Source: Rhabdaerophilum sp. SD176 (GTDB taxonomy: Bacteria; Pseudomonadota; Alphaproteobacteria; Rhizobiales; Beijerinckiaceae). From it: a DNA stretch of 64,000 bases. The stretch is from the NCBI RefSeq assembly GCF_030143245.1, contig NZ_JARJNS010000005.1, forward strand, positions 62,001 to 126,000, read 5' to 3'. Positions 1 through 64,000 of the stretch are shown in pieces. Position 1 is the first letter of the stretch; each line of letters begins with the position of its first letter. The position numbers and the translations under genes are program-made. The notes under the pieces were generated by a model, which did not search any database, was not told the origin of the DNA, and saw nothing but the letters and a program-made list of their open reading frames with translations.

Positions 1-1
1 G

Positions 2-331
2 CGCCGTGCCGGCGTCCTCTCGCGCCATCGGCACCCGCAGCCGGTGCATGGCTATGTGCTCAAGGGTCAATGGCGCTATCTTGAGCATGACTGGGTTGCA
101 ACCGAGGGTTCCTATGTCTACGAGGCGCCCGGCGAGACGCACACGCTGGTCGTTGATCCGCATGTCGAGGAGATGATCACGATGTTCCAGGTCAACGGCG
201 CGATGATCTACTGTGATCCGGACGGCAAGTGCACCGGTTATGACGACGTCTTCACGCGGATCGACAAATGCCGCAAGCATTACGCAGCCAACGGGCTTGG
301 CGAAGGCTATGTCGACCAGTTCATCCGCTGA
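2..331 (+). CDS. 2,4'-dihydroxyacetophenone dioxygenase-like cupin (5' truncated)
   Basis: The reading frame is open from the left edge of the window, so the true start lies outside; 109 codons and the stop are visible. The visible part contains HRHPQPVHGYV followed by a hydrophobic strand and later GETHTLVV, the metal-ligand histidines and beta-strand spacing of a cupin. The pattern recalls the 2,4'-dihydroxyacetophenone dioxygenase family, non-heme iron enzymes that cleave a C-C bond next to a ketone. The substrate here is unknown, because many family members act on other small acids or ketones. It reads in the same direction as the osmC gene 42 bp downstream. Confidence 0.7.
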   Translation, partial: RRAGVLSRHRHPQPVHGYVLKGQWRYLEHDWVATEGSYVYEAPGETHTLVVDPHVEEMITMFQVNGAMIYCDPDGKCTGYDDVFTRIDKCRKHYAANGLGEGYVDQFIR

Positions 332-373
332 AGCGGCCGGCGTGATTATCAGGAACAGGAAGGCAGGGTTGGC

Positions 374-793
374 ATGAAGGCACGGGCAAAACTCATCGAA
401 GGCATGGCCTTCCTCGGCGAAGCCGGGTCCGGTCACGGTGTCATCATGGACGGTGCGCCCGAATACGGGGGCCGCAACCTCGGCTTCCGGCCGATGGAAC
501 TGCTGCTGGTTGGCATGGCCGGCTGCACCGCCTTCGATGTGGTCAATATCCTGCGGAAAGGCCGGGAGGACGTTGCGGATTGCGTGGTCGAGGTCAGCGC
601 CAGCCGCGCCGACGAGGACCCGAAGGTCTTCACCACGCTGCATCTGGTCTACCGCGTGAAGGGCCGGAACCTCTCGCCGGCCAAGGTCGAGCGGGCCATC
701 TCGCTCTCGAAGGAGAAATACTGCTCCGCCTCGATCATGCTGGGGAAGACCGCGAAGATCACCCACGAATTCCATGTCGAGGCCTCGGAATGA
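374..793 (+). CDS. OsmC family protein (organic hydroperoxide reductase-like)
   Basis: This 139-residue protein has the OsmC/Ohr fold signature: a redox cysteine in the helix GMAGCTAFD (Cys51) and a second in KYCSAS (Cys117), the pair that reduces organic hydroperoxides or binds thiol-reactive acyl groups. The motif GFRPMELLLVGMAGC is closer to the YhfA-like OsmC branch than to Ohr. It should be cytoplasmic, since no signal sequence is present. Its last codon overlaps the start of the downstream rhodanese gene (ATGA), so the two are probably translated together. The physiological electron donor cannot be read from sequence. Confidence 0.88.
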   Translation: MKARAKLIEGMAFLGEAGSGHGVIMDGAPEYGGRNLGFRPMELLLVGMAGCTAFDVVNILRKGREDVADCVVEVSASRADEDPKVFTTLHLVYRVKGRNLSPAKVERAISLSKEKYCSASIMLGKTAKITHEFHVEASE

Positions 794-1635
794 CCGGCCT
801 GTCAGGCCTTGTCTCGGCAGAGGCGCTGGAAGCCCTTGCAGGCAAGCCGGAGACGGTGCTGCTCGATATCCGGCTTCCGGCCGATGGCGGCCGCGCCGCC
901 TTCGAGGAAGCGCATATCCCGGGTGCTGTCTTCTCCGATTATGCTGCCGATGGCTGGCGCCAGCGGGTGGGGCAGGTGCCCGGTCTGCTGCCGGAGGCGG
1001 ATCATCTCGCCCGGTTGTTCGGGGCGCTCGGAATCGCCCCCGGGAGCCAGATTATCCTGATCCCGCTCGGGGCCAGCGCCAACGACTTCGCAGCCGCGGC
1101 CCGCGCCTGCTGGACGCTGCGGCTGGCCGGCCATGCGGGTGTAGCCATTCTCGACGGAGGCACGAGAGGCTGGCAGGCTGCGGGAAAGCCGGTCGAGAGC
1201 GGGCCCGGCGCCACAATCAAGGCATGTGCACCCTATCCGATCCGCTGGAAGCCGGGCCTGCGTGCGCTGGCAGAGGACGTGATCGAGGCGCTGGATCAGG
1301 GCTCACCGCTGGTCGATGCCCGGAATGCTTCTTATTTTGCCGGCCGCGAGAAGGCCCCCGAAGCCCGGATTGCCGGCCATATTCCCGGCGCCCGCTCGCG
1401 CGACTATACGAGCCTGTTTGATCCCGGGACCGGCCGCCTGCTGCCGCGTGCTGCGCTGGACGCCGCCTTCGCGGAGATCCACGGCCAGCCGGTCATCCAT
1501 TATTGCAATACCGGGCACACCGCAGCGCTGAACTGGTTCGTCCTGAGCGAGATCCTCGGCGAAACGGCGCGGCTCTATGATGGCTCCATGACCGAATGGA
1601 CACAGGATCCCGCGCGCCCGGTCGCGACGGCCTGA
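790..1635 (+). CDS. Two-domain sulfurtransferase (rhodanese family)
   Basis: This 281-residue protein carries two rhodanese domains. The N-terminal, probably inactive one includes LLDIRLPADGG and IPGAVFSDY; the catalytic one includes LVDARNASYF and the active loop HYCNTGHTA, whose Cys takes up the persulfide sulfur. E. coli SseA has CGSGVTA at this loop, so the CNTGHTA version marks a different substrate class. The start used is the ATG at 790 overlapping the osmC stop codon (ATGA); a longer frame upstream merely shadows osmC. Likely activity is thiosulfate or 3-mercaptopyruvate sulfur transfer, but the donor is unproven. Confidence 0.88.
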   Translation: MTGLSGLVSAEALEALAGKPETVLLDIRLPADGGRAAFEEAHIPGAVFSDYAADGWRQRVGQVPGLLPEADHLARLFGALGIAPGSQIILIPLGASANDFAAAARACWTLRLAGHAGVAILDGGTRGWQAAGKPVESGPGATIKACAPYPIRWKPGLRALAEDVIEALDQGSPLVDARNASYFAGREKAPEARIAGHIPGARSRDYTSLFDPGTGRLLPRAALDAAFAEIHGQPVIHYCNTGHTAALNWFVLSEILGETARLYDGSMTEWTQDPARPVATA

Positions 1636-1654
1636 GGCCGCCGCGCCGTCAGGC
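1630..1654. terminator. Possible bidirectional terminator between convergent genes
   Basis: An inverted repeat GCCTGA / TCAGGC (1630-1635 and 1649-1654) with a GC-rich loop spans the 13-bp gap between the convergent rhodanese and metZ genes. Both stop codons lie in the arms. There is no T-run, so this is a weak call. Confidence 0.25.
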
Positions 1655-2842
1655 AACGCGGAGCGCTTCGGCGAGATCGGCCTTCAGGTCATCCGGATGT
1701 TCCAGCCCGACCGAAAGCCTCACCAGCCCATCACCTACGCCCATCGAGGCGCGGACATCCGGGGTAAAACGCTGATGCGTGGTCGTTGCCGGATGGACAG
1801 CAAGGCTCTTGGCATCGCCGAGATTGTTCGAGATCCGGAAGATCCGCAGCGCGTTGAGGAACCGGAAGGCCGCCGCCTTGCCGCCCTCGACCTCCAGCGC
1901 GATCAGTGTCGAAGGCCCGCCCATCTGCCGGGCGATGATCTCGGCCTGCGGATGGTCCTTGCGGCCGGGGAAAATCAGCCGCGTGACCTTCTTCTGGTCG
2001 GCCAGCCAATCCGCCAGCAGGCTGGCACTGCGGGTCTGGCGCTCGACCCGCAGGGAAAGGGTCTCGAGGCCCTTCAGCAGCACCCAGGCATTGAACGGCG
2101 ACATGGCCGGCCCGGTCTGGCGCAACAGGGTATGGATATGCGTGTTGATGAACTCCTCGGAAGCGAGGATCACACCGCCGAGGCAGCGGCCCTGCCCGTC
2201 AATATGCTTGGTCGCGGAATAGGTGACACAATCCGCCCCGAGCGCCAGCGGCTTCTGCCAGACTGGCGTGGCGAAGACATTATCGACGACAAGCTTGGCG
2301 CCGGCCGATTTCGCGATCGCCGCCACGGCCTCGATGTCGATGACCTCGAGCGTCGGGTTGGCCGGGCTTTCAAGGAAGAACACCTTCGTGTTCGGCCGGA
2401 TCGCCGCGCGCCAGGCCGCAAGGTCGGTGCCGTCGATCAAGGTGGATTCGATCCCGTAGCGCGGCAGGTGCTCTTCCACCACATAGCGGCAGGATCCGAA
2501 CAGCGCCCGCGCGGCAACGATATGGTCCCCCGCCCGGAGGAGACCCATCAGCGCCGCCGTGACCGCCGCCATCCCTGTGGCCGTGGCCCGCGCGGCCTCC
2601 GCGCCTTCCAGCAGCGCCATGCGCTTTTCGAACATCGCCACGGTGGGGTTCGAGAACCGGGCATAGATATAGCCGGGATCCTCGCCGATGAAGCGCTTCT
2701 CGCATTGCTCCGCGCTCTCGTAGACATGCCCCTGCGTCAGGAACAAAGCCTCGGAGGTCTCGGCGAACTGGGAGCGCAGGGTGCCCCCGTGCACGAGTTC
2801 CGTTTCGAAATGGCGCTTCGGGGTGGAATGCGGATCGGCCAT
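1649..2842 (-). CDS. metZ: O-succinylhomoserine sulfhydrylase
   Basis: This 397-residue enzyme belongs to the Cys/Met metabolism PLP family. It contains the cofactor lysine in SATKHIDGQGR (Lys212), the PLP-phosphate region TGMAAVTAAL and the family segment FSNPTVAMFEKRM. The motifs fit MetZ, which makes homocysteine directly from O-succinylhomoserine and sulfide. Cystathionine gamma-synthase and O-acetylhomoserine sulfhydrylase are close relatives; the HIDGQGR sequence after the lysine favours MetZ. It stands alone on the minus strand, convergent with a sulfurtransferase, which suits a sulfur-assimilation neighbourhood. An inverted repeat lies about 50 bp upstream of the start. Confidence 0.93.
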   Translation of the reverse strand: MADPHSTPKRHFETELVHGGTLRSQFAETSEALFLTQGHVYESAEQCEKRFIGEDPGYIYARFSNPTVAMFEKRMALLEGAEAARATATGMAAVTAALMGLLRAGDHIVAARALFGSCRYVVEEHLPRYGIESTLIDGTDLAAWRAAIRPNTKVFFLESPANPTLEVIDIEAVAAIAKSAGAKLVVDNVFATPVWQKPLALGADCVTYSATKHIDGQGRCLGGVILASEEFINTHIHTLLRQTGPAMSPFNAWVLLKGLETLSLRVERQTRSASLLADWLADQKKVTRLIFPGRKDHPQAEIIARQMGGPSTLIALEVEGGKAAAFRFLNALRIFRISNNLGDAKSLAVHPATTTHQRFTPDVRASMGVGDGLVRLSVGLEHPDDLKADLAEALRVA

Positions 2843-2889
2843 GGCGGGTCTCCGGGACGGCAGGATGCCGACCCATAACCCAGCCCAAA

Positions 2890-2909
2890 TCGTTCGTAAA
2901 GACGAACGA
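2890..2909. promoter_or_regulatory. 8-bp inverted repeat in the metZ/ghrA divergent region
   Basis: The sequence TCGTTCGT-AAAG-ACGAACGA is a perfect inverted repeat with 8-bp arms and a 4-bp spacer, 48-67 bp upstream of metZ and about 100 bp upstream of ghrA. The arms resemble TetR-type operators of the ACGAACG class. As RNA it could also form a hairpin in the metZ leader. Confidence 0.4.
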
Positions 2910-3005
2910 ACGTCCTGTTTGTCGGATTATTGTGGGAGTACCCGGCCGGGCCGGTTGCCCTCGACCCCCGGAAGCCCCTATCACGCTTCAAACATGAGGT
3001 GAGCG

Positions 3006-3950
3006 ATGACGATCCTTTTTGCCGCCGAGGGCTGGGACCCTGCGCCCTGGATCCAGGCCTTCGAAAAGCACGGCGAAGGCCGGCGTGCCGTGATGTCCGT
3101 CGGGCAGGAATTCGACCCGGCCTCCATCCACTATGCCGCCGTCTGGAAGCCCCGGCCCGGCCTTCTGGCCAGCCTGCCGAACCTGCGCGCCATCTTCAAT
3201 CTCGGCGCCGGCGTCGATGCGCTGCTGGCGGACACGACATTGCCGGATGTGCCGATCATCCGCATCGTCAACCCGGATCTGACCGTCCGGATGACGGAGT
3301 GGGTCGTGCTGCAGGCCCTGTTCCATCTCCGTCAGATGCCGGCCTATCAGGCCCAGCAGGCCCGCCGCGAATGGCGCCAGCTGGCCCAGCCCGCCGCGCG
3401 CGAAGTCCGCGTCGGCCTGATGGGATATGGCGTACTCGGCCGGGATTCCGCCGAGGTCCTGCAACGCCTCGGCTTCGATGTTGCGGTCTGGGCGCGGCGG
3501 CCCCAGCCGGAGGCCGATTGCCCGGTCTTTGTCGGGAAGGACGCCCTGCCCGCCTTCCTCGCCCGGACGGACATGCTTGTCGTCCTGCTTCCGCTGACAC
3601 CGGAAACGCGCGGAATTCTGGATCGCACGCTGTTCGAGCGCCTCGCCCGGGATGGCGTTCTCGGCGGGCCGGTATTGATCAATGCCGGCCGCGGCCTGCT
3701 TCAGGTGGAAGCGGATATCCTCGCTGCGCTTGAATCCGGCCTGCTCGCCGGAGCCAGCCTCGATGTCTTCGAAACCGAGCCGCTGCCGGCGACAAGCCCG
3801 CTCTGGACGCATCCGAAGATCGTGATCACGCCGCATGTCGCGGCGGATTCAACGCCGGAAGGGCTGGTGGGCGGCATTCTCGCTGATATCGCCCGCTTCG
3901 AACGGGGCGAGACCCTGCCGAACGAGGTTGACCGCCAGTCCGGCTACTGA
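3006..3950 (+). CDS. ghrA: Glyoxylate/hydroxypyruvate reductase A
   Basis: This 314-residue D-2-hydroxyacid dehydrogenase has the GhrA opening ILFAAEGWDP, a Rossmann motif GYGVLG (residues 140-145), the catalytic Arg in NAGRG (Arg229), Glu in FETEP (Glu258) and His in ITPHVAA (His277). GhrA enzymes reduce glyoxylate to glycolate and hydroxypyruvate to glycerate with NADPH in the cytoplasm. The start at 3006 follows a GAGGTGAG ribosome-binding site. It is divergent from metZ, and its stop lies 6 bp from the stop of the convergent carbonic anhydrase gene. Its presence near a malyl-CoA-lyase-family gene hints at glyoxylate handling. Confidence 0.9.
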   Translation: MTILFAAEGWDPAPWIQAFEKHGEGRRAVMSVGQEFDPASIHYAAVWKPRPGLLASLPNLRAIFNLGAGVDALLADTTLPDVPIIRIVNPDLTVRMTEWVVLQALFHLRQMPAYQAQQARREWRQLAQPAAREVRVGLMGYGVLGRDSAEVLQRLGFDVAVWARRPQPEADCPVFVGKDALPAFLARTDMLVVLLPLTPETRGILDRTLFERLARDGVLGGPVLINAGRGLLQVEADILAALESGLLAGASLDVFETEPLPATSPLWTHPKIVITPHVAADSTPEGLVGGILADIARFERGETLPNEVDRQSGY

Positions 3951-3956
3951 ACAGGG

Positions 3957-4595
3957 TCAGAGCGTTCGCAAAAGGCCGGTCTTCACGTCGAACATCGCGC
4001 CATGCAGGTGCAGCTTGCCCCGTCCGTGGAGGATGTTCACGCAAGGAAAGGTGAGCAGGTTCTCGACCGAGTTTCGGATCGAGGCCACGGCCAGCCTTTC
4101 GGCATAATCATGGTCGCTTTCCTCAACCTGGGCTGGAAGCGATTCCGCCGCCGGCGAGATCAGCGTCATCCACTTGCCGATGAAGTCGCCCGGCGACAGC
4201 GCATCCTCGCTGTCCGGATTGCGCGTACGCCGCACATAGGCATGGACGCCGCCGCAACGGCCATGGCCCATCACGACGATATGTTTCACCCGGAGAGCCT
4301 GCACCGCGAATTCCAGTGCAGCCGAGGTCCCATGCAGCTCGCCATCCGGCGAATAGGGCGGCACGAGATTGGCCACGTTGCGGACAACGAAAACCTCGCC
4401 CGGCCGCGCATCGAAGATCACCTCCGGGGAAACCCGGCTGTCGCAACAGGCGATGATCATGATCTCGGGCTTCTGCCCGTTTTCCGCCATGTCGAACAGG
4501 CGTTCACGCTCCTGCGGCAGCCGCCCGCTCTTGAAGGCGGCATAGCCGTCCAGCAGGCGCTGCGGGAACGGCGTGGTGGGAAGAGGCGCGCTCAT
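3957..4595 (-). CDS. Beta-class carbonic anhydrase
   Basis: This 212-residue enzyme interconverts CO2 and bicarbonate. The zinc ligands are visible as Cys51 in ACCDSRVSPE and His111/Cys114 in GHGRCGGVHAY, with the Asp52-Arg54 dyad of beta carbonic anhydrases. No signal peptide is seen, so it is probably cytoplasmic. It is the last gene of a minus-strand run sbtA-sbtB-(104 bp)-carbonic anhydrase, which suggests that it processes bicarbonate imported by the SbtA-type transporter. The 104-bp gap leaves room for its own promoter. Confidence 0.95.
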   Translation of the reverse strand: MSAPLPTTPFPQRLLDGYAAFKSGRLPQERERLFDMAENGQKPEIMIIACCDSRVSPEVIFDARPGEVFVVRNVANLVPPYSPDGELHGTSAALEFAVQALRVKHIVVMGHGRCGGVHAYVRRTRNPDSEDALSPGDFIGKWMTLISPAAESLPAQVEESDHDYAERLAVASIRNSVENLLTFPCVNILHGRGKLHLHGAMFDVKTGLLRTL

Positions 4596-4699
4596 GGCGC
4601 CGTTATGGCGGGTTCCCGCGTTTCCGCAAGCAGAATTTGCTGCAATGCAGCCAGAGAATATCGGTCGAATTCCCCGCTTTTCCGATGAATCGCCGCGTT

Positions 4700-5011
4700 C
4701 TAGAAGCGCTCGCCGCGCACGACCGCGACATCCCCGACCGTGACAATTCCGATCTGCCGCGACAGCAGTCGCATCACATCGGCAAGGATGGCCTCCACCC
4801 GGCCGGCATCGGTGATGCAGATCAGCATGACCATCTGGCCAGCACCGCCGACCAGCCCGTCACGCGTCCAGCTGCCGGTGCTGCCGCGCCCCGCCAGGAC
4901 GGGCAGGATAGAATAGCCGGTCACGCCCGCCGTCTCGAGCGCGGCCGTCAGCCGGTGGATGGCCGGCGCCTCGACAATGATCTCGATCCGCTTCTTGGGA
5001 TGCATATCCAT
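4700..5011 (-). CDS. PII-like regulator of bicarbonate transport (SbtB-like)
   Basis: This 103-residue protein has the ferredoxin-like PII layout: a first strand KRIEIIVEA, GYSILPVLAGRGS leading into a T-loop around residues 43-56, and a C-terminal strand ending VGDVAVVRGERF. It follows sbtA with stop and start codons overlapping by one base (TGATG), the arrangement known for SbtA/SbtB, in which SbtB senses adenine nucleotides (including cAMP in cyanobacteria) and gates the transporter. The CGPxxC-type C-terminal redox loop of cyanobacterial SbtB is absent. The assignment rests on fold pattern plus context; the ligand is not predictable. Confidence 0.78.
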   Translation of the reverse strand: MDMHPKKRIEIIVEAPAIHRLTAALETAGVTGYSILPVLAGRGSTGSWTRDGLVGGAGQMVMLICITDAGRVEAILADVMRLLSRQIGIVTVGDVAVVRGERF

Positions 5012-5994
5012 CAGGCGCCTCCGGAAACACGTGCGGCGAGGAAGAGATAGAGGGGCAGGCCGATCGTCAGGTTGAACGGGAACGTCACCGCCAGCGACAA
5101 TGTGAGGTAGATCGCCGGCCGCGCCTCGGGCAAGGCGAGGCGCATCGCGGCCGGCACGGCGATATAGGAGGCCGAGGCCGAAAGCGTGATCAGCAAGGCA
5201 GCGCCCCCGGGCGAGAGCGGAAGGACGAGGCAGAAGCCGGCTGCAAGCGCGGCAGAAATCAGGGGCATGTAAAGACCGAAGGCGATCACCGGGAGCGAAA
5301 GCAGTTTTCCGCCCTCGCGCAGCCCCCGCCCGGCAACCAGCCCCATATCCAGCAGGAAGAGGCAGAGAATGCCCCGGAACGGCGCGCCGATGAAGGGATC
5401 GATCATCGCGAGGCCCTTCGGCCCGGTGATGGCGCCGATGATGAAGGAGCCGATCAGCATGACGATCGAGCCGTTGAGGCCGATCTCGCGCAGCAGCGCA
5501 CCGACGGGCTCGCCCCGCCGATCCGGCGCAGCGCGCCGGGCCAGCAGCAGCGCCACCATGATGGCAGGGGTTTCCATGATCGCGGCGACCGCGACGAGAT
5601 AGCCCTCGAAGGGCCAGCCGGCGAGGCGCACGGCTTCCGTGCCGGCCACAAAGGTGACGATCGAGATCGAGCCGTAATGCGCTGCCACGGCGGCCGCATC
5701 AACAGCCGAAAGGCGTGTCGTGAGACGAAGCAGGCCGTACCCGACGAGCGGTATGGCGGCAGAGAGCAGCGCGCCGGCTCCGATCGCTCCGAGCATGCGG
5801 CTGTCAATGCCGGTCCTGTTAATCTCGACACCGCCCTTGAAACCGATGGCCAGCATTAGATAGAGCGCCAGCGCCTTGGCGATGGCCTCGGGCACGGAGA
5901 GGTCGCTCCGGGCCAGCGCCGCGGCAAAACCCAGCACGAAGAACAGCACCATCGGCGAGGTGAGATTGGCAAGCGCGAGATCAAGTCCGGACAT
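5011..5994 (-). CDS. Sodium-dependent bicarbonate transporter, SbtA family
   Basis: This 327-residue inner-membrane protein has about ten hydrophobic segments and the SbtA (DUF897) pattern: an N-terminal NLTSPMVLFFVLGF, then AIGFKGGVE, HYGSISIVTFVAGTEA and a second half containing LFLLDMGLVAGR. Characterised members are high-affinity Na+/HCO3- symporters. The start chosen is the ATG at 5994, which has AAAGGG seven bases upstream; a 12-codon longer frame lacks such a site. It overlaps the PII-like gene and precedes a carbonic anhydrase gene, forming a bicarbonate import module. No Rubisco or carboxysome gene is in the window. Confidence 0.85.
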   Translation of the reverse strand: MSGLDLALANLTSPMVLFFVLGFAAALARSDLSVPEAIAKALALYLMLAIGFKGGVEINRTGIDSRMLGAIGAGALLSAAIPLVGYGLLRLTTRLSAVDAAAVAAHYGSISIVTFVAGTEAVRLAGWPFEGYLVAVAAIMETPAIMVALLLARRAAPDRRGEPVGALLREIGLNGSIVMLIGSFIIGAITGPKGLAMIDPFIGAPFRGILCLFLLDMGLVAGRGLREGGKLLSLPVIAFGLYMPLISAALAAGFCLVLPLSPGGAALLITLSASASYIAVPAAMRLALPEARPAIYLTLSLAVTFPFNLTIGLPLYLFLAARVSGGA

Positions 5995-6030
5995 GCCGCA
6001 CCCTTTGCCGGACGAGGTCTGTGCCGTCAA

Positions 6031-6753
6031 TCACGCGAAGATCGCCATGGGCAAGCCAAACCGGTCGCGGTCGAACGGGTCGGGATGGGCCCGGGCGAGG
6101 CCCGAAGCCACGCGCTGGGCCGTTAGCAGGCAGGCAAATGCGTCCAGCAGGTCATCTGTTCCGGCGCCTCTGGGTGGCGCGGCATCGAGGGCTTCGGAAG
6201 GAATCCCGGCAGCAGCTAGCAGCGTACAGCGTTCCCGCTTGCCCTCGGCGGTCTTCTTCGGATGCTCGAGCGGGCGGCCCTTCAACCGGCGGAAAACCAG
6301 CTCGGGATGGGTTTCGACCACGGGAAAGCCGGGGTGCCGGGGGTCGCGCAGCCACCGATCCAGCTCGCGGATCTTGGGGAAGAGGTTGAAGGCCTGTTTC
6401 GCGATCTTGCGCGGCGGATTGGAGGAGGCGAAAGCCGCGTCACAGGCCTGCCGGTAATCCTCCGCCTTCACCGCCGCCCGGGCCGGGATGGAGAAGACAC
6501 TGGATTGCCGGGCACCGAGCAACGGCCGGACAGCCCGCTCCGCCTTTCGCCCGGAACCCTCGATCCGGTCCGGCAGCCCGATCGGCATGTCGATGGCGAC
6601 GGCCGCCAGTCGGGGTGCGATGCCTTCAAGATCCGCCAGCCGGGGCAGGACGACATGGCGGAGTGTCATGGGCCCGGAAACCCGACCGATCACCACCATC
6701 CAGCCGGACGGGCAGCCATCAATCCCGGCGATCCAGTCGCTTCCGGTTGGCAA
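6031..6753 (-). CDS. DUF429 domain protein (RNase H-like fold)
   Basis: This 240-residue protein has the DUF429 features: the opening WIAGIDGCPSGWMVV, an internal AVAIDMPIGLPD, SVFSIPARAAV, the segment THPELVFRRL and the C-terminal DDLLDAFACLLTA. The acidic residues at these positions fit an RNase H-like metal-binding fold. The function of the family is not established; a nuclease-like role is a guess from the fold. It reads toward the bicarbonate transporter gene 36 bp away and is divergent from the CoA ester lyase gene. Confidence 0.8.
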   Translation of the reverse strand: MPTGSDWIAGIDGCPSGWMVVIGRVSGPMTLRHVVLPRLADLEGIAPRLAAVAIDMPIGLPDRIEGSGRKAERAVRPLLGARQSSVFSIPARAAVKAEDYRQACDAAFASSNPPRKIAKQAFNLFPKIRELDRWLRDPRHPGFPVVETHPELVFRRLKGRPLEHPKKTAEGKRERCTLLAAAGIPSEALDAAPPRGAGTDDLLDAFACLLTAQRVASGLARAHPDPFDRDRFGLPMAIFA

Positions 6754-6807
6754 GCTCGCCCTCCCGCGTTAATCCCAAGGTTCCGCATCGATATTGGCAG
6801 GTGCCTC

Positions 6808-7695
6808 ATGATCGAAAACCCCCCGCCCCGGAAGTTTCGTTCGGTCCTCTATGTGCCTGCCATCAACGAGCGCGCCATTGCGAAGGCGGCGACCCTCCCG
6901 GCCGATGCCATCATCCTCGACCTCGAGGACGCCGTGGCGCCTGACGCCAAGGCCGAAGCCCGGCGCCGCGCGCGTGCCGCGCTGGAAAGCCGCATCCTTG
7001 CGCCGAGAACCGTGATCGTGCGGGTGAATGGCCTGCCGGAAGGGGAACAGACCCACGAATGGCTGGCCGATGATCTCGCCGAGATCGCCGCGGCCGGCGC
7101 GGATGCGGTGCTGTTCCCCAAGATCCGGACCGGTGCCGATGTCGCCCGCGCGGAAGGCCTGCTCGATCACCATTTCGCCCCGGCCTCGCTCCGGCTCTGG
7201 CTGATGATCGAAACCCCGCAGGCCATCCTCAATCTGCGCGATATCGTAACACCGCAGGACGAAAGCCATGGCCGGCTCGAAGCGCTCGTCATGGGAACGA
7301 ATGACCTTGGAAAGGAGATGCGGCTGCCACCCTCTCCGTCACGGTTGCCGCTATTGCAGGCTCTGTCCTCGACGGTTCTGGCCGCGCGGGCGCAGGATCT
7401 GGTTGTCCTCGATGGCGTTTTCGGCCGGATCGAGGACAAGGCCGCCTTCGAGAGCGAGTGCCATCAGGGCCGCGCCCTCGGCTTCGACGGCAAGACGCTG
7501 GTCCATCCCTCGCAGATCGATATCGCCAACCGGGCCTTCTCGCCCACCGAAGCCGAACGCGCGGAGGCAGAAGCCATCGTGAAGGCCTTCGAGAACCCGG
7601 AGAATGTCGGGCGCGCGGTGCTCGTCGTCAACGGCCGGATGGTCGAGGATCTCCATTACCGCGTGGCAAAGCAGGTCCTCGCCCTCGCCGAGTGA
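6808..7695 (+). CDS. HpcH/HpaI-family CoA ester lyase (malyl-CoA lyase/thioesterase type)
   Basis: This 295-residue TIM-barrel enzyme starts RSVLYVPAINERAI and contains ADAIILDLEDAVAP, TVIVRVNG, LMIETPQAILN, MGTNDLGKEM and GFDGKTLVHPSQI, the arginine, glutamate and aspartate positions that bind Mg2+ and the acyl-CoA in the citrate-lyase-beta family. Likely activities are cleavage of malyl-CoA or methylmalyl-CoA to glyoxylate, or malyl-CoA thioesterase; the length is nearer the shorter Mcl2/CitE-like members than Mcl1. The ATG at 6808 is used because the family motif begins directly after it. It is divergent from the DUF429 gene. Confidence 0.85.
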   Translation: MIENPPPRKFRSVLYVPAINERAIAKAATLPADAIILDLEDAVAPDAKAEARRRARAALESRILAPRTVIVRVNGLPEGEQTHEWLADDLAEIAAAGADAVLFPKIRTGADVARAEGLLDHHFAPASLRLWLMIETPQAILNLRDIVTPQDESHGRLEALVMGTNDLGKEMRLPPSPSRLPLLQALSSTVLAARAQDLVVLDGVFGRIEDKAAFESECHQGRALGFDGKTLVHPSQIDIANRAFSPTEAERAEAEAIVKAFENPENVGRAVLVVNGRMVEDLHYRVAKQVLALAE

Positions 7696-7750
7696 GGCTG
7701 CGGACAGATACAGGGTGGTCGGCCTGACCGCTTGTGCCTAGAATGGCAGG

Positions 7751-8416
7751 ATGAAGCGGCTCCACCGCCTGCGCCGGATCATGACGCGCATCATGATCGG
7801 GCTCATCGCCCTGATTGCGCTGAGCCTGCTGCTCGGTCGCTTCCTGCCGATTCCTTCGACATTGATGCTCGGCCGCTGGCTGGGGCAGATGCCTGTCACG
7901 CGACAATGGGTGCCGCTGGAGGCCATCGCGCCATCAGTGATCCGCTCGGCCATCGCCTCGGAGGACCAGCGCTTCTGCCTGCATCACGGCGTGGATTTCG
8001 GTGCGCTGGCGGAAGTCCTGGAGGATCCGGACGGTCCCTCGCGCGGTGCCTCGACGATCACGATGCAGGTCGTCAAGAATGTCTATCTCTGGCCCGGCCG
8101 CTCCTACATCCGGAAGGGGCTCGAGATTCCGCTGGCGCTTCTGGTCGATCTCGCCTGGGGCAAGGCCCGCGTGATGGAAGTCTATCTCAACATTGCGGAA
8201 TGGGGGGAAGGCGTTTTCGGCATCGAAGCCGCGGCCCGCCACCATTTCGGTAAGCCGGCCTTGCGGCTCACGCCGACGGAATCGGCCCGGCTCGTCTCGA
8301 TCCTGCCGGATCCACGCCGGCGGGACCCACGAAGAGACTCCGCGTCCGCGCGGCGGGTCTCGGCGAGGAGCCTCGCGGTCGGAGACCTCGCCGGTTGCGT
8401 TCTGCCACGCGGCTAG
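7751..8416 (+). CDS. mtgA: Monofunctional biosynthetic peptidoglycan transglycosylase
   Basis: This 221-residue GT51 glycosyltransferase polymerises glycan strands from lipid II at the outer face of the inner membrane. It has one N-terminal membrane anchor (about residues 11-29), the catalytic motif ASEDQRFCLHHG with Glu71, GASTITMQVVKN and EVYLNIAEWGEGVFGIE. The C-terminal 30 residues are arginine-rich and low in complexity, so the tail may be lineage-specific. The gene follows the CoA ester lyase gene by 55 bp and converges with ppa. Confidence 0.93.
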   Translation: MKRLHRLRRIMTRIMIGLIALIALSLLLGRFLPIPSTLMLGRWLGQMPVTRQWVPLEAIAPSVIRSAIASEDQRFCLHHGVDFGALAEVLEDPDGPSRGASTITMQVVKNVYLWPGRSYIRKGLEIPLALLVDLAWGKARVMEVYLNIAEWGEGVFGIEAAARHHFGKPALRLTPTESARLVSILPDPRRRDPRRDSASARRVSARSLAVGDLAGCVLPRG

Positions 8417-8425
8417 GGAGCTTCC

Positions 8426-8956
8426 TCAGGCGAGGCGCGCCCGCTCGATCGCCTCGACGATGAAGCGCCGGGCTTCGGCGGCATCACCCCAGCCAAGCAG
8501 CTTCACCCACTTGCCGGGTTCGAGATCCTTGTAGTGCAGGAAGAAATGCTCGATCTGCTTCCAGGTGATTTCCGGGAGGTCGGAGTAGTTCTCCACCTTG
8601 GCATAGCGCTGCGTCAGCTTGGGCGAGGGAACCGCGATGATCTTCTCGTCACCGCCGCCATCATCTTCCATGCGAAGCACGCCGATCGGCTTCACATTGA
8701 TGACAGCACCGGGAATGATCGGCCGGGTATTGGCGATCAGCACGTCGATCGGATCACCGTCCTCGGACAGCGTATGCGGCACGAAGCCATAATTCCCGGG
8801 ATAGCGCATCGGGGTGTAGAGGAACCGGTCGACAACCAGCGTGCCGGCTTCCTTGTCCATCTCGTACTTGATCGGCTCCCCGCCGATAGGAACTTCGACG
8901 ACCACATTGATGTCGTAAGGCGGGTTCTTGCCGATGGCGATGGCATCAAGGCGCAT
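8426..8956 (-). CDS. ppa: Inorganic pyrophosphatase
   Basis: This 176-residue family I soluble pyrophosphatase hydrolyses PPi to two phosphates and so drives biosynthetic reactions forward. The sequence shows NVVVEVPIG, the catalytic stretch [18 protein letters not shown] and the Mg2+-binding [10 protein letters not shown], with KWVKLLGWG near the C terminus. The length matches the prokaryotic family. It is a single gene on the minus strand, convergent with mtgA (9-bp gap) and divergent from the phosphatase gene. Confidence 0.97.
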
Positions 8957-9074
8957 GGGGACAAACTCCTGTTCTTTCCTGACGCTCTAATCGTAATGTT
9001 TGCGATGCACAATATCGCCGGAAGACCAAGACGCCTGGTTTGACACTGGCGGAAGGGATGCTAAGCCCGCCACC

Positions 9075-9797
9075 ATGCCCAAGCCGGTTCATTCCGACGA
9101 GTATTATGAATGGCGTCGCCTCAAGCGTGAGGCCCGCTGGAACCGGCCGATCGGCTCGGCGCGCGAGCGGCTCCGCGCCTGGCTCGACCTGCTTTTTGTC
9201 GATCACGGCATCCTCCGGATTGTCCATCTCAACCGGCATCGCGTCGGGCGGAACCTGCTGCGCTCGGCACAGCCTTCCCCGCGCGATATCGCGCGGATGG
9301 CGGAGGAAGGGCTGAAGACCATCGTGAACCTGCGGGGTGGCCGTTCACACGGGGCCTGGCAGCTCGAGCGTGATGCAGCCGAGCGCCATGGCATCACTAT
9401 CGTCGATTTCGTGCTGCGCTCCCGCGAGGCGCCGGATCGCGAATCCCTGCTTGGCCTCCCGGCCTTCTTCGCCAGCCTCGACTATCCGGTTCTGGCCCAT
9501 TGCAAATCAGGCGCGGATCGCGCCGGGCTGTTCGCGGCGCTGTATCTGCTGGTGGTCGAGGGCGCGAAAGTCAGCAAGGCCCGGCGCGAATTGTCGCTGC
9601 TGAAGGGCCATTTCCGCTATGCCAAGACCGGCATCCTCGATGCATTCCTCGAGGATTATGCCGAGAACGGCGAGAAGCGTGGCAAGGCCTTCATGGACTG
9701 GGTCCGCGAGGATTACGATCCGGAGCAGCTGCAGAAGAGCTTCAGGCCCAAACGGCTTCACAGCCTGGTGGCCGATACCCTGTTGCGTCGGGAGTGA
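9075..9797 (+). CDS. Tyrosine/dual-specificity protein phosphatase family protein
   Basis: This 240-residue protein contains the CX5R active-site loop AHCKSGADRAG, preceded by the NLRGGR segment that often supplies the general-acid region in bacterial DSP-like phosphatases. The N terminus is basic (EWRRLKREARWNRP) with no signal peptide. Related alphaproteobacterial proteins are annotated as tyrosine phosphatases; whether it acts on protein, lipid or nucleotide phosphates cannot be decided. The ATG at 9075 was chosen because the region upstream looks non-coding. Confidence 0.8.
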   Translation: MPKPVHSDEYYEWRRLKREARWNRPIGSARERLRAWLDLLFVDHGILRIVHLNRHRVGRNLLRSAQPSPRDIARMAEEGLKTIVNLRGGRSHGAWQLERDAAERHGITIVDFVLRSREAPDRESLLGLPAFFASLDYPVLAHCKSGADRAGLFAALYLLVVEGAKVSKARRELSLLKGHFRYAKTGILDAFLEDYAENGEKRGKAFMDWVREDYDPEQLQKSFRPKRLHSLVADTLLRRE

Positions 9798-9836
9798 CTG
9801 GTCCGGGAAGGACTGTGTTTCCTGGGGCCGGGAAAC

Positions 9837-9911
9837 TGGAGCGGGTAAAGGGATTCGAACCCTTGACCCCAACCTTGGCAAGGTTGTGCTCTACCCCTGA
9901 GCTACACCCGC
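9837..9911 (-). tRNA. tRNA-Gly (anticodon GCC)
   Basis: The minus strand folds as a complete tRNA of 75 nt with CCA encoded. The acceptor stem GCGGGTG pairs with TACCCGC (one G-U pair). The D-arm is GCTCAGGGGTAGAGC, the anticodon stem CAACC/GGTTG carries GCC (plus-strand 9877-9879), and the T-arm contains GGTTCGAATCC. Gly-GCC reads GGC and GGT codons. No integrase or duplicated 3' end is seen nearby. Confidence 0.97.
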
Positions 9912-10011
9912 ATCCGTGTCCGGTTGAAATCGCCGGAGGACGGCTCTATGCCCCAACTTGTTCGAGCTGACAAGCCCGAATTTCTAGTTCGGTGACGAAA
10001 GATTTTCCCCC

Positions 10012-10548
10012 ATGACGGATTCCCCCGCCCCGCCCGCAACCAATGCCGCGCTCGCCTTGCTGGCGGAACTCGGTATCCGCGCCTCTACGGTCGAGCACCC
10101 GCCGCTGCACACGGTCGAGGAATCGCGCGCCCTGCGCGGCGAGATTGCCGGCGCGCATACCAAGAACCTTTTCCTCAAGGACAAGGGCAGCAATCTCTTC
10201 CTCGTGACGGCCGAAGAATCCTCCCCGCTCGATCTCAAGCAGATCGACAAGGTCATCGGCGCGAAAGGCCGCGTTTCCTTTGCCAGCGCCGAGCAGCTGC
10301 TCGATGCGCTCGGCATCCTGCCGGGCTCGGTCAGCCCGCTCGCGCTGGTCAATGACCGGTCGGGCCGGGTGCACTTCATCCTCGAGGAAAGGCTGGCGGA
10401 AGTGCCGGTCATCAACGTCCATCCCCTGGTCAACACGATGACGACCTCGATCACCGGAACCGATCTGCGCCGCTATGTCGAGGCGACGGGCCACGCGATT
10501 ACGGTGCGCTCGCTTCCTTACCGGGAAATCGCGGAACCGCCGGCCTGA
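10012..10548 (+). CDS. YbaK/ProX-type aminoacyl-tRNA deacylase
   Basis: This 178-residue protein is a YbaK-fold trans-editing factor that hydrolyses misacylated tRNA, most probably Ala-tRNA(Pro). Visible motifs are EHPPLHTVEESRALRGEIAG, HTKNLFLKDK with the conserved lysine, GRVSFASAEQLLDALGILPGSVSPLAL and the C-terminal HPLVNTMTTSI. It matches the PrdX (ProXp-ala) branch better than YbaK. It stands alone between the tRNA-Gly gene and the thioredoxin gene. Confidence 0.87.
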   Translation: MTDSPAPPATNAALALLAELGIRASTVEHPPLHTVEESRALRGEIAGAHTKNLFLKDKGSNLFLVTAEESSPLDLKQIDKVIGAKGRVSFASAEQLLDALGILPGSVSPLALVNDRSGRVHFILEERLAEVPVINVHPLVNTMTTSITGTDLRRYVEATGHAITVRSLPYREIAEPPA

Positions 10549-10627
10549 CGGTGCAAGGCAGTTGCGTGGACCCGGCCAAGGCCCCATGTAAGCAGGAACA
10601 AGACGGACAGCAGAAGGAACCGGGCTG

Positions 10628-11506
10628 ATGAGCGAAGCAGCCGATCTGATCAAGGACACGACAACCGCGACCTTCCGGCAGGATGTCCTGCAGGAATCCG
10701 TGAAACAGCCGGTCCTTGTTGATTTCTGGGCGCCCTGGTGCGGCCCCTGCAAGCAGCTGGGCCCCGCCATCGAGAAGGTGATCAAGGCCGCCAAGGGCAA
10801 GGTGAAGCTGGTCAAGATGAATATCGACCAGTATCCCGAGATTGCCGGCCAGCTCGGCGTGCAATCCATCCCGGCGGTTTTCGCCTTCTCCCGTGGCCAG
10901 CCGGTCGACGGTTTTGTCGGCAACCTGCCCGAAAGCCAGATCCGCGGCTTCATCGAGCGCCTTGTCGGACCGCTCGGCGCCGATATCGCCACGCTGGTCG
11001 CCGAGGGCAATGCCCTTCTGGAGGATGGCGATGCAGCCGGCGCAGCCGAATGTTTCGCCCGGATCCTTGCAGAGGAATCCGAGAATGCCGATGCCCTCGG
11101 CGGCCTCGCCCGCGCGCAGGTCCTCGCCGGCAATCTCGATCAGGCCGACCGCATTCTCGCTGCCGTTCCGCCGGCGCAGGCTTCCCATGCCTCGATTGCC
11201 GGCGCGCGCGCCGCACTCGATCTCGCACGGCAGGTCGAATCGCTCGGCGATATTGCGAATCTCGTCCGGCAGGTCGAGGCCAACCCGGCCGATCATCAGG
11301 CGCGGTTCGACCTTGCTTTGGCGCTGAATGCCAAGAACCGCCGGCTGGAAGCCGCGGAGCACCTCATCGCTATCCTGCGCAAGGACAGGAACTGGAACGA
11401 CGATGGTGCCCGGAAACAGCTCATCCAGTTCTTCGAGGCCTGGGGCCCGATGGACGAGGCAACGCTGGCCGGGCGCCGCATGCTCTCGGCCACGTTGTTC
11501 TCCTGA
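10628..11506 (+). CDS. Thioredoxin-TPR chaperedoxin (CnoX/YbbN-like)
   Basis: This 292-residue protein joins an N-terminal thioredoxin domain with an active CGPC motif (Cys38, Cys41) to a C-terminal helical tetratricopeptide-like region (about residues 120-292). That is the architecture of CnoX, which protects proteins from oxidative aggregation and hands them to DnaK or GroEL. Some proteobacterial CnoX proteins have lost the redox cysteines; this one keeps both and may be a functional reductase. It is followed 13 bp later by the Lon-N gene and the Trm112-like gene, a common alphaproteobacterial trio. Confidence 0.88.
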   Translation: MSEAADLIKDTTTATFRQDVLQESVKQPVLVDFWAPWCGPCKQLGPAIEKVIKAAKGKVKLVKMNIDQYPEIAGQLGVQSIPAVFAFSRGQPVDGFVGNLPESQIRGFIERLVGPLGADIATLVAEGNALLEDGDAAGAAECFARILAEESENADALGGLARAQVLAGNLDQADRILAAVPPAQASHASIAGARAALDLARQVESLGDIANLVRQVEANPADHQARFDLALALNAKNRRLEAAEHLIAILRKDRNWNDDGARKQLIQFFEAWGPMDEATLAGRRMLSATLFS

Positions 11507-11519
11507 GGCGGGTCCGGGC

Positions 11520-12191
11520 ATGGCCAGCAATGTCGCATATCTCGATGCAGGCGAATTGCCGGGAACGCTCCCGGTCTTTCCGCTCCCGGGTGCCTTGCTG
11601 CTGCCGCGCGGGCAGATGCCGCTCAACATCTTCGAACCGCGCTACCTCGCCATGATCGATGCGGCCCTGCGCGCTGACCGGCTGATCGGCATGATCCAGC
11701 CCGATGCCTCGCAGGCAGCGCAGATCGGCCTCCCGTCACTCTATCAGGTGGGATGCGCCGGGCGGATTACGCAGTTCGCGGAAACCGGCGACGGCCGCTA
11801 CCTGGTCCAGCTGACCGGGATCTGCCGGTTCCGGCTGGTCGAGGAAATCCCGGCTGATACCCTGTTCCGGCAGGTCCGCGCCGATTTCCGCGCTTTCGAG
11901 GCCGATCTTGAGGCGCGCCGAGGCGAGGAGCGGGTCCGCCGCCAGGCGGTTATCGACGCATTGCGCCGGTTTTCGGAAGCCAACAGGCTGGAAATCGACT
12001 GGGACAACATCCATGCGGCCCCGAACGAGGCGCTGGTCAACGCCCTGTCGATGATGGCACCTTTCGGCGTTGCGGAGAAACAGGCCCTGCTGGAAGCGCC
12101 GGATCTCGAATCCCGGGCGGACATGCTGGTGGCGCTGACCGAGATGGATCTGGTCCGTGACGCCGGCGACGGCGGAACCCGCATGCAATAG
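11520..12191 (+). CDS. Lon N-terminal-domain protein (LON substrate-binding)
   Basis: This 223-residue protein consists of a stand-alone Lon N-terminal (PUA-like) domain. It opens [25 protein letters not shown] and has [21 protein letters not shown] and [12 protein letters not shown], but lacks the ATPase and protease domains of Lon. Such proteins may bind unfolded substrates; the exact role is unknown. The start is the ATG at 11520, 13 bp after the thioredoxin stop. It is likely cotranscribed with its neighbours. Confidence 0.88.
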
Positions 12192-12198
12192 GTGCCCC

Positions 12199-12444
12199 AT
12201 GGCTGACGAACCCGAAAGACAGGCTGCCCTTCCCATGACCAATACCAATCTGACACCCGGTTCCACCGAGCGCGGGATCGACCCCAAGCTGCTTGAATTG
12301 CTGGTCTGCCCGGTCACCAAGTCGACGCTCGACTATGATGCCGTCCATCAGGAACTGGTCAGCCGGCCGGCCCGGCTGGCCTATCCGATCCGTGATGGCA
12401 TCCCGATCATGCTGCCCGAGGAAGCGCGGCGCCTCGACGACTGA
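12199..12444 (+). CDS. Trm112-family small protein
   Basis: This protein of about 81 residues contains the Trm112-like core [17 protein letters not shown] and [18 protein letters not shown]. Only one cysteine of the usual CP-x-C zinc knuckle remains (VCPVTKS), as in many bacterial YcaR-type members. In other organisms Trm112 activates methyltransferases; bacterial versions lack a defined role. The start is uncertain: ATG at 12199 is used, and ATG at 12235 would remove 12 poorly conserved residues. Confidence 0.8.
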
Positions 12445-12450
12445 ACGCCG

Positions 12451-13683
12451 TCAGAGCGCCTCGCCGCGCATGAGCCGTGGCGCGCCCTGCGCCGTCCCGG
12501 CCGCGTTCTCGACCAGCCGGTCCTTGAGGCCCGGCCAGCGTTCGACCAGCCCGACGCCGACATCGCGGACAAGGCGAAGCAGCCCGGATTCCCGCGAGAA
12601 CAGCCGGTTGAGGCTCTCCGTGGTCATGGCCATGGCAACGGCCGGCGGGCGTCGAGCGGACTGATAGGCCTCCAGCATGTCCGGCGCGCCCGGATCAAGC
12701 CCGAGCCGCATCCGATCCACGATCTGCTCCGCCAGTACCGCGACATCCGCCAGACCGAGATTGAGCCCCTGCCCCGCCAGCGGATGGACGACATGCGCGG
12801 CATCGGCAGCCAGAACCACCCGCCCCGCATGGAAGCGCCGGGCCAGACGGAGCTGGAGCGGATGGGAGGTGAACGCCTCGAGCGCGGTGATCTCGCCCCG
12901 GCGCCCGGCGGCTCGCTGCCGGATCCCCTCGAGGATGGCCCGTTCCCCGCCGCGCAGGATCCGCTCCGCGTCCGCCGCCCGCTCGGACCAGACAATCGAG
13001 GAGCGACCCGCATCCAGCGGCAGCATGGCGAAAGGACCCGCCGGCAGGAAATGCTGAAGGCCCTCGCCCTCGTGATCCAGCGAATGCCGGATCGTGGCGA
13101 CGATGGCAATCTGGTCATAGGGCCAGCCATGGACCGGAATCCCGGCAAGCATCCGGAGGCGCGAGCGAGCGCCATCGGCAGCCACGACGAGCGCGCCGTC
13201 CTGCTGGCTTTCACGGCCATCGCCATGGCGAAGTGTCAGACGGACCTGTCCTGCCTTCTGGTCGAGGCCCCGCAACGCGACAGGCTGTGGCGTGCATCCG
13301 GCAGCTGCACAGGCCTCGGCGAGGGTCGCGGCCAGTCGGTCGAGCGGCACAAGATGAGCGAGGGGCGCATCGGGACTTGCCGGGCTGAAGCCGAGAAGGT
13401 CAGGCCGGATTGCTTCCTCCAGCGCTGAATCGGTGATCCGGATGGTCTCCATGGGGAAGGTCAGGGGGGCCAGCACGGGCCAAACGCCGAGCTGTTCGAG
13501 CAGGCTGCGAGAGCCGGCATGCAGCGCGATGTAGCGGGCTTCCGGCGCCGTCCGGCGAGCCTGGTCCGGCCCGGACTCGACAAGCCAGGCGAGCCGCGAG
13601 GCCGGGATGCCCGCCCCGAGCAGGGCAAGGACCAGCGAAGAGCCAGCCGGGCCTGCGCCATAGACGATGATTGGATCAGACAT
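12451..13683 (-). CDS. UbiH/UbiF-family FAD-dependent hydroxylase
   Basis: This 410-residue flavoprotein monooxygenase shows the dinucleotide-binding GAGPAGSS near the N terminus, the middle ADGARSRLR motif and the C-terminal FAD motif AADAAHVVHPLAGQGLNLG. The last is diagnostic for ubiquinone-biosynthesis hydroxylases. The usual GD before AAH is AD here. It probably hydroxylates the ring of a ubiquinone precursor with O2 and NAD(P)H at the inner membrane. Which ring position (UbiH, UbiF, UbiI or UbiL) cannot be told from motifs alone. It converges on the Trm112-like gene. Confidence 0.87.
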   Translation of the reverse strand: MSDPIIVYGAGPAGSSLVLALLGAGIPASRLAWLVESGPDQARRTAPEARYIALHAGSRSLLEQLGVWPVLAPLTFPMETIRITDSALEEAIRPDLLGFSPASPDAPLAHLVPLDRLAATLAEACAAAGCTPQPVALRGLDQKAGQVRLTLRHGDGRESQQDGALVVAADGARSRLRMLAGIPVHGWPYDQIAIVATIRHSLDHEGEGLQHFLPAGPFAMLPLDAGRSSIVWSERAADAERILRGGERAILEGIRQRAAGRRGEITALEAFTSHPLQLRLARRFHAGRVVLAADAAHVVHPLAGQGLNLGLADVAVLAEQIVDRMRLGLDPGAPDMLEAYQSARRPPAVAMAMTTESLNRLFSRESGLLRLVRDVGVGLVERWPGLKDRLVENAAGTAQGAPRLMRGEAL

Positions 13684-13831
13684 GCAGCCTCCTCATCGAG
13701 TGCTTGTATAGGCGTGGAGGCGATCCGGGAAAAGCCGGATGTGGGGATCGGCCGCGCAAGGCTTGACGCACCGCAAGGGGCCGGCCACGTTCGCGCCCGA
13801 ACGAAGCGCAACCCGAGAACCGGCGAGGCCG

Positions 13832-14704
13832 ATGTCCCCGATCGCAACCCTCCTTCACATCCTGGATCTCGAGCAGCTCGATACCAATCTCTGGCGGGGC
13901 GTTTCGCCGGATTCGAGCCGGTACCGTGTCTTCGGCGGCCAGGTCATCGCCCAGTCGCTCGTGGCTGCCATGCGTTCGGTCGAGAACCGGCCGGTCCATT
14001 CGCTGCACGGCTATTTCATGCTGGGTGGCGATCCGACCCGCCCGATCCTCTACGAGGTCGACCGGATCCGCGACGGGCGCAGCTTCACCACGCGCCGGGT
14101 TCGTGCGATCCAGAACGGCGAATCGATCTTCGCGATGATGGCCTCGTTCCAGAGTCCGGAGGACGGCCTGCACCACGCCATGCCGATGCCGGATGTGCCG
14201 CCCCCCGAATCGCTCCCCGACGAGGAGGAGATCCGGGCGCGCTTCGTGCCGCATCTCACCGAGATCCGCCAGCGCTACTGGAAGAGCCAGCGGGCCATCG
14301 AATTGCGTCCCACGAGCCCGGACGCCTATTTTTTGCGCAACCCGGGCCCGCCCTACCAGAATGTCTGGTTCCGGGCATCCGGCATGCTGCCGGACGGTGA
14401 CGACCTCCATTCCACCATTCTCGCCTATGCCTCTGACATGACCTTGCTCGACGGCGCTGCGGTTGCGCATGGGCGCAGCGTCATCGATCCGGAGATCCAG
14501 GCAGCCAGCCTCGATCACGCGATCTGGTTCCATGACCGGTTCCGCGCGGATGACTGGCTGCTCTATGCACAAGACAGCCCCTGGTCAGGCGCGTCGCGCG
14601 GACTGGGCCGTGGGCTGATCTACACGCGGGATGGCCGGCTTGTCGCCTCGGTCATGCAGGAAGGGCTGATGCGGCTTCGCAAGTCCGGGCCGGGGCCGGA
14701 CTGA
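13832..14704 (+). CDS. tesB: Acyl-CoA thioesterase II
   Basis: This 290-residue double-hotdog enzyme hydrolyses medium- and long-chain acyl-CoA. Family sequences visible include RVFGGQVIAQSLVAA, VHSLHGYFMLGG, SFTTRRVRAIQNGESIF and, in the second half, SDMTLLDGA and DHAIWFHDRFRADDW, which carry the catalytic Asp, Thr and Gln positions of E. coli TesB. The start at ATG 13832 is used because the preceding in-frame residues are arginine- and proline-rich and unlike the family. It is divergent from the UbiH-like gene. Confidence 0.93.
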   Translation: MSPIATLLHILDLEQLDTNLWRGVSPDSSRYRVFGGQVIAQSLVAAMRSVENRPVHSLHGYFMLGGDPTRPILYEVDRIRDGRSFTTRRVRAIQNGESIFAMMASFQSPEDGLHHAMPMPDVPPPESLPDEEEIRARFVPHLTEIRQRYWKSQRAIELRPTSPDAYFLRNPGPPYQNVWFRASGMLPDGDDLHSTILAYASDMTLLDGAAVAHGRSVIDPEIQAASLDHAIWFHDRFRADDWLLYAQDSPWSGASRGLGRGLIYTRDGRLVASVMQEGLMRLRKSGPGPD

Positions 14705-14917
14705 ACGCGCCCGGCTTGAATGCGTGCGACGCAAGCTTTTGCGCCTATATTTTAGGCAGCATGCGTTAAATTTGATCTCTTCTTGATCATTCCGCCTGAA
14801 AGAGTGGCGTTGTGCCCTCGTTTTGACGGTCCATACCCCGCCCGGGGCGCCTGATTCTGCCGCATCGCACCCGGAATTCATGCGGAATCACGCAAACAGC
14901 CTTCATGCCCCTGATTC
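14705..14917. other. Intergenic region between tesB and the glnK promoter
   Basis: No gene is visible here. The stretch 14740-14800 is AT-richer than its surroundings and includes the repeated word TTGATC. The word CCTGATTCTG occurs twice, at 14850-14859 and 14910-14919, exactly 60 bp apart. I could not identify a convincing NtrC-binding palindrome. Confidence 0.5.
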
Positions 14918-14933
14918 TGGCACGCCACTTGTT
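14918..14933 (+). promoter_or_regulatory. Sigma-54 (RpoN) -24/-12 promoter of glnK-amtB
   Basis: TGGCACGCCACTTGTT matches the RpoN consensus TGGCACG-N4-TTGCW with one change (TTGT for TTGC). It sits 86 bp before the glnK start codon. glnK-amtB operons are classic NtrC/RpoN nitrogen-limitation targets. Confidence 0.8.
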
Positions 14934-14943
14934 ACACACTTGA

Positions 14944-15357
<414 letters not shown>

Positions 15358-15385
15358 TCCCGTATCCAGAGAAAAGGTTGTCCAA

Positions 15386-16855
<1,470 letters not shown>

Positions 16856-16910
16856 TGAGTTCAGCGACCCGGCGGGAATTCTCCTCCCTCTCGCCGGATC
16901 GGACTTCGAA

Positions 16911-16938
16911 GCGGGCTCTACGGAGCCCGCTTTTTTTA
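16911..16938 (+). terminator. Rho-independent terminator after amtB
   Basis: A perfect 9-bp stem AGCGGGCTC/GAGCCCGCT with a TACG tetraloop is followed by a run of seven T residues, 56 bp after the amtB stop. This is a textbook intrinsic terminator for the glnK-amtB operon. Confidence 0.95.
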
Positions 16939-17087
16939 TGCGCCGTCGCCACGCTGCGCCCGTGTGCAAACAAAACCTTAACCGGGCGCTGCAATAACAA
17001 AGGGTGGCGGTCAGACCCGGTCAACCCTCAGGAGGGCCGGATCCGGACGCCCCGATCTGTCAGTCTCGCGTAAGGAACGGCCCTGAG

Positions 17088-19670
17088 ATGCGGACCACGC
17101 GCCTCGCTCCATCATCGCTGGATGTGCTCTCCCACGACATGCGCGAGGGTCTGTCGCGCCGCCTGGTCGATCTGACGGGGCTGGTCCTGCTGACCATCGC
17201 GATCCTGCTCGGGCTGGCCCTCGCCTCCTGGTCGGTGGCGGATCCCAGCCTCTCCAATGCCACTACGGTGAAGGCCCGAAACTGGCTGGGCTTTCCCGGC
17301 GCCGTCGCGGCGGACCTAGCCATGCAGCTTTTCGGGATCGGCAGCGTCGGTCTTTCGGCAGCGCTCGGCCTCGTAGGCAGCCGTCTTCTCTGGACCCGGG
17401 AAACGGCAGGCCTGCACTGGCGCCTGCTGATCGCCATCCTCGGCCTGATGTCCTCGGCGATCTTCGCCGCAGCCCTGCCGACAACCGAGCGCTGGCCGCT
17501 GCCAAGCGGCCTCGGCGGCGCCCTCGGTGACGTGCTTCTCGGCCTGACTGCCTTTCTCGGTATGGGCAGCCAGGGCTTCGGCCGACTGATTGCCGGGCTT
17601 GCCTTCGGCGCACTCACGATTCTCGCCTTCAGCCTGCTGAGCCGCGGGCTTGTCCGCGACCAGGAAGAGGTCGACGAGCCTGACGACGAACGCGATTCGG
17701 ACGAACCTTCCGCAGCGATCCTGTCGATCGGGGCGATCCTGCATGCCTTCTACATGGTGCGCGGCTTCCTCGCCCGGCTCGGACCTCTCTGGGCCCGGGG
17801 ACGCGCGCGCTTCGAGGCCCGTCGCACGGCGCCGCCGCCGGTCAGGACGCCGGTGGAGCCGACAAGGGCACCTGTGGCACCGCGCCGGATCGAGCCGGGC
17901 TTCGGCCAGATGGCCGCCGAGCCGTTACTCGATCCTGTCGCCCATTTCGACGAGGACGAAGACGAGGATATGGCCCCGCTCGAGCCCCGGCCGATGCCGG
18001 CCGGCCGGCAGAACCCCCTGCCGGCGGATATCCTGCCTGACCTTCCCGACAATCCCGGCCGCGTGACGGCACCGGTCGGGTCGCTGAAGGCGGGCAAGCG
18101 CGAGATCCGCGAGGCCCAGTCCTCGATCTTCGACCAGATGGAGTTCCAGTTTCCGCCGCTCTCGCTGCTGGCGGAGCCGAAGCGGAACGCCACGCCGCAG
18201 ATCTCGACCGATGCGCTCGAACAGAATGCCCGGCTGCTGGAAGGCGTGCTGGACGATTTCGGCGTCCGCGGCGAGATCATCAATGTCCGGCCAGGCCCGG
18301 TCGTGACCCTTTACGAGCTTGAACCGGCGCCGGGCACCAAATCGTCCCGCGTGATCGGGCTTGCCGAGGACATCGCCCGCTCGATGAGCGCGGTTGCGGC
18401 CCGTGTGGCGGTAGTCCCTGGCCGCAACGCGATCGGCATCGAATTGCCGAATGCCAAGCGCGACACCGTGCTGCTGCGGGAATTGCTCGCCTCGGAGGAT
18501 TTCGAGAAATCCAAGCTCCGTCTGCCGATCTGCCTCGGCAAGACGATCGGCGGCGAACCGGTCATCGTCGATCTCGCCCGGATGCCGCATCTGCTGGTCG
18601 CCGGCACGACCGGCTCGGGCAAGTCCGTGGCCATCAACACCATGATCTGCTCGCTGCTCTACCGGCTGAAGCCGGAGGAATGCCGCCTGATCATGATCGA
18701 TCCAAAAATGCTGGAACTCTCGATCTATGACGGGATCCCGCATCTGCTCTCGCCGGTCGTGACCGATCCGAAAAAAGCGGTCGTCGCCCTCAAATGGGCC
18801 GTGCGCGAGATGGAAGAACGCTACCGCAAGATGTCGAAGATCGGCGTCCGCAACATCGACGGCTTCAATGCCCGGATGGAGGAAGCGCGCGAACGTGGCG
18901 AATGCCTGACCCGCACGATCCAGACCGGCTATGACCGCGAAACCGGCGAGGCGCTCTACGAGGAAGAGATCATGGAGCTGGAAAAGCTCCCCTATATCGT
19001 CGTGATTGTCGACGAGATGGCCGATCTCATGCTGGTCGCCGGCAAGGAAATCGAAGGGGCAGTGCAGCGCCTCGCCCAGATGGCCCGCGCCGCCGGCATC
19101 CACATCGTCATGGCCACGCAGCGCCCCTCGGTCGATGTTATCACCGGGACCATCAAGGCCAATTTCCCGACCCGGATCTCCTTCCAGGTCACGTCGAAGA
19201 TCGACAGCCGCACTATTCTTGGCGAGATGGGCGCCGAGCAGCTGCTCGGCCAGGGCGACATGCTGTACATGGCCGGTGGCGGCCGCATCAGCCGCGTGCA
19301 TGGCCCGTTCGTCGCCGACCAGGAAGTCGAGAAGGTGGTGAGCCATCTCAAGACGCAGGGCCGACCGGATTATGTCGATGCCGTCACGACAGATCTCGAT
19401 GACGAGGGTGGCGCGGCCGAAGGTGGAGGGGATTCCCCGGTCTTCGACAAGGGCGAATTCGGCGACGAGAGCGCGGATCTCTACGATCAGGCCGTGGCCG
19501 TCGTCCTGCGCGACAAGAAAGCCTCGACATCCTATGTCCAGCGGCGCCTCCAGATCGGTTACAACCGTGCCGCCTCGATCATCGAGCGTATGGAACGCGA
19601 GGGCATTGTCGGCCCGGCCAACCATGCCGGCAAACGGGAAATCCTTCTCGAATCGGCACGGGAAGACTAG
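17088..19670 (+). CDS. ftsK: DNA translocase FtsK
   Basis: This 860-residue protein pumps chromosome termini through the division septum. It has four N-terminal membrane segments (to about residue 180), a proline-rich acidic linker, the RecA-like motor with Walker [14 protein letters not shown] and Walker [13 protein letters not shown], and a C-terminal winged-helix gamma domain ([14 protein letters not shown]) that reads KOPS sequences. The ATG at 17088 is preceded by AAGGAACGG and begins close to the first membrane segment; a frame 28 codons longer is rejected. lolA follows in the same direction. Confidence 0.95.
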
Positions 19671-19765
19671 GATGGCGAAGTCCTGTCTCCATTCCGCCAC
19701 AAGCGGATCCTAGGACGGTCACGCTCGGGCCTCGCGCCACGCTTCACGAAGGATCGCGACTCTCC

Positions 19766-20449
19766 ATGTCGAAACCGCTCTCCTGGTCTCTTGCTGGCCT
19801 GATCTGGCTCTCCGGCATGGCAGCAGGTCTCGCGCAACAGGCGCCGCTGCCGCCGCTACGCCCCGCTACATCGGCAGCCGGCCAGCCCACCCAGCCGCAG
19901 AAGGTCGAGCCGCCGCCGAGCCTTGACCGCATCAACGCCTATTTCAACGCCATGCGTGGCATGCAGGCCAATTTCATCCAGACCGCCCCGGATGGCCGCA
20001 AGTTTGACGGCGTCCTCTATCTGCTGCGTCCCGGTCGGATGCGCTTCGAATATGCCCCGCCGGCCACACTGGAAATCGTCGCGGATGGCCGGACCGTGCG
20101 CATCCTCGATCGCAAGCTGAAAACTTGGGACGATTACTTTATCGGTCAGACACCGCTGAAGTTCCTGCTGCAGCCGAAAATCGATATCGCCAAGGATACC
20201 AAGGTCATCGATCTCAAGCGCTTTGGCCCGGAAATCATCCTGACGATCGAGGACAAGAGCACGCTCGGCGGCACATCGCGCATCCGCGTGATCTTCGATG
20301 GCGAGACCTACGCCCTGAAAGAATGGATCGTGACCGATCCGCAGGGCAGCGACACCCGCGTGGCCTTGTCCAACCTCAACCTCGCCGCCCTTCCCGACAA
20401 GGCGCTCTTCGTGATCGACGAGCAGCGTCTGGTCGAGCCGAAGAATTGA
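19766..20449 (+). CDS. lolA: Outer-membrane lipoprotein carrier protein LolA
   Basis: This 227-residue periplasmic chaperone carries lipoproteins from the LolCDE complex to the outer membrane. A signal peptide is clear (cut expected after GMAAGLA, about residue 23), followed by a proline-rich spacer. The mature domain begins RINAYFNAMRGMQANFIQ, with DGVLYLLRPGRMRFEYAPP and the beta-rich LolA half-barrel. The ftsK-lolA-xthA order is common in Hyphomicrobiales. The basic pocket cannot be judged from sequence. Confidence 0.9.
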   Translation: MSKPLSWSLAGLIWLSGMAAGLAQQAPLPPLRPATSAAGQPTQPQKVEPPPSLDRINAYFNAMRGMQANFIQTAPDGRKFDGVLYLLRPGRMRFEYAPPATLEIVADGRTVRILDRKLKTWDDYFIGQTPLKFLLQPKIDIAKDTKVIDLKRFGPEIILTIEDKSTLGGTSRIRVIFDGETYALKEWIVTDPQGSDTRVALSNLNLAALPDKALFVIDEQRLVEPKN

Positions 20450-20578
20450 GGCGCCGCGCTTCCGGCCGGGGCGCCACAGGGGAAAACCGGACCAGCGCGA
20501 CGAAACGCAACCAACATCCCTTTCGCCACCCATGGCGGCTCGGCTAAGAAGGGCCATGCGCTCATCGCGGGAGCCCTC

Positions 20579-21394
20579 ATGCCCGAAACCCTGTCCATTG
20601 CCACCTGGAACATCAATTCGGTCCGGCTGCGCATCGATCTCGTCGGCCGCTTCCTGACGGAACAGGCGCCGGACGTCCTCTGCCTCCAGGAAACCAAATG
20701 CCCGAATGACGTGTTCCCCACCGCGGCCTTCGACAAGCTGGGCTACCGGCACAAGGCCTATATCGGCATCAAGGGCTATAATGGCGTGGCGATCCTGTCG
20801 AAACGCCCACTGACGCCGCTGGCTGCGCGACCGATGTGCGAGCGCGAAGATGCCCGCCATATCGCCGCGCGGATCGGCGAGGGCAGCAAGGCCATCACCC
20901 TGCACAATTTCTACGTGCCGGCAGGTGGCGACATTGCCGATCCCGACGAGAACCCTAAATTCGCGCACAAATTGGCGTTCGTCGAGGAGTTGAAGCGATT
21001 CTCCGAATCCCTTCGTGCGGAAGATGCACGCAGCGTCATCGTGGGTGATTTCAACATAGCCCCCCTCGAGCACGATGTCTGGAGCCACAAGCAGCTGCTG
21101 GATGTCGTCAGCCATACGCCCGTGGAGACGCGCGGCCTGACGGAGGTTCTGGCCGCTGGAGATTGGCATGATGTGGTCCGGGCACAATGGCCCGAACCGC
21201 GCAAGGTCTATTCCTGGTGGAGCTATCGCTCGCCGGACTGGGACAAGGCGGACAAGGGCCGGCGACTCGACCATGTCTGGGTCGGGCGCGGACTGGCCGG
21301 CGGCGAGGCGGACATCTCGATCCACCGCGAGGCCCGTGGCTGGGAACGCCCCTCGGACCATGTTCCCGTCTTGGCGCGGATTCAGATCGACTGA
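20579..21394 (+). CDS. xthA: Exodeoxyribonuclease III
   Basis: This 271-residue exonuclease/endonuclease/phosphatase-fold enzyme removes nucleotides 3' to 5' and cuts at abasic sites in base-excision repair. It shows the N-terminal SIATWNINSVRLRI, the metal-binding LCLQETKCP, GVAILSK, the catalytic VGDFNIAP and the C-terminal SDHVPVLARI. The length agrees with E. coli ExoIII (268). It ends 3 bp from the convergent cNMP-binding gene. Confidence 0.95.
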   Translation: MPETLSIATWNINSVRLRIDLVGRFLTEQAPDVLCLQETKCPNDVFPTAAFDKLGYRHKAYIGIKGYNGVAILSKRPLTPLAARPMCEREDARHIAARIGEGSKAITLHNFYVPAGGDIADPDENPKFAHKLAFVEELKRFSESLRAEDARSVIVGDFNIAPLEHDVWSHKQLLDVVSHTPVETRGLTEVLAAGDWHDVVRAQWPEPRKVYSWWSYRSPDWDKADKGRRLDHVWVGRGLAGGEADISIHREARGWERPSDHVPVLARIQID

Positions 21395-21397
21395 GGC

Positions 21398-21841
21398 TCA
21401 GAGTCCGGTGACGCGCGCCAGCCGGTCGGCCAGCTGGCGCGTCTGACGCGCAAGGTAATTGCGCATGGCGAGCGCGCTCTCGGGATGCGCTTCGAGGACT
21501 TTCGTCATCAGCTCGCGCGAGAAATACATGACGGTTGCCCCATCGCGCACCACAGCCGTTGCGGGCCTCTGGAGGGGAGCCACGAGGGCAAGCTGCCCGA
21601 TCAGCGAGCCCGGTCCGAAAACATGCGGCGAGGGCGCGCCGTCGTCGCTCCGGTCCAGGACGATCTCTCCGCTCACCACGAGAAACCCGCCATCCGCCGG
21701 GTCGCCGCGCCTGAACAGGATGTCGCCCGTCCGCAAGTGCCGCCGGATGGCGGAAAAGGCCAGCAGGCGCAAGGCCTCCGGATCCACCGATTCGAAAACC
21801 GGCAGATCGCGCAGCAGCAGGATGAGATCATCGAGGCGCAT
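21398..21841 (-). CDS. Cyclic nucleotide-binding domain protein
   Basis: This 147-residue protein is essentially one cNMP-binding beta-barrel: FRRGDPADGGFLVVSGEIVL and FGPGSLIGQLALVAPLQRPATAVVRD correspond to the phosphate-binding cassette region. There is no DNA-binding helix-turn-helix, so it is not a Crp regulator. The cassette lacks the canonical GE...RxA arrangement (it reads GQLALVAPLQRPATA), so ligand binding is uncertain. It lies 8 bp downstream of the response-regulator gene, as in the Brucella otpR operon. The start ATG 21841 is used; an upstream extension overlaps the regulator. Confidence 0.85.
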   Translation of the reverse strand: MRLDDLILLLRDLPVFESVDPEALRLLAFSAIRRHLRTGDILFRRGDPADGGFLVVSGEIVLDRSDDGAPSPHVFGPGSLIGQLALVAPLQRPATAVVRDGATVMYFSRELMTKVLEAHPESALAMRNYLARQTRQLADRLARVTGL

Positions 21842-21849
21842 CGCGATCC

Positions 21850-22536
21850 TCAGGGCACAAGGCGATAGCCGCCACTTTCCGTGACGAGGATCCGTGCCCG
21901 ACCGGGATCGACCTCGATTTTCTGGCGGAGGCGGTAGATATGCGTCTCGAGCGTATGCGTCGTGACATTGGAATTGTAACCCCAAACCTCCTGGAGAAGG
22001 ATATCGCGGCCCACGACACGCTGGCCCGCCCGGTAAAGGAAGCGCAGGATCGCGGTTTCCTTCTCCGTCAGGCGGATCTTCGAGCCCTTGTCCGTCACCA
22101 GCAGCTTGGCGCCGGGCCGGAAGGAATACGGCCCGATCGTGAAGATGGCATCGTCGCTGGCCTCGTGCTGCCGCAGATGGGCGCGGATGCGCGCCAGCAG
22201 AACGGCAAACCGGAACGGCTTGGTCACATAATCATTGGCGCCGGCTTCAAGGCCGAGGATCGTATCCGCCTCGCCATCATGGCCGGTCAGCATGATGATG
22301 GGCGACCGGAACCCCGCCTTCCGCAGGATCTTCACAGCCTCGCGGCCATCGAGATCCGGCAGGCCCACATCCATCACGACAAGATCGAAATGGTCGTTCT
22401 TCGCCATCTGGACGGCTGCGGCACCGGTATCCACCTGCTTGATCTGGAATTCGTCATAGAGCTGCAACTGCTCGACAAGCGCCGACCGCAATTCGTTATC
22501 GTCATCGCAGACCAGGATTTTGCGGACGTTGCTCAT
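21850..22536 (-). CDS. OmpR/PhoB-family response regulator (CenR/OtpR-like)
   Basis: This 228-residue regulator has a receiver domain with an acidic pocket (DDDNE), phosphoacceptor Asp56 in VVMDVGLPDLDG and the conserved TKPF lysine, then a winged-helix DNA-binding domain (TEKETAILRFLYRAGQ, THTLETHIYRLRQKI). Together with the adjacent cNMP-binding gene it matches the Brucella otpR pair and the CenR envelope regulator of alphaproteobacteria. No histidine kinase gene is nearby. The ATG at 22536 is preferred over a GTG one codon upstream because the GGGGGAG ribosome site is better spaced. Confidence 0.88.
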   Translation of the reverse strand: MSNVRKILVCDDDNELRSALVEQLQLYDEFQIKQVDTGAAAVQMAKNDHFDLVVMDVGLPDLDGREAVKILRKAGFRSPIIMLTGHDGEADTILGLEAGANDYVTKPFRFAVLLARIRAHLRQHEASDDAIFTIGPYSFRPGAKLLVTDKGSKIRLTEKETAILRFLYRAGQRVVGRDILLQEVWGYNSNVTTHTLETHIYRLRQKIEVDPGRARILVTESGGYRLVP

Positions 22537-22694
22537 CACTCTCCCCCGTTTGGGGCCAACGCTGACATTCCCCCGCGCAGGCCCCGGATACGTTGCTTCA
22601 CTTCGCCACGAGATGGCAAGTTATTCCCTCGAATCAAAGGGCATTCCGATGATTCACGCGAATGTGCGGCGATGTGAAGGGATAATGCCTCGAA

Positions 22695-23240
22695 ATGCTC
22701 AAACAGCGACCTCGGACGTTCTTCATCGACCGAACCGGCTTCACGCGGAACGGGCGGATCCCGCATGCGGCCACCCTGCGATTCGGCATGATCCGCTGGC
22801 CGTGCCGGATCGGACGGACGGGCATCCGCCATGACAAGCGCGAGGGTGACGGAGCGACACCGGCCACGATCCTCCGCCCTGTCCGTGGGTTCTGGCGGGC
22901 GGACCGCCGGTTCCGGCCACAGACCGAACTTCCCGTCCGGCCATTGCGTCCGGGCGACGGATGGTGCGAGACGCCTGGCGACCGCGCCTATAACCGCCTC
23001 GTCCGGAAGCCCTATGGCGCCAGCCACGAGGACATGATGCGGCAGGATGCGCTCTATGATGTCGTGGTCGAGCTGGACTGGAACCGGCTTCCCCGGCGGC
23101 AGGGCCGGGGCAGCGCGATCTTCCTGCACCTGGCGCGCCCGGAAGGTGGCCCGACCGCCGGCTGCCTGGCTTTGCCAAGGGCCTGGCTGGACCGGCTGAT
23201 GCTGCGCCTCGACAGGCGGTCGCGGTTCGTGATCCGCTAA
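22695..23240 (+). CDS. L,D-transpeptidase catalytic-domain (YkuD) protein
   Basis: This 181-residue protein contains the YkuD active-site pattern: a histidine in SAIFLHLARP and, eleven residues on, the nucleophile in PTAGCLALP, preceded by IGRTGIRHDKREGDGATP. Such enzymes form 3-3 peptidoglycan crosslinks or tether proteins to the wall. No signal peptide or membrane anchor is visible in the basic N terminus, which is odd for a periplasmic enzyme; either export is non-classical or the start is mis-set. It is divergent from the CenR-like regulator gene (158-bp shared region). Confidence 0.8.
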   Translation: MLKQRPRTFFIDRTGFTRNGRIPHAATLRFGMIRWPCRIGRTGIRHDKREGDGATPATILRPVRGFWRADRRFRPQTELPVRPLRPGDGWCETPGDRAYNRLVRKPYGASHEDMMRQDALYDVVVELDWNRLPRRQGRGSAIFLHLARPEGGPTAGCLALPRAWLDRLMLRLDRRSRFVIR

Positions 23241-23247
23241 GGCCGGA

Positions 23248-23922
23248 TCAGGTGCGGGCCCCAAAAATCGCGGAGCCGACGCGCACATGCGTTGCGCCGA
23301 GCTGGATCGCCGCTTCGTAGTCGGCGCTCATCCCCATCGACAGGACCGGCAGGCCCTCCGATCGGGCCAATCGGGCCAGCAGTGCGAAATGGGCCGAGGG
23401 CGGCGCATCGATCGGCGGAATGCACATCAGCCCCTCGGGCGCGAGGCCATGAACCTCGCGGCATTCGCGCAGGAACGCGGGCACCTCGCGCGGGTCGATC
23501 CCGGCCTTCTGCGGCTCGGCGCCGGTATTCACCTGCACCAGAAGGCGCGGCGAGCGACCCTGCCGCTCGATCTCCTTCCGGAGCGCCCCGGCCAAAGACG
23601 GCCGGTCCAGCGTCTGGATCACATCGAACAGCGCCACCGCCTCCTTGACCTTGTTGGTCTGGAGCGGACCGATCAGATGCAGTTCGAGATCGGGGAAGGC
23701 CTCGCGCAGGGCCGGCCATTTCGACTGCGCCTCCTGGACGCGGTTCTCGCCGAAGATACGGTGGCCAGCCTCCAGAGCCGGGCGGATCCGTTCAGCCGGC
23801 ATGGTTTTGGACACGGCCACCAGCGCGACCGATCCGGCGGGACGGCCGAAATCCTGCTCCGCCCGGCGGATGGAATCGCGAACAATAGCCAGTTGCGGGA
23901 CGACATCGTCATGCGCGGTCAT
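23248..23922 (-). CDS. YggS-family pyridoxal phosphate homeostasis protein
   Basis: This 224-residue single-domain PLP-binding TIM barrel belongs to the YggS/PROSC family. The cofactor lysine lies in VALVAVSKTMPAERI, with GENRVQEAQSKW, LHLIGPLQTNK, LLVQVNTGAEPQKAG and LSMGMSADYEAAIQLGATHVRVG downstream. Family members hold PLP and affect amino-acid and keto-acid balance without clear catalysis. It ends 7 bp from the convergent L,D-transpeptidase stop codon and is divergent from leuS. Confidence 0.94.
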   Translation of the reverse strand: MTAHDDVVPQLAIVRDSIRRAEQDFGRPAGSVALVAVSKTMPAERIRPALEAGHRIFGENRVQEAQSKWPALREAFPDLELHLIGPLQTNKVKEAVALFDVIQTLDRPSLAGALRKEIERQGRSPRLLVQVNTGAEPQKAGIDPREVPAFLRECREVHGLAPEGLMCIPPIDAPPSAHFALLARLARSEGLPVLSMGMSADYEAAIQLGATHVRVGSAIFGART

Positions 23923-23973
23923 CGGAAAGTCCTTTCTTCGCCCGATCGGCGGGCCGTTTCGCTGAAATCGTCG

Positions 23974-24002
23974 TTGACCGTAAAGCCGTTATGATGTCCA
24001 TA
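23974..24002 (+). promoter_or_regulatory. Candidate housekeeping promoter for leuS
   Basis: TTGACC (23974-23979), a 17-bp spacer and TCCATA (23997-24002) resemble a sigma-70-type -35/-10 pair about 63 bp upstream of the leuS start. No leader peptide or T-box is visible. Confidence 0.4.
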
Positions 24003-24064
24003 CCCAACGCTTCGGACGTCTATTCGCTCAAGCACATAGCCCCCTGTCCAGCCGTACCGGAACC

Positions 24065-26653
24065 ATGACCCAGACAAGCCGCTACAATTTCCGCGAATCC
24101 GAAGGCCGCTGGCAGTCGGTATGGGAGGATCAGAAGGTCTTCGAAACGCGGACCGACGATCCCCGGCCGAAATACTACGTCCTGGAAATGTTTCCCTATC
24201 CGTCCGGCCGTATCCACATGGGGCATGTCCGGAACTACGCCATGGGCGATGTTGTCGCCCGCTACCGCCGCGCGAAGGGCTTTGCCGTGCTCCACCCGAT
24301 GGGCTGGGATGCGTTCGGCATGCCGGCCGAGAATGCGGCGATGGAGAAGAAAACCCATCCCGCCGCCTGGACCTACGCGAATATTGCCACGATGAAGGGC
24401 CAGCTCAAGTCGATGGGCCTCTCGCTCGACTGGAGCCGCGAATTCGCGACCTGCAACCCGACCTATTACAAGCACCAGCAGCGGATGTTTCTGGACTTCC
24501 TGAAAGCAGGGCTGGTCGCGCGGAAGACCTCGAAGGTCAACTGGGACCCAGTCGACCAGACCGTGCTCGCCAACGAGCAGGTGATCGATGGCCGCGGCTG
24601 GCGTTCCGGTGCGCTGGTCGAGCAGCGCGAACTCACCCAATGGTTCCTGCGGATTTCCGATCATTCAGAGGAATTGCTGCAGGCCCTCGGCTCGCTGGAG
24701 CGCTGGCCGGAAAAGGTCCGGCTGATGCAGGCGAACTGGATCGGCCGCTCGGAAGGCCTGACCATGCGCTGGGCTGTCATGCCCGAGACCGCACCCTCCG
24801 GCCTGTCGGATATCGAGATCTACACCACCCGCCCGGACACGCTGTTCGGCGCGAGCTTTCTCGCCGTGGCGGCCGATCACCCGGTCGCGCGTGCCGCCGG
24901 CGCGAAGGACCCGGAAATCCAGGCCTTCATCGAGGAATGCCGCCGCATGGGCACCTCGCAGGCCACGCTCGATACCGCCGAGAAGAAGGGCATGGATACG
25001 GGCATCCGCGTCGCCCATCCACTGAAGCCGGGCGAGACGCTGCCGGTCTATATCGCCAATTTCATCCTGATGGATTACGGCACCGGCGCAATTTTCGGCT
25101 GCCCGGCCCATGACCAGCGCGACCACGACTTCGCGACGAAATATGGCCTGCCGATCCTCCCGGTCGTCCGTCCGGCTGATCTGACCGATGCCGCTGCCAA
25201 TGCGGCGTTTGATCCTGCCGCCCCGGCGCAGGATGGCGAGGGCATCCTGTTCAATTCGGGTTTCCTTGATGGCCTGACGGTCAACGAGGCCAAAGGCCGG
25301 ATTATCCGTCATTTCGAATCCGAATCGACCGGCACGCGGACCGTCAATTACCGGCTGCGTGACTGGGGCATCTCGCGCCAGCGCTACTGGGGTTGCCCGA
25401 TTCCGGTCATCCATTGTGATGATTGCGGGATCGTTCCGGTGCCGAATCAGGATCTGCCGGTCAAGCTGCCGGAAGACGTCTCCTTCGACCAACCCGGCAA
25501 TCCGCTCGACCGGCATCCGAGCTGGAAGCACTGTGCCTGCCCGTCCTGCGGCAAGCCAGCCCGGCGCGAAACCGACACGATGGACACGTTCGTGGATTCC
25601 TCGTGGTATTTCGCCCGTTTCACGGACCCGTTCAATACCGATGCGCCGACCACGATGTCCGCCATCGCCAAATGGCTGCCGGTCGACCAGTATATCGGCG
25701 GGATCGAGCATGCGATCCTTCACCTGCTCTATTCGCGCTTCTTCACGCGCGCCATGACCGCGACCGGCCATGCCAACCTGTCAGAACCTTTCGCGGGCCT
25801 GTTCACACAGGGTATGGTCGTGCATGAGACCTACAAGGACCTGGATGGTGCCTGGGTGCCGCCGGCCGAGGTTCGGATCGAGAGCATCGACGGCCAACGC
25901 AAGGCCTTCCTTCTCGCCTCCGGTGCGGAAGTCGCCATCGGCTCGATCGAGAAGATGTCAAAATCCAAGAAGAACGTCGTCGACCCGGATGACATCATCG
26001 CCAGCTACGGCGCCGATACCGCCCGCTGGTTCATGCTGTCGGATTCACCGCCCGAGCGCGATGTCATCTGGAGCGAGGAGGGCGTGCAGGGCGCCTCACG
26101 CTTCGTCCAGAAGGTCTGGCGCCTTGTCGGCGAGGCCGAGGGTCTGCCGGAAGGCGGCGGCGGCAATGCCGTCACGCCGGTCCTGAAAGCCGCCTACAAG
26201 GCCGTGCTGGCCGTGGGCGAGGATCTGGAGCGCCTGCGCTTCAACCGTTGCATCGCCCATGTGCATGACCTGTCCAACACCATCGCCGCCGCACTCGCGG
26301 CCGGCGAGAAGGGCGCGGATATCCGTCAGGCCACGCGGATGATGGTCCAGCTTTTCGCGCCGATGATGCCGCATCTGGCTGAAGAATGCTGGACCCTGCT
26401 CGGCGGCGAAGGCCTGATCGCGAATGCGCCCTGGCCGGATGTCGATCCCGCCCTCGCGCGGGATACGGTCATCTCCATCCCGGTGCAGGTCAACGGCAAG
26501 AAGCGCGGCGAGATCGAGATCCCCGCCGAAGCCGCCAACGATGCCGTCGAGGCGATCCTGCGGGCGCATCCCGATCTGGCGCATTGGCTGGGTGGCCAGG
26601 CGATCAGAAAGGTGATTGTCGTCCCGAAGCGGATCGTGAATATTGTGGCCTGA
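24065..26653 (+). CDS. leuS: Leucyl-tRNA synthetase
   Basis: This 862-residue class I synthetase charges tRNA-Leu. The HIGH-type motif appears in [14 protein letters not shown], the CP1 editing domain has [12 protein letters not shown] and [15 protein letters not shown] with the editing aspartate, and KMSKSKKNV supplies the KMSKS loop. A zinc-type CDDCG/CPSCG pair occurs in the catalytic insertion. The length equals that of bacterial LeuRS. It starts a plus-strand run leuS-lptE-holA, 10 bp and 8 bp apart. Confidence 0.98.
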
Positions 26654-26663
26654 GGAGAACGCC

Positions 26664-27266
26664 ATGCTTCGGTCATCGTCGCGGGTCCTGCTGCTGACCG
26701 GGCTTCTGGGCCTCGGGCTCGGTGGATGCATCCAGCCTGTCCACCAGCCCTCGATCGGCGGGCAGTCCCGCATTGCGACGGAACTGGCGCAGGTCTCGGT
26801 TGACAGGATTGATGGCTATCTTGGCTACCAGCTGAAATCAGAGCTCGATTTCCTGCTCACGGGCGGCAACGCGCCCACCACCGGCGGACGCTATGTCCTC
26901 AAGGTCAAGACGCACCAATCGAAGGCCTCGAGCATCATCGACGCGTCGACCGGCCGCGCGCAAATCGCCACGCTGCAAATCGAGGCGGTCTATGTGCTTG
27001 TCGACCAGCAACAGGGTGGCCGCATTCGGACCTCAGGCAAGACCTATGCCTCGGCGTCGTTCGACCGTTCGCAGCTTCGCTATGCCACACTCCGGGCGGA
27101 ACGGGATGCAGAGGAAAAGGTGGCGAAATCACTGGCTGAACGCCTCCGGATCATCATCAGCGCCGCCTTGGCGCGTGATTCGGCCACAGGCGCGGGCAAT
27201 GCCGTGCCACCATTGAGCCCGCCGGATCCCGACCAGCCGAGTGCAGAGCCCGGCGACGAAAGCTGA
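26664..27266 (+). CDS. lptE: LPS-assembly lipoprotein LptE
   Basis: This 200-residue lipoprotein follows leuS as in most proteobacteria. The N terminus has a lipobox LGGC with the lipidated cysteine at residue 22, then the LptE pattern TELAQVSVDRIDGYLGYQLK and QIEAVYVLVDQQ. LptE plugs LptD in the outer membrane for lipopolysaccharide delivery. The ATG at 26664 follows TGAGGAGA; a seven-codon longer frame overlaps the leuS end and is less likely. Confidence 0.88.
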   Translation: MLRSSSRVLLLTGLLGLGLGGCIQPVHQPSIGGQSRIATELAQVSVDRIDGYLGYQLKSELDFLLTGGNAPTTGGRYVLKVKTHQSKASSIIDASTGRAQIATLQIEAVYVLVDQQQGGRIRTSGKTYASASFDRSQLRYATLRAERDAEEKVAKSLAERLRIIISAALARDSATGAGNAVPPLSPPDPDQPSAEPGDES

Positions 27267-27274
27267 CGGGCGGC

Positions 27275-28285
27275 ATGGTCGCCATCCGGCCTTCCGAGCT
27301 CCCGCGCTTCACGAGCAGGGATTGCCTTGCCAAACGCGCTATCCTGATTTTCGGGCCGGATGAGGGCGGTATCCGGATCCGGGCTGACCAGATCATCATG
27401 TCATTTGCCGGCCAAACAAGCGATTCGCTGGAACGCCTCGACTTTGATGCCGAAGCGCTCAATGGCGATCCCGGTAAGCTGATGGACGAGGCTCAGGCCT
27501 TCAGCATGTTCTCGGCCCGGAGGCTGATCACCATTTCCGGGGCCGGAAAGCTTTCGAAAGCCATATGGTCACTCGTCCTCGAGACGCACGGCCTCGAGAC
27601 ACCGATCCTCTTCCTCGCTGACGAACTGGCCAAGAATGCCCCGATCCGGGTCGCCTTCGAACAGCACGAAAGCGCTGCGGCCATTGCCTGTTACCCTGCC
27701 AGCCGATCGGAAATCCAGGCTCTGATCGAGGACCGCGTCAAGGCATCAGGACTAAGCATCACCGCAGCTGCATCCGCGGCCCTGTGCGACCTCGTCGGCT
27801 CCGATCTCGGCCTGACCGATCGCGAAATCGAGAAGCTGATTCTCTATTGCCACGGTCGCGTCGCGATCGAGGTGGATGACGTTGCGACCATGCTGGTCGA
27901 CACTTCGGAGCTGGGGCCTGCCGAGGCGATCGACCGGGCCTTCGAGGGCAAGCTCGAGGAGGTGGAATCCGCCACCCTCCGGTGTTTCGCGGAGGGTATC
28001 GCCCCGTCTGGCCTGATCGCCATGGCCCTGGGCCATGCCGGCCTGCTGCGCCGCCTTGCCATGGCGAGCGGCAACATGGAGGCCGCCTTCCGCGCCGAGC
28101 GCATCTTCTTCAAGCGTCAGGATCGCATCCGGATCCAGCAAAAACTTTGGCCCATGGACCAGTTGGGTCGTGCCATCGACATTCTGGCCCAGACGCAGGC
28201 GCAGATGCGCAAGACCCCGGCCATCGAGGAAACGGTAACAGTTCGCGCGCTCTGGTCGATTGCCTTGGCGTCACGCCGCCGGTAG
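27275..28285 (+). CDS. holA: DNA polymerase III delta subunit
   Basis: This 336-residue clamp-loader subunit opens the beta clamp. Visible features are the N-terminal AILIFGPDEGGIRIRADQI, the middle FSMFSARRLITISG and LEKLILYCHG-type sequence (EIEKLILYCHGRVAIEVDDV), and the C-terminal helical QDRIRIQQKLWPMDQLGRAI. The Walker motif is degenerate, as expected for delta. It follows lptE by 8 bp, and its last 15 bp overlap the 3' end of parB on the other strand, so no terminator separates them. Confidence 0.93.
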   Translation: MVAIRPSELPRFTSRDCLAKRAILIFGPDEGGIRIRADQIIMSFAGQTSDSLERLDFDAEALNGDPGKLMDEAQAFSMFSARRLITISGAGKLSKAIWSLVLETHGLETPILFLADELAKNAPIRVAFEQHESAAAIACYPASRSEIQALIEDRVKASGLSITAAASAALCDLVGSDLGLTDREIEKLILYCHGRVAIEVDDVATMLVDTSELGPAEAIDRAFEGKLEEVESATLRCFAEGIAPSGLIAMALGHAGLLRRLAMASGNMEAAFRAERIFFKRQDRIRIQQKLWPMDQLGRAIDILAQTQAQMRKTPAIEETVTVRALWSIALASRRR

Positions 28286-29170
28286 ACCGCCGCTGGCGAG
28301 TTTATGGCTGAGCAATTCGAGTTGCTCGAGCGTGCGATATCGGATTTTCAGCACCCCGCCCTTCTCGCCGCGATGGTCGATTTCCACGGTCAGACCGAGG
28401 ATCTCGGCGAGGCGCAGCTCAAGCGCTGCCGTATCGGCATCCCGAGCACTGGCCTTTTTCGTCGACGGCGCCGGAGCGTCTTCGCCGCGGTTTTCCCGCT
28501 GCGCGACACGCTCGATATCGCGGACCGTCAACCCTTGATCGATAATCTTTCGAGCCATCAATTCGGGATCGGCAACCGCGAGCAAGGCTCGGGCATGTCC
28601 TGCGGAAACCTGGCCGCTCGCGACTTTCTCCTTCACGGAATCAGGAAGCCGCGCCAGACGCAACGTGTTGGCCACATGCGAACGGCTCTTCCCCATCACC
28701 TTGGCAAGATCGGATTGCGTGTAACCATGTTGCGCGATCAGGTTCTCGTAGCCGCGCGCTTCGTCCAATGCATTGAGATCGGCGCGCTGGATGTTCTCGA
28801 TGATCGCGAATTCCAACGCTTGCTTGTCATCCGCTTCGACAAGCACGATCGGGACATCCCGAAGCCCCGCCCGCTGGGCCGCCCGCCAGCGGCGCTCCCC
28901 GGCGATGATCTCGAACGCATCGATCGACCCGGGAACACCCCGAACGATGATCGGCTGGATAATGTCACGCTCCCGAATCGAAGAAGCCAGTTCCTCGAGT
29001 TCTTCCTCGCCGAATGTCTGCCGCGGATTCAATGGGTTCGGTCGCAGGAACTCTACCGGCACCCGACGCTGGGCCCGGTTCCGCGTTTCTGCAGCCGTCT
29101 CGTTGCCGACATCGCCCAGCAGCGCTGCCAGACCACGACCGAGACGCATCCTGGATTGCTCGTCTGCCAT
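28271..29170 (-). CDS. parB: Chromosome partitioning protein ParB
   Basis: This 299-residue CTP-dependent clamp loads at parS and slides along DNA. The CTPase/N-terminal domain contains FLRPNPLNPRQTF, IIQPIIVRGV and the GERRWRAAQRAG motif; the helix-turn-helix is in THDLAKVMG-like TQSDLAKVMGKSRSHVANTLRL; the C-terminal dimer region follows. It lies 12 bp after parA on the same strand, and two parS sites lie 1.4 and 3.4 kb upstream. The N-terminal RLGRGLAALLGD fits the ParA-contacting segment of chromosomal ParB. Confidence 0.96.
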   Translation of the reverse strand: MADEQSRMRLGRGLAALLGDVGNETAAETRNRAQRRVPVEFLRPNPLNPRQTFGEEELEELASSIRERDIIQPIIVRGVPGSIDAFEIIAGERRWRAAQRAGLRDVPIVLVEADDKQALEFAIIENIQRADLNALDEARGYENLIAQHGYTQSDLAKVMGKSRSHVANTLRLARLPDSVKEKVASGQVSAGHARALLAVADPELMARKIIDQGLTVRDIERVAQRENRGEDAPAPSTKKASARDADTAALELRLAEILGLTVEIDHRGEKGGVLKIRYRTLEQLELLSHKLASGGLPAA

Positions 29171-29182
29171 CTCGAACCTCCC

Positions 29183-29983
29183 TTACTCGGCCGCCGCGAG
29201 CAGACGCTCGCGCTGGATGATCTCGGAGGCGAGTTTGAGATAGGCCTGGCTGCCCGCACATTTCAGGTCATAGAGCAGCACCGGCTTGCCATAGGACGGC
29301 GCTTCCGAAACCCGGACATTCCGGGGAATCACCGTCTCGAACACTTTCTTGCCGAGATACTGCCGGACATCGCGGATGACCTGACCGGCCAGGTTGTTGC
29401 GCGGATCGAACATGGTTAGGACGACGCCGTGGATATCGAGATCGGGGTTCACGGTGCTTCGGACCTGATCAATGGTTTTGAGCAGCTGGCTAAGCCCTTC
29501 CAAAGCAAAGAACTCGCATTGGAGTGGCACAAGCACGCCATCAGCAGCAGCCATGGCATTGATCGTCAGCAAGTTCAGTGATGGCGGGCAGTCAATCAGT
29601 ATATAAGTGAAGGGTGATGGTTGACCGATGCTGGAAAGGGTCTGGATCGCCTTCTTGAGACGATCAGTTCTGTCCTTCTGCGTCGCCAAGGTTATTTCGG
29701 CTCCGAGCAGATCCATGGTGGCTGGCACGATCGAAACACGGGGAACATCGGTTACCCGCGCCGCATCGGACAGCGAAACATCGCCGAGCAGAACGTCATA
29801 CGCGGAGATATCACGATCGCGCATATCCACACCGAGACCGGTGGATGCGTTACCCTGGGGGTCCAGATCGATAAGCAACACGCGTTCGCCGATGGCAGCG
29901 AGCGCAGTACCCAGGTTGATGGCCGTCGTGGTCTTCCCCACGCCACCTTTCTGATTGGCTACTGTAAGGACGCGTGGCTTCAT
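29183..29983 (-). CDS. parA: Chromosome partitioning ATPase ParA
   Basis: This 266-residue Walker ATPase pulls ParB-parS complexes toward the poles. It begins RVLTVANQKGGVGKTTTAINL (deviant Walker A, with the signature lysine) and has LIDCPPSLNLLTIN and the C-terminal FETVIPRNVRVSEAPSYGKP, typical of type Ia chromosomal ParA without the DNA-binding extension. The start ATG 29983 is preceded by AGGAGGAG; an upstream seven-codon extension is less likely. It follows rsmG by 32 bp and precedes parB. Confidence 0.96.
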   Translation of the reverse strand: MKPRVLTVANQKGGVGKTTTAINLGTALAAIGERVLLIDLDPQGNASTGLGVDMRDRDISAYDVLLGDVSLSDAARVTDVPRVSIVPATMDLLGAEITLATQKDRTDRLKKAIQTLSSIGQPSPFTYILIDCPPSLNLLTINAMAAADGVLVPLQCEFFALEGLSQLLKTIDQVRSTVNPDLDIHGVVLTMFDPRNNLAGQVIRDVRQYLGKKVFETVIPRNVRVSEAPSYGKPVLLYDLKCAGSQAYLKLASEIIQRERLLAAAE

Positions 29984-30015
29984 GGAACTCCTCCTTGTTG
30001 CCACACGAGCGAAGC

Positions 30016-30672
30016 TTATCCTGGCTGGCGCAGCGGGTCGAAAGCAAGTTCGATGATCCGCGAGGCCGGCTCGGTGATGCTGTCGTGCAGCTGGTAAGAG
30101 AATTGCCAGCTTCGAAGGGCATCGGTCAATTCTAACTGGTAGTCACGGCCCTTTGGAAAGAGCCCTATTGCCCCGCTTTTCAACAGGAGATTCCCGTAGG
30201 CGATCAAATCACTCAACTGAGCCAGAGCACGGGCAGTAAGGACATCGATCGCCGGAAGACGCGGAATAGCCTCTTCGATCCGCATGGCATGAATTGTCGT
30301 GGGTAGCTCAAGCGCCACGGATACCGCTCTGAGAAAGGCCGCTTTCTTATGATTGCTCTCGATCAGATGAATTTGCGCGCCCGCCCGGCCAGCCAAGGCG
30401 CACGCGATCACGATGCCAGGCAAACCACCACCTGACCCCATATCGGCCCAGCAGAGAGCTCGCGGCTTCAAAGCGTGCAATTGCAGGCTATCGACAATGT
30501 GTCGCTCCCAGAGAGAATCAAGGGTCGTCGGCGAGACGAGGTTGATCCGTGCCTGCCATTCCCGGAGCATTCCGACATAGGCCTCAAGCCGCTCGCGTGT
30601 TTCACGTGAAACATCGATCCCGGCCTTTGTCAGGATCGCCTCTCCAGCCAGATCATCGCCCCGTCCGATCAC
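30016..30672 (-). CDS. rsmG: 16S rRNA (guanine-N7) methyltransferase RsmG
   Basis: This 218-residue Rossmann methyltransferase modifies G527 of 16S rRNA. It has [14 protein letters not shown] near the N terminus, [21 protein letters not shown], the SAM-binding [14 protein letters not shown] and [12 protein letters not shown]. The codons for VSRET are a perfect parS site, so this stretch of the protein is dictated partly by ParB binding. The start overlaps the mnmG stop (ATGA), implying translational coupling in the mnmE-mnmG-rsmG-parA-parB block. Confidence 0.95.
30598..30613. other. parS centromere site inside the rsmG 5' coding region
   Basis: TGTTTCACGTGAAACA is a perfect 16-bp palindrome identical to the consensus bacterial parS. 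It lies within rsmG, encoding part of VSRET, 615 bp upstream of the parA start. Confidence 0.95.
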
Positions 30673-32525
30673 GCCGCACGCTTCCTGAGGATGGCGGCCA
30701 ACAGCACCAGCGCTGCGGGAGTCATACCTTCAATCTGTCCCGCTTCGTGAATGGAACGTGGGCGAATCGATTCCAGCTTGTGCCGCAATTCGTTCGACAA
30801 ACCGAGGACATGCTCGAAACGGAAGTCGCCAGGAATAACCATACCCCGATCCCGTTCTACCCGCTCAAGATCCTCAGCCTGCCTCGCAAGGTAAACGCTG
30901 TACTTTCCCTCCGTCTCCAGAAGGTCCCGCGCCCAGGATGGACATCCGCCAAGTTGGGGCATGAGAGGGATGAGCCGCTCAAGATCCACACCAGGCAAGG
31001 CCAGAAGAGAGAATCCGTCACGACGCACTCCGTCCAGATTCACATCCAGTCCAGCAGACCTCGCCTCGTTCGGCGTAAGCCGAATCGCCCTCAGGACGCT
31101 ACGATAGTCTTCAAGCAGGTCCATCTTGGCTTCATGCGCGGCGCGCCGTTCATGACCGACAAGCCCAAGTGCGACACCCTCGTCGGTCAGTCTCGCATCG
31201 GCATTGTCCGCACGGAGTGACAACCGAAACTCTGCCCTCGACGTGAACATCCGGTAGGGCTCGGTGACCCCCAAGCGTGTCAGATCATCGATCATCACAC
31301 CGAGATAACTCTGGCTTCGGTCGAAGCTCACGCCCTCCGAGCCACCGGCCCGTCGCGCTGCATTGAGTCCGGCCACGAGGCCCTGCCCTGCAGCTTCTTC
31401 GTAGCCAGTCGTTCCATTGATCTGTCCCGCAAAGAACAATCCTTGGACACGCTTGCTCTCGAGCGTGGCGGTGAGCTCGCGCGGGTCAATGAAGTCATAC
31501 TCGATCGCGTAGCCGTGCCGAAGGATCCGAGCCTTCTCAAGGCCGGGAATCGAAGCAACCATTGCATCCTGTACCGCTTCCGGAAGCGAGGTCGAAAGTC
31601 CGTTCGGGTAGACAGTAGGATCGTCCAAGCCTTCCGGCTCCAGGAAGATCTGGTGCGAGGTTCGGTCTGCAAACCGGACAATCTTGTCTTCGATGGAAGG
31701 ACAGTAGCGCGGTCCCCGCCCGGAAATTCCCCCCGAATACATGGCCGACAGGTGAAGGCTTTTCTCGATGATCGCCTGCGTTTCGGCTGTGGTCCGGGTG
31801 ATGTAGCACGAAACCTGCGGAACCTCGATCCGATCGGTCCGCGTGGAAAATGGTTCCGGAGGTGAATCGCCTTTCTGTTCTTCACAGCGCGCCCAATCAA
31901 TCGTGCGCCCGTCGAGCCTTGCTGGTGTACCCGTTTTCAGTCGGCCCAGGGCAAACCCGAGGGCTTGCAGCCGCTCGGCCAGAAGGCGTGCCGGCGGTTC
32001 GTCGGCGCGGCCAGCAGGGATTTGCCGGTTCCCGATATGGATCACTCCCCGCAGGAATGTACCGGTTGTCACAACAACTGAACGGCACGGTAGAACCCGT
32101 CCATCTGACAAGCAAACGGATCGGACGCGAATCGAATCCAGATCAATATCCGCGACCTCGCCTTCGATGATATCGAGCCGCTCCTGCTCGCTGAGAACGT
32201 CCTGAACGGCCTGGCGATAAAGCGCCCGGTCCGCCTGAGCGCGAGGCCCACGCACGGCGGCGCCCTTGCTCCGGTTCAGGAGTTTGAAATGAATGCCCGC
32301 GCGATCGATAGCCCGAGCCATAATACCATCGAGGGCATCGACCTCACGAACCAGATGCCCCTTGCCGAGCCCCCCAATCGCAGGATTGCAGGACATCTCC
32401 CCGATCCGGTCACGGCGCAAGGTAACCAGCGCAACGCGAGCGCCCACCCGCGCAGCGGCTGCGGCAGCCTCGGTGCCGGCATGCCCACCGCCAACGACGA
32501 TGACATCATAGCCTCGTTCACCCAT
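30669..32525 (-). CDS. mnmG: tRNA uridine-5-carboxymethylaminomethyl modification enzyme MnmG
   Basis: This FAD enzyme (618 residues from this start) works with MnmE to modify U34 of tRNAs. The FAD motif is [39 protein letters not shown] and the C-terminal tRNA-binding region [20 protein letters not shown] are typical. The ATG at 32525 sits directly before the FAD strand; a GTG at 32555, overlapping the mnmE stop, would add MFHVKQ and five more residues encoded mostly by a parS site. I prefer the ATG but cannot exclude the GTG. Confidence 0.93.
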
Positions 32526-32538
32526 ATCCGGACCCCGC

Positions 32539-32554
32539 TGTTTCACGTGAAACA
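32539..32554. other. parS centromere site at the mnmE/mnmG junction
   Basis: A second perfect TGTTTCACGTGAAACA lies one base beyond the mnmE stop codon and just upstream of the preferred mnmG start. It is 1,941 bp from the other parS. Confidence 0.95.
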
Positions 32555-33865
32555 CTACTTCCCTATACAGAACCGCTTGAACACAACGTCAAGGACATGA
32601 TCCGGCTCGATCCGACCGACGAGCCGGTCCAACGCAACAGAGGCCCGGCGCAACCCTTCCGCTCTTAACTCCAAAGCTTCCGAGCCAAATGCGGCAGCTT
32701 GGCCCAGCACATCCGCCGCTTCAGACAACGCCTTCCTCTGGCGCTCATGCACAAGCGCAACTTCTCCCTGGCCTATCCACGCAGCCTCGCGTGCCCGTAC
32801 ACCCAGTTCCCCGATCAGTCCATCAAGCCCTTGGCCCGTCAACGCAGACACAGCGAGACCGTGATATTGTTTCGTTGAAGAATCGATCAGATCGATCTTC
32901 GTCGTGACCGGAAGCTCGGCTTCCTGCCGGAGATCGTGTTGAACTTCCGGAACATCGGCCGGCTGCAGCCAGATCCTCAGATCGGCCGAATTTGCAGCGC
33001 GACGCGTCCGCAGGATGCCCTCCTGCTCAAGTCGATCGTCTGTCTCGCGCAGCCCGGCAGTGTCGATCAGGACAACCGACAGCCCTCCAAGATCGAGATT
33101 CACCTCAAGGACGTCCCGCGTCGTTCCAGCGATCTCGGAGGTGATCGCTATGTCACGCCGGGCAAGGGCGTTCAGCAGGGAAGACTTGCCGGCATTGGGG
33201 GGGCCGAGCAACGCAACGCGATAGCCACCGCGGATGATCTCAGCCGCAGGCGCGGGGGCGGCCGCGTCAAGAAGGCTCTGCCGCAGATCCAGAATAGATT
33301 GTTGCAGGTTCGAATCGAATGTCCGGAGAACGTCATCTTCGTCCGCAAAATCGATCAGGGCCTCGGTGAGCCCACGCAACTCGACCAACGAATCGCGCCA
33401 GCCGGCAATGCGCTCGCGCAGCCAATGCCGGTTGGATTCCGCCAGCCGGGCCTGGGCACGCGTCTCGGCCTGCAGGACATCACCGAGCGCCTCCACATCT
33501 AGAAGATCCATCTTCCCGTTGGTGAAGGCCCGCCGAGTGAACTCTCCAGGGTCCGCTGGACGAAATCCCGGCTGTCCGGACAAGGCCTGCACAATCGAGC
33601 GCACGACAGCCCGGCTGCCATGGACATGAAGCTCGACCAGGTCTTCCCCGGTGAAACTGTTCGGCGCGCGAAAGGCGATGACCAGCCCCTCGTCCAGCAC
33701 CTCGCCCGACCCCGGTTCCCGAAGCTGCCGCAAGGATGCCTGCCGGGGTTTCGGCAGCGCAAATCCAAAAAGCGACGCAACGCCCATTGCCTCTGGCCCA
33801 GAAACGCGGATTACCGCAATCCCGGCAACAGAGGGGCCCGTGCTGAGCGCATAGATCGTATCCAT
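32555..33865 (-). CDS. mnmE: tRNA modification GTPase MnmE
   Basis: This 436-residue GTPase forms a complex with MnmG. The N-terminal formyl-THF-binding domain starts [20 protein letters not shown], the G domain has [14 protein letters not shown], the [12 protein letters not shown] switch I motif, DTAGLRE and the NKxD-like TKID, and the protein ends with the family-specific CIGK whose cysteine is functionally important. It is 36 bp after rho on the same strand and its stop touches mnmG. Confidence 0.96.
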
Positions 33866-33901
33866 TGCTCCGTCCCGGACCCCTGCCCCAAATGGCGCGT
33901 G

Positions 33902-35167
33902 TCAGGTGTTCATCGACTCGAAGAAGTCGCTGTTCTGCTTGGTCTGCCGAAGCTTGTCGAGCAGGAACTCGATCGCATCCTGCGGACCCATCGGGTTGAG
34001 AATGCGACGCAGGACATAGGTCTTCTGGAGTTGTTCGCGCGGCGTGATGAGCTCTTCTTTCCGGGTGCCGGATTTGAGAATGTCCAGCGCCGGGAATACG
34101 CGCTTGTCCGCTACCTTCCGGTCGAGCACGATTTCCGAATTGCCTGTACCCTTGAATTCCTCAAAGATCACTTCGTCCATGCGGCTGCCCGTATCGATCA
34201 GCGCGGTTGCAATGATTGTCAGCGAGCCGCCTTCCTCGATATTGCGGGCAGCACCGAAAAACCGCTTCGGGCGCTGCAGCGCATTCGCATCGACACCGCC
34301 GGTGAGAACCTTGCCGGAAGACGGCACGACGGTGTTGTAAGCCCGGCCCAAGCGGGTGATCGAATCGAGCAGGATCACCACATCCCGGCCATGTTCGACG
34401 AGGCGCTTGGCCTTCTCGATCACCATCTCCGCTACCTGGACATGCCGCGTAGCCGGTTCATCGAAAGTCGACGAGACAACCTCTCCACGGACGGAACGTT
34501 GCATGTCGGTCACTTCCTCCGGCCGCTCGTCGATGAGCAGGACGATCAGATAGCATTCCGGGTGGTTGGTCGTGATCGACTGGGCGACATTCTGCAAGAG
34601 GACGGTCTTGCCTGTCCGGGGCGGTGCGACGATCAGCGCACGCTGGCCCTTGCCAATCGGCGCGACGATGTCGATCACCCGGGCCGACATGTCCTTCTTC
34701 GTCGGGTCGGGATTCTCAAGCCGCAACCGCTGGTCGGGATAGAGCGGCGTGAGATTGTCGAAATGGACCTTGTGGCGCGCCTTCTCCGGGTCTTCGAAAT
34801 TGATCGTATTGACCTTCAGCAGCGCGAAATAGCGCTCTCCGTCCCGCGGGGACCGGATCAGCCCCTCCACGGTATCGCCGGTCCGCAGCGAGAAGCGGCG
34901 GATTTGCGCGGGAGAGATGTAGATGTCGTCCGGCCCGGCCAGATAATTGGCATCCGGCGAACGAAGGAAGGCGAAACCATCCTGCAGGACTTCGACAACG
35001 CCCTCACCAATAATCTCGGTATCATTGGCGGCGAGCTGCTTCAGGATGGCAAACATCAGCTCCTGCTTACGCATGGTGCTGGCGCCCTCGACCTCCAGTT
35101 CCTCCGCAAAGCTGAGGAGTTCGGTAGGTGATTTGCGCTTCAGGTCGTGGAGCTTGATCTCCGGCAT
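33902..35167 (-). CDS. rho: Transcription termination factor Rho
   Basis: This 421-residue hexameric RNA helicase ends transcription of untranslated RNA. It has the N-terminal helix bundle [19 protein letters not shown], the RNA-binding cold-shock-like domain ([23 protein letters not shown] region), Walker [20 protein letters not shown] and the R-loop region. The first ATG (35167) with AAGG seven bases upstream is chosen over a TTG two codons earlier. The 213-bp gap between hemJ and rho contains two palindromes and may hold a rho leader. Confidence 0.97.
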
Positions 35168-35241
35168 TGTCAAACCTTGATTGGAATAGTCGAACGGGGA
35201 AAAACGAAGACGGGCCGTTACGCATCTTGGGAAAAGGCCAG

Positions 35242-35255
35242 TCTGGCATGCCAGA
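35242..35255. repeat. Perfect 14-bp palindrome upstream of rho
   Basis: TCTGGCATGCCAGA reads the same on both strands and lies 75-88 bp upstream of the rho start codon. It could be a protein-binding site or an RNA dimer/hairpin element in the leader. Confidence 0.35.
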
Positions 35256-35309
35256 TCACTGACAGCCGGAGCCGCTCAGCCGCAGGAAGGGGGCGAGCGA
35301 TGCAAGTCC

Positions 35310-35324
35310 GATAAACGCTTTATC
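35310..35324. promoter_or_regulatory. Inverted repeat GATAAA-CGC-TTTATC upstream of rho
   Basis: A 6-bp-arm palindrome about 143-157 bp upstream of rho lies where a minus-strand promoter would be expected: TTGCCG is about 11 bp upstream and the second arm could serve as a -10 box. It may overlap the rho promoter. Confidence 0.3.
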
Positions 35325-35380
35325 AGGATTCGGCAAGACGTCTTTCGCAGGACCCTGCGCTCAGCCTGCCGGCCTGCTGT

Positions 35381-35803
35381 TCAGAAGGGCTTGACGATGA
35401 CCAGCACGACGATACCGACCATCAGCAACGTCGGAACCTCATTCTGCATGCGGTAAAACCGTCCCGTGTGGCGTCGCTCGTCACGCGCGAAAGCCGCAAC
35501 CCATGCTCCCTGCAAATGGTGGTGGCCGGTCATCAGCGCAACCAGCAGCAGCTTGCCATGCAACCAGCCGCCGCGGAACCCGAAGCTCGACCAGGCCAGC
35601 CAAAGGCCGGTCCCCCAGGCAACGACCATGGCTGGCCGCATGATGTAGCGGTACAGCTTGCGCTCCATCACCTTGAAGCGCTCGCTGGCATCGGAATGTG
35701 CCTGTGCTTCCGAATGATAGACCATCAGCCTCGGTAGATAGAGCAGGCCAGCCATCCACGAGATGATCGCCAGAACATGCAGAGCCTTGAGCCAGAGATC
35801 CAT
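35381..35803 (-). CDS. hemJ: Protoporphyrinogen IX oxidase HemJ
   Basis: This 140-residue membrane protein has four hydrophobic segments and the HemJ motifs LWLKALHVLAIISWMAGLLYLPRL (conserved His near residue 9) and WLHGKLLLV. HemJ oxidises protoporphyrinogen to protoporphyrin in many bacteria lacking HemG or HemY. Its start codon overlaps the hemE stop by one base, so the two heme genes are coupled. The hemE-hemJ-rho order is a hallmark of alphaproteobacterial origin regions. Confidence 0.94.
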   Translation of the reverse strand: MDLWLKALHVLAIISWMAGLLYLPRLMVYHSEAQAHSDASERFKVMERKLYRYIMRPAMVVAWGTGLWLAWSSFGFRGGWLHGKLLLVALMTGHHHLQGAWVAAFARDERRHTGRFYRMQNEVPTLLMVGIVVLVIVKPF

Positions 35804-36822
35804 CAGCCCCGCACCCGCCGCAACATGGCTTCAACATGCGGGATCGGCGTGGGCGGCAGGATCCCGTGACCCAGATTGAAGACATGCGGCAGGCCCGCCG
35901 TCGATTCGAGGATATGGTCAACCGCCGCATCCAGGCCACTGCCGCCGTTGATCAGGACCAGAGGGTCGAGATTGCCCTGGGTCACCATGCCGGGCGGGAG
36001 TTGCTTCCGGATATCGGAAAGCGCACAGGCCGTATCCAGGCTGATCGCATCGCAGTTCGTTTCGGAAACGAATCGCGAGAAACCACCGGCAATACCCCTC
36101 GGGAATGCAATAATCGGGACGGAGGGGTGGCGGGCCTTCACGCCGGCAATGATCCGCCCGATCGGAGCCTCGCTCCAGCGCCGCAATTCCCTCTCAGGCA
36201 GGTTGCCTGCCCAGGAATCGAAGATCTGAAGCGCCTCGGCGCCAGCTTCTGCTTGCAAGCACAGATGGCGCGTACAGGCTTCGACAAGCAGGTCCGTCAG
36301 TGATTGGAAGGCCTCCGGATGCTGATAGGCAAAATGCCGGGCCGGCGCCTGATCCGGGGTCCCTCGACCGCCGATCATATAGGTCGCCAGCGTCCAGGGA
36401 GCGCCACAGAAGCCAATCAGCGCCACAGATGGTGGCAGGGCAGCGCGCACACCGCGAAGGGCGTTGTAGACCGGTTCCAGCTTCTCCTCGTCAAGAGCGG
36501 ATGCAAGGCCTTTGAGAGCCTCCGGCGTCTCCATCGCTTCGAGACGCGGTCCCTCGCCCTCCGCAAAGCGGACACTCTGACCGAGAGCATCCGGGATGAC
36601 GAGAATATCCGAAAAGATGATGGCGGCATCGAAACTGAACCGCCGGATCGGCTGCATCGTCGCTTCGATCGCGAGTTCCGGCGAATAACAGAAATGCAGG
36701 AAGTCCCGTGCCTGAGAACGGATGGCGCGATATTCCGGTAGATAACGACCGGCTTGACGCATGAGCCAGATGGGGGGACGCGCAGTAGCCTTTCCGGCCA
36801 GAACATCGAGGAAGGGCTTCAC
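35803..36822 (-). CDS. hemE: Uroporphyrinogen decarboxylase
   Basis: This 339-residue enzyme decarboxylates uroporphyrinogen III to coproporphyrinogen III. The signature PPIWLMRQAGRYLPEYRAIR carries the substrate-binding arginines; GFCGAPWTLATYMIGG and GHGILPPTP are also present. I use the GTG start at 36822 (reading KPFLDVLAGK next), which has GGGAG six bases upstream and matches the usual family N terminus; a GTG at 36879 would add 19 residues with no good ribosome site. It borders the candidate origin. Confidence 0.95.
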   Translation of the reverse strand: MKPFLDVLAGKATARPPIWLMRQAGRYLPEYRAIRSQARDFLHFCYSPELAIEATMQPIRRFSFDAAIIFSDILVIPDALGQSVRFAEGEGPRLEAMETPEALKGLASALDEEKLEPVYNALRGVRAALPPSVALIGFCGAPWTLATYMIGGRGTPDQAPARHFAYQHPEAFQSLTDLLVEACTRHLCLQAEAGAEALQIFDSWAGNLPERELRRWSEAPIGRIIAGVKARHPSVPIIAFPRGIAGGFSRFVSETNCDAISLDTACALSDIRKQLPPGMVTQGNLDPLVLINGGSGLDAAVDHILESTAGLPHVFNLGHGILPPTPIPHVEAMLRRVRG

Positions 36823-37214
36823 GAAGGCTCCCGAAAACAAGAAAGGAAGAGGATTCTTCTCTGTTTCTCTTTCTGGCACGCCTCAAAGGGCATCCGCAAG
36901 ATCGTCCACAGAGGAATGTCAACCGGACTGGACACATGGGAAAGACAAGGCGTCCCGAGCCGATCGTTTTTCAAGGAATCCCAGCCGCTTGGAGCAGAAT
37001 GATCCGGCAATGACCGGTTTCTCCCCGATCTTCACATCCTCTCTCCGCAAGAATCCCCAACCCGGTCTCTGGGGATGGATTTCCGCCTTTCCCACAGGGC
37101 CTTCGGCTGCCTTCCCGCAAGGGGCTCGATTGCGCTCGACTGTCCCCCGCCGTAAACAGGGATGTGGACAACCCGGTTGATATCGCCATCGCCCCGGGAC
37201 TTCGGACAGGGATC
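36823..37214. other. Probable chromosomal replication origin region (oriC)
   Basis: This 392-bp non-coding stretch separates hemE from the ppsR (RP001-type) gene, the position of oriC in Caulobacter and Rickettsia. It contains DnaA-box-like nonamers: TGTGGACAA at 37163-37171 (reverse, one mismatch to TTATCCACA), TTTCCCACA at 37088-37096 and TCGTCCACA at 36902-36910 (two mismatches each). GANTC (CcrM-type) sites lie at 36852, 36976 and 37051. Flanking genes all read away from it. I see no CtrA box (TTAA-N7-TTAA) and no strongly AT-rich unwinding stretch. It also holds the hemE and ppsR promoters. Confidence 0.7.
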
Positions 37215-38048
37215 ATGGGCCGGAACTTCTTTCATCTCCATCTGGTCTCGGATTCGACCGGCGAGACGCTGATTACCGTGGCCCGCGCGGCAACGGCGCT
37301 CTATGCCGGTATTTCGCCGATTGAGCATGTCTATCCGCTCGTGCGCAATGAAAGGCAGCTCGACCGGGTCATCCTCGATATCGAGAACGAGCCTGGAATC
37401 GTGCTCTACACGATGGTTGACCAGGAACTGGCGGCCCGCCTGCAGAGAGCCTGCGAGGAACAGGGATGTCCAAGCCTTTCAGTCCTCGAGCCGGTCCATA
37501 ACCTGTTCCAGTCCTATCTCGGCGTGGTGACAACCCCCAAGGCCGGCGCCCAGCACATGCTGAACGCTGAATATTTCCGCCGGATTGATGCCCTCAATTT
37601 CACGATGATGCATGATGACGGCCAATTGACCGAAAATCTCGATCAGGCCGATGTCGTCCTGGTGGGCGTCAGCCGAACCTCGAAGACGCCGACAAGCATC
37701 TATCTCGCCAATCGCGGGATCAAGACGGCCAATGTGCCGCTGGTCCCGAATGTACCGCTTCCGCCCAATATCGAGACGCTGGTCAAGCCGCTGATTGTCG
37801 GCCTCGTGGCCTCCCCGGAGCGCATCGTCCAGATCCGGCAGAACCGGATGCTGGCCCTGGCGGCGGATGGCAAGGATTCGACCTATATTGACCGCCAGGC
37901 CGTAACGGAGGAAATCGCACAGGCCCGCCGCCTGTTCGACCGCAACAACTGGCCGGTGATCGATGTCACGCGACGGTCGATCGAGGAAACCGCTGCCGCA
38001 ATCATCGATCTCTACCGCACGCATCGATTGGGGTTGGTTGCGCAATGA
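37215..38048 (+). CDS. Pyruvate, phosphate dikinase regulatory protein (DUF299)
   Basis: This 277-residue bifunctional serine/threonine kinase and phosphorylase controls pyruvate, phosphate dikinase or PEP synthase. The start [14 protein letters not shown], the P-loop-like [18 protein letters not shown] and the C-terminal [12 protein letters not shown] are typical. The start ATG 37215 has a GACAGG ribosome site; a GTG at 37164 would overlap the best DnaA-like box and is rejected. It begins the rightward arm from the origin and overlaps maf by 4 bp (ATGA). Confidence 0.94.
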
Positions 38049-38668
38049 ACGGGTCGACTTTCTGGAAGCGGGGCCAGCCGCTGCTGCTCGCCTCCGGCTC
38101 CGCAACGCGGCGTCAGATGCTGGAAGCAGCTGGAATTCCGCTGGTGGTGGTGCGCGCGCCTGTTGACGAGGGTGCGATCGCCGCCACGTTGCTGGAAACA
38201 CGCCGGACGCCGGCCGAAATTGCCATTGCGCTGGCGCATGCCAAGGCGGAAGCCGCCGCGCGCAAGCATCCGGAGGAACTGCTTCTCGCCGCAGACCAGA
38301 CGCTCGACCATCAGGGGCGCTTGCTGATGAAGCCGGCGGACCTGGATCATGCCAGAGCCCAGCTGCTCTCCTTGCGCGGGACCGCGCATTTTCTCCATTC
38401 GGCGGCGGTGCTTCGCCGGGGCGATTCTGTACTCTGGGCCGGCATCGCCTCGGCATCGCTGCAGATGCGGAATTTCTCGGCAGCGTTCCTCGACGCCTAT
38501 CTCGACAGCATGGGTCCGCTCGTCACCACCACTGTCGGTGGCTACCAGCTCGAGGCGCTGGGAATCCATCTCTTCGACTCGATCGAAGGTGACCACAGCA
38601 CGATCCTCGGACTACCCTTGATCCCGGTCTTGCACGCCCTGCGGGACCTCGATTGTCTTGCCGCGTAG
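38045..38668 (+). CDS. maf: Maf-family nucleotide pyrophosphatase
   Basis: This 207-residue protein opens [18 protein letters not shown] and has the catalytic [14 protein letters not shown] and the [20 protein letters not shown] terminus of the Maf family, which hydrolyses non-canonical or canonical NTPs to NMP plus PPi. The glutamate-to-aspartate choices do not reveal substrate preference. Translation is probably coupled to ppsR. aroE follows 12 bp later. Confidence 0.93.
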
Positions 38669-38680
38669 GAGCCCACATCA

Positions 38681-39559
38681 ATGAATGATCCAGCCAGAAC
38701 CGGCCATCCGGGAACACGGGCCGTCATCATTGGCCGCCCGATCACCCATGCCCGGTCGCCGCTGATCCACGGCTACTGGCTCAAGCAGCTTGGCCTCGAC
38801 GGCGCCTATGACCGCCGCGAGGTGATGCCCGGAGCGGTCGCGGCCGTGCTCCGCGAGTTGCGGGCCGAGGGCTATGCCGGCGGGAACGTCACCGTGCCGC
38901 ACAAGGAAGAAGCGTTCATGGCCTGCGACCGCGTGACGGAGCGGGCCCGGATCGCCGGCGCGGTCAATACCTTCTGGTTCGAGGGTCCCGAACTCCATGG
39001 GGACAATACCGACGGGATCGGATTTGTCGCGCATCTCTCGGAGACATGGCCGGAATGGGACCGTGAACCGGCGGAAATCCGGATCATCGGAGCCGGGGGA
39101 GCCGCGCGTGGCCTGATCGCCCCTCTTCTCGATCGGAATGTGAAAGCCATTTCGGTGTCGAATCGTTCCCGAGAGCGGGCGGAAACCCTGTGTGACGATA
39201 TCCGGGCTGTTTTGCCGGCGGCGCCACTCACGATTCTCGACTGGTCCGATCGCGGTGCGCATCTCGGAACCGTCGATCTGCTGGTCAATACCACCAGCAT
39301 GGGAATGAATGGCCAGTCTCCGCTCGAAATCGATCTGTCAGCGATGAAACCCTCTGGCATCGTGGCGGATATCGTCTATGTCCCGCTCGAAACGCCTCTT
39401 CTGGCCGCAGCCAATCACCGTGGCTTGAGAACGCTGGACGGTCTCGGCATGCTGCTCCATCAGGCCGTGCCCGGGTTTGAACGCTGGTTCGGCCAGCATC
39501 CCTCGGTCACACAAGCCCTGCGGCAGCATGTCTTCGCTGATCTGCTGGCGCAGCATTGA
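38681..39559 (+). CDS. aroE: Shikimate dehydrogenase
   Basis: This 292-residue NADP enzyme reduces 3-dehydroshikimate. It contains IGRPITHARSPLIHGYWL for shikimate binding, the catalytic lysine in NVTVPHKEEAFM, DNTDGIGF, the nucleotide motif IIGAGGAARG and the C-terminal GLGMLLHQAVPGFERWFG. The ATG at 38681 follows TAGGAG. It is the second enzyme of a maf-aroE-coaE-dnaQ run that is conserved next to alphaproteobacterial origins. Confidence 0.96.
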   Translation: MNDPARTGHPGTRAVIIGRPITHARSPLIHGYWLKQLGLDGAYDRREVMPGAVAAVLRELRAEGYAGGNVTVPHKEEAFMACDRVTERARIAGAVNTFWFEGPELHGDNTDGIGFVAHLSETWPEWDREPAEIRIIGAGGAARGLIAPLLDRNVKAISVSNRSRERAETLCDDIRAVLPAAPLTILDWSDRGAHLGTVDLLVNTTSMGMNGQSPLEIDLSAMKPSGIVADIVYVPLETPLLAAANHRGLRTLDGLGMLLHQAVPGFERWFGQHPSVTQALRQHVFADLLAQH

Positions 39560-39578
39560 TGGCAAAAGGGATTGCGGC

Positions 39579-40169
39579 ATGTTTCGGCTCGGCCTGACGG
39601 GATCGATTGGCAGCGGCAAGTCGACCACCGCTGCCTTCTTCCGAGAAGCGGGAATCCCCGTCCATGATGCCGATGCGACCGTCCATGCCCTCTATGCCGG
39701 CCCGGCCGTCGCTTTGGTCGAGGCTGCTTTCCCGGGCACAACGCGGGAGGGGAAGGTCGACCGCGCGGCCTTGTCGGCAGTCCTTCGCGCATCCCCGCAT
39801 CGTTTTCCGGAGCTGGAGGCCATCGTCCATCCGCTGGTCCGGGCTGCCGAGCTGGCGGCTCTTGACACTGCTGCTCGGCTTGGACACCGGCTCGTCGTGC
39901 TCGATATCCCGCTTCTTTTTGAAACACGAGCCGAACAACGCTGCGACGCTGTGCTCGTGGTCCATGTCTCGCCCGAGGAGCAGGCCCGTCGCGTGCTGGC
40001 CCGGCCGGGCATGAGCGAGGCGCTTTTCCACGCCATTCTCGCGCGGCAGATGCCCCCGGCGGAGAAACGCCGCCGCGCCCATGCCATGATCGATACCGGC
40101 CTCGGCCTCGATGCCGCGCGTCGGGATGTCCACGCGCTCATCCGGGCCTTGGCATCGACAATCGGGTGA
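39579..40169 (+). CDS. coaE: Dephospho-CoA kinase
   Basis: This 196-residue P-loop kinase makes CoA from dephospho-CoA in the last pathway step. The Walker A is GLTGSIGSGKSTTAAFF; later VHDADATVHALYAGP and VLDIPLLFETRAEQRCD match the CoA-binding and lid regions. The ATG at 39579 starts directly at the Walker strand; longer in-frame starts would overlap aroE. coaA, for the first pathway step, is 6 kb away. Confidence 0.95.
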   Translation: MFRLGLTGSIGSGKSTTAAFFREAGIPVHDADATVHALYAGPAVALVEAAFPGTTREGKVDRAALSAVLRASPHRFPELEAIVHPLVRAAELAALDTAARLGHRLVVLDIPLLFETRAEQRCDAVLVVHVSPEEQARRVLARPGMSEALFHAILARQMPPAEKRRRAHAMIDTGLGLDAARRDVHALIRALASTIG

Positions 40170-40180
40170 GGGACTTTTGA

Positions 40181-40921
40181 ATGCGCGAGATCGTGCTCGA
40201 TACCGAAACGACCGGCCTTGACCCGTTCAAGGGTGACCGGCTTGTCGAGATCGGCTGCGTCGAGATGGTGAACCGGTTTCTCACCGGCAGGGTCTTCCAT
40301 CGCTATCTCAATCCTGAGCGACCGATGTCGCCGGATGCCTTCGCTATTCACGGGCTTTCGGATGCATTCCTCTCCGACAAGCCGGTCTTCCGCGATGTCG
40401 CACAGGAATTCCTCGACTTCATCGGCGATTCGGCGCTCGTTATTCACAATGCCGCCTTTGATATCGGCTTCCTGAACTACGAGCTGAAGCGACTGGGGCA
40501 CCCGCCCATTGTGCAGACACGCGTGATCGACACGCTGATGCTGGCACGCCGGCGCCATCCTGGCCAGCAGAACTCGCTCGATGCGCTCTGCCAGCGCTAC
40601 GGAATCGACAATTCCAGGCGCACGAAGCATGGCGCCTTGCTCGATTCGGAGATTCTCGCCGAGGTCTATGCCGAACTGACCGGCGGCCGCCAGTCATCCC
40701 TGGGGCTGACGGCAGATCTTTCGGCGCCGGCGACGGGCGCCATTGCGGCCGTGCGTGAAGCCGACCGGAAACGCGGCTTCATGCAGCACCACGCGCGGAT
40801 CTCGGAAGACGAGCGCAGGCTCCATGCCGAGTTTGTCGCCCAGATCGGCGCAAGAGCGCTCTGGAATGAGTATCTCGCCGGAGCGCCTGACCCGTCGGGC
40901 GACCCGGCCAAGACCAGCTGA
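40181..40921 (+). CDS. dnaQ: DNA polymerase III epsilon subunit (3'-5' proofreading exonuclease)
   Basis: This 246-residue DEDDh exonuclease shows Exo[16 protein letters not shown], Exo[18 protein letters not shown] and Exo[23 protein letters not shown], the histidine-containing proofreading site. The C-terminal tail of about 60 residues fits the linker that binds the polymerase. It is the last gene of the rightward run from the origin; secB converges on it 15 bp away. Confidence 0.96.
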
Positions 40922-40936
40922 TGAAGGATGGATTGA

Positions 40937-41395
40937 TCAGCTGTTCATGCCGCCGCGCTGCAATTCCTGCATGCGCGCCTGATAGAGACCGCCGAAATCG
41001 ATCGGCTGGAGCAGGAAGGGCGGGAAACCGCCATCCCGTACCGCATTGGCCAGGACAGCGCGCGCGAACGGGAACATCAGGCGCGGGCACTCGATCATGA
41101 GCACCTGGCTGATATGTTCCTTCGGGATGTTCATCAGGCGGAAGACCCCTCCGAAATTCAGCTCGAAGCGGAACAGCATGCCGTCGCCCTCGCCAGCCGC
41201 CCCTTCGAGGATCAGTTCGATCTCGTAATCGTCCTCGCCAATCGGCTTGGAATTGACGTTGACCTGGATCGAGATGTTCGGCGGTGTTTCCTGGGGCCGC
41301 AGCGATTGCGGAGCGTTTGGATTCTCGAAGGAGAGATCCTTCACATATTGCGCAAGCGCTTCGAGATGCGGCGCGCCGCCATTGCCATCGGCCAT
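40937..41395 (-). CDS. secB: Protein-export chaperone SecB
   Basis: This 152-residue tetrameric chaperone keeps preproteins unfolded for SecA. It has LEALAQYVKDLSFENPNAPQ near the start, NVNSKPIGEDDYEIELIL and LLIDAPRLLFPFAR-like MIECPRLMFPFARAVLANAVRDGGFP, then FGGLYQARMQE. The ATG at 41395 follows an AGGACG site; a longer frame has an arginine-rich extension unlike the family. Confidence 0.95.
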   Translation of the reverse strand: MADGNGGAPHLEALAQYVKDLSFENPNAPQSLRPQETPPNISIQVNVNSKPIGEDDYEIELILEGAAGEGDGMLFRFELNFGGVFRLMNIPKEHISQVLMIECPRLMFPFARAVLANAVRDGGFPPFLLQPIDFGGLYQARMQELQRGGMNS

Positions 41396-41468
41396 CGTTT
41401 TCGTCCTGTTTTCGCAATGCGCGCCGTCACCGGTGCGCCGTTCAATCCGGTTCGACCCGTGCCCCCGC

Positions 41469-41951
41469 TTACACGGATGGCGGCTGGCCCTCAAGCGGGC
41501 CTTTGACGGATTTTGCCTTGCGGCGGGTTTTTTTCGCCGCGATTTCCTTCCATTCCGATGCCGGAAGCTCGAGAAAGCGCGGATCTTCTGCCTTGCCGGA
41601 GCGTCGCTGCCACCAGGCAACCACGCCCTTCCGCAGGCTTGGCGAGAACAGCGCGATGCCGAACAGCATCGGAATCAGTCCCGGTAGCGCGATCAGGATC
41701 CCGGATGCCATCGGGAAGCCAAGCGCGGCAAGGCGATCCAGCCCCTGGTGACCGCGTGCCGCGCGTCCGGCGAGAACCGTGATCAGGACAAGCGCGATCA
41801 GGCCAAGGCCGCCCTTCAGGCTCACGATGGCCAGCACCAAGCCCCAGCCCAGCCGTGCCGCAAGCAGCTCCAGCAGGACGAATTCGAGCAGCATCCAGCC
41901 TGCAACCAGGATGAGCAGGGGGCGCAGGGCTGGAAAGGACGATCGGAGCAT
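41469..41951 (-). CDS. fxsA: FxsA-family membrane protein
   Basis: This 160-residue protein has three or four hydrophobic segments (ALRPLLILVAGWMLLEFVLL, LVLAIVSLKGGLGLIALVL, FPMASGILIALPGLI) and a charged lysine-rich C-terminal tail. The FxsA motif LEFVLL-x-LAARLGW is present. E. coli FxsA affects F-exclusion of phage T7; the general role is unknown. It sits 73 bp upstream of secB on the same strand and is divergent from tim44. Confidence 0.87.
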   Translation of the reverse strand: MLRSSFPALRPLLILVAGWMLLEFVLLELLAARLGWGLVLAIVSLKGGLGLIALVLITVLAGRAARGHQGLDRLAALGFPMASGILIALPGLIPMLFGIALFSPSLRKGVVAWWQRRSGKAEDPRFLELPASEWKEIAAKKTRRKAKSVKGPLEGQPPSV

Positions 41952-42050
41952 GACGAGCCGTCGCTGCCTCAGGGGGATGCCGAATTCCGGCGATCATGCG
42001 ATCATCTAGAGGATAGCGAAGCGGGCGAACAGGCCCTATATGACATTCAG

Positions 42051-42065
42051 GGAAACATCGTTTCC
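42051..42065. promoter_or_regulatory. Palindrome upstream of the tim44-mltA-smr operon
   Basis: GGAAAC-ATC-GTTTCC is a perfect 6-bp inverted repeat 43-57 bp before the tim44 start, next to CCTATAT (42035-42041), which could be a -10 element. Its function is unknown. Confidence 0.3.
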
Positions 42066-42107
42066 TGGCCAATGCGGAATGCGATGGCGGTTTGCCGGGA
42101 AGAACCA

Positions 42108-42836
42108 ATGCAGAATTTCGATATCCTCACGCTGGTCTTTTTGGGGCTGGCCGTTTTCGTGATCTACAAGCTGCGCTCCGTCCTGGGCACGCGGACCGGC
42201 ACGGAAAAGCCGCCGCGAGACCTGTTTGACCGGCGCCCGCCCGCCGACGTCCCCCAGCAGGACAACAGCCCTGGCCCCAATGGCAGCTCGAACGTGGTGC
42301 CCATGCCCGGCCTCCGCCGCGATGCGCCAACCGAGGCTCTTCCCCCGGAAGCCCGCCTCGAGGGTGTAGTGGCCAAGGACAGCCCGGCCCAGAAAGGCCT
42401 CATCGAGATCATGCAGGCCGATCCGAGCTTCGATCCGAAGGAGTTTGTCGGTGGCGCCCGCTCGGCCTACGAGATGATCGTGCTGGCCTTTGCGAATGGT
42501 GACCGCCGCACCCTCAAGGATCTGCTGGCCAAGGATGTCTTCGAAGGCTTCGACGCTGCGATCCGCGAACGCGAAACCCGGAACGAGCGGGTGGAAACCC
42601 AGTTCGTCTCGATCGACAAGGCCGAGATCTCGGATGCGACGCTGCGGGCCCGTACGGCGCAGGTCACCGTCCGCTTTCAGTCCAAGCTGATCACCGCCAC
42701 CCGGGATGCCGGTGGCACGGTGATCGATGGCAATGCGGAAAAGGTGGCCGACGTGGTCGATATCTGGACTTTCGCCCGGGAAACCACGGCCCGTGATCCG
42801 AACTGGCGGCTTGTGGCAACCGAATCGGCGCAATGA
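42108..42836 (+). CDS. Tim44/TimA-family inner-membrane protein
   Basis: This 242-residue protein has one N-terminal membrane segment (ILTLVFLGLAVFVIYKLRSVLG), a proline-rich spacer and a C-terminal Tim44-like NTF2 fold (DPKEFVGGARSAYEMIVLAF, DVVDIWTFAR, DPNWRLVAT). Caulobacter TimA is the bacterial relative of the mitochondrial import factor; its job in bacteria is not well defined. The ATG at 42108 is used, since the region upstream looks like promoter. Its end overlaps mltA by 4 bp. Confidence 0.88.
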   Translation: MQNFDILTLVFLGLAVFVIYKLRSVLGTRTGTEKPPRDLFDRRPPADVPQQDNSPGPNGSSNVVPMPGLRRDAPTEALPPEARLEGVVAKDSPAQKGLIEIMQADPSFDPKEFVGGARSAYEMIVLAFANGDRRTLKDLLAKDVFEGFDAAIRERETRNERVETQFVSIDKAEISDATLRARTAQVTVRFQSKLITATRDAGGTVIDGNAEKVADVVDIWTFARETTARDPNWRLVATESAQ

Positions 42837-44038
42837 AGCCTGCCGGCAAGGTTGCCCAGGGCTGCCTTGCCGCGATGATCGGGGCCCTCTCGTCCATGTC
42901 GGTCTCCGCTGAACCTGCCGGATCGGTTCTGTCCAGCCTGCTACCCGACGGCACCCGGACCCGCGTGCTCGACTGGGCCGCCGTACCGGGCTGGAGCGAT
43001 GACAACCACGCCGAAGCCTTCTCTGTCTTCCTCCGCACCTGCCCGGCCGGCATCCCGGCCTTGAGGTCGGGGCAACCGCGCCCTGCCGCGCTCCAGCGGG
43101 CTTGTGACCTTGCCTTTGCCGGAAGGGACGTGCTTGCGGCCGATAATGGCCAGGCCCGACAGTTCTTCGAGCGGCATTTCAGGCCGGCCGAGATCATCCC
43201 GCTCAGCGGTGCCGGTTTCCTGACCGGCTATTACGAGCCCGAACTTGAAGCCTCCCGGCAGAAGCGGGATGGGTTTCCGGAGCCGGTTCTGCGCCGTCCG
43301 GCTGATCTTGTCACGGTTCCGCAGGGCGAGCCTGCGCCGTCTCCGCTCGATGCAGACCTCCAGGCCTGGCGCCGCGGGCCCGGCGGCCCGGAACCCTATC
43401 CCGACCGCAAGGCGATCTGGGCAGGTGCCCTGGCTGGCCAGGGGCTGGAAATCGCCTGGCTGCGCGACAAGCCCGAGCTCTTCATCACACAGGTCCAGGG
43501 TTCCGCCCGCCTCCGCTGGGTCGACGGCGGCGTCGGCCGCCTGCGCTATGCCGGCCGGAACGGCCACCCCTATACCTCGATCGGGCGAAAGTTGGTTGAA
43601 CGCGGCATCATGGCGCTCGAAACGATGACGCTGGCGAAGCTGATGGGCTGGCTGCGTGAAAATCCCGCCGAAGCCCGCGCGCTCATGGAGGAGAACCGCT
43701 CCTACGTGTTTTTCCAGCTCGACGAGAGCCTCTCCCCGGATGAGGGGCCGATCGGCGGCGCCGGCATTCCGCTTGTGGCGGGCCGCTCGCTCGCCGTCGA
43801 CCGTTCCATCTGGCCCTATGGCCTCCCGGTCTTCATCGAGGTCTCGCCGCTGGTTCCCGAAGGTGGACGCAAGCGCATCGCGCGCCTGATGATCGCGCAG
43901 GACACCGGCTCCGCCATTGTCGGGCCGGCACGCGGCGACTTTTTCGTCGGGTCCGGTTCTGCGGCCGGAGATCGCGCTGGCCTTTTCCGAGATCCGATGC
44001 GGTTCATCATCCTCGTCCCGCGCGAGATGTCGCCGTGA
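42833..44038 (+). CDS. mltA: Membrane-bound lytic murein transglycosylase A
   Basis: This 401-residue enzyme cleaves glycan strands to 1,6-anhydromuropeptides. A signal peptide is visible (to about residue 26, ending SVSAEPA) with no lipobox, so it may be soluble in the periplasm, unlike E. coli MltA. The MltA domain includes LTGYYEPELEASR, ITQVQGSARLRWVDGG and the C-terminal 3D domain LMIAQDTGSAIVGPARGDFF with the catalytic aspartate. It is coupled to tim44 and smr by ATGA overlaps. Confidence 0.93.
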   Translation: MKPAGKVAQGCLAAMIGALSSMSVSAEPAGSVLSSLLPDGTRTRVLDWAAVPGWSDDNHAEAFSVFLRTCPAGIPALRSGQPRPAALQRACDLAFAGRDVLAADNGQARQFFERHFRPAEIIPLSGAGFLTGYYEPELEASRQKRDGFPEPVLRRPADLVTVPQGEPAPSPLDADLQAWRRGPGGPEPYPDRKAIWAGALAGQGLEIAWLRDKPELFITQVQGSARLRWVDGGVGRLRYAGRNGHPYTSIGRKLVERGIMALETMTLAKLMGWLRENPAEARALMEENRSYVFFQLDESLSPDEGPIGGAGIPLVAGRSLAVDRSIWPYGLPVFIEVSPLVPEGGRKRIARLMIAQDTGSAIVGPARGDFFVGSGSAAGDRAGLFRDPMRFIILVPREMSP

Positions 44039-44613
44039 AGCGGCGGCGTGACGGCGATGTTCCGCCGAAACCAGCCCGGCGGCTCCGTCGCGGGCTGACT
44101 GCGGAAGAGCGAACGCTCTGGGCCCATGTCGTGCAGAGTGCCAAGCCGATGCCGGGCCGCACCCTCCCGGTTCCGGAGCCTCGGCCTGAGCCAGAGGAGA
44201 AGCCGGTTCCGGTGGCGCCGCTGCTTCCTGCTCCGAAGACGCCCGCCCGCCCGCGCCTGCTTCCGCTGGCCGGTGTGGAACGTCGCCTCCTCAAGGATCT
44301 TTCCCGCGGGAGCCGCCAGGTCGATGGCCGCCTCGACCTGCACGGGATGCGGCAGGCGGAGGCGCATCAGGCTCTCCGGATGTTCCTGCACCGCCATCAT
44401 GCGCTGGGCTCGAAGCTCCTCCTCGTCATTACAGGCAAGGGCGGGGGCCCCGATTCCCCTGGCGGCGAGCGGGGAATCCTGCGGCGCCTCGTTCCTCACT
44501 GGCTGTCCGACCCCGATCTCCGCCCTCTGGTCGTCGGTTTCGAGGTTTCGGCCCGCCAACATGGTGGCGAAGGCGCCCTCTATGTCCGGCTTCGTCGCCG
44601 CCGCGACACTTGA
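44035..44613 (+). CDS. Smr-domain protein
   Basis: This 192-residue protein has a basic, proline-rich N-terminal half and a C-terminal Smr domain: GRLDLHGMRQAEAHQALRMFL, LLVITGKGG and GILRRLVPHWL ending GALYVRLRRRR. Smr domains nick DNA or cut RNA in several proteins, for example in ribosome-collision responses. Which nucleic acid this one binds is unknown. It follows mltA directly and should be cotranscribed. Confidence 0.9.
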   Translation: MKRRRDGDVPPKPARRLRRGLTAEERTLWAHVVQSAKPMPGRTLPVPEPRPEPEEKPVPVAPLLPAPKTPARPRLLPLAGVERRLLKDLSRGSRQVDGRLDLHGMRQAEAHQALRMFLHRHHALGSKLLLVITGKGGGPDSPGGERGILRRLVPHWLSDPDLRPLVVGFEVSARQHGGEGALYVRLRRRRDT

Positions 44614-44686
44614 TTTCTCCGCCCTGCTCGGCCATTCACCCGCCTGGGCCGTGGACGACGCGTCCCGAGCCACAAAGGATTTCCAG

Positions 44687-45685
44687 ATGGACCGCGAATT
44701 CGACGTTCTCGCCCTCGGCAACGCCATTGTCGACGTGATTGCCCGGGCTGAGGAAGATTTCCTCGTGGCCCAGGGCGTCGCCAAGGGGTCGATGACCCTC
44801 ATCGACGAAGCCCAGGCCGAGCGGCTTTACGCGGCAATGGGCCCGGCGACGATCATTTCCGGCGGTTCGGCCGCGAATACGGTGGTCGGCCTCGCTTCGT
44901 TCGGCGGGGCGGCGGCTTTTATCGGCCGCGTGAAGACCGATCCGGTCGGCGATGTTTTCGCCCATGACATCGTGGCCTCGGGCGTCGCCTTCGGTACGCC
45001 GGCGGCACTGGATGGACCGGCAACCGCACGCAGCTTCATCCTTGTCACCCCGGATGGCGAGCGCACGATGAACACTTATCTCGGCGCCTGCCAGAACCTT
45101 ACCGAGGCGGAAATCGACCCCGCGACGGTGGCGAAGGCCAAGGTGACCTATCTCGAAGGTTATCTCTGGGATCCGCCCCATGCGAAGGCCGCTTTCCGAA
45201 AGGCCGCGAAACTGGCCCATGCTTCCGGTCGCGAAGTCGCGCTGACCCTGTCGGATTCCTTCTGCGTCAATCGTTACCGGGACGAGTTCATTGCCCTGAT
45301 GCGCGGCGGAGAGGTCGATCTTGTCTTCGCCAACGAGAGCGAACTGAAGGCATTGTATGAAACCGGCGATTTCGGCACCGCTCTCTCGGCGCTCCGCAAC
45401 GATGTGAAGCGCGCGGCCGTCACGCGGTCGGAGCAGGGCGCCGTCATCATCGAGGGCAATCGCACGGTCACGGTTCCCGCCCGCCCGATCGAGCAGCTGG
45501 TCGACGCAACCGGCGCGGGTGATGCCTTCGCGGCAGGCTTCCTGTTCGGCTACACGCAGGGCATGGGTTTCGAAAAGGCCGGCCAGCTCGGCGCGCTGGC
45601 GGCCAGCCATGTCATCCAGAAGATCGGCGCCCGCCCGGCCGAGCCTCTGCGCGGCCTCGCACAACAGGCGGGCCTTCTCGCCTGA
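44687..45685 (+). CDS. PfkB-family sugar/nucleoside kinase (adenosine kinase-like)
   Basis: This 332-residue ribokinase-fold enzyme opens DVLALGNAIVDVIA and has IISGGSAANTVVGLASFGG for substrate binding, GAAAFIGRVKTDPVGD, the anion-hole motif VDATGAGDAFAAGFLFGY with the catalytic Asp, and GALAASHVIQKIGARP. It resembles proteins annotated as adenosine kinase in alphaproteobacteria, but the sugar or nucleoside substrate is unproven. The ATG at 44687 was chosen because the family begins there. Confidence 0.9.
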   Translation: MDREFDVLALGNAIVDVIARAEEDFLVAQGVAKGSMTLIDEAQAERLYAAMGPATIISGGSAANTVVGLASFGGAAAFIGRVKTDPVGDVFAHDIVASGVAFGTPAALDGPATARSFILVTPDGERTMNTYLGACQNLTEAEIDPATVAKAKVTYLEGYLWDPPHAKAAFRKAAKLAHASGREVALTLSDSFCVNRYRDEFIALMRGGEVDLVFANESELKALYETGDFGTALSALRNDVKRAAVTRSEQGAVIIEGNRTVTVPARPIEQLVDATGAGDAFAAGFLFGYTQGMGFEKAGQLGALAASHVIQKIGARPAEPLRGLAQQAGLLA

Positions 45686-45700
45686 CGAAGAGGGAGGCGC

Positions 45701-46672
45701 TCAGAGTTTCCGGAGCGCCACTTCCTCGATCATGTGGTTGCTGCCCTTGCGCAGGATGAGATCGGCGCGGGGCCGCGTCGGGAAGATGTTCTCGCGCAGG
45801 TTCGGCAGGTTGATCCGGTCCCAGAGGCCGAACGCTGTTTGCCGGGCTTCCTCTTCGGAAATCTCGGCATAGCGCCGGAAGAAACTTTCCGGTTTGCGGA
45901 ACGCGGTCTTGCGCAGGGTCATGAACCGGTCGACATACCAGCGCCGGAGAAGCTCTTCCTCCGCATCGATATAGATCGAGAAATCGAAGAAATCCGAGAC
46001 GAAGGGGATTGGCTTGGCGTCGCGCGGCAGTTTCGGCGGCTGCAGCACGTTGAGCCCCTCGACAATCAGGATGTCCGGCCGATCAATCTCGATCTGCTCG
46101 CCCGGCACCACGTCATAGACGAGATGCGAGTAGAGCGGCGCGGTGACATTGCGTTCCCCGGCCTTGATCCGCGCGAGAAAATGCAGCAGCGCCGGCGTGT
46201 CATAGCTCTCGGGAAACCCCTTGCGCTCCATCAGCCCGAGCCGCCGCAGCTCGGCATTCGGCAGAAGGAAGCCATCCGTCGTCACAAGGCTGACCTTGGG
46301 CGTGTTCGGCCAGCGGGCCAGCAGCTTCTCGAGCACGCGGGCCGTGGTGGACTTCCCAACCGCCACCGACCCGGCCACGCCGATAATATAGGGAACCTTG
46401 GCGTCGCCACCGGCATTGAGGAAGCGCTGCGTCGCCTTGAAGAGGCCCTGTGTGGCCGCGACATAGAGAGCCAGCAGGCGCGAGAGTGGCAGGTAGATAT
46501 CCACCACCTCGTCGAGGCCCAGCCGGTCATTGATCGAGGTTAGCCCCTTGATCTCCTCGAGGCTCAGCGTCAGCGGCGTATCCGCGCGCAACGAAGCCCA
46601 TTCCTCGCGGCTGAACAGACGGAATGGCGACAGGTCGACATCGGGCGACAGCTTCGAGATTTCGACATCCAT
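45701..46672 (-). CDS. coaA: Type I pantothenate kinase
   Basis: This 323-residue P-loop kinase phosphorylates pantothenate, the first step to CoA, and is feedback-inhibited by CoA in characterised members. Visible are [17 protein letters not shown], Walker [26 protein letters not shown] and the C-terminal [19 protein letters not shown]. It lies 36 bp downstream of hisE on the same strand, an order often seen in Hyphomicrobiales. Confidence 0.96.
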
Positions 46673-46708
46673 GGCGTAGAGCCCCCCTTCCCGCCGTCTG
46701 ATGCGGCG

Positions 46709-47038
46709 TTATCCCCGGCCGCCTGGCCGGCTGGCTTTCTCCGCGAGCCCGGATTGCGCAGTCCGGGCCTCCAGTTCGGCCATCACCTGGTCCAGCCCGA
46801 CACCCGCGATCCGAAGCACGACGAGCAGATGATAGAGGAGGTCAGCGCTTTCCTTCGTCAATTCCCGCCGGTCGCCCGAAAGTGCAGCGATCACGGTCTC
46901 GACGGCTTCCTCGCCCAGCTTCTTCGTGGCGCGGGGCATGCCTTCGCTGGCAAGCCGCGCCGTGTAGGATTGTGCCGGATCATCGGCCGAGCGGGCCGCG
47001 ACAATGGCATCAAGTGCCTCGAGCGTGAACTGGCTCAT
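46709..47038 (-). CDS. hisE: Phosphoribosyl-ATP pyrophosphohydrolase
   Basis: This 109-residue enzyme catalyses step 2 of histidine synthesis. The MazG-like all-alpha motif is clear: [18 protein letters not shown] and [14 protein letters not shown], which hold the metal-binding glutamates and aspartate. Its start overlaps the hisF stop (ATGA). It is a separate protein, not fused to HisI. Confidence 0.95.
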
Positions 47039-47826
47039 CGGATGCCCTCCAGCCCGTCCAGCCGCATCGGCAGCCCGGCCTGTGCCATGTGCCGTTTGGC
47101 TTCGGCAATCGAAAAGGTGCCGTAATGGAAGATCGAGGCAGCCAGGACGGCGCTGGCGCCGCCCTCCCGGATCCCCTCGACGAGATGGTCCAGCGTGCCC
47201 ACTCCGCCGGAAGCCACAACCGGCACAGTCACGGCATCGCTGACGGCCCGCGTCAGGGCCAGGTCGAACCCGGCCTTCGTGCCGTCGCGATCCATCGAAG
47301 TCAGCAGGATCTCGCCCGCGCCGAGATCCGCGACCTCGCGCGCGAAGGCGATCGCATCGATCCCCGTGGGGTTGCGACCACCATGGGTGAAGATCTCCCA
47401 ACGCGGGGATTCTCCATCCCCGCTGACCTTCTTGGCGTCGATCGCGACAACAATAGCCTGGGCGCCGAACTTCTCCGCCGCCCGCCCGACGATCGACCGG
47501 TCGCGTACGGCAGCCGTATTGATCGAGACCTTGTCCGCCCCGGCCAGCATCAGCGCGCGCACATCCTCGACATCCCGGACCCCGCCGCCCACCGTCACCG
47601 GCATGAAGCAGTTTTCCGCTGTTCGCCGGACGACATCGAGCAGCGTGCCGCGATTCTCGTGGCTGGCGGTGATGTCCAGAAAGCACAATTCATCCGCGCC
47701 GGCAGCGTCATAGGCCTTGGCGCTCTCGACCGGATCGCCGACATCGGCGAGATCGACGAAGTTGATGCCCTTGACGACGCGGCCATTCTTGACGTCGAGG
47801 CAGGGAATGACGCGCTTCTTCAGCAT
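47035..47826 (-). CDS. hisF: Imidazole glycerol phosphate synthase cyclase subunit
   Basis: This 263-residue TIM barrel joins PRFAR and ammonia from HisH to make imidazole glycerol phosphate and AICAR. It starts [20 protein letters not shown] with the catalytic aspartate; [29 protein letters not shown] and [16 protein letters not shown] are canonical. The stop of hisA meets the hisF start by one base, so the genes are coupled. Confidence 0.97.
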
Positions 47827-48563
47827 CAGGCCGCCCTCCTCCGGCTGACCAGGGCCAGTGCCGCCGCCGGATCAAGCCGGCCATCATAAAGCGCGCGGCC
47901 GGTAATGGCGCCGGCCAGCCGGCCGCATTCCGGCGAGACAAGCCGTTCGACATCCACGATCGAGGCCAGCCCGCCCGAGGCGATGACCGGGATCGACAAA
48001 GCCTCGGCCAGCCCGACCGTGCCCTCGAAATCGAGCCCTGACAGCATGCCATCGCGCGCGATATTGGTGTAGATGATCGCCGCCACGCCGGCATCCTCGA
48101 AGCGCCGGCCGAGATCGACGGCCAGCAGGTCGGAGGTTTCGGCCCAGCCCTCCACGGCCACGCGGCCGTCGCGCGCGTCGATCCCCACGGCGACCTTGCC
48201 GGGAAAGGCGCGAGCCGCCTCGCGGACGAAGCCGGGATTCTTCAGCGCGGCCGTCCCGATAATCACGCGCGCAATTCCGCGCGCGAGCCACGCTTCCACC
48301 TGCGCCATTTCGCGGATGCCGCCGCCCAGTTGCACCGGGAAGCGCACGCGGTCGATGATGCCCTCCACCGCCCGCGCATTGACCGGCGAGCCGGCGAAGG
48401 CGCCATCGAGATCGACGACATGCAAAGCCTCGAAACCCTGTGCCTCGAAGGCGGCGGCCTGCGCGGCCGGGTCATCATTGAAGATGGTGGCCTGCGCCAT
48501 GTCGCCCTGCTTGAGGCGAACGCATTGCCCATTCTTGAGGTCGATGGCGGGGTAGAGGATCAT
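47826..48563 (-). CDS. hisA: ProFAR isomerase (HisA)
   Basis: This 245-residue TIM-barrel isomerase performs step 4 of histidine synthesis. It begins [20 protein letters not shown] with the catalytic Asp and has [36 protein letters not shown] and [16 protein letters not shown]. The ATG at 48563 starts at the barrel; a start 12 codons earlier would overlap hisH and lacks family similarity. It lies 23 bp after hisH. Confidence 0.96.
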
Positions 48564-48586
48564 GGCGCTTCCGGTCGAAAGCGCCG

Positions 48587-49237
48587 CTATGGCGCCCATT
48601 TGAGGAAATTGGCAAGCAGTTTGACACCGAGGACCTGGCTTTTTTCCGGGTGGAACTGCGTGCCGATCACCGTGTCGCGGCCGACTATGGCCGAAACCGG
48701 CCCGCCATATTCCGCCGTGGCGATCAGGTTGCCGGTGCCCTCCGGAATGAGATGGTAGGAATGCAGGAAATAGGCGTGGAGCCCCTGCGGACCTAGCGAA
48801 ATCCCGTCCAGTACCGGGTGGCCGGAGGTCATGGCCAACGTGTTCCAGCCCATATGCGGAACCTTGAGCGCCGGATCGGCTGGCGCAAGCCGCACGACAT
48901 CGCCCGGAATCCAGCCAAGCCCGGCGGTAATGCCGCGTTCGAGCCCGCGTGTCGCCAGCAGCTGCATGCCGACGCAGATCCCGAGGAACGGCCGCCCCTT
49001 GCCGCGGACAGCGTGGTCAAGCGCCGCTTCCAGGCCGCTGACAATGGCGAGGTTCTCGCGGCAATCCCGGAAGGCGCCGTCGCCAGGCAGGACGATACGG
49101 TCCGCCGTCGCGATCACATCGGGATCGGCCCCCATGAAGACCTCGCCGCGCTGGCCCGTCTCGTCGAGGGCGCGCATCAGGGCCTTGGCGGCGGAATGCA
49201 GATTCCCCGCGCCGTAATCAATCAGGGCGATCTTCAC
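48587..49237 (-). CDS. hisH: Imidazole glycerol phosphate synthase glutaminase subunit
   Basis: This 216-residue class I glutamine amidotransferase feeds ammonia to HisF. The catalytic triad is visible: cysteine in [15 protein letters not shown] and His/Glu in [10 protein letters not shown]; it begins [19 protein letters not shown]. Its start overlaps the DUF2628 gene by 4 bp (ATGA). Confidence 0.96.
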
Positions 49238-49716
49238 GCCGGACCTCGTGCCTGCGGGAAGAGGCCCATGACCGGATTGGCCGGCCCGTGCGGCACGAAG
49301 CCCTCCGGGGTGGCTTTCCCCGATCGGGGGGCATCCAGACGCTCCTCACCGGCAAAGAACCGCCGTTCGGCCTCATCCTCGCTCGGAGCGATCACCAGCC
49401 CGGCCTCGTGATGGCGCGACAGGCGCAGCGCGAGCCGGCGCAGGCTTGCGCCTTCGAGCCCCCAGGAAAGCGAGATCAGGGCCATCACGGCCAACTGGAA
49501 ACCCGGCGGCAGGCCAAGGGCGGCCACAATGCCGAGCAGCGCCAGCTGGAGCAGCAACGCGACAATGCCGATCACGGCATGCCCCTTGGCGATCAGCCAG
49601 AACGGCCCGAACCCGAACGCCGCGATATTCCAGCCGTCCCGCACGAAGACAGCTTTCTCGCGGGCCAGATCCGGATCGGCGATGCGGCTCTTGAGGTGAA
49701 CGGTGTAGCAAGCCAT
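49234..49716 (-). CDS. DUF2628 membrane protein
   Basis: This 160-residue protein has the DUF2628 features: [20 protein letters not shown] followed by a hydrophobic hairpin ([41 protein letters not shown]), then a charged C-terminal tail. It is embedded between hisB and hisH with one- and four-base overlaps, a placement seen across Hyphomicrobiales, which suggests a conserved but unknown role rather than chance. No catalytic motif is visible. Confidence 0.85.
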
Positions 49717-50309
49717 CAGACCGACAGCGTCCCCTTGGTCGAGGGCACGCGATCCGCCGCGCGCGCATCCTTCTCGGTGGCGAGCCGTAGCACCCGGGCA
49801 AGGCCCTTGAAGGCGCTTTCGGCGATATGGTGGCTGTTCACCCCATGCAGGCACTCGACATGCAGGGTGATGCCCGCATTGGAGGCGAAGGCCTGGAAGA
49901 ATTCCCGCACCAGTTCGGTATCGAAGGTGCCGATCTTCTCGGTCGGGAAATCAACCTTGAAGACGAGGAAAGCCCGGCCGGAAATGTCGAGCGCGACGCG
50001 CGTCAGCGTCTCGTCCATCGGCATCAGGCAATCGGCATAGCGCGTGATTCCGGCTTTCGTGCCCAGCGCCCTGGCGAAAGCCTGGCCGAGCGCGATGCCG
50101 ACATCCTCCGTCGTGTGGTGGTCATCGACATGCAGGTCGCCTTCGGCGCGGACCAGCAGATCAATCATCGAATGGCGGGCAAGCAGCGTCAGCATGTGGT
50201 CGAGAAAGCCGATCCCGGTGGCGATATCGGCCCGTCCGGTCCCGTCGAGATCGAGCCCGACCTCGATCTTCGTCTCACCGGTTTCCCGCTTGATGTCGGC
50301 GCGACGCAT
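49716..50309 (-). CDS. hisB: Imidazoleglycerol-phosphate dehydratase
   Basis: This 197-residue Mn-dependent enzyme catalyses step 6 of histidine synthesis. Duplicated His-rich motifs are present: [38 protein letters not shown] and the second-half [20 protein letters not shown]. It is monofunctional (no phosphatase domain). It heads the minus-strand run hisB-DUF2628-hisH-hisA-hisF-hisE-coaA and is divergent from hslV across 193 bp. Confidence 0.96.
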
Positions 50310-50445
50310 GGCTCACTCCACGATTGTCCGGCCAGGGCCCGGATCCTCGCTGCCGCCTTTACCGAAAAAGGCTCCGGACGGCAATTCCGGATCGCCGCCG
50401 CGCTGCAAGTCCGATCCCTGCATGTCAGGCCCGTCCAAGTCCGAC

Positions 50446-50475
50446 CTTGGCAACTCTTGGCGACAATCCCTACAT
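50446..50475 (+). promoter_or_regulatory. Candidate RpoH (heat-shock) promoter of hslVU
   Basis: CTTGGCA (50446-50452) and the C-rich CCCTACAT (50468-50475) resemble the alphaproteobacterial sigma-32 promoter (CTTG, about 17-18 bp, CCNTATNT). The start of transcription would fall about 20 bp before the hslV GTG codon. hslVU is a known RpoH target. Confidence 0.55.
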
Positions 50476-50502
50476 TGGCGGGATCTGAATCAGGAGTCGC
50501 CC

Positions 50503-51060
50503 GTGTCCGAACCGTCCAACCCCGCCACAGGCTGGCATGCCACCACGATCCTGATGGTCCGGAAGGACGGGGCGACGGTGATCGGCGGCGACGGGCAGGT
50601 CAGCCTCGGCCAGACGATCATCAAGGGCAATGCCCGCAAGGTCCGGCGGCTCGGCAAGGGCGAGGTGATCGCGGGCTTTGCCGGGGCCACGGCGGATGCC
50701 TTCACGCTGTTCGAGCGTCTCGAGGCCAAGCTCGAGCAATATCCCGGCCAGCTGATGCGCGCCTGTGTCGAACTGGCGAAGGACTGGCGCACCGACCGCT
50801 ATCTCCGCCGGCTCGAGGCAATGATGCTGGTGGCGGATCGCACCACCGGCCTCGTTCTCTCTGGCACGGGCGATGTGCTCGAACCCGAGGGCGGCATCAT
50901 GGGCATCGGTTCCGGCGGCATGTATGCTTTGGCCGCCGCGCGGGCCCTCGCCGATACGGAGTTCGGCGCCGAGGAGATCGTCCGCCGCTCGATGCGGATT
51001 GCCGGCGAGATCTGCGTCTACACGAACGCCAACCTCGTGATCGAGAGCATCGAGGCATGA
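50503..51060 (+). CDS. hslV: ATP-dependent protease subunit HslV
   Basis: This 185-residue N-terminal-threonine peptidase forms the proteolytic chamber of HslUV. The nucleophile threonine is in [13 protein letters not shown] (about residue 14, so a propeptide of roughly 13 residues is removed), followed by [17 protein letters not shown] and [19 protein letters not shown]. The start is a GTG at 50503 with CAGGAG six bases upstream. hslU follows 79 bp later. Confidence 0.95.
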
Positions 51061-51139
51061 TCGACCGACGCGGCGGGTTGGCCCCGATGCCCGAGCGTAT
51101 CCGTCTTGCCCCGCCCGTGGGCCAACCAGGACATTCTGC

Positions 51140-52450
51140 ATGACCGCTTTTTCGCCCCGCGAGATCGTTTCGGAGCTGGATCGCTATATTGTCGGCCAGA
51201 AGGACGCCAAGCGCGCTGTCGCCATTGCCCTGCGCAACCGCTGGCGCCGCCAGCAGCTGGAAGGCCAGATGCGCGAGGAGGTCCTGCCGAAGAACATCCT
51301 GATGATCGGCCCGACCGGCTGCGGCAAGACCGAGATTGCCCGCCGCCTCGCGAAACTGGCCGGGGCGCCCTTCCTCAAGATCGAGGCGACGAAATTCACC
51401 GAGGTCGGCTATGTCGGCCGCGATGTCGAGCAGATCGTCCGCGATCTGGTCGAGGTCGGGATCGGCCTCCAGCGGGACGCCCGCCGCAAGGATGTCGAGG
51501 CGAAGGCCCATGTCGCGGCCGAGGAGCGCGTGCTTGACGCGCTTGTCGGCTCGACGGCCTCGCCCGCCACGCGGGATGCATTCCGCCGCAAGCTCCGCAA
51601 CGGCGAGATGGCTGACAAGGAAATCGAGGTCGAATTGCAGGGCGGGCCAGCCGGCGGCCTGCCGATGTTCGACATTCCCGGCATGCCCGGGGGCCAGATT
51701 GGCGCGGTTTCGCTGGGCGACATGCTCGGCAAGGCCTTCGGGTCGCGCGGGAAACCGCGTCGGATGACGGTACGCGAGGCCTACGAGCCGCTCTTGGCGG
51801 AAGAAAGCGACAAGCTGATCGATCAGGACCGGATCGTTGCGGAGGCGATTCGATCCGTCGAGGAGAATGGCATTGTTTTTCTGGACGAAATCGACAAGAT
51901 CTCGGTCCGCGAGGGACGCGGCGGTGGCGATGTCTCGCGCGAAGGCGTCCAGCGCGACCTCCTGCCGCTGATCGAGGGCACGACCGTCGCCACCAAGCAC
52001 GGCCCGGTCAAGACCGACCATATCCTCTTCATCGCCTCCGGCGCCTTCCATGTCGCCAAGCCCTCGGATCTCCTGCCCGAGCTGCAGGGCCGCCTGCCGA
52101 TCCGCGTCGAGCTGAAGCCGCTGGGCGAGGAGGATTTCCGCCGCATCCTGAGCGAGACCGAGGCATCGCTGATCAAGCAATCCGTGGCGCTGATGGCGAC
52201 CGAGCAGGTGTCGCTTTCCTTTACCGAAGATGCCATCGCCGCCTTGGCCCGCGCCGCCTTCGAGGTGAACAGCAATGTCGAGAATATCGGCGCCCGCCGC
52301 TTGCAGACGGTTCTGGAGCGTGTGCTTGACGAGATCAGCTTCACCGCGACCGATCGCGGCGGCGAGACGATTGTGATCGACGGCGACTGGGTCCGCCGCG
52401 AGGTCGGCGACCTCGCCCGCAACGCCGATCTCTCTCGCTTCATCCTGTGA
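51140..52450 (+). CDS. hslU: ATP-dependent protease ATPase subunit HslU
   Basis: This 436-residue AAA+ unfoldase feeds HslV. It starts [20 protein letters not shown], with Walker [16 protein letters not shown], the I-domain (about residues 110-225), Walker [12 protein letters not shown], and the C-terminal [16 protein letters not shown] ending LSRFIL, the docking tail that activates HslV. The protease pair degrades misfolded and regulatory proteins in heat stress. Confidence 0.97.
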
Positions 52451-52460
52451 AGGCACTGCG

Positions 52461-53225
52461 ATGAGGCTGGCCATTCTCGCCGATATCCATGGCAATGTCC
52501 TCGCGCTCGAGGCGGTCCTGCGCGATATCGACCGTCAGGGCGCCGATATGCTCTTCGATCTCGGAGACCGTGTCTCCGGCCCGCTCTGGCCGCGCGAGAC
52601 GCTCGATCTGATGCGGAAGCACGCCATTCCAGGCGTCCGCGGCAATCATGACCGGCTTGCCGGCAGCGAATCACCCGATGGGCTGGGCCCTTCCGATCGT
52701 TTCGCCTTCGATGCGCTCGATGCGGAGAGCCGGGCGTTGCTGCGCGCCCTGCCCTTCGAGGCCAGCCCGGCACCGGGAATCTGCGCCTTCCATGCCACGC
52801 CGCAGCATGATGACCGGTATGTGGTCGAGGATATTGCCGAGGGACGCCTAGTCCGGGCTCCGGCCGACAAGATCACCCGCCGCCTCGGCCTGGTTGAGGC
52901 GAGCATCGTCCTTTTCGGCCACAGCCACCGTCCGGATCTCCTGCGCCTGCCAGACCGTCGCTGGATCCTCAATCCCGGCAGCGTCGGCTGTGCGGGCTAT
53001 CAGGATGTCACCGGCCGGGCCCATGTCTCCGAGTCCGGAACCCCGCTCGCCTGCTATGCCCTGCTGACGCTCACCGCCTCCGGCCAGCCGGATGTCACCT
53101 TCCGCGCCCTTCCCTATGATAACGAGGCGGCTGCTCGTCGCGCCCAGGAGAATGGCCGGCCGGATTGGGCCGCTCCCTTGCGCTCTGGCTGGATGCCGGC
53201 AGCCCTTGGCGGCTCCGCTGCTTGA
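52461..53225 (+). CDS. Calcineurin-like metallophosphoesterase (YfcE-type)
   Basis: This 254-residue protein carries metal-binding motifs: RLAILADIHGNVLALEAVL, FDLGDRVSGPLWP, GVRGNHDRL, a FGHSHRP motif and NPGSVGCAGY. These match small bacterial phosphodiesterases of the YfcE/MPE group. The physiological substrate is unknown. It follows hslU by 10 bp and ends 32 bp before murJ. Confidence 0.9.
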   Translation: MRLAILADIHGNVLALEAVLRDIDRQGADMLFDLGDRVSGPLWPRETLDLMRKHAIPGVRGNHDRLAGSESPDGLGPSDRFAFDALDAESRALLRALPFEASPAPGICAFHATPQHDDRYVVEDIAEGRLVRAPADKITRRLGLVEASIVLFGHSHRPDLLRLPDRRWILNPGSVGCAGYQDVTGRAHVSESGTPLACYALLTLTASGQPDVTFRALPYDNEAAARRAQENGRPDWAAPLRSGWMPAALGGSAA

Positions 53226-53257
53226 CGACGGCAGCCGGTTTCGCCCAACGTTCCGCC

Positions 53258-54826
53258 ATGTCGCTCGCCCTTCCTTTCACGATTGTCGGCTCGGCGACCC
53301 TCGCTTCCCGCGTGACAGGGTTCGTGCGGGACGTGATGATCGCCGCTGCACTCGGCACCGGGCCGATCGCCGATATCTATGTCGCGGCCTTCCTCATCCC
53401 CAACCTGATCCGCAAGATGGTGAGCGAGGGCGCGTTCAACGCCTCGCTCGTCCCGCGCCTTGCCCGGCTTGAGCGGGAGGGCGGCCAGCAGGCGATGCAG
53501 GGCTTCTTTGATGATCTGCTGTCCATCCTGATGGTGGCGACAATCCTGCTGGTCCTTGTCGCCGAGCTTTTCATGCCGCAGATCATGACGCTGCTCGCGC
53601 ATGGTTTCGCGGCCGATCCGGGCAAGCTCGACAATGCGGTGCTCTTCGGACGGATCGCCTTCCCCTTTGTCGGATTTGTCATCCTCGGCGCGGCCATTGC
53701 CGCCCTGCTCAACGCGCTTGACCGATTCGCGATGGCAGCCCTCGTGCCTCTTGCACTGAACCTGATGATGATTCTGGTTCTGGCGGTCATCCTCGCCGGA
53801 GCCACGGCCGGCCCCCGCGAATCAGGGCTTGTCCTTGTCAGCACCGTCCTTGTCGCCGGGCTGGCGCAGCTCGTCATGCTCTGGGTGGCGGCGCGCCGCC
53901 TCGGCCTCGCTTTATCGCCCCGCCCGTGGGATGCCTTGGCCGGGCGGATTGACCCTGGCGCATGGTCGCTGCTGGTTCGCATGCTGCCGGCGATGGTCGT
54001 CGCCGGGTCAGGCCATGTCCATATGGTCATGGCGAGCCAGACCGCCTCGCTCGAGCCGCGGATCCTCTCGATGCTCTATTTCGCCGACCGCCTGTTCCAG
54101 CTGCCGCTCGGCTTTGTCGCCTCGGCCATCGGCGTGGTTCTGCTTCCGCATGTTTCGCGCGGGTTCCAGCAGGGTGATAGTGAATCGATGGCGCAGGCCC
54201 AGACCGAATCGGTCATCTTTGCCGCCCTGCTGATCTTCCCGGCGACGATCGGCCTCTGGATTCTCGCCGAACCGATTGTCTCGATCCTGTTCCGCCACGG
54301 CGCGTTCCTTGCCGAGGATGCCCGCCATACCGCCCGTATCCTGAAAGTCCTTGTCCTGGCCCTTCCGGCCTTCATCCTCATCAAGGTTGTCCTGCCATCC
54401 TTCCTCGCCCGTGAGGAAATGGGACGGCCAGTGATGGTGGCGCTGCTGGCGCTGGCTGTGAACGGCATCGCCGCCTGGTTCCTCCGGACAGTGGATCCGG
54501 TCCTGGCCGCGCCAGGCGGCGTGGTTGCCGGGGTCTGGGCCAATGCGCTCCTGCTCCTCGCCATGGCGCGCGGAAGACTGGCCTTCCAGCCCCGGGCAGG
54601 TTGGCGGGTGGCGGCCACGCTCCTCTGTGCACTGGCCATGGGCTGGTGCGTCCATGCAATCCTGCCCCATGCCGCGCCGCTGCTGGAGCCCGGCCGGGGC
54701 TTCGGCCTCCGTGTTGCGGTGCTGGCTGCGCTCTGCCTCGGGGGCATCGTCGTTTTCGGCATGCTGACCCGGCTGCTGGGCGTCTATTCCCTCGCCGCCA
54801 TCCGCCGCCGGGCCCGGTCCTCCTGA
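53258..54826 (+). CDS. murJ: Lipid II flippase MurJ
   Basis: This 522-residue inner-membrane protein of the MOP superfamily moves lipid II across the membrane. About fourteen hydrophobic segments are seen. Family motifs include ASRVTGFVRDVMIAAALGTG, ADIYVAAFLIPNLIRKMVSEG and FNASLVPRL near the N terminus, and FADRLFQLPLGFVASAIGVVLLP in the middle. The ATG at 53258 starts at the first helix; longer frames overlap the phosphoesterase gene. Confidence 0.95.
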   Translation: MSLALPFTIVGSATLASRVTGFVRDVMIAAALGTGPIADIYVAAFLIPNLIRKMVSEGAFNASLVPRLARLEREGGQQAMQGFFDDLLSILMVATILLVLVAELFMPQIMTLLAHGFAADPGKLDNAVLFGRIAFPFVGFVILGAAIAALLNALDRFAMAALVPLALNLMMILVLAVILAGATAGPRESGLVLVSTVLVAGLAQLVMLWVAARRLGLALSPRPWDALAGRIDPGAWSLLVRMLPAMVVAGSGHVHMVMASQTASLEPRILSMLYFADRLFQLPLGFVASAIGVVLLPHVSRGFQQGDSESMAQAQTESVIFAALLIFPATIGLWILAEPIVSILFRHGAFLAEDARHTARILKVLVLALPAFILIKVVLPSFLAREEMGRPVMVALLALAVNGIAAWFLRTVDPVLAAPGGVVAGVWANALLLLAMARGRLAFQPRAGWRVAATLLCALAMGWCVHAILPHAAPLLEPGRGFGLRVAVLAALCLGGIVVFGMLTRLLGVYSLAAIRRRARSS

Positions 54827-54894
54827 AATCGCGGCTTGTCGAGGCTCGCGCTGATTGATAGAGGCGCAGCGCAAACCAATTCGAGGATGATCGC

Positions 54895-55956
54895 GTGACG
54901 ATACCAGCCGCTCCGCTCACGCCCTATCGGCCGCGCGTCTTTTCCGGCGTCCAGCCCACCGGCAATCTTCATCTCGGCAATTATCTCGGCGCCATCAAGC
55001 GGTTCGTCGACCTGCAGGACGAGCATGAATGCGTCTATTGCGTGGTGGACATGCACGCCATCACCCTGCCGCAGGCTCCCCTGGAGCTGCGCCGCGCCAC
55101 GCGCGAGGTCGCCGCTGCTTTCATTGCCGCCGGGATCGACCCGAAAAAACAGATCATCTTCAACCAGAGCCAGGTTTCGGCCCATGCCGAACTGGCCTGG
55201 ATCTTCAACTGCATCGCCCGGATCGGCTGGCTGAACCGGATGACCCAGTTCAAGGAAAAGGCGGGCAAGGACCGCGAGAATGCCAGCGTCGGCCTGTATG
55301 CCTACCCGACGCTGATGGCGGCGGACATCCTGGCCTACCGGGCGACCCATGTGCCGGTCGGCGAGGATCAGAAGCAGCATCTCGAATTGACGCGCGACAT
55401 CGCGCAGAAATTCAACTTCGATTTCGCCGACCGTATCCGCGCTCTGGGTCTTGAATCGGGAGAATTCTTCCCGCTGCCGGAGCCGCTGATCGCCGGTCCC
55501 GCGCCCCGCGTGATGTCGCTGCGCGACGGCACGAAGAAAATGTCGAAATCCGACCCGTCAGATTATTCGCGCATCAACCTGACCGACGATGCCGATGCAA
55601 TCGCCCAGAAGGTCCGCAAGGCCAAGACCGATCCCGAACCCCTGCCGGGCGAGGTGGCCGGCCTGGCCGCGCGGCCCGAGGCCGAGAATCTCGTGACGAT
55701 CTTCGCTGCCCTGTCCGGTCGCGAGACGGCCTCGATCCTTGGCGAATTCGGCGGCGGGCAGTTCTCGACCTTCAAGAACGCGCTGGTCGATCTCGCCGTC
55801 GAGAAGCTGTCGCCGATCGGCGAGGAAATGCGGCGTCTGGTTGATGATGCCTCTGCCATCGACGCCATTCTCCTTGACGGCGCGGAGCGTGCCCGGGCCC
55901 TTGCAGATCCGGTTCTCCGGCAGGTCCGCGAGATCATGGGCTTTCTCGGCCGCTGA
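54895..55956 (+). CDS. trpS: Tryptophanyl-tRNA synthetase
   Basis: This 353-residue class I synthetase charges tRNA-Trp. It has [20 protein letters not shown] (HIGH-type motif as HLGN), [36 protein letters not shown] and the KMSKS loop in [13 protein letters not shown]. The start is a GTG at 54895 with a GAGGA site before it. The murJ-trpS-uspA-nfu order is common in Hyphomicrobiales. Confidence 0.96.
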
Positions 55957-56024
55957 GCAGCGCTTGCCTCCCGTCCGGTGGTTTGGCACCATGCGCGCGA
56001 AGCCGGCCACAGGCGGGGTCACGC

Positions 56025-56519
56025 ATGCCAATCCGACGACGGGCCTACGAGCCAGGTCATCGCCCGAAAATCCTCATCGTGATCGATGAAACGCCGGAAT
56101 GTGACCGTGCCGCATTGTTTGCGGCACGCCGCGCCCGGCGTTCCGGCGCCAGCATCATCATGCTGGCCATCGTTATCCCGGAAGAAGGCCAGCCCTGGCT
56201 CGGCGTGGGGGATCTCATGCGGGCCGAGGCGGAAGCCGAAGCCGGGCAGCGGCTGGACAAGGCTGCGGAACTGGTCCGGCGCGAGGCGGGCTTCGAGCCC
56301 GAGCGTGTCATCCGCACCGGCCAGCCTGCGCAGGAAGTGATGGGCCTCATCGAGGCTGACGAGGATATTGCCATCCTTGTTCTGGCAGCGGGCATCGGCA
56401 AGGAAGGTCCGGGGCCTCTCGTTTCGCATATTGCCGGCCGGGTTGCCGCCAATTTCCCCGTGCCGGTGACGATTGTGCCCGGAGGGCTGGCGGAGGCGGA
56501 TTTCGAGGCTCTGGCCTGA
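56025..56519 (+). CDS. Universal stress protein family
   Basis: This 164-residue UspA-fold protein begins its domain at KILIVIDETPECDRAALFAA, with a hydrophobic strand IIMLAIVIPEE, and ends GRVAANFPVPVTIVPGG. The usual ATP-binding G-2x-G-9x-G(S/T) motif is not clean (LVLAAGIGKEGPGPLVSHI), so nucleotide binding is uncertain. Function in stress tolerance is inferred only from the family. It lies between trpS and nfu. Confidence 0.85.
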   Translation: MPIRRRAYEPGHRPKILIVIDETPECDRAALFAARRARRSGASIIMLAIVIPEEGQPWLGVGDLMRAEAEAEAGQRLDKAAELVRREAGFEPERVIRTGQPAQEVMGLIEADEDIAILVLAAGIGKEGPGPLVSHIAGRVAANFPVPVTIVPGGLAEADFEALA

Positions 56520-56625
56520 GGCCGGGCCGATGTCCTCTTCCCTCGGTTTGATCGACATCCTATATCGAAGGCGTGGCGCACCGGTTCCTTGACCTCCGGC
56601 TCCGACCACACGCGAAGAGGCCCCC

Positions 56626-57183
56626 ATGTTCATCCAGACGGAAGCCACCCCGAACCCCGCGACGTTGAAATTCCTGCCGGGACGCGATGTTCTCGCTGGT
56701 TCCACGCGTGAATTCCGCACCCCGGACGAGGCATCCGCCTCGCCACTGGCCGTTGCCCTGTTCGGCATTCCCGGCGTGACCGGCGTGTTCTTCGGTTCGG
56801 ATTTCGTGACCGTGACAAAAAGCGGCGGCGAATGGCAGCATCTCAAGCCGGCCATTCTCGGCGCCATCATGGAGCATTATCTCTCCGGTGCGCCGATCCT
56901 TGCCGAAGGGGGACCCGCCGAGAATGCGGGTGAGGAATTCTTCGCCCCCGAAGATGCCGAGACCGTGGCGACGATCAAGGAACTGCTTGAAACCCGGGTC
57001 CGCCCGGCTGTGGCCGGCGATGGCGGCGATATCACCTTCCGCGGTTTCCGCGACGGCGTGGTCTATCTGACCATGAAGGGCTCCTGCTCGGGCTGCCCCA
57101 GCTCGACCGCCACGCTGAAGCACGGCATCCAGAACCTCCTTCGCCACTTCCTGCCGGATGTCCAGTCCGTCGAGGCGGCCTGA
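56626..57183 (+). CDS. Nfu-type iron-sulfur cluster scaffold
   Basis: This 185-residue protein has an N-terminal Nfu domain (FIQTEATPNPATLKFLPGRDV) and a C-terminal NifU-like domain with the cluster-binding CSGC motif in MKGSCSGCPSSTATLKHGI. It delivers Fe-S clusters to client proteins. The miaB product encoded 2 kb away is an Fe-S enzyme, though no direct link is shown. tsaB follows 18 bp downstream. Confidence 0.93.
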   Translation: MFIQTEATPNPATLKFLPGRDVLAGSTREFRTPDEASASPLAVALFGIPGVTGVFFGSDFVTVTKSGGEWQHLKPAILGAIMEHYLSGAPILAEGGPAENAGEEFFAPEDAETVATIKELLETRVRPAVAGDGGDITFRGFRDGVVYLTMKGSCSGCPSSTATLKHGIQNLLRHFLPDVQSVEAA

Positions 57184-57201
57184 CAGCACCGGAGAGACGG
57201 C

Positions 57202-57900
57202 GTGTATCTCCTGGCCCTCGACACGGCGCTCGGCGCCACTTCGGCAGCTGTCTTCGCGCCGGGCGAGGGCAGGATCCTCGCCGAGGAAACCGAGCCGATG
57301 GAGCGCGGCCATGCCGAGGCGCTGATGCCCTTGGTCCGCCGCGTGCTCGACCGGTCCGGCATAGCCTTCGCCGACCTGTCACGCTTCGCCGTCACCATCG
57401 GGCCGGGCAGCTTCACCGGCCTCCGGATCGGCATTTCGGCGGCTCGCGGCTTCGGGCTGATCCACCAGCGCCCGGTGGTCGGCGTTTCGACGCTCTCCGC
57501 CTTTGCCGCCCCGATTCTCTTTTCGGGTGACCGCTCGCCCGTCGCTGCGGCGATCGATGCGCGGAACGGGCTCGTCTATTTCCAGTCTCTCGCCATCGGG
57601 GGGCGCACCATGGCGGGCCCCGGCGTCTATCCGGTCGAGGAAGCGGCCCGGAAGATCGGTGACGGTCCGGTCGTCTTTGTCGGCAACGCCGCCGAGAAAC
57701 TGGCGCAGGCGCGGCGCGGCGCGATCCTCGAGAACAGGCCGGGCCAGCGCCCAGCCATCCAGCAGCGGCCCTCGCCTGAAATCGCCTGGGTCGCCCGCCT
57801 TGGCGCGGTGGCCGATCTTGCCACCTCGCCTGCCAAGCCGCTCTACCTGCGGGAGGCCAATGTGACCCTGCAGGACAAGGCCCGCCTCCAGAGGGCCTGA
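57202..57900 (+). CDS. tsaB: tRNA threonylcarbamoyladenosine protein TsaB
   Basis: This 232-residue ASKHA-fold protein partners TsaD in making the t6A base at position 37 of ANN-decoding tRNAs. It opens LLALDTALGATSAAV and has the diagnostic IGPGSFTGLRIGISAARGFG. The start is a GTG at 57202 after GGAGAG. rimI follows 9 bp later, the order found in many bacteria. Confidence 0.94.
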   Translation: MYLLALDTALGATSAAVFAPGEGRILAEETEPMERGHAEALMPLVRRVLDRSGIAFADLSRFAVTIGPGSFTGLRIGISAARGFGLIHQRPVVGVSTLSAFAAPILFSGDRSPVAAAIDARNGLVYFQSLAIGGRTMAGPGVYPVEEAARKIGDGPVVFVGNAAEKLAQARRGAILENRPGQRPAIQQRPSPEIAWVARLGAVADLATSPAKPLYLREANVTLQDKARLQRA

Positions 57901-57909
57901 GGGGCGATC

Positions 57910-58440
57910 ATGTGGTTCTGGCTCTGGCCCTGGTTCCGTTCCGGCCTTGCCCGCCACAGCCTGCGGCGCGCTTCGGTGCTCGATGCGGGGCGGATGGCGG
58001 CCATCCATGCCGAAGGTTTCGCCATCGGCTGGTCGCGCGAGGAATTCGAGCAGATGATCCTGGACCGCGCGATTGCCGACGTTCTCGTCTCGCAGGCGCC
58101 CTTTGGTCACGTGGTCACCGGCTTCGCCATCAGCCGGGTAGCTGCGGACGAAGCCGAGCTGCTCTCCATTGCGCTCGACCCTGAAGTCCGCGGCCTCAGC
58201 CTTTCGTCCGCCCTTCTCGACCGGCATATGGGCCATGCCGCACAGGCCGGGGCCCGGACGATGTTCCTCGAAGTGGCCGAGAATAACGGTCCGGCGCTCG
58301 CGCTCTATCGTCAGGCCGGCTTCGTGGAAGTCGGGCGGCGGAAGGGCTATTATTCCGGCTCGCCCGGCTCGGCCCGCCATGATGCCTTCACCATGCAGGC
58401 CGATCTTGGCCGCTTCGACCCGACCCCACGATTCGGCTGA
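57910..58440 (+). CDS. rimI: GNAT acetyltransferase (RimI-like)
   Basis: This 176-residue GNAT protein follows tsaB. It has the RimI-like ELLSIALDPEVRG, FLEVAENNGPALALYRQAGF and VGRRKGYYSG. The acetyl-CoA pyrophosphate loop, normally RGxGxGxxLL, reads RGLSLSSALL, with serines replacing both glycines. This may alter CoA binding or simply be a clade variant. The substrate in E. coli is ribosomal protein S18; here it is inferred from context. Confidence 0.85.
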   Translation: MWFWLWPWFRSGLARHSLRRASVLDAGRMAAIHAEGFAIGWSREEFEQMILDRAIADVLVSQAPFGHVVTGFAISRVAADEAELLSIALDPEVRGLSLSSALLDRHMGHAAQAGARTMFLEVAENNGPALALYRQAGFVEVGRRKGYYSGSPGSARHDAFTMQADLGRFDPTPRFG

Positions 58441-58505
58441 AGCCGGTTTCCTTGGCCCCGTCTTCCTGCTATCGCCGCGCGAGCGGAAATGGAAACGGCA
58501 CGCGC

Positions 58506-59312
58506 ATGATCGAAACAGGGCTGACCCGGCGCATCCTGATCACGCTGCGGCTGCTGGCATTGGCGCCGGCTTTTGCCCTCGGCCTGCCTGCGCAATGGCT
58601 GGCCCTGCGCCTTGCCCCGCCCCTCGCCCGGTGGATGCCAGTCTATTTCCATCGCTACCTGCTGAAGGTGCTGGGGGTGCGGGTGGTCCGGCGCGGCGAG
58701 GCAGACCGGCGCTCGCCGCTCCTCATCACCGCCAATCACCTCTCCTGGCTTGATATCATCGTGATTTCCTCGCTTCGGCCCGTGTCCTTCATCGCCAAGA
58801 GCGAGGTCGGCGAATGGCCGGTCTTTGGCACGCTGGCGCGGTTGCAACGCTCGGTCTTTGTCGAGCGCCAGCGGCGCGGCAAGACGGCGGAAGTCAACCG
58901 CACCATCGCGACCCGGCTCGAATCCGGCGATGCGCTCGTGCTTTTCGCAGAAGGCACGACCAGTGATGGCCGGCGCGTGCTGCCCTTCCGCTCGGCGCTG
59001 ATCGGTGCCGCCCAGGCGGCATCCGGCCGCAATGAGGGGGCCTCCTACATCCAGCCGCTCAACATTGCCTATCCGAAGATCGGCGGCCTGCCGATCGGGC
59101 GTGGCGATCATCCCCATATCGCCTGGCATGGCGACATGGACCTGGTGCCCCATCTCGCCGATCTGCTGACACTGCCCGGCATCGAATGCCGCGTGACCTT
59201 CCTGACCGCGCGCGAGGTCGGCCCCGGCTCGGACCGGAAGTCGCTCACCCGCGAGATTGAGGCCGAGATCCGCACGACCCATGCCCGCACCCTGCGTGGC
59301 GAGGGATTATGA
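58506..59312 (+). CDS. plsC: 1-acyl-sn-glycerol-3-phosphate acyltransferase
   Basis: This 268-residue membrane enzyme makes phosphatidic acid. After an N-terminal hydrophobic stretch it shows the acyltransferase box NHLSWLDIIVISS (HX4D), FIAKSEVGEWPVFGTL and the LFAEGTTSDGRRVLPFRSAL motif (the EGTTS box). The ATG at 58506 was chosen because the domain begins soon after; a longer frame is serine- and arginine-rich. In related genomes a fur/mur gene often lies between rimI and plsC; here only 65 bp separate them. Confidence 0.93.
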   Translation: MIETGLTRRILITLRLLALAPAFALGLPAQWLALRLAPPLARWMPVYFHRYLLKVLGVRVVRRGEADRRSPLLITANHLSWLDIIVISSLRPVSFIAKSEVGEWPVFGTLARLQRSVFVERQRRGKTAEVNRTIATRLESGDALVLFAEGTTSDGRRVLPFRSALIGAAQAASGRNEGASYIQPLNIAYPKIGGLPIGRGDHPHIAWHGDMDLVPHLADLLTLPGIECRVTFLTAREVGPGSDRKSLTREIEAEIRTTHARTLRGEGL

Positions 59313-59359
59313 CAGCCATCGCCCTTTTCGAATGCCGTTGCGGGCGGTAAAGAAGCCAG

Positions 59360-60790
59360 ATGTCCAACCGCCCGACTTCGCCCGAAACCGCGATTCCCGA
59401 CGCGACAAAGCGCGTCCATATCAAGTCTTTCGGCTGCCAGATGAATGTCCATGACGCCGAGCGCATGGCCGATCTGCTGGCGCTGGAAGGGTATGCGACA
59501 ACCGATCGCGTCGAGGAGGCGGATCTCGTCATTCTGAATACCTGCCATATCCGCGAAAAGGCGTCCGAGAAGGTCTATTCCGAGCTTGGCCGCCTGCGCC
59601 GGCTGAAATCCGAGCGGGCGGAAGCCGGACAATCCACGCTGATCGCCGTGGCAGGCTGCGTCGCGCAGGCCGAGGGCCGCGAGATCATGAATCGCCAGCC
59701 AGCGGTTGATCTGGTGGTCGGCCCGCAGAGCTACCAGAACCTACCCGGCTTGCTCGCCGATGCCCGGCGTCGACGCGTGGTCGATACGGAATTTCCGGCC
59801 GTCGACAAGTTCGACGCCCTGCCGCCTCCGGGGGCCCGCCGGCTTGCTGCAAAAGGCCCGTCGGCCTTTCTCACCGTGCAGGAGGGTTGCGACAAGTTCT
59901 GCTCGTTCTGCGTCGTGCCTTTCACCCGGGGCGCCGAAACCTCGCGTTCCGCAACGGCGATTCTCGCCGAGGCCCGCATCATGGTCGAGGCTGGCATCCG
60001 CGAGATCATGCTGCTCGGCCAGAACGTGAATGCCTATCACGGCGAGGGCCCGGAGGGCGGCACGCTTTCATTGGCCGGGTTGATGGACGCGCTGTCGCAA
60101 ATCGACGGGCTGGACCGGATCCGCTATGCGACCAGCCATCCGCTGGACATGACCGACGATCTCTATGCGATCCATCGCGACAATCCGAAAGTGATGCCTT
60201 ACCTGCATTTGCCGGTGCAAAGCGGCTCGAACCGCATTCTCAAGGCGATGAATCGGAAGCATGATCGGGATCTCTATCGCCGGATCATCGACAGGATGCG
60301 CACAGCAAGGCCCGATATCGCCCTTTCATCGGATTTCATTGTCGGATTTCCCGGCGAGACCGAGGCTGACTTCGAGGATACCATGGCGCTCGTTCGGGAG
60401 ACCGGCTTCGCCTCGGCCTTCTCGTTCAAATACAGCCCGCGGCCGGGCACGAAATCCGCCGAGGGCGCCGACGATGTGCCGGAAGCCGAGAAAACCGCCC
60501 GCCTGCATGCGCTCCAGGCGCTGCTGCTGGACCAGCAGAATGCCTTCAACCGCTCGACCCTTGGCCGGCGGGCTGATGTGCTCTTCGAAAAGGCAGGGCG
60601 CCATCCCGGCCAGCTCACCGGGAAATCGCCCTGGCTGCAGGCTGTCCATGTCGACCTGCCGGACGGGGTGCCCGCCGAGTCCGTCCTCGGGCGGATCTGG
60701 TCGGTCGATCTGCTCGACGTGACGTCCAATTCGCTGCAGGGCCGGCTTGTCGCCGAATCGCAGCCCAAACGGGAGGATCAAGCCGCTTGA
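59360..60790 (+). CDS. miaB: tRNA-2-methylthio-N6-isopentenyladenosine synthase MiaB
   Basis: This 476-residue radical-SAM methylthiotransferase modifies A37 of UNN-decoding tRNAs. The N-terminal auxiliary cluster cysteines are in [15 protein letters not shown] and NTCHIREKA, plus AGCVAQAEG; the radical-SAM cluster is [15 protein letters not shown]; a TRAM domain closes the protein. It needs SAM and Fe-S input. phoH overlaps or abuts its stop. Confidence 0.97.
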
Positions 60791-60792
60791 CC

Positions 60793-61863
60793 ATGCGCCT
60801 CAGCGAGCCATCGCGCCTTGCGGCCTCCGTACAGGCTTCCCTTGAGGGGGTGGAGGAATCCCTCACCCTGAACGATAACCGGGCTGCAAGCCTCGTCGTC
60901 GGCAATTACGACCAGAACATCGCCCATCTCGAGCGACGGCTGAACATTGTCGCGCATGTCAATGGCAACCAGATCCTGCTGCGCGGTCCGCGCGAGCAGG
61001 TCGAGCATGCCCGCCGCGTGCTCGAATCCCTTTATGCCACGGTCAAGCGCGGCCGGGCCGTCGGGACGGGTGATGTCGACGGTGCGATCGAGGAGACGGC
61101 CACGCAGCGCGGCCTCTTTCCGGATCGCTTGCCGCCGCCGGAACCCGAAACGGTGGCGAAGTCACGCGAGGCCTATTCCGGCTTCGGCCATGTCACCACC
61201 CGCAAGCGCGGCATCACCAAGGCACGGAATGCTGCCCAGGATTCCTATCTGCGGGTCCTGGCCCGGCACGAACTGGTTTTCGCCGAAGGTCCGGCCGGCA
61301 CCGGCAAGACATGGCTTGCCGTGGGCCACGCGGTGCAGTTGCTCGAGGCCGGGCATGTCGAGCGGCTGATTCTCTCCCGCCCCGCGGTCGAGGCCGGCGA
61401 GAAGATCGGCTTCCTGCCGGGAGACATGCGCGACAAGGTCGACCCCTATCTCCGGCCGATCTATGACGCCCTCTACGATTTCATGGAAGGCCGGCTGGTC
61501 GAGCGCGCGCTGCAAACCGGCGTGATCGAGGTCGCGCCGCTTGCTTTCATGCGCGGCCGCACCCTGTCCAACGCGCTGATCCTGCTCGACGAGGCGCAGA
61601 ACACCTCATCGATGCAGATGAAAATGTTCCTGACGCGGCTCGGCGAAGGCTCGCGGATGATCATCACCGGCGATCCGACGCAGATCGACCTGCCACCGGG
61701 GCAGAAATCCGGACTTGGCGAAGCCATCGCTCTCCTTCAGAATGTCGAGGGGGTCGGCCATGTCCGGTTCGGCCATCAGCACGTCGTCCGGCACGATCTC
61801 GTGCGCCGGATCGTGCAAGCCTATGAGGAGGTCGGGGCTGGAAATCCCGCTGCAATGCGCTGA
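60793..61863 (+). CDS. PhoH-family P-loop ATPase (YbeZ-like)
   Basis: This 356-residue protein has an N-terminal KH-like RNA-binding region and the PhoH domain with Walker A FAEGPAGTGKTWLAVGHAV, RPAVEAGEKIGFLPGDM and the Walker B region LILLDEAQNTS. YbeZ partners YbeY in ribosome RNA processing. The ATG at 60793 is used; a TTG at 60787 overlapping the miaB stop has a better-placed GGGAGG and is possible. Its stop touches the ybeY start. Confidence 0.93.
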   Translation: MRLSEPSRLAASVQASLEGVEESLTLNDNRAASLVVGNYDQNIAHLERRLNIVAHVNGNQILLRGPREQVEHARRVLESLYATVKRGRAVGTGDVDGAIEETATQRGLFPDRLPPPEPETVAKSREAYSGFGHVTTRKRGITKARNAAQDSYLRVLARHELVFAEGPAGTGKTWLAVGHAVQLLEAGHVERLILSRPAVEAGEKIGFLPGDMRDKVDPYLRPIYDALYDFMEGRLVERALQTGVIEVAPLAFMRGRTLSNALILLDEAQNTSSMQMKMFLTRLGEGSRMIITGDPTQIDLPPGQKSGLGEAIALLQNVEGVGHVRFGHQHVVRHDLVRRIVQAYEEVGAGNPAAMR

Positions 61864-62339
61864 TGCCCGACATAGACATCCTGATCGAATCCCCTGGCTG
61901 GAACGCCATCCCGGGGGTGGAAGCCGTGGTTGAACGCGCCGTTCTGGCCACCCTCGTTGCCGAGAAAACCGATGATGTCGGGATCTCCGTCCTGCTCGGC
62001 AATGACGCCGCTGTACGCGAACTGAACGCCCAGTATCGTGGCAAGGACCAGCCGACCAACGTGCTTTCTTTCCCGGCGCCGCAGATCCCCGGCCAGCCGG
62101 CACCGGTCCTCGGAGATATCATCCTCGCCTACGAGACCTGTCGCTCGGAAGCTGAGGCCGAGGGCAAGTCGCTGGCTGACCATGTCTCCCATCTTGTCAT
62201 TCACGGCACCCTCCACCTGCTTGGCCATGACCACCAGGAGGACGAGGAGGCCGAGGCCATGGAAGCGCGCGAGATCGCGCTCCTCGCCGGCCTCGGCATC
62301 GCCAATCCCTATGCCGATCGTCCGGAGGCACAGGGATGA
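61863..62339 (+). CDS. ybeY: Endoribonuclease YbeY
   Basis: This 158-residue zinc enzyme acts in 16S rRNA 3'-end maturation and ribosome quality control. The metal motif HLVIHGTLHLLGHDHQEDEE is intact, with VREQLNLQYR-like VRELNAQYRGKDQPTNVLSFP before it. Its start overlaps the phoH stop by one base and its end overlaps corC by 4 bp, so phoH-ybeY-corC are translated in step. Confidence 0.96.
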   Translation: MPDIDILIESPGWNAIPGVEAVVERAVLATLVAEKTDDVGISVLLGNDAAVRELNAQYRGKDQPTNVLSFPAPQIPGQPAPVLGDIILAYETCRSEAEAEGKSLADHVSHLVIHGTLHLLGHDHQEDEEAEAMEAREIALLAGLGIANPYADRPEAQG

Positions 62340-63244
62340 GCCAGGAGGATCTTGATCGCAATGTCCGCGAGGGCGCCAAGGGTGACAGCTGGTTCGACCG
62401 TCTGAAGGTGGCGCTCGGCCTCAAGGCGCCCGGTTCGATCCGCGATGATCTCGAGGACGCCCTCGAGGAAGGGGAGGCCGGCGACGACGATGATTTTACC
62501 GTCGAGGAAAAGCGAATCCTGCGCAACCTTCTCACCGCGCGGGATATCCGCATCCAGGATGTCATGGTGCCGCGCAGCGCCATCATCGCTGTGCCGGATG
62601 ACGCAACCCTCGCCGAATTGCGGGCCCTTTTCGCCTCTGCCGCGCATTCGCGGCTGCCGGTCTATACCGAGACGCTCGATGACCCGCGCGGGATGATCCA
62701 TATCCGCGATATGTTCGCACGGCTTGATTCGATCCCGCTCGATGCCCGGGTGCGGGAAATCGGGCTGATCCGCCCCGTCCTGTTTGCACCCGGCTCGAAG
62801 CCGGCCCTCGACCTGCTGCTCGAGATGCAGTCGAAGCGGATCCACATGGCTCTGGTCATCGATGAATACGGGGCCACGGACGGTCTTGTCTCCATGGAGG
62901 ACTTGATCGAGATCATCGTCGGAGAGATCGAGGACGAGCACGATATTGCCGAGGATTCCGGCATTGAGCCCCTCGAAGGCGGCGCCATCGCGATCAACGC
63001 CTATGCCACGCTGGAGGAAGTGACGGCCCTGCTCAAGGTGCCCTTCGAGCCGATCAGCGACGAGCACGAGATCGGCACCATCGGCGGCTACGTCACGGCA
63101 TTCCTCGGGCGTGTGCCCGTCGTGGGTGAAAGCATCGCCTCCGACAATGGCTTGATCTTCACCATCCTTGACGGGGATTCCCGGAGGATCCGACGCCTTA
63201 GCATCGCTCCGGCCCCGGAAGTCGCCGACGCTGCCGGGGAATGA
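62336..63244 (+). CDS. CorC/HlyC-family CBS-domain protein
   Basis: This 302-residue protein has two CBS domains (about residues 60-190, including IQDVMVPRSAIIAVPDDATL and SKRIHMALVIDEYGATDGLV) and a C-terminal CorC/HlyC transporter-associated domain (EEVTALLKVPF, GTIGGYVTAFLGRVP). It lacks the membrane DUF21 domain. CorC-type proteins are linked to Mg2+ or Co2+ efflux; the old hemolysin name is misleading. It is coupled to ybeY. Confidence 0.93.
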   Translation: MSQEDLDRNVREGAKGDSWFDRLKVALGLKAPGSIRDDLEDALEEGEAGDDDDFTVEEKRILRNLLTARDIRIQDVMVPRSAIIAVPDDATLAELRALFASAAHSRLPVYTETLDDPRGMIHIRDMFARLDSIPLDARVREIGLIRPVLFAPGSKPALDLLLEMQSKRIHMALVIDEYGATDGLVSMEDLIEIIVGEIEDEHDIAEDSGIEPLEGGAIAINAYATLEEVTALLKVPFEPISDEHEIGTIGGYVTAFLGRVPVVGESIASDNGLIFTILDGDSRRIRRLSIAPAPEVADAAGE

Positions 63245-63251
63245 GTGTGAA

Positions 63252-63288
63252 AGGACTTGCCAGCGGCGCTGACGCCGTGACAAGTCCT
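63252..63288 (+). other. Strong hairpin between corC and lnt
   Basis: AGGACTTG (63252-63259) pairs perfectly with CAAGTCCT (63281-63288), and the inner GCGGCG/CGCCG segments extend the stem to about 16 bp around a CTGA loop. No T-run follows, so it is not a classical terminator. It may be a partial terminator, RNA-processing site or stability element. Confidence 0.55.
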
Positions 63289-63355
63289 GTAACCATCGAA
63301 TCACCGAGAAGATCGTCCGGAATTCCGTGACGGCCCGGGAGCAGGGGGGCACAGC

Positions 63356-64000
63356 ATGGTGGACCGGGTGCAGGGCCTCTACCACGGGATCGTGCTGGCC
63401 GGCCGGCGGACCCGTTTCCTCGTCGCGCTCCTTGCGGGGCTTGTCGCTGCCCTCGCCCTGCCGCCTCTGGACCTGCTACCGGCCCTCGCATTGGCCTTTC
63501 CCGCTCTGGTCTGGTCAGTCGATGCGGTCTTTCAGGGCGAACTCGGCATCCGCAACCGCCTGATCCAGGTCTGGCTCGTTGGATGGGGATTCGGGCTTGC
63601 CTACTTCGCGGCGGGGTTGTGGTGGCTGGGCGCTGCCTTTGTTACCGGTGGGCCGCAATTCATCTGGCTGCTGCCCCTCGGTGTGCTTGGCCTGCCAGCG
63701 TTCCTCGCCCTTTTCCCGGCCTTCGGCCTGTGCCTTGCCTTCCTGCTCTGGTCCCGCGGGGCCGGGCGCATCCTCGCGCTCGCTTTCGGTCTCGGCGTTG
63801 CGGAAAACCTCAGGGGCTGGGTTCTCACCGGCTTTCCCTGGAACAGTTTCGGCCAGGCCTTCGCCAATCATATCGTGCTGGCGCAATCCGCGTCATGGAT
63901 CGGGGCGAGCGGGCTCGGCCTGCTGGCGCTGGCGCTGTTTGCTGCGCCCGCAACGCTGGCAACCGGCCTCGGCCGCAGGGGCCGCTGGGGCCCGTCCGTC
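63356..64000 (+). CDS. lnt: Apolipoprotein N-acyltransferase, N-terminal part (3' truncated)
   Basis: The frame from the ATG at 63356 stays open to the right edge (215 codons), so it has no stop inside the window. It encodes several hydrophobic segments and the Lnt sequences GWGFGLAYFAAGLWWLG and GWVLTGFPWNSFGQAF. Lnt adds the third acyl chain to lipoproteins such as the LptE of this window. The carbon-nitrogen hydrolase domain with the catalytic triad would lie beyond the edge. It follows corC, as in most proteobacteria. Confidence 0.94.
   Translation, partial: MVDRVQGLYHGIVLAGRRTRFLVALLAGLVAALALPPLDLLPALALAFPALVWSVDAVFQGELGIRNRLIQVWLVGWGFGLAYFAAGLWWLGAAFVTGGPQFIWLLPLGVLGLPAFLALFPAFGLCLAFLLWSRGAGRILALAFGLGVAENLRGWVLTGFPWNSFGQAFANHIVLAQSASWIGASGLGLLALALFAAPATLATGLGRRGRWGPSV

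Follow-up and report, generated by a model that had tools for sequence, protein, structure and literature searches.

The 392-bp intergenic region between hemE and an RP001/COG1806-type gene is in all probability a DnaA-dependent chromosome origin, an ordinary alphaproteobacterial oriC of the hemE-COG1806 kind, as judged from its sequence and that of its relatives. We read it so because its flanking genes and length are conserved, its DnaA boxes are enriched and conserved in position, the only exact parS pair of the assembly lies nearby, and strand polarity switches at the same place in relatives. The sequence-only reading had proposed that replication starts here, and each of these features supports that proposal. 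The result would locate the start of replication in a lineage that has received little study (Rhabdaerophilum relatives), and it yields 75 origin regions that share a conserved box layout. A search of one open literature library found no paper on the origin of this lineage, which does not exclude the existence of one.

The window is the whole stretch of DNA that was analysed (64,000 nucleotides), corresponding to positions 62001-126000 of contig C20 in the host genome, G000, a 3.96-Mb assembly in 25 contigs. Its features relevant to the origin, in window coordinates, are:

28271..29170, minus strand: parB, TIGR00180 above cut-off
29183..30004, minus strand: parA (ParA/MinD-type ATPase beside parB), named by position; no NCBIfam family above cut-off among the matches listed (25 of 29)
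30598..30613: parS, exact 16-bp palindrome TTTCACGTGAAA, 6.2 kb from the gap
32539..32554: parS, exact 16-bp palindrome TTTCACGTGAAA, 4.3 kb from the gap
35803..36822, minus strand: hemE, uroporphyrinogen decarboxylase, left flank (TIGR01464, 375 bits vs cut-off 303)
36823..37214, 392 bp: probable chromosomal oriC, the hemE-RP001 intergenic region (boxes, alignment, gene context)
36833..36872: conserved A+T-rich purine/pyrimidine element, candidate unwinding element (65% A+T, alignment)
36902..36910, plus strand: DnaA box 1, TCGTCCACA, 2 mismatches
37054..37059, plus strand: TCCCCA, the sequence of the Caulobacter W-box (weak DnaA site), sequence match
37070..37075, minus strand: TCCCCA (TGGGGA as read), W-box-like, sequence match
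37088..37096, plus strand: DnaA box 2, TTTCCCACA, 2 mismatches
37163..37171, minus strand: DnaA box 3, TTGTCCACA, 1 mismatch
37215..38048, plus strand: RP001/COG1806-type kinase-PPPase, right flank (PF03618; NF003742/PRK05339 above cut-off)

Coordinates and profile matches bear out the earlier description of a 392-bp gap flanked by hemE (leftward) and a PF03618/COG1806-type gene (rightward). The gap as drawn runs between the hemE GTG at 36822 (minus strand) and the RP001 ATG at 37215 (plus strand), and depends on the choice of these starts over longer reading frames, which would extend hemE to 36879 and RP001 to 37164. The name ppsR given earlier to the right-hand gene is correct as to its PF03618/COG1806 type and loose beyond that, with a score against the PpsR equivalog NF049928 below cut-off (161 of 350 bits). 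On the left arm the minus strand encodes HemJ, rho, mnmE, mnmG, rsmG, the ParA-type ATPase and parB, and on the right arm the plus strand encodes Maf and a shikimate dehydrogenase-type protein. Rhabdaerophilum calidifontis, with an RP001 protein 91% identical, is among the close relatives. The gap has the intergenic length of about 400 bp between hemE and COG1806 that marks this kind of origin, and the length is conserved (median 415 bp among 75 distinct hemE-RP001 gaps). At gathering scores Rfam matches nothing but a tRNA in the window; this tRNA-Gly (gcc) at 9837-9911 is the only tRNA found there.

DnaA boxes were searched as TTATCCACA with up to two mismatches. The three boxes recovered agree with the sequence-only reading, which had noted one nonamer at a single mismatch and two weaker ones; the weaker two carry two mismatches, leaving only one box of the gap within one mismatch. 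Shuffling the gap 1000 times gives 0.52 boxes on average, vs the three present (P=0.011), and at least three at this threshold are found in 0.73% of 7168 stretches of 392 bp drawn from 364 kb of the host contig. By a simple box score over 364 kb of that contig, the gap shares its rank with three other clusters and falls below one. With at most one mismatch allowed, the whole window holds 4 boxes vs 2.98 expected, so the single better box means little without comparative data. The within-genome box excess alone is modest evidence for an origin.

Comparison across related gaps provides strong evidence beyond chance. In total 91 hemE-RP001 gaps were found, and 75 distinct ones were used after dropping identical gaps and one 1123-bp sequence (L031/L065); loci without a hemE match in the DNA examined yielded no gap. 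These gaps exceed their shuffles about 20-fold in near-consensus boxes (TTATCCACA with no more than one mismatch; 1.17 vs 0.06 per gap), TCCACA is the most enriched 6-mer (68 of 75 gaps vs 12.3 expected), and TCCCCA occurs in 53 of 75 vs 23 expected, all of these being counts over related and not independent gaps. At the same loci and threshold, box density is 2.76 per kb in the gaps, 0.08 in hemE coding sequence and 0.06 in RP001 coding sequence.

The boxes of the gap are thus several beyond chance, and they are also conserved. In an alignment of 15 genus members, five of them from the host clade (G000 and its four closest relatives G011, G012, G013 and G015), box columns are conserved at 0.857 vs 0.584 elsewhere. 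Among the 384 9-bp stretches scored, 11, 21 and 2 match the conservation of boxes 1, 2 and 3, respectively, which puts box 3 among the top two of the gap in the genus; TCCACA occupies the alignment position of box 1 in 13 of 15 members. Within the five host-clade genomes the box columns reach 0.985 vs 0.837 outside the boxes, and single boxes are unexceptional there, with 120, 69 and 69 of the 384 stretches equalling boxes 1, 2 and 3. As to the earlier suggestion of a diverged DnaA arrangement, the boxes are not unusually diverged for the genus. Read from hemE, the layout begins with the A+T-rich purine/pyrimidine element and continues with TCCACA about 80 bp away and a TCCCC-type region. The second rightward box follows some 265 bp from hemE, and a leftward box precedes RP001 by about 50 bp.

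The gap is richer in A+T than its surroundings, with a GC content of 57.4% vs 64.5% for the window, and GC is lower in the gap than in RP001 coding sequence at 72 of 75 gaps. The sequence-only reading saw no obvious AT-rich element. A conserved one does adjoin hemE, at 36833-36872, although at 65% A+T it is modest, and to that extent the remark stands. In 12 of 15 genus members the 40-bp stretch with most A+T (62-80%) is 10-18 bp away from the hemE start; in the remaining 3 the distance is 126-134 bp. An unwinding role for the element is plausible.

Methylocystis sp. SC2 belongs to the same order as the host of the window. Its predicted oriC resembles the gap in a GC content about 10 points below that of the chromosome and in three DnaA boxes, and its GC skew, in the available part of the source, is likewise without clear inversion; it differs in being a 1063-bp region predicted by Ori-Finder (PMC3794950). 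The hemE-RP001-type origin gaps of Rickettsia and Caulobacter are 383-404 bp long, in the portion of PMC1914354 available. The Rickettsia prowazekii origin (RP885 hemE to RP001) has the same flanking genes and a length of 384 bp, and differs in A+T content (82.6% vs 42.6% in the gap) (PMC1914354). The Caulobacter crescentus Cori is also flanked by the same genes, with 404 bp and A+T above the genome (PMC1914354), and shares with the gap few DnaA nonamers together with TCCCCA W-boxes, the latter being weak sites in Caulobacter (PMC4285127), and a linked parABS (PMC4468827), as far as the available text of these sources goes. Unlike Cori, the gap contains no TGATCCACA G-box within one mismatch and no CtrA-type TTAA-N7-TTAA at up to one mismatch. 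The layout of the gap is much like that of the origins of its relatives, which makes this very probable origin an ordinary though clear case.

CtrA-like TTAA-N7-TTAA (up to one mismatch) occurs in 36 of the 75 gaps, at 0.71 per gap vs 0.12 in shuffles, and in only 2 of the 15 genus gaps, which suggests that CtrA control may have been gained or lost by lineage among hemE-RP001 gaps. Matches to an IHF consensus average 0.64 per gap across the 75 gaps vs 0.22 shuffled; the window gap has none at up to one mismatch. Because the gap has neither a CtrA-type nor an IHF site at this threshold, it is filed as an alphaproteobacterial hemE-COG1806 oriC and not as a CtrA-regulated Cori. The three GANTC sites noted earlier are indeed present, at 36852, 36976 and 37051. 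The host genome encodes a RAMA-domain protein of the CcrM kind, GcrA, and a protein with a CtrA-like start; CcrM (through GANTC) or GcrA might influence the gap. GANTC falls far short of expectation over the full window (1-64000), with 152 occurrences vs 365 expected.

Two exact copies of TTTCACGTGAAA, which we take to be parS, are the only ones in the 3.96-Mb assembly, and both are inside the window. With one mismatch the sequence occurs at four further places, on other contigs.

A switch of strand polarity is a correlate of a hemE-COG1806 oriC and not its definition. It is clearest in G025, a single-contig relative with its gap near 703 kb. With the stretch spanning the gap set aside, all 9 stretches sampled on the RP001 side of G025 have negative plus-strand skew and all 10 on the hemE side have positive skew. 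We place its terminus at about 2.8 Mb, half the chromosome away from the gap and between the places where the sampled skew changes sign. The octamer GGGCAGGG, which we assume to be KOPS, was listed for the plus strand only; among the matches listed (100 of 129), 99 fall between 725 kb and 2.60 Mb and 1 below the gap. Neither G036 nor G055 is informative on the locus: in G036, with 50 plus-strand sites listed, the octamer barely exceeds its control in number (442 vs 399), and for G055 the matches listed include no plus-strand site. GC skew measurements at the gap cover 13 genus genomes out of the 15 with an RP001 match, leaving out G004 and G006. Raw skew switches sign at the gap in 7 of the 8 members outside the host clade, the eighth (G005) having an RP001-side value of -0.003. 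Under a gene bootstrap, 5 of these 8 (G002, G007, G008, G009 and G014) and G025 have an RP001-side interval above zero. The strand-balanced skew steps in the expected direction in 13 of 13 genomes, the steps of the host clade (+0.005 to +0.033) being within noise. A skew minimum elsewhere, which the sequence-only reading had named as evidence against the origin, is not what the relatives display. The host genome itself has no sign change at the gap, a point against the origin reading.

From the boxes, their conservation, the gene context, the parS pair and the polarity switch in relatives we infer how the origin may work, including DnaA binding, the place of unwinding and firing in the host species. 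DnaA would bind the three conserved boxes (two rightward, one leftward) and probably also the weaker TCCCCA sites. The DnaA complex would then open nearby A+T-rich DNA, most likely the conserved element adjoining hemE, and two forks would depart in opposite directions. ParB on the two nearby parS sites would segregate the copies.

The host clade departs from this picture in its GC skew, which changes sign at the gap in 0 of 5 genomes (within about 40 kb) and is negative on both sides; the window and the host contig likewise contain no sign change at the gap. This would fit an ancestral oriC in the gap from which initiation in the host clade has moved, or to which a second origin has been added, with forks crossing the RP001 side leftward, a reading that we consider unlikely. 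In the same vein, the subclade might retain a hemE-RP001 origin intact in sequence while the polarity of the RP001 arm changed recently through a shifted or extra initiation site; the chance of this seems small, and such a change, if true, would leave one-sign pooled GC skew flanking oriC across the 476-kb contig. The pooled RP001-side skew of the host contig has the sign of the hemE side, and the strand-balanced values are -0.050 (interval -0.070 to -0.027) on the hemE side (96 kb) and -0.055 (-0.070 to -0.041) on the RP001 side (266 kb). A 4-mer polarity classifier trained on three relatives gives -0.138 on the RP001 side and -0.356 on the hemE side, but it is weak, since 4 of the 6 genus genomes that belong neither to the clade nor to the training set also score negative on the RP001 side, and it is confounded by shared genes near the gap. 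Against a moved or second origin, the box columns are still conserved within the clade, the exact parS cores lie beside the gap and nowhere else in the assembly, and the RP001-side skew intervals of the four siblings reach zero or above. In addition, the orientation of KOPS-like sites is not the same on the hemE and RP001 sides. On the host contig the plus:minus ratio of GGGCAGGG is 2:11 on the hemE side vs 17:13 on the RP001 side (Fisher P=0.019), and that of GGGNAGGG is 8:17 vs 28:20 (P=0.048); GGGNAGGG is not polar in the nearer 126 kb of the RP001 side (11:12), and the nearer 60 kb in sibling G012 (KOPS-like sites 6:10) gives no help to the origin reading.

The skew itself also fails at the probable terminus of the host genome. 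On contig C11, among the matches listed (100 of 548), plus-strand sites of GGGCAGGG outnumber minus-strand ones 58 to 3 up to 276.5 kb, and from 289.3 kb to 392 kb there are 3 plus and 20 minus, a flip which indicates that the forks probably meet at 276-289 kb, the replication terminus. In eight 8-kb samples, pooled GC skew on either side of this terminus is -0.004 vs -0.026, in the expected direction and without a sign change, and strand-balanced skew is -0.028 vs -0.032 with intervals that include zero. GC skew thus seems a poor guide to fork direction in the host genome, and because it does not separate the two sides of the KOPS-defined terminus, its silence at the gap is weak evidence. Were GC skew the sole criterion, oriC might go unnoticed in this subclade. 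The one-sign skew flanking oriC in the host clade, unlike 7 of 8 other genus members, accompanies an unchanged nearby gene order. A nearby inversion as its cause was rejected, since gene order is unchanged within roughly 100 kb on either side; in that range, the matches that G002, G009 and G012 have to the host contig are found on the corresponding side. Past 240 kb of the contig, relatives give few matches, and these are mixed; part of the skew there may therefore be that of moved DNA.

The gap could also be a divergent promoter region for hemE and RP001 and nothing more, its DnaA boxes regulating transcription. The two genes diverge from the gap and their promoters are probably inside it, and DnaA boxes are also found in regulated promoters. 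Such a reading is nevertheless very improbable. Against it, the polarity of relatives' chromosomes switches at the gap and parS is located beside it; furthermore, no transcription was observed from the oriC intergenic region of S. meliloti, according to the available part of PMC2245857. The chance that a cluster denser in DnaA boxes, located 41 kb rightward at C20:140593-140860, is the true origin instead is close to negligible. This cluster has the top box score in the 364 kb of contig examined, but sibling G012 lacks the stretch that contains it (about 140328-140956). It therefore resembles an insertion that the clade does not share, and was rejected.

The stretch G000:C20:140328-140956 (about 0.6 kb, absent from G012) contains a TTGTCCCCA site and a pair of GTATCCACA boxes in opposite orientation. 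The dnaA gene was rejected as an origin neighbour, as it is 276 kb away at C20:375 kb; one near-consensus box (377319) is located 0.35 kb beyond its open frame. A second match to the DnaA C-terminal (DNA-binding) domain was found at G000:C19:53833-54003, in a 159-codon open frame.
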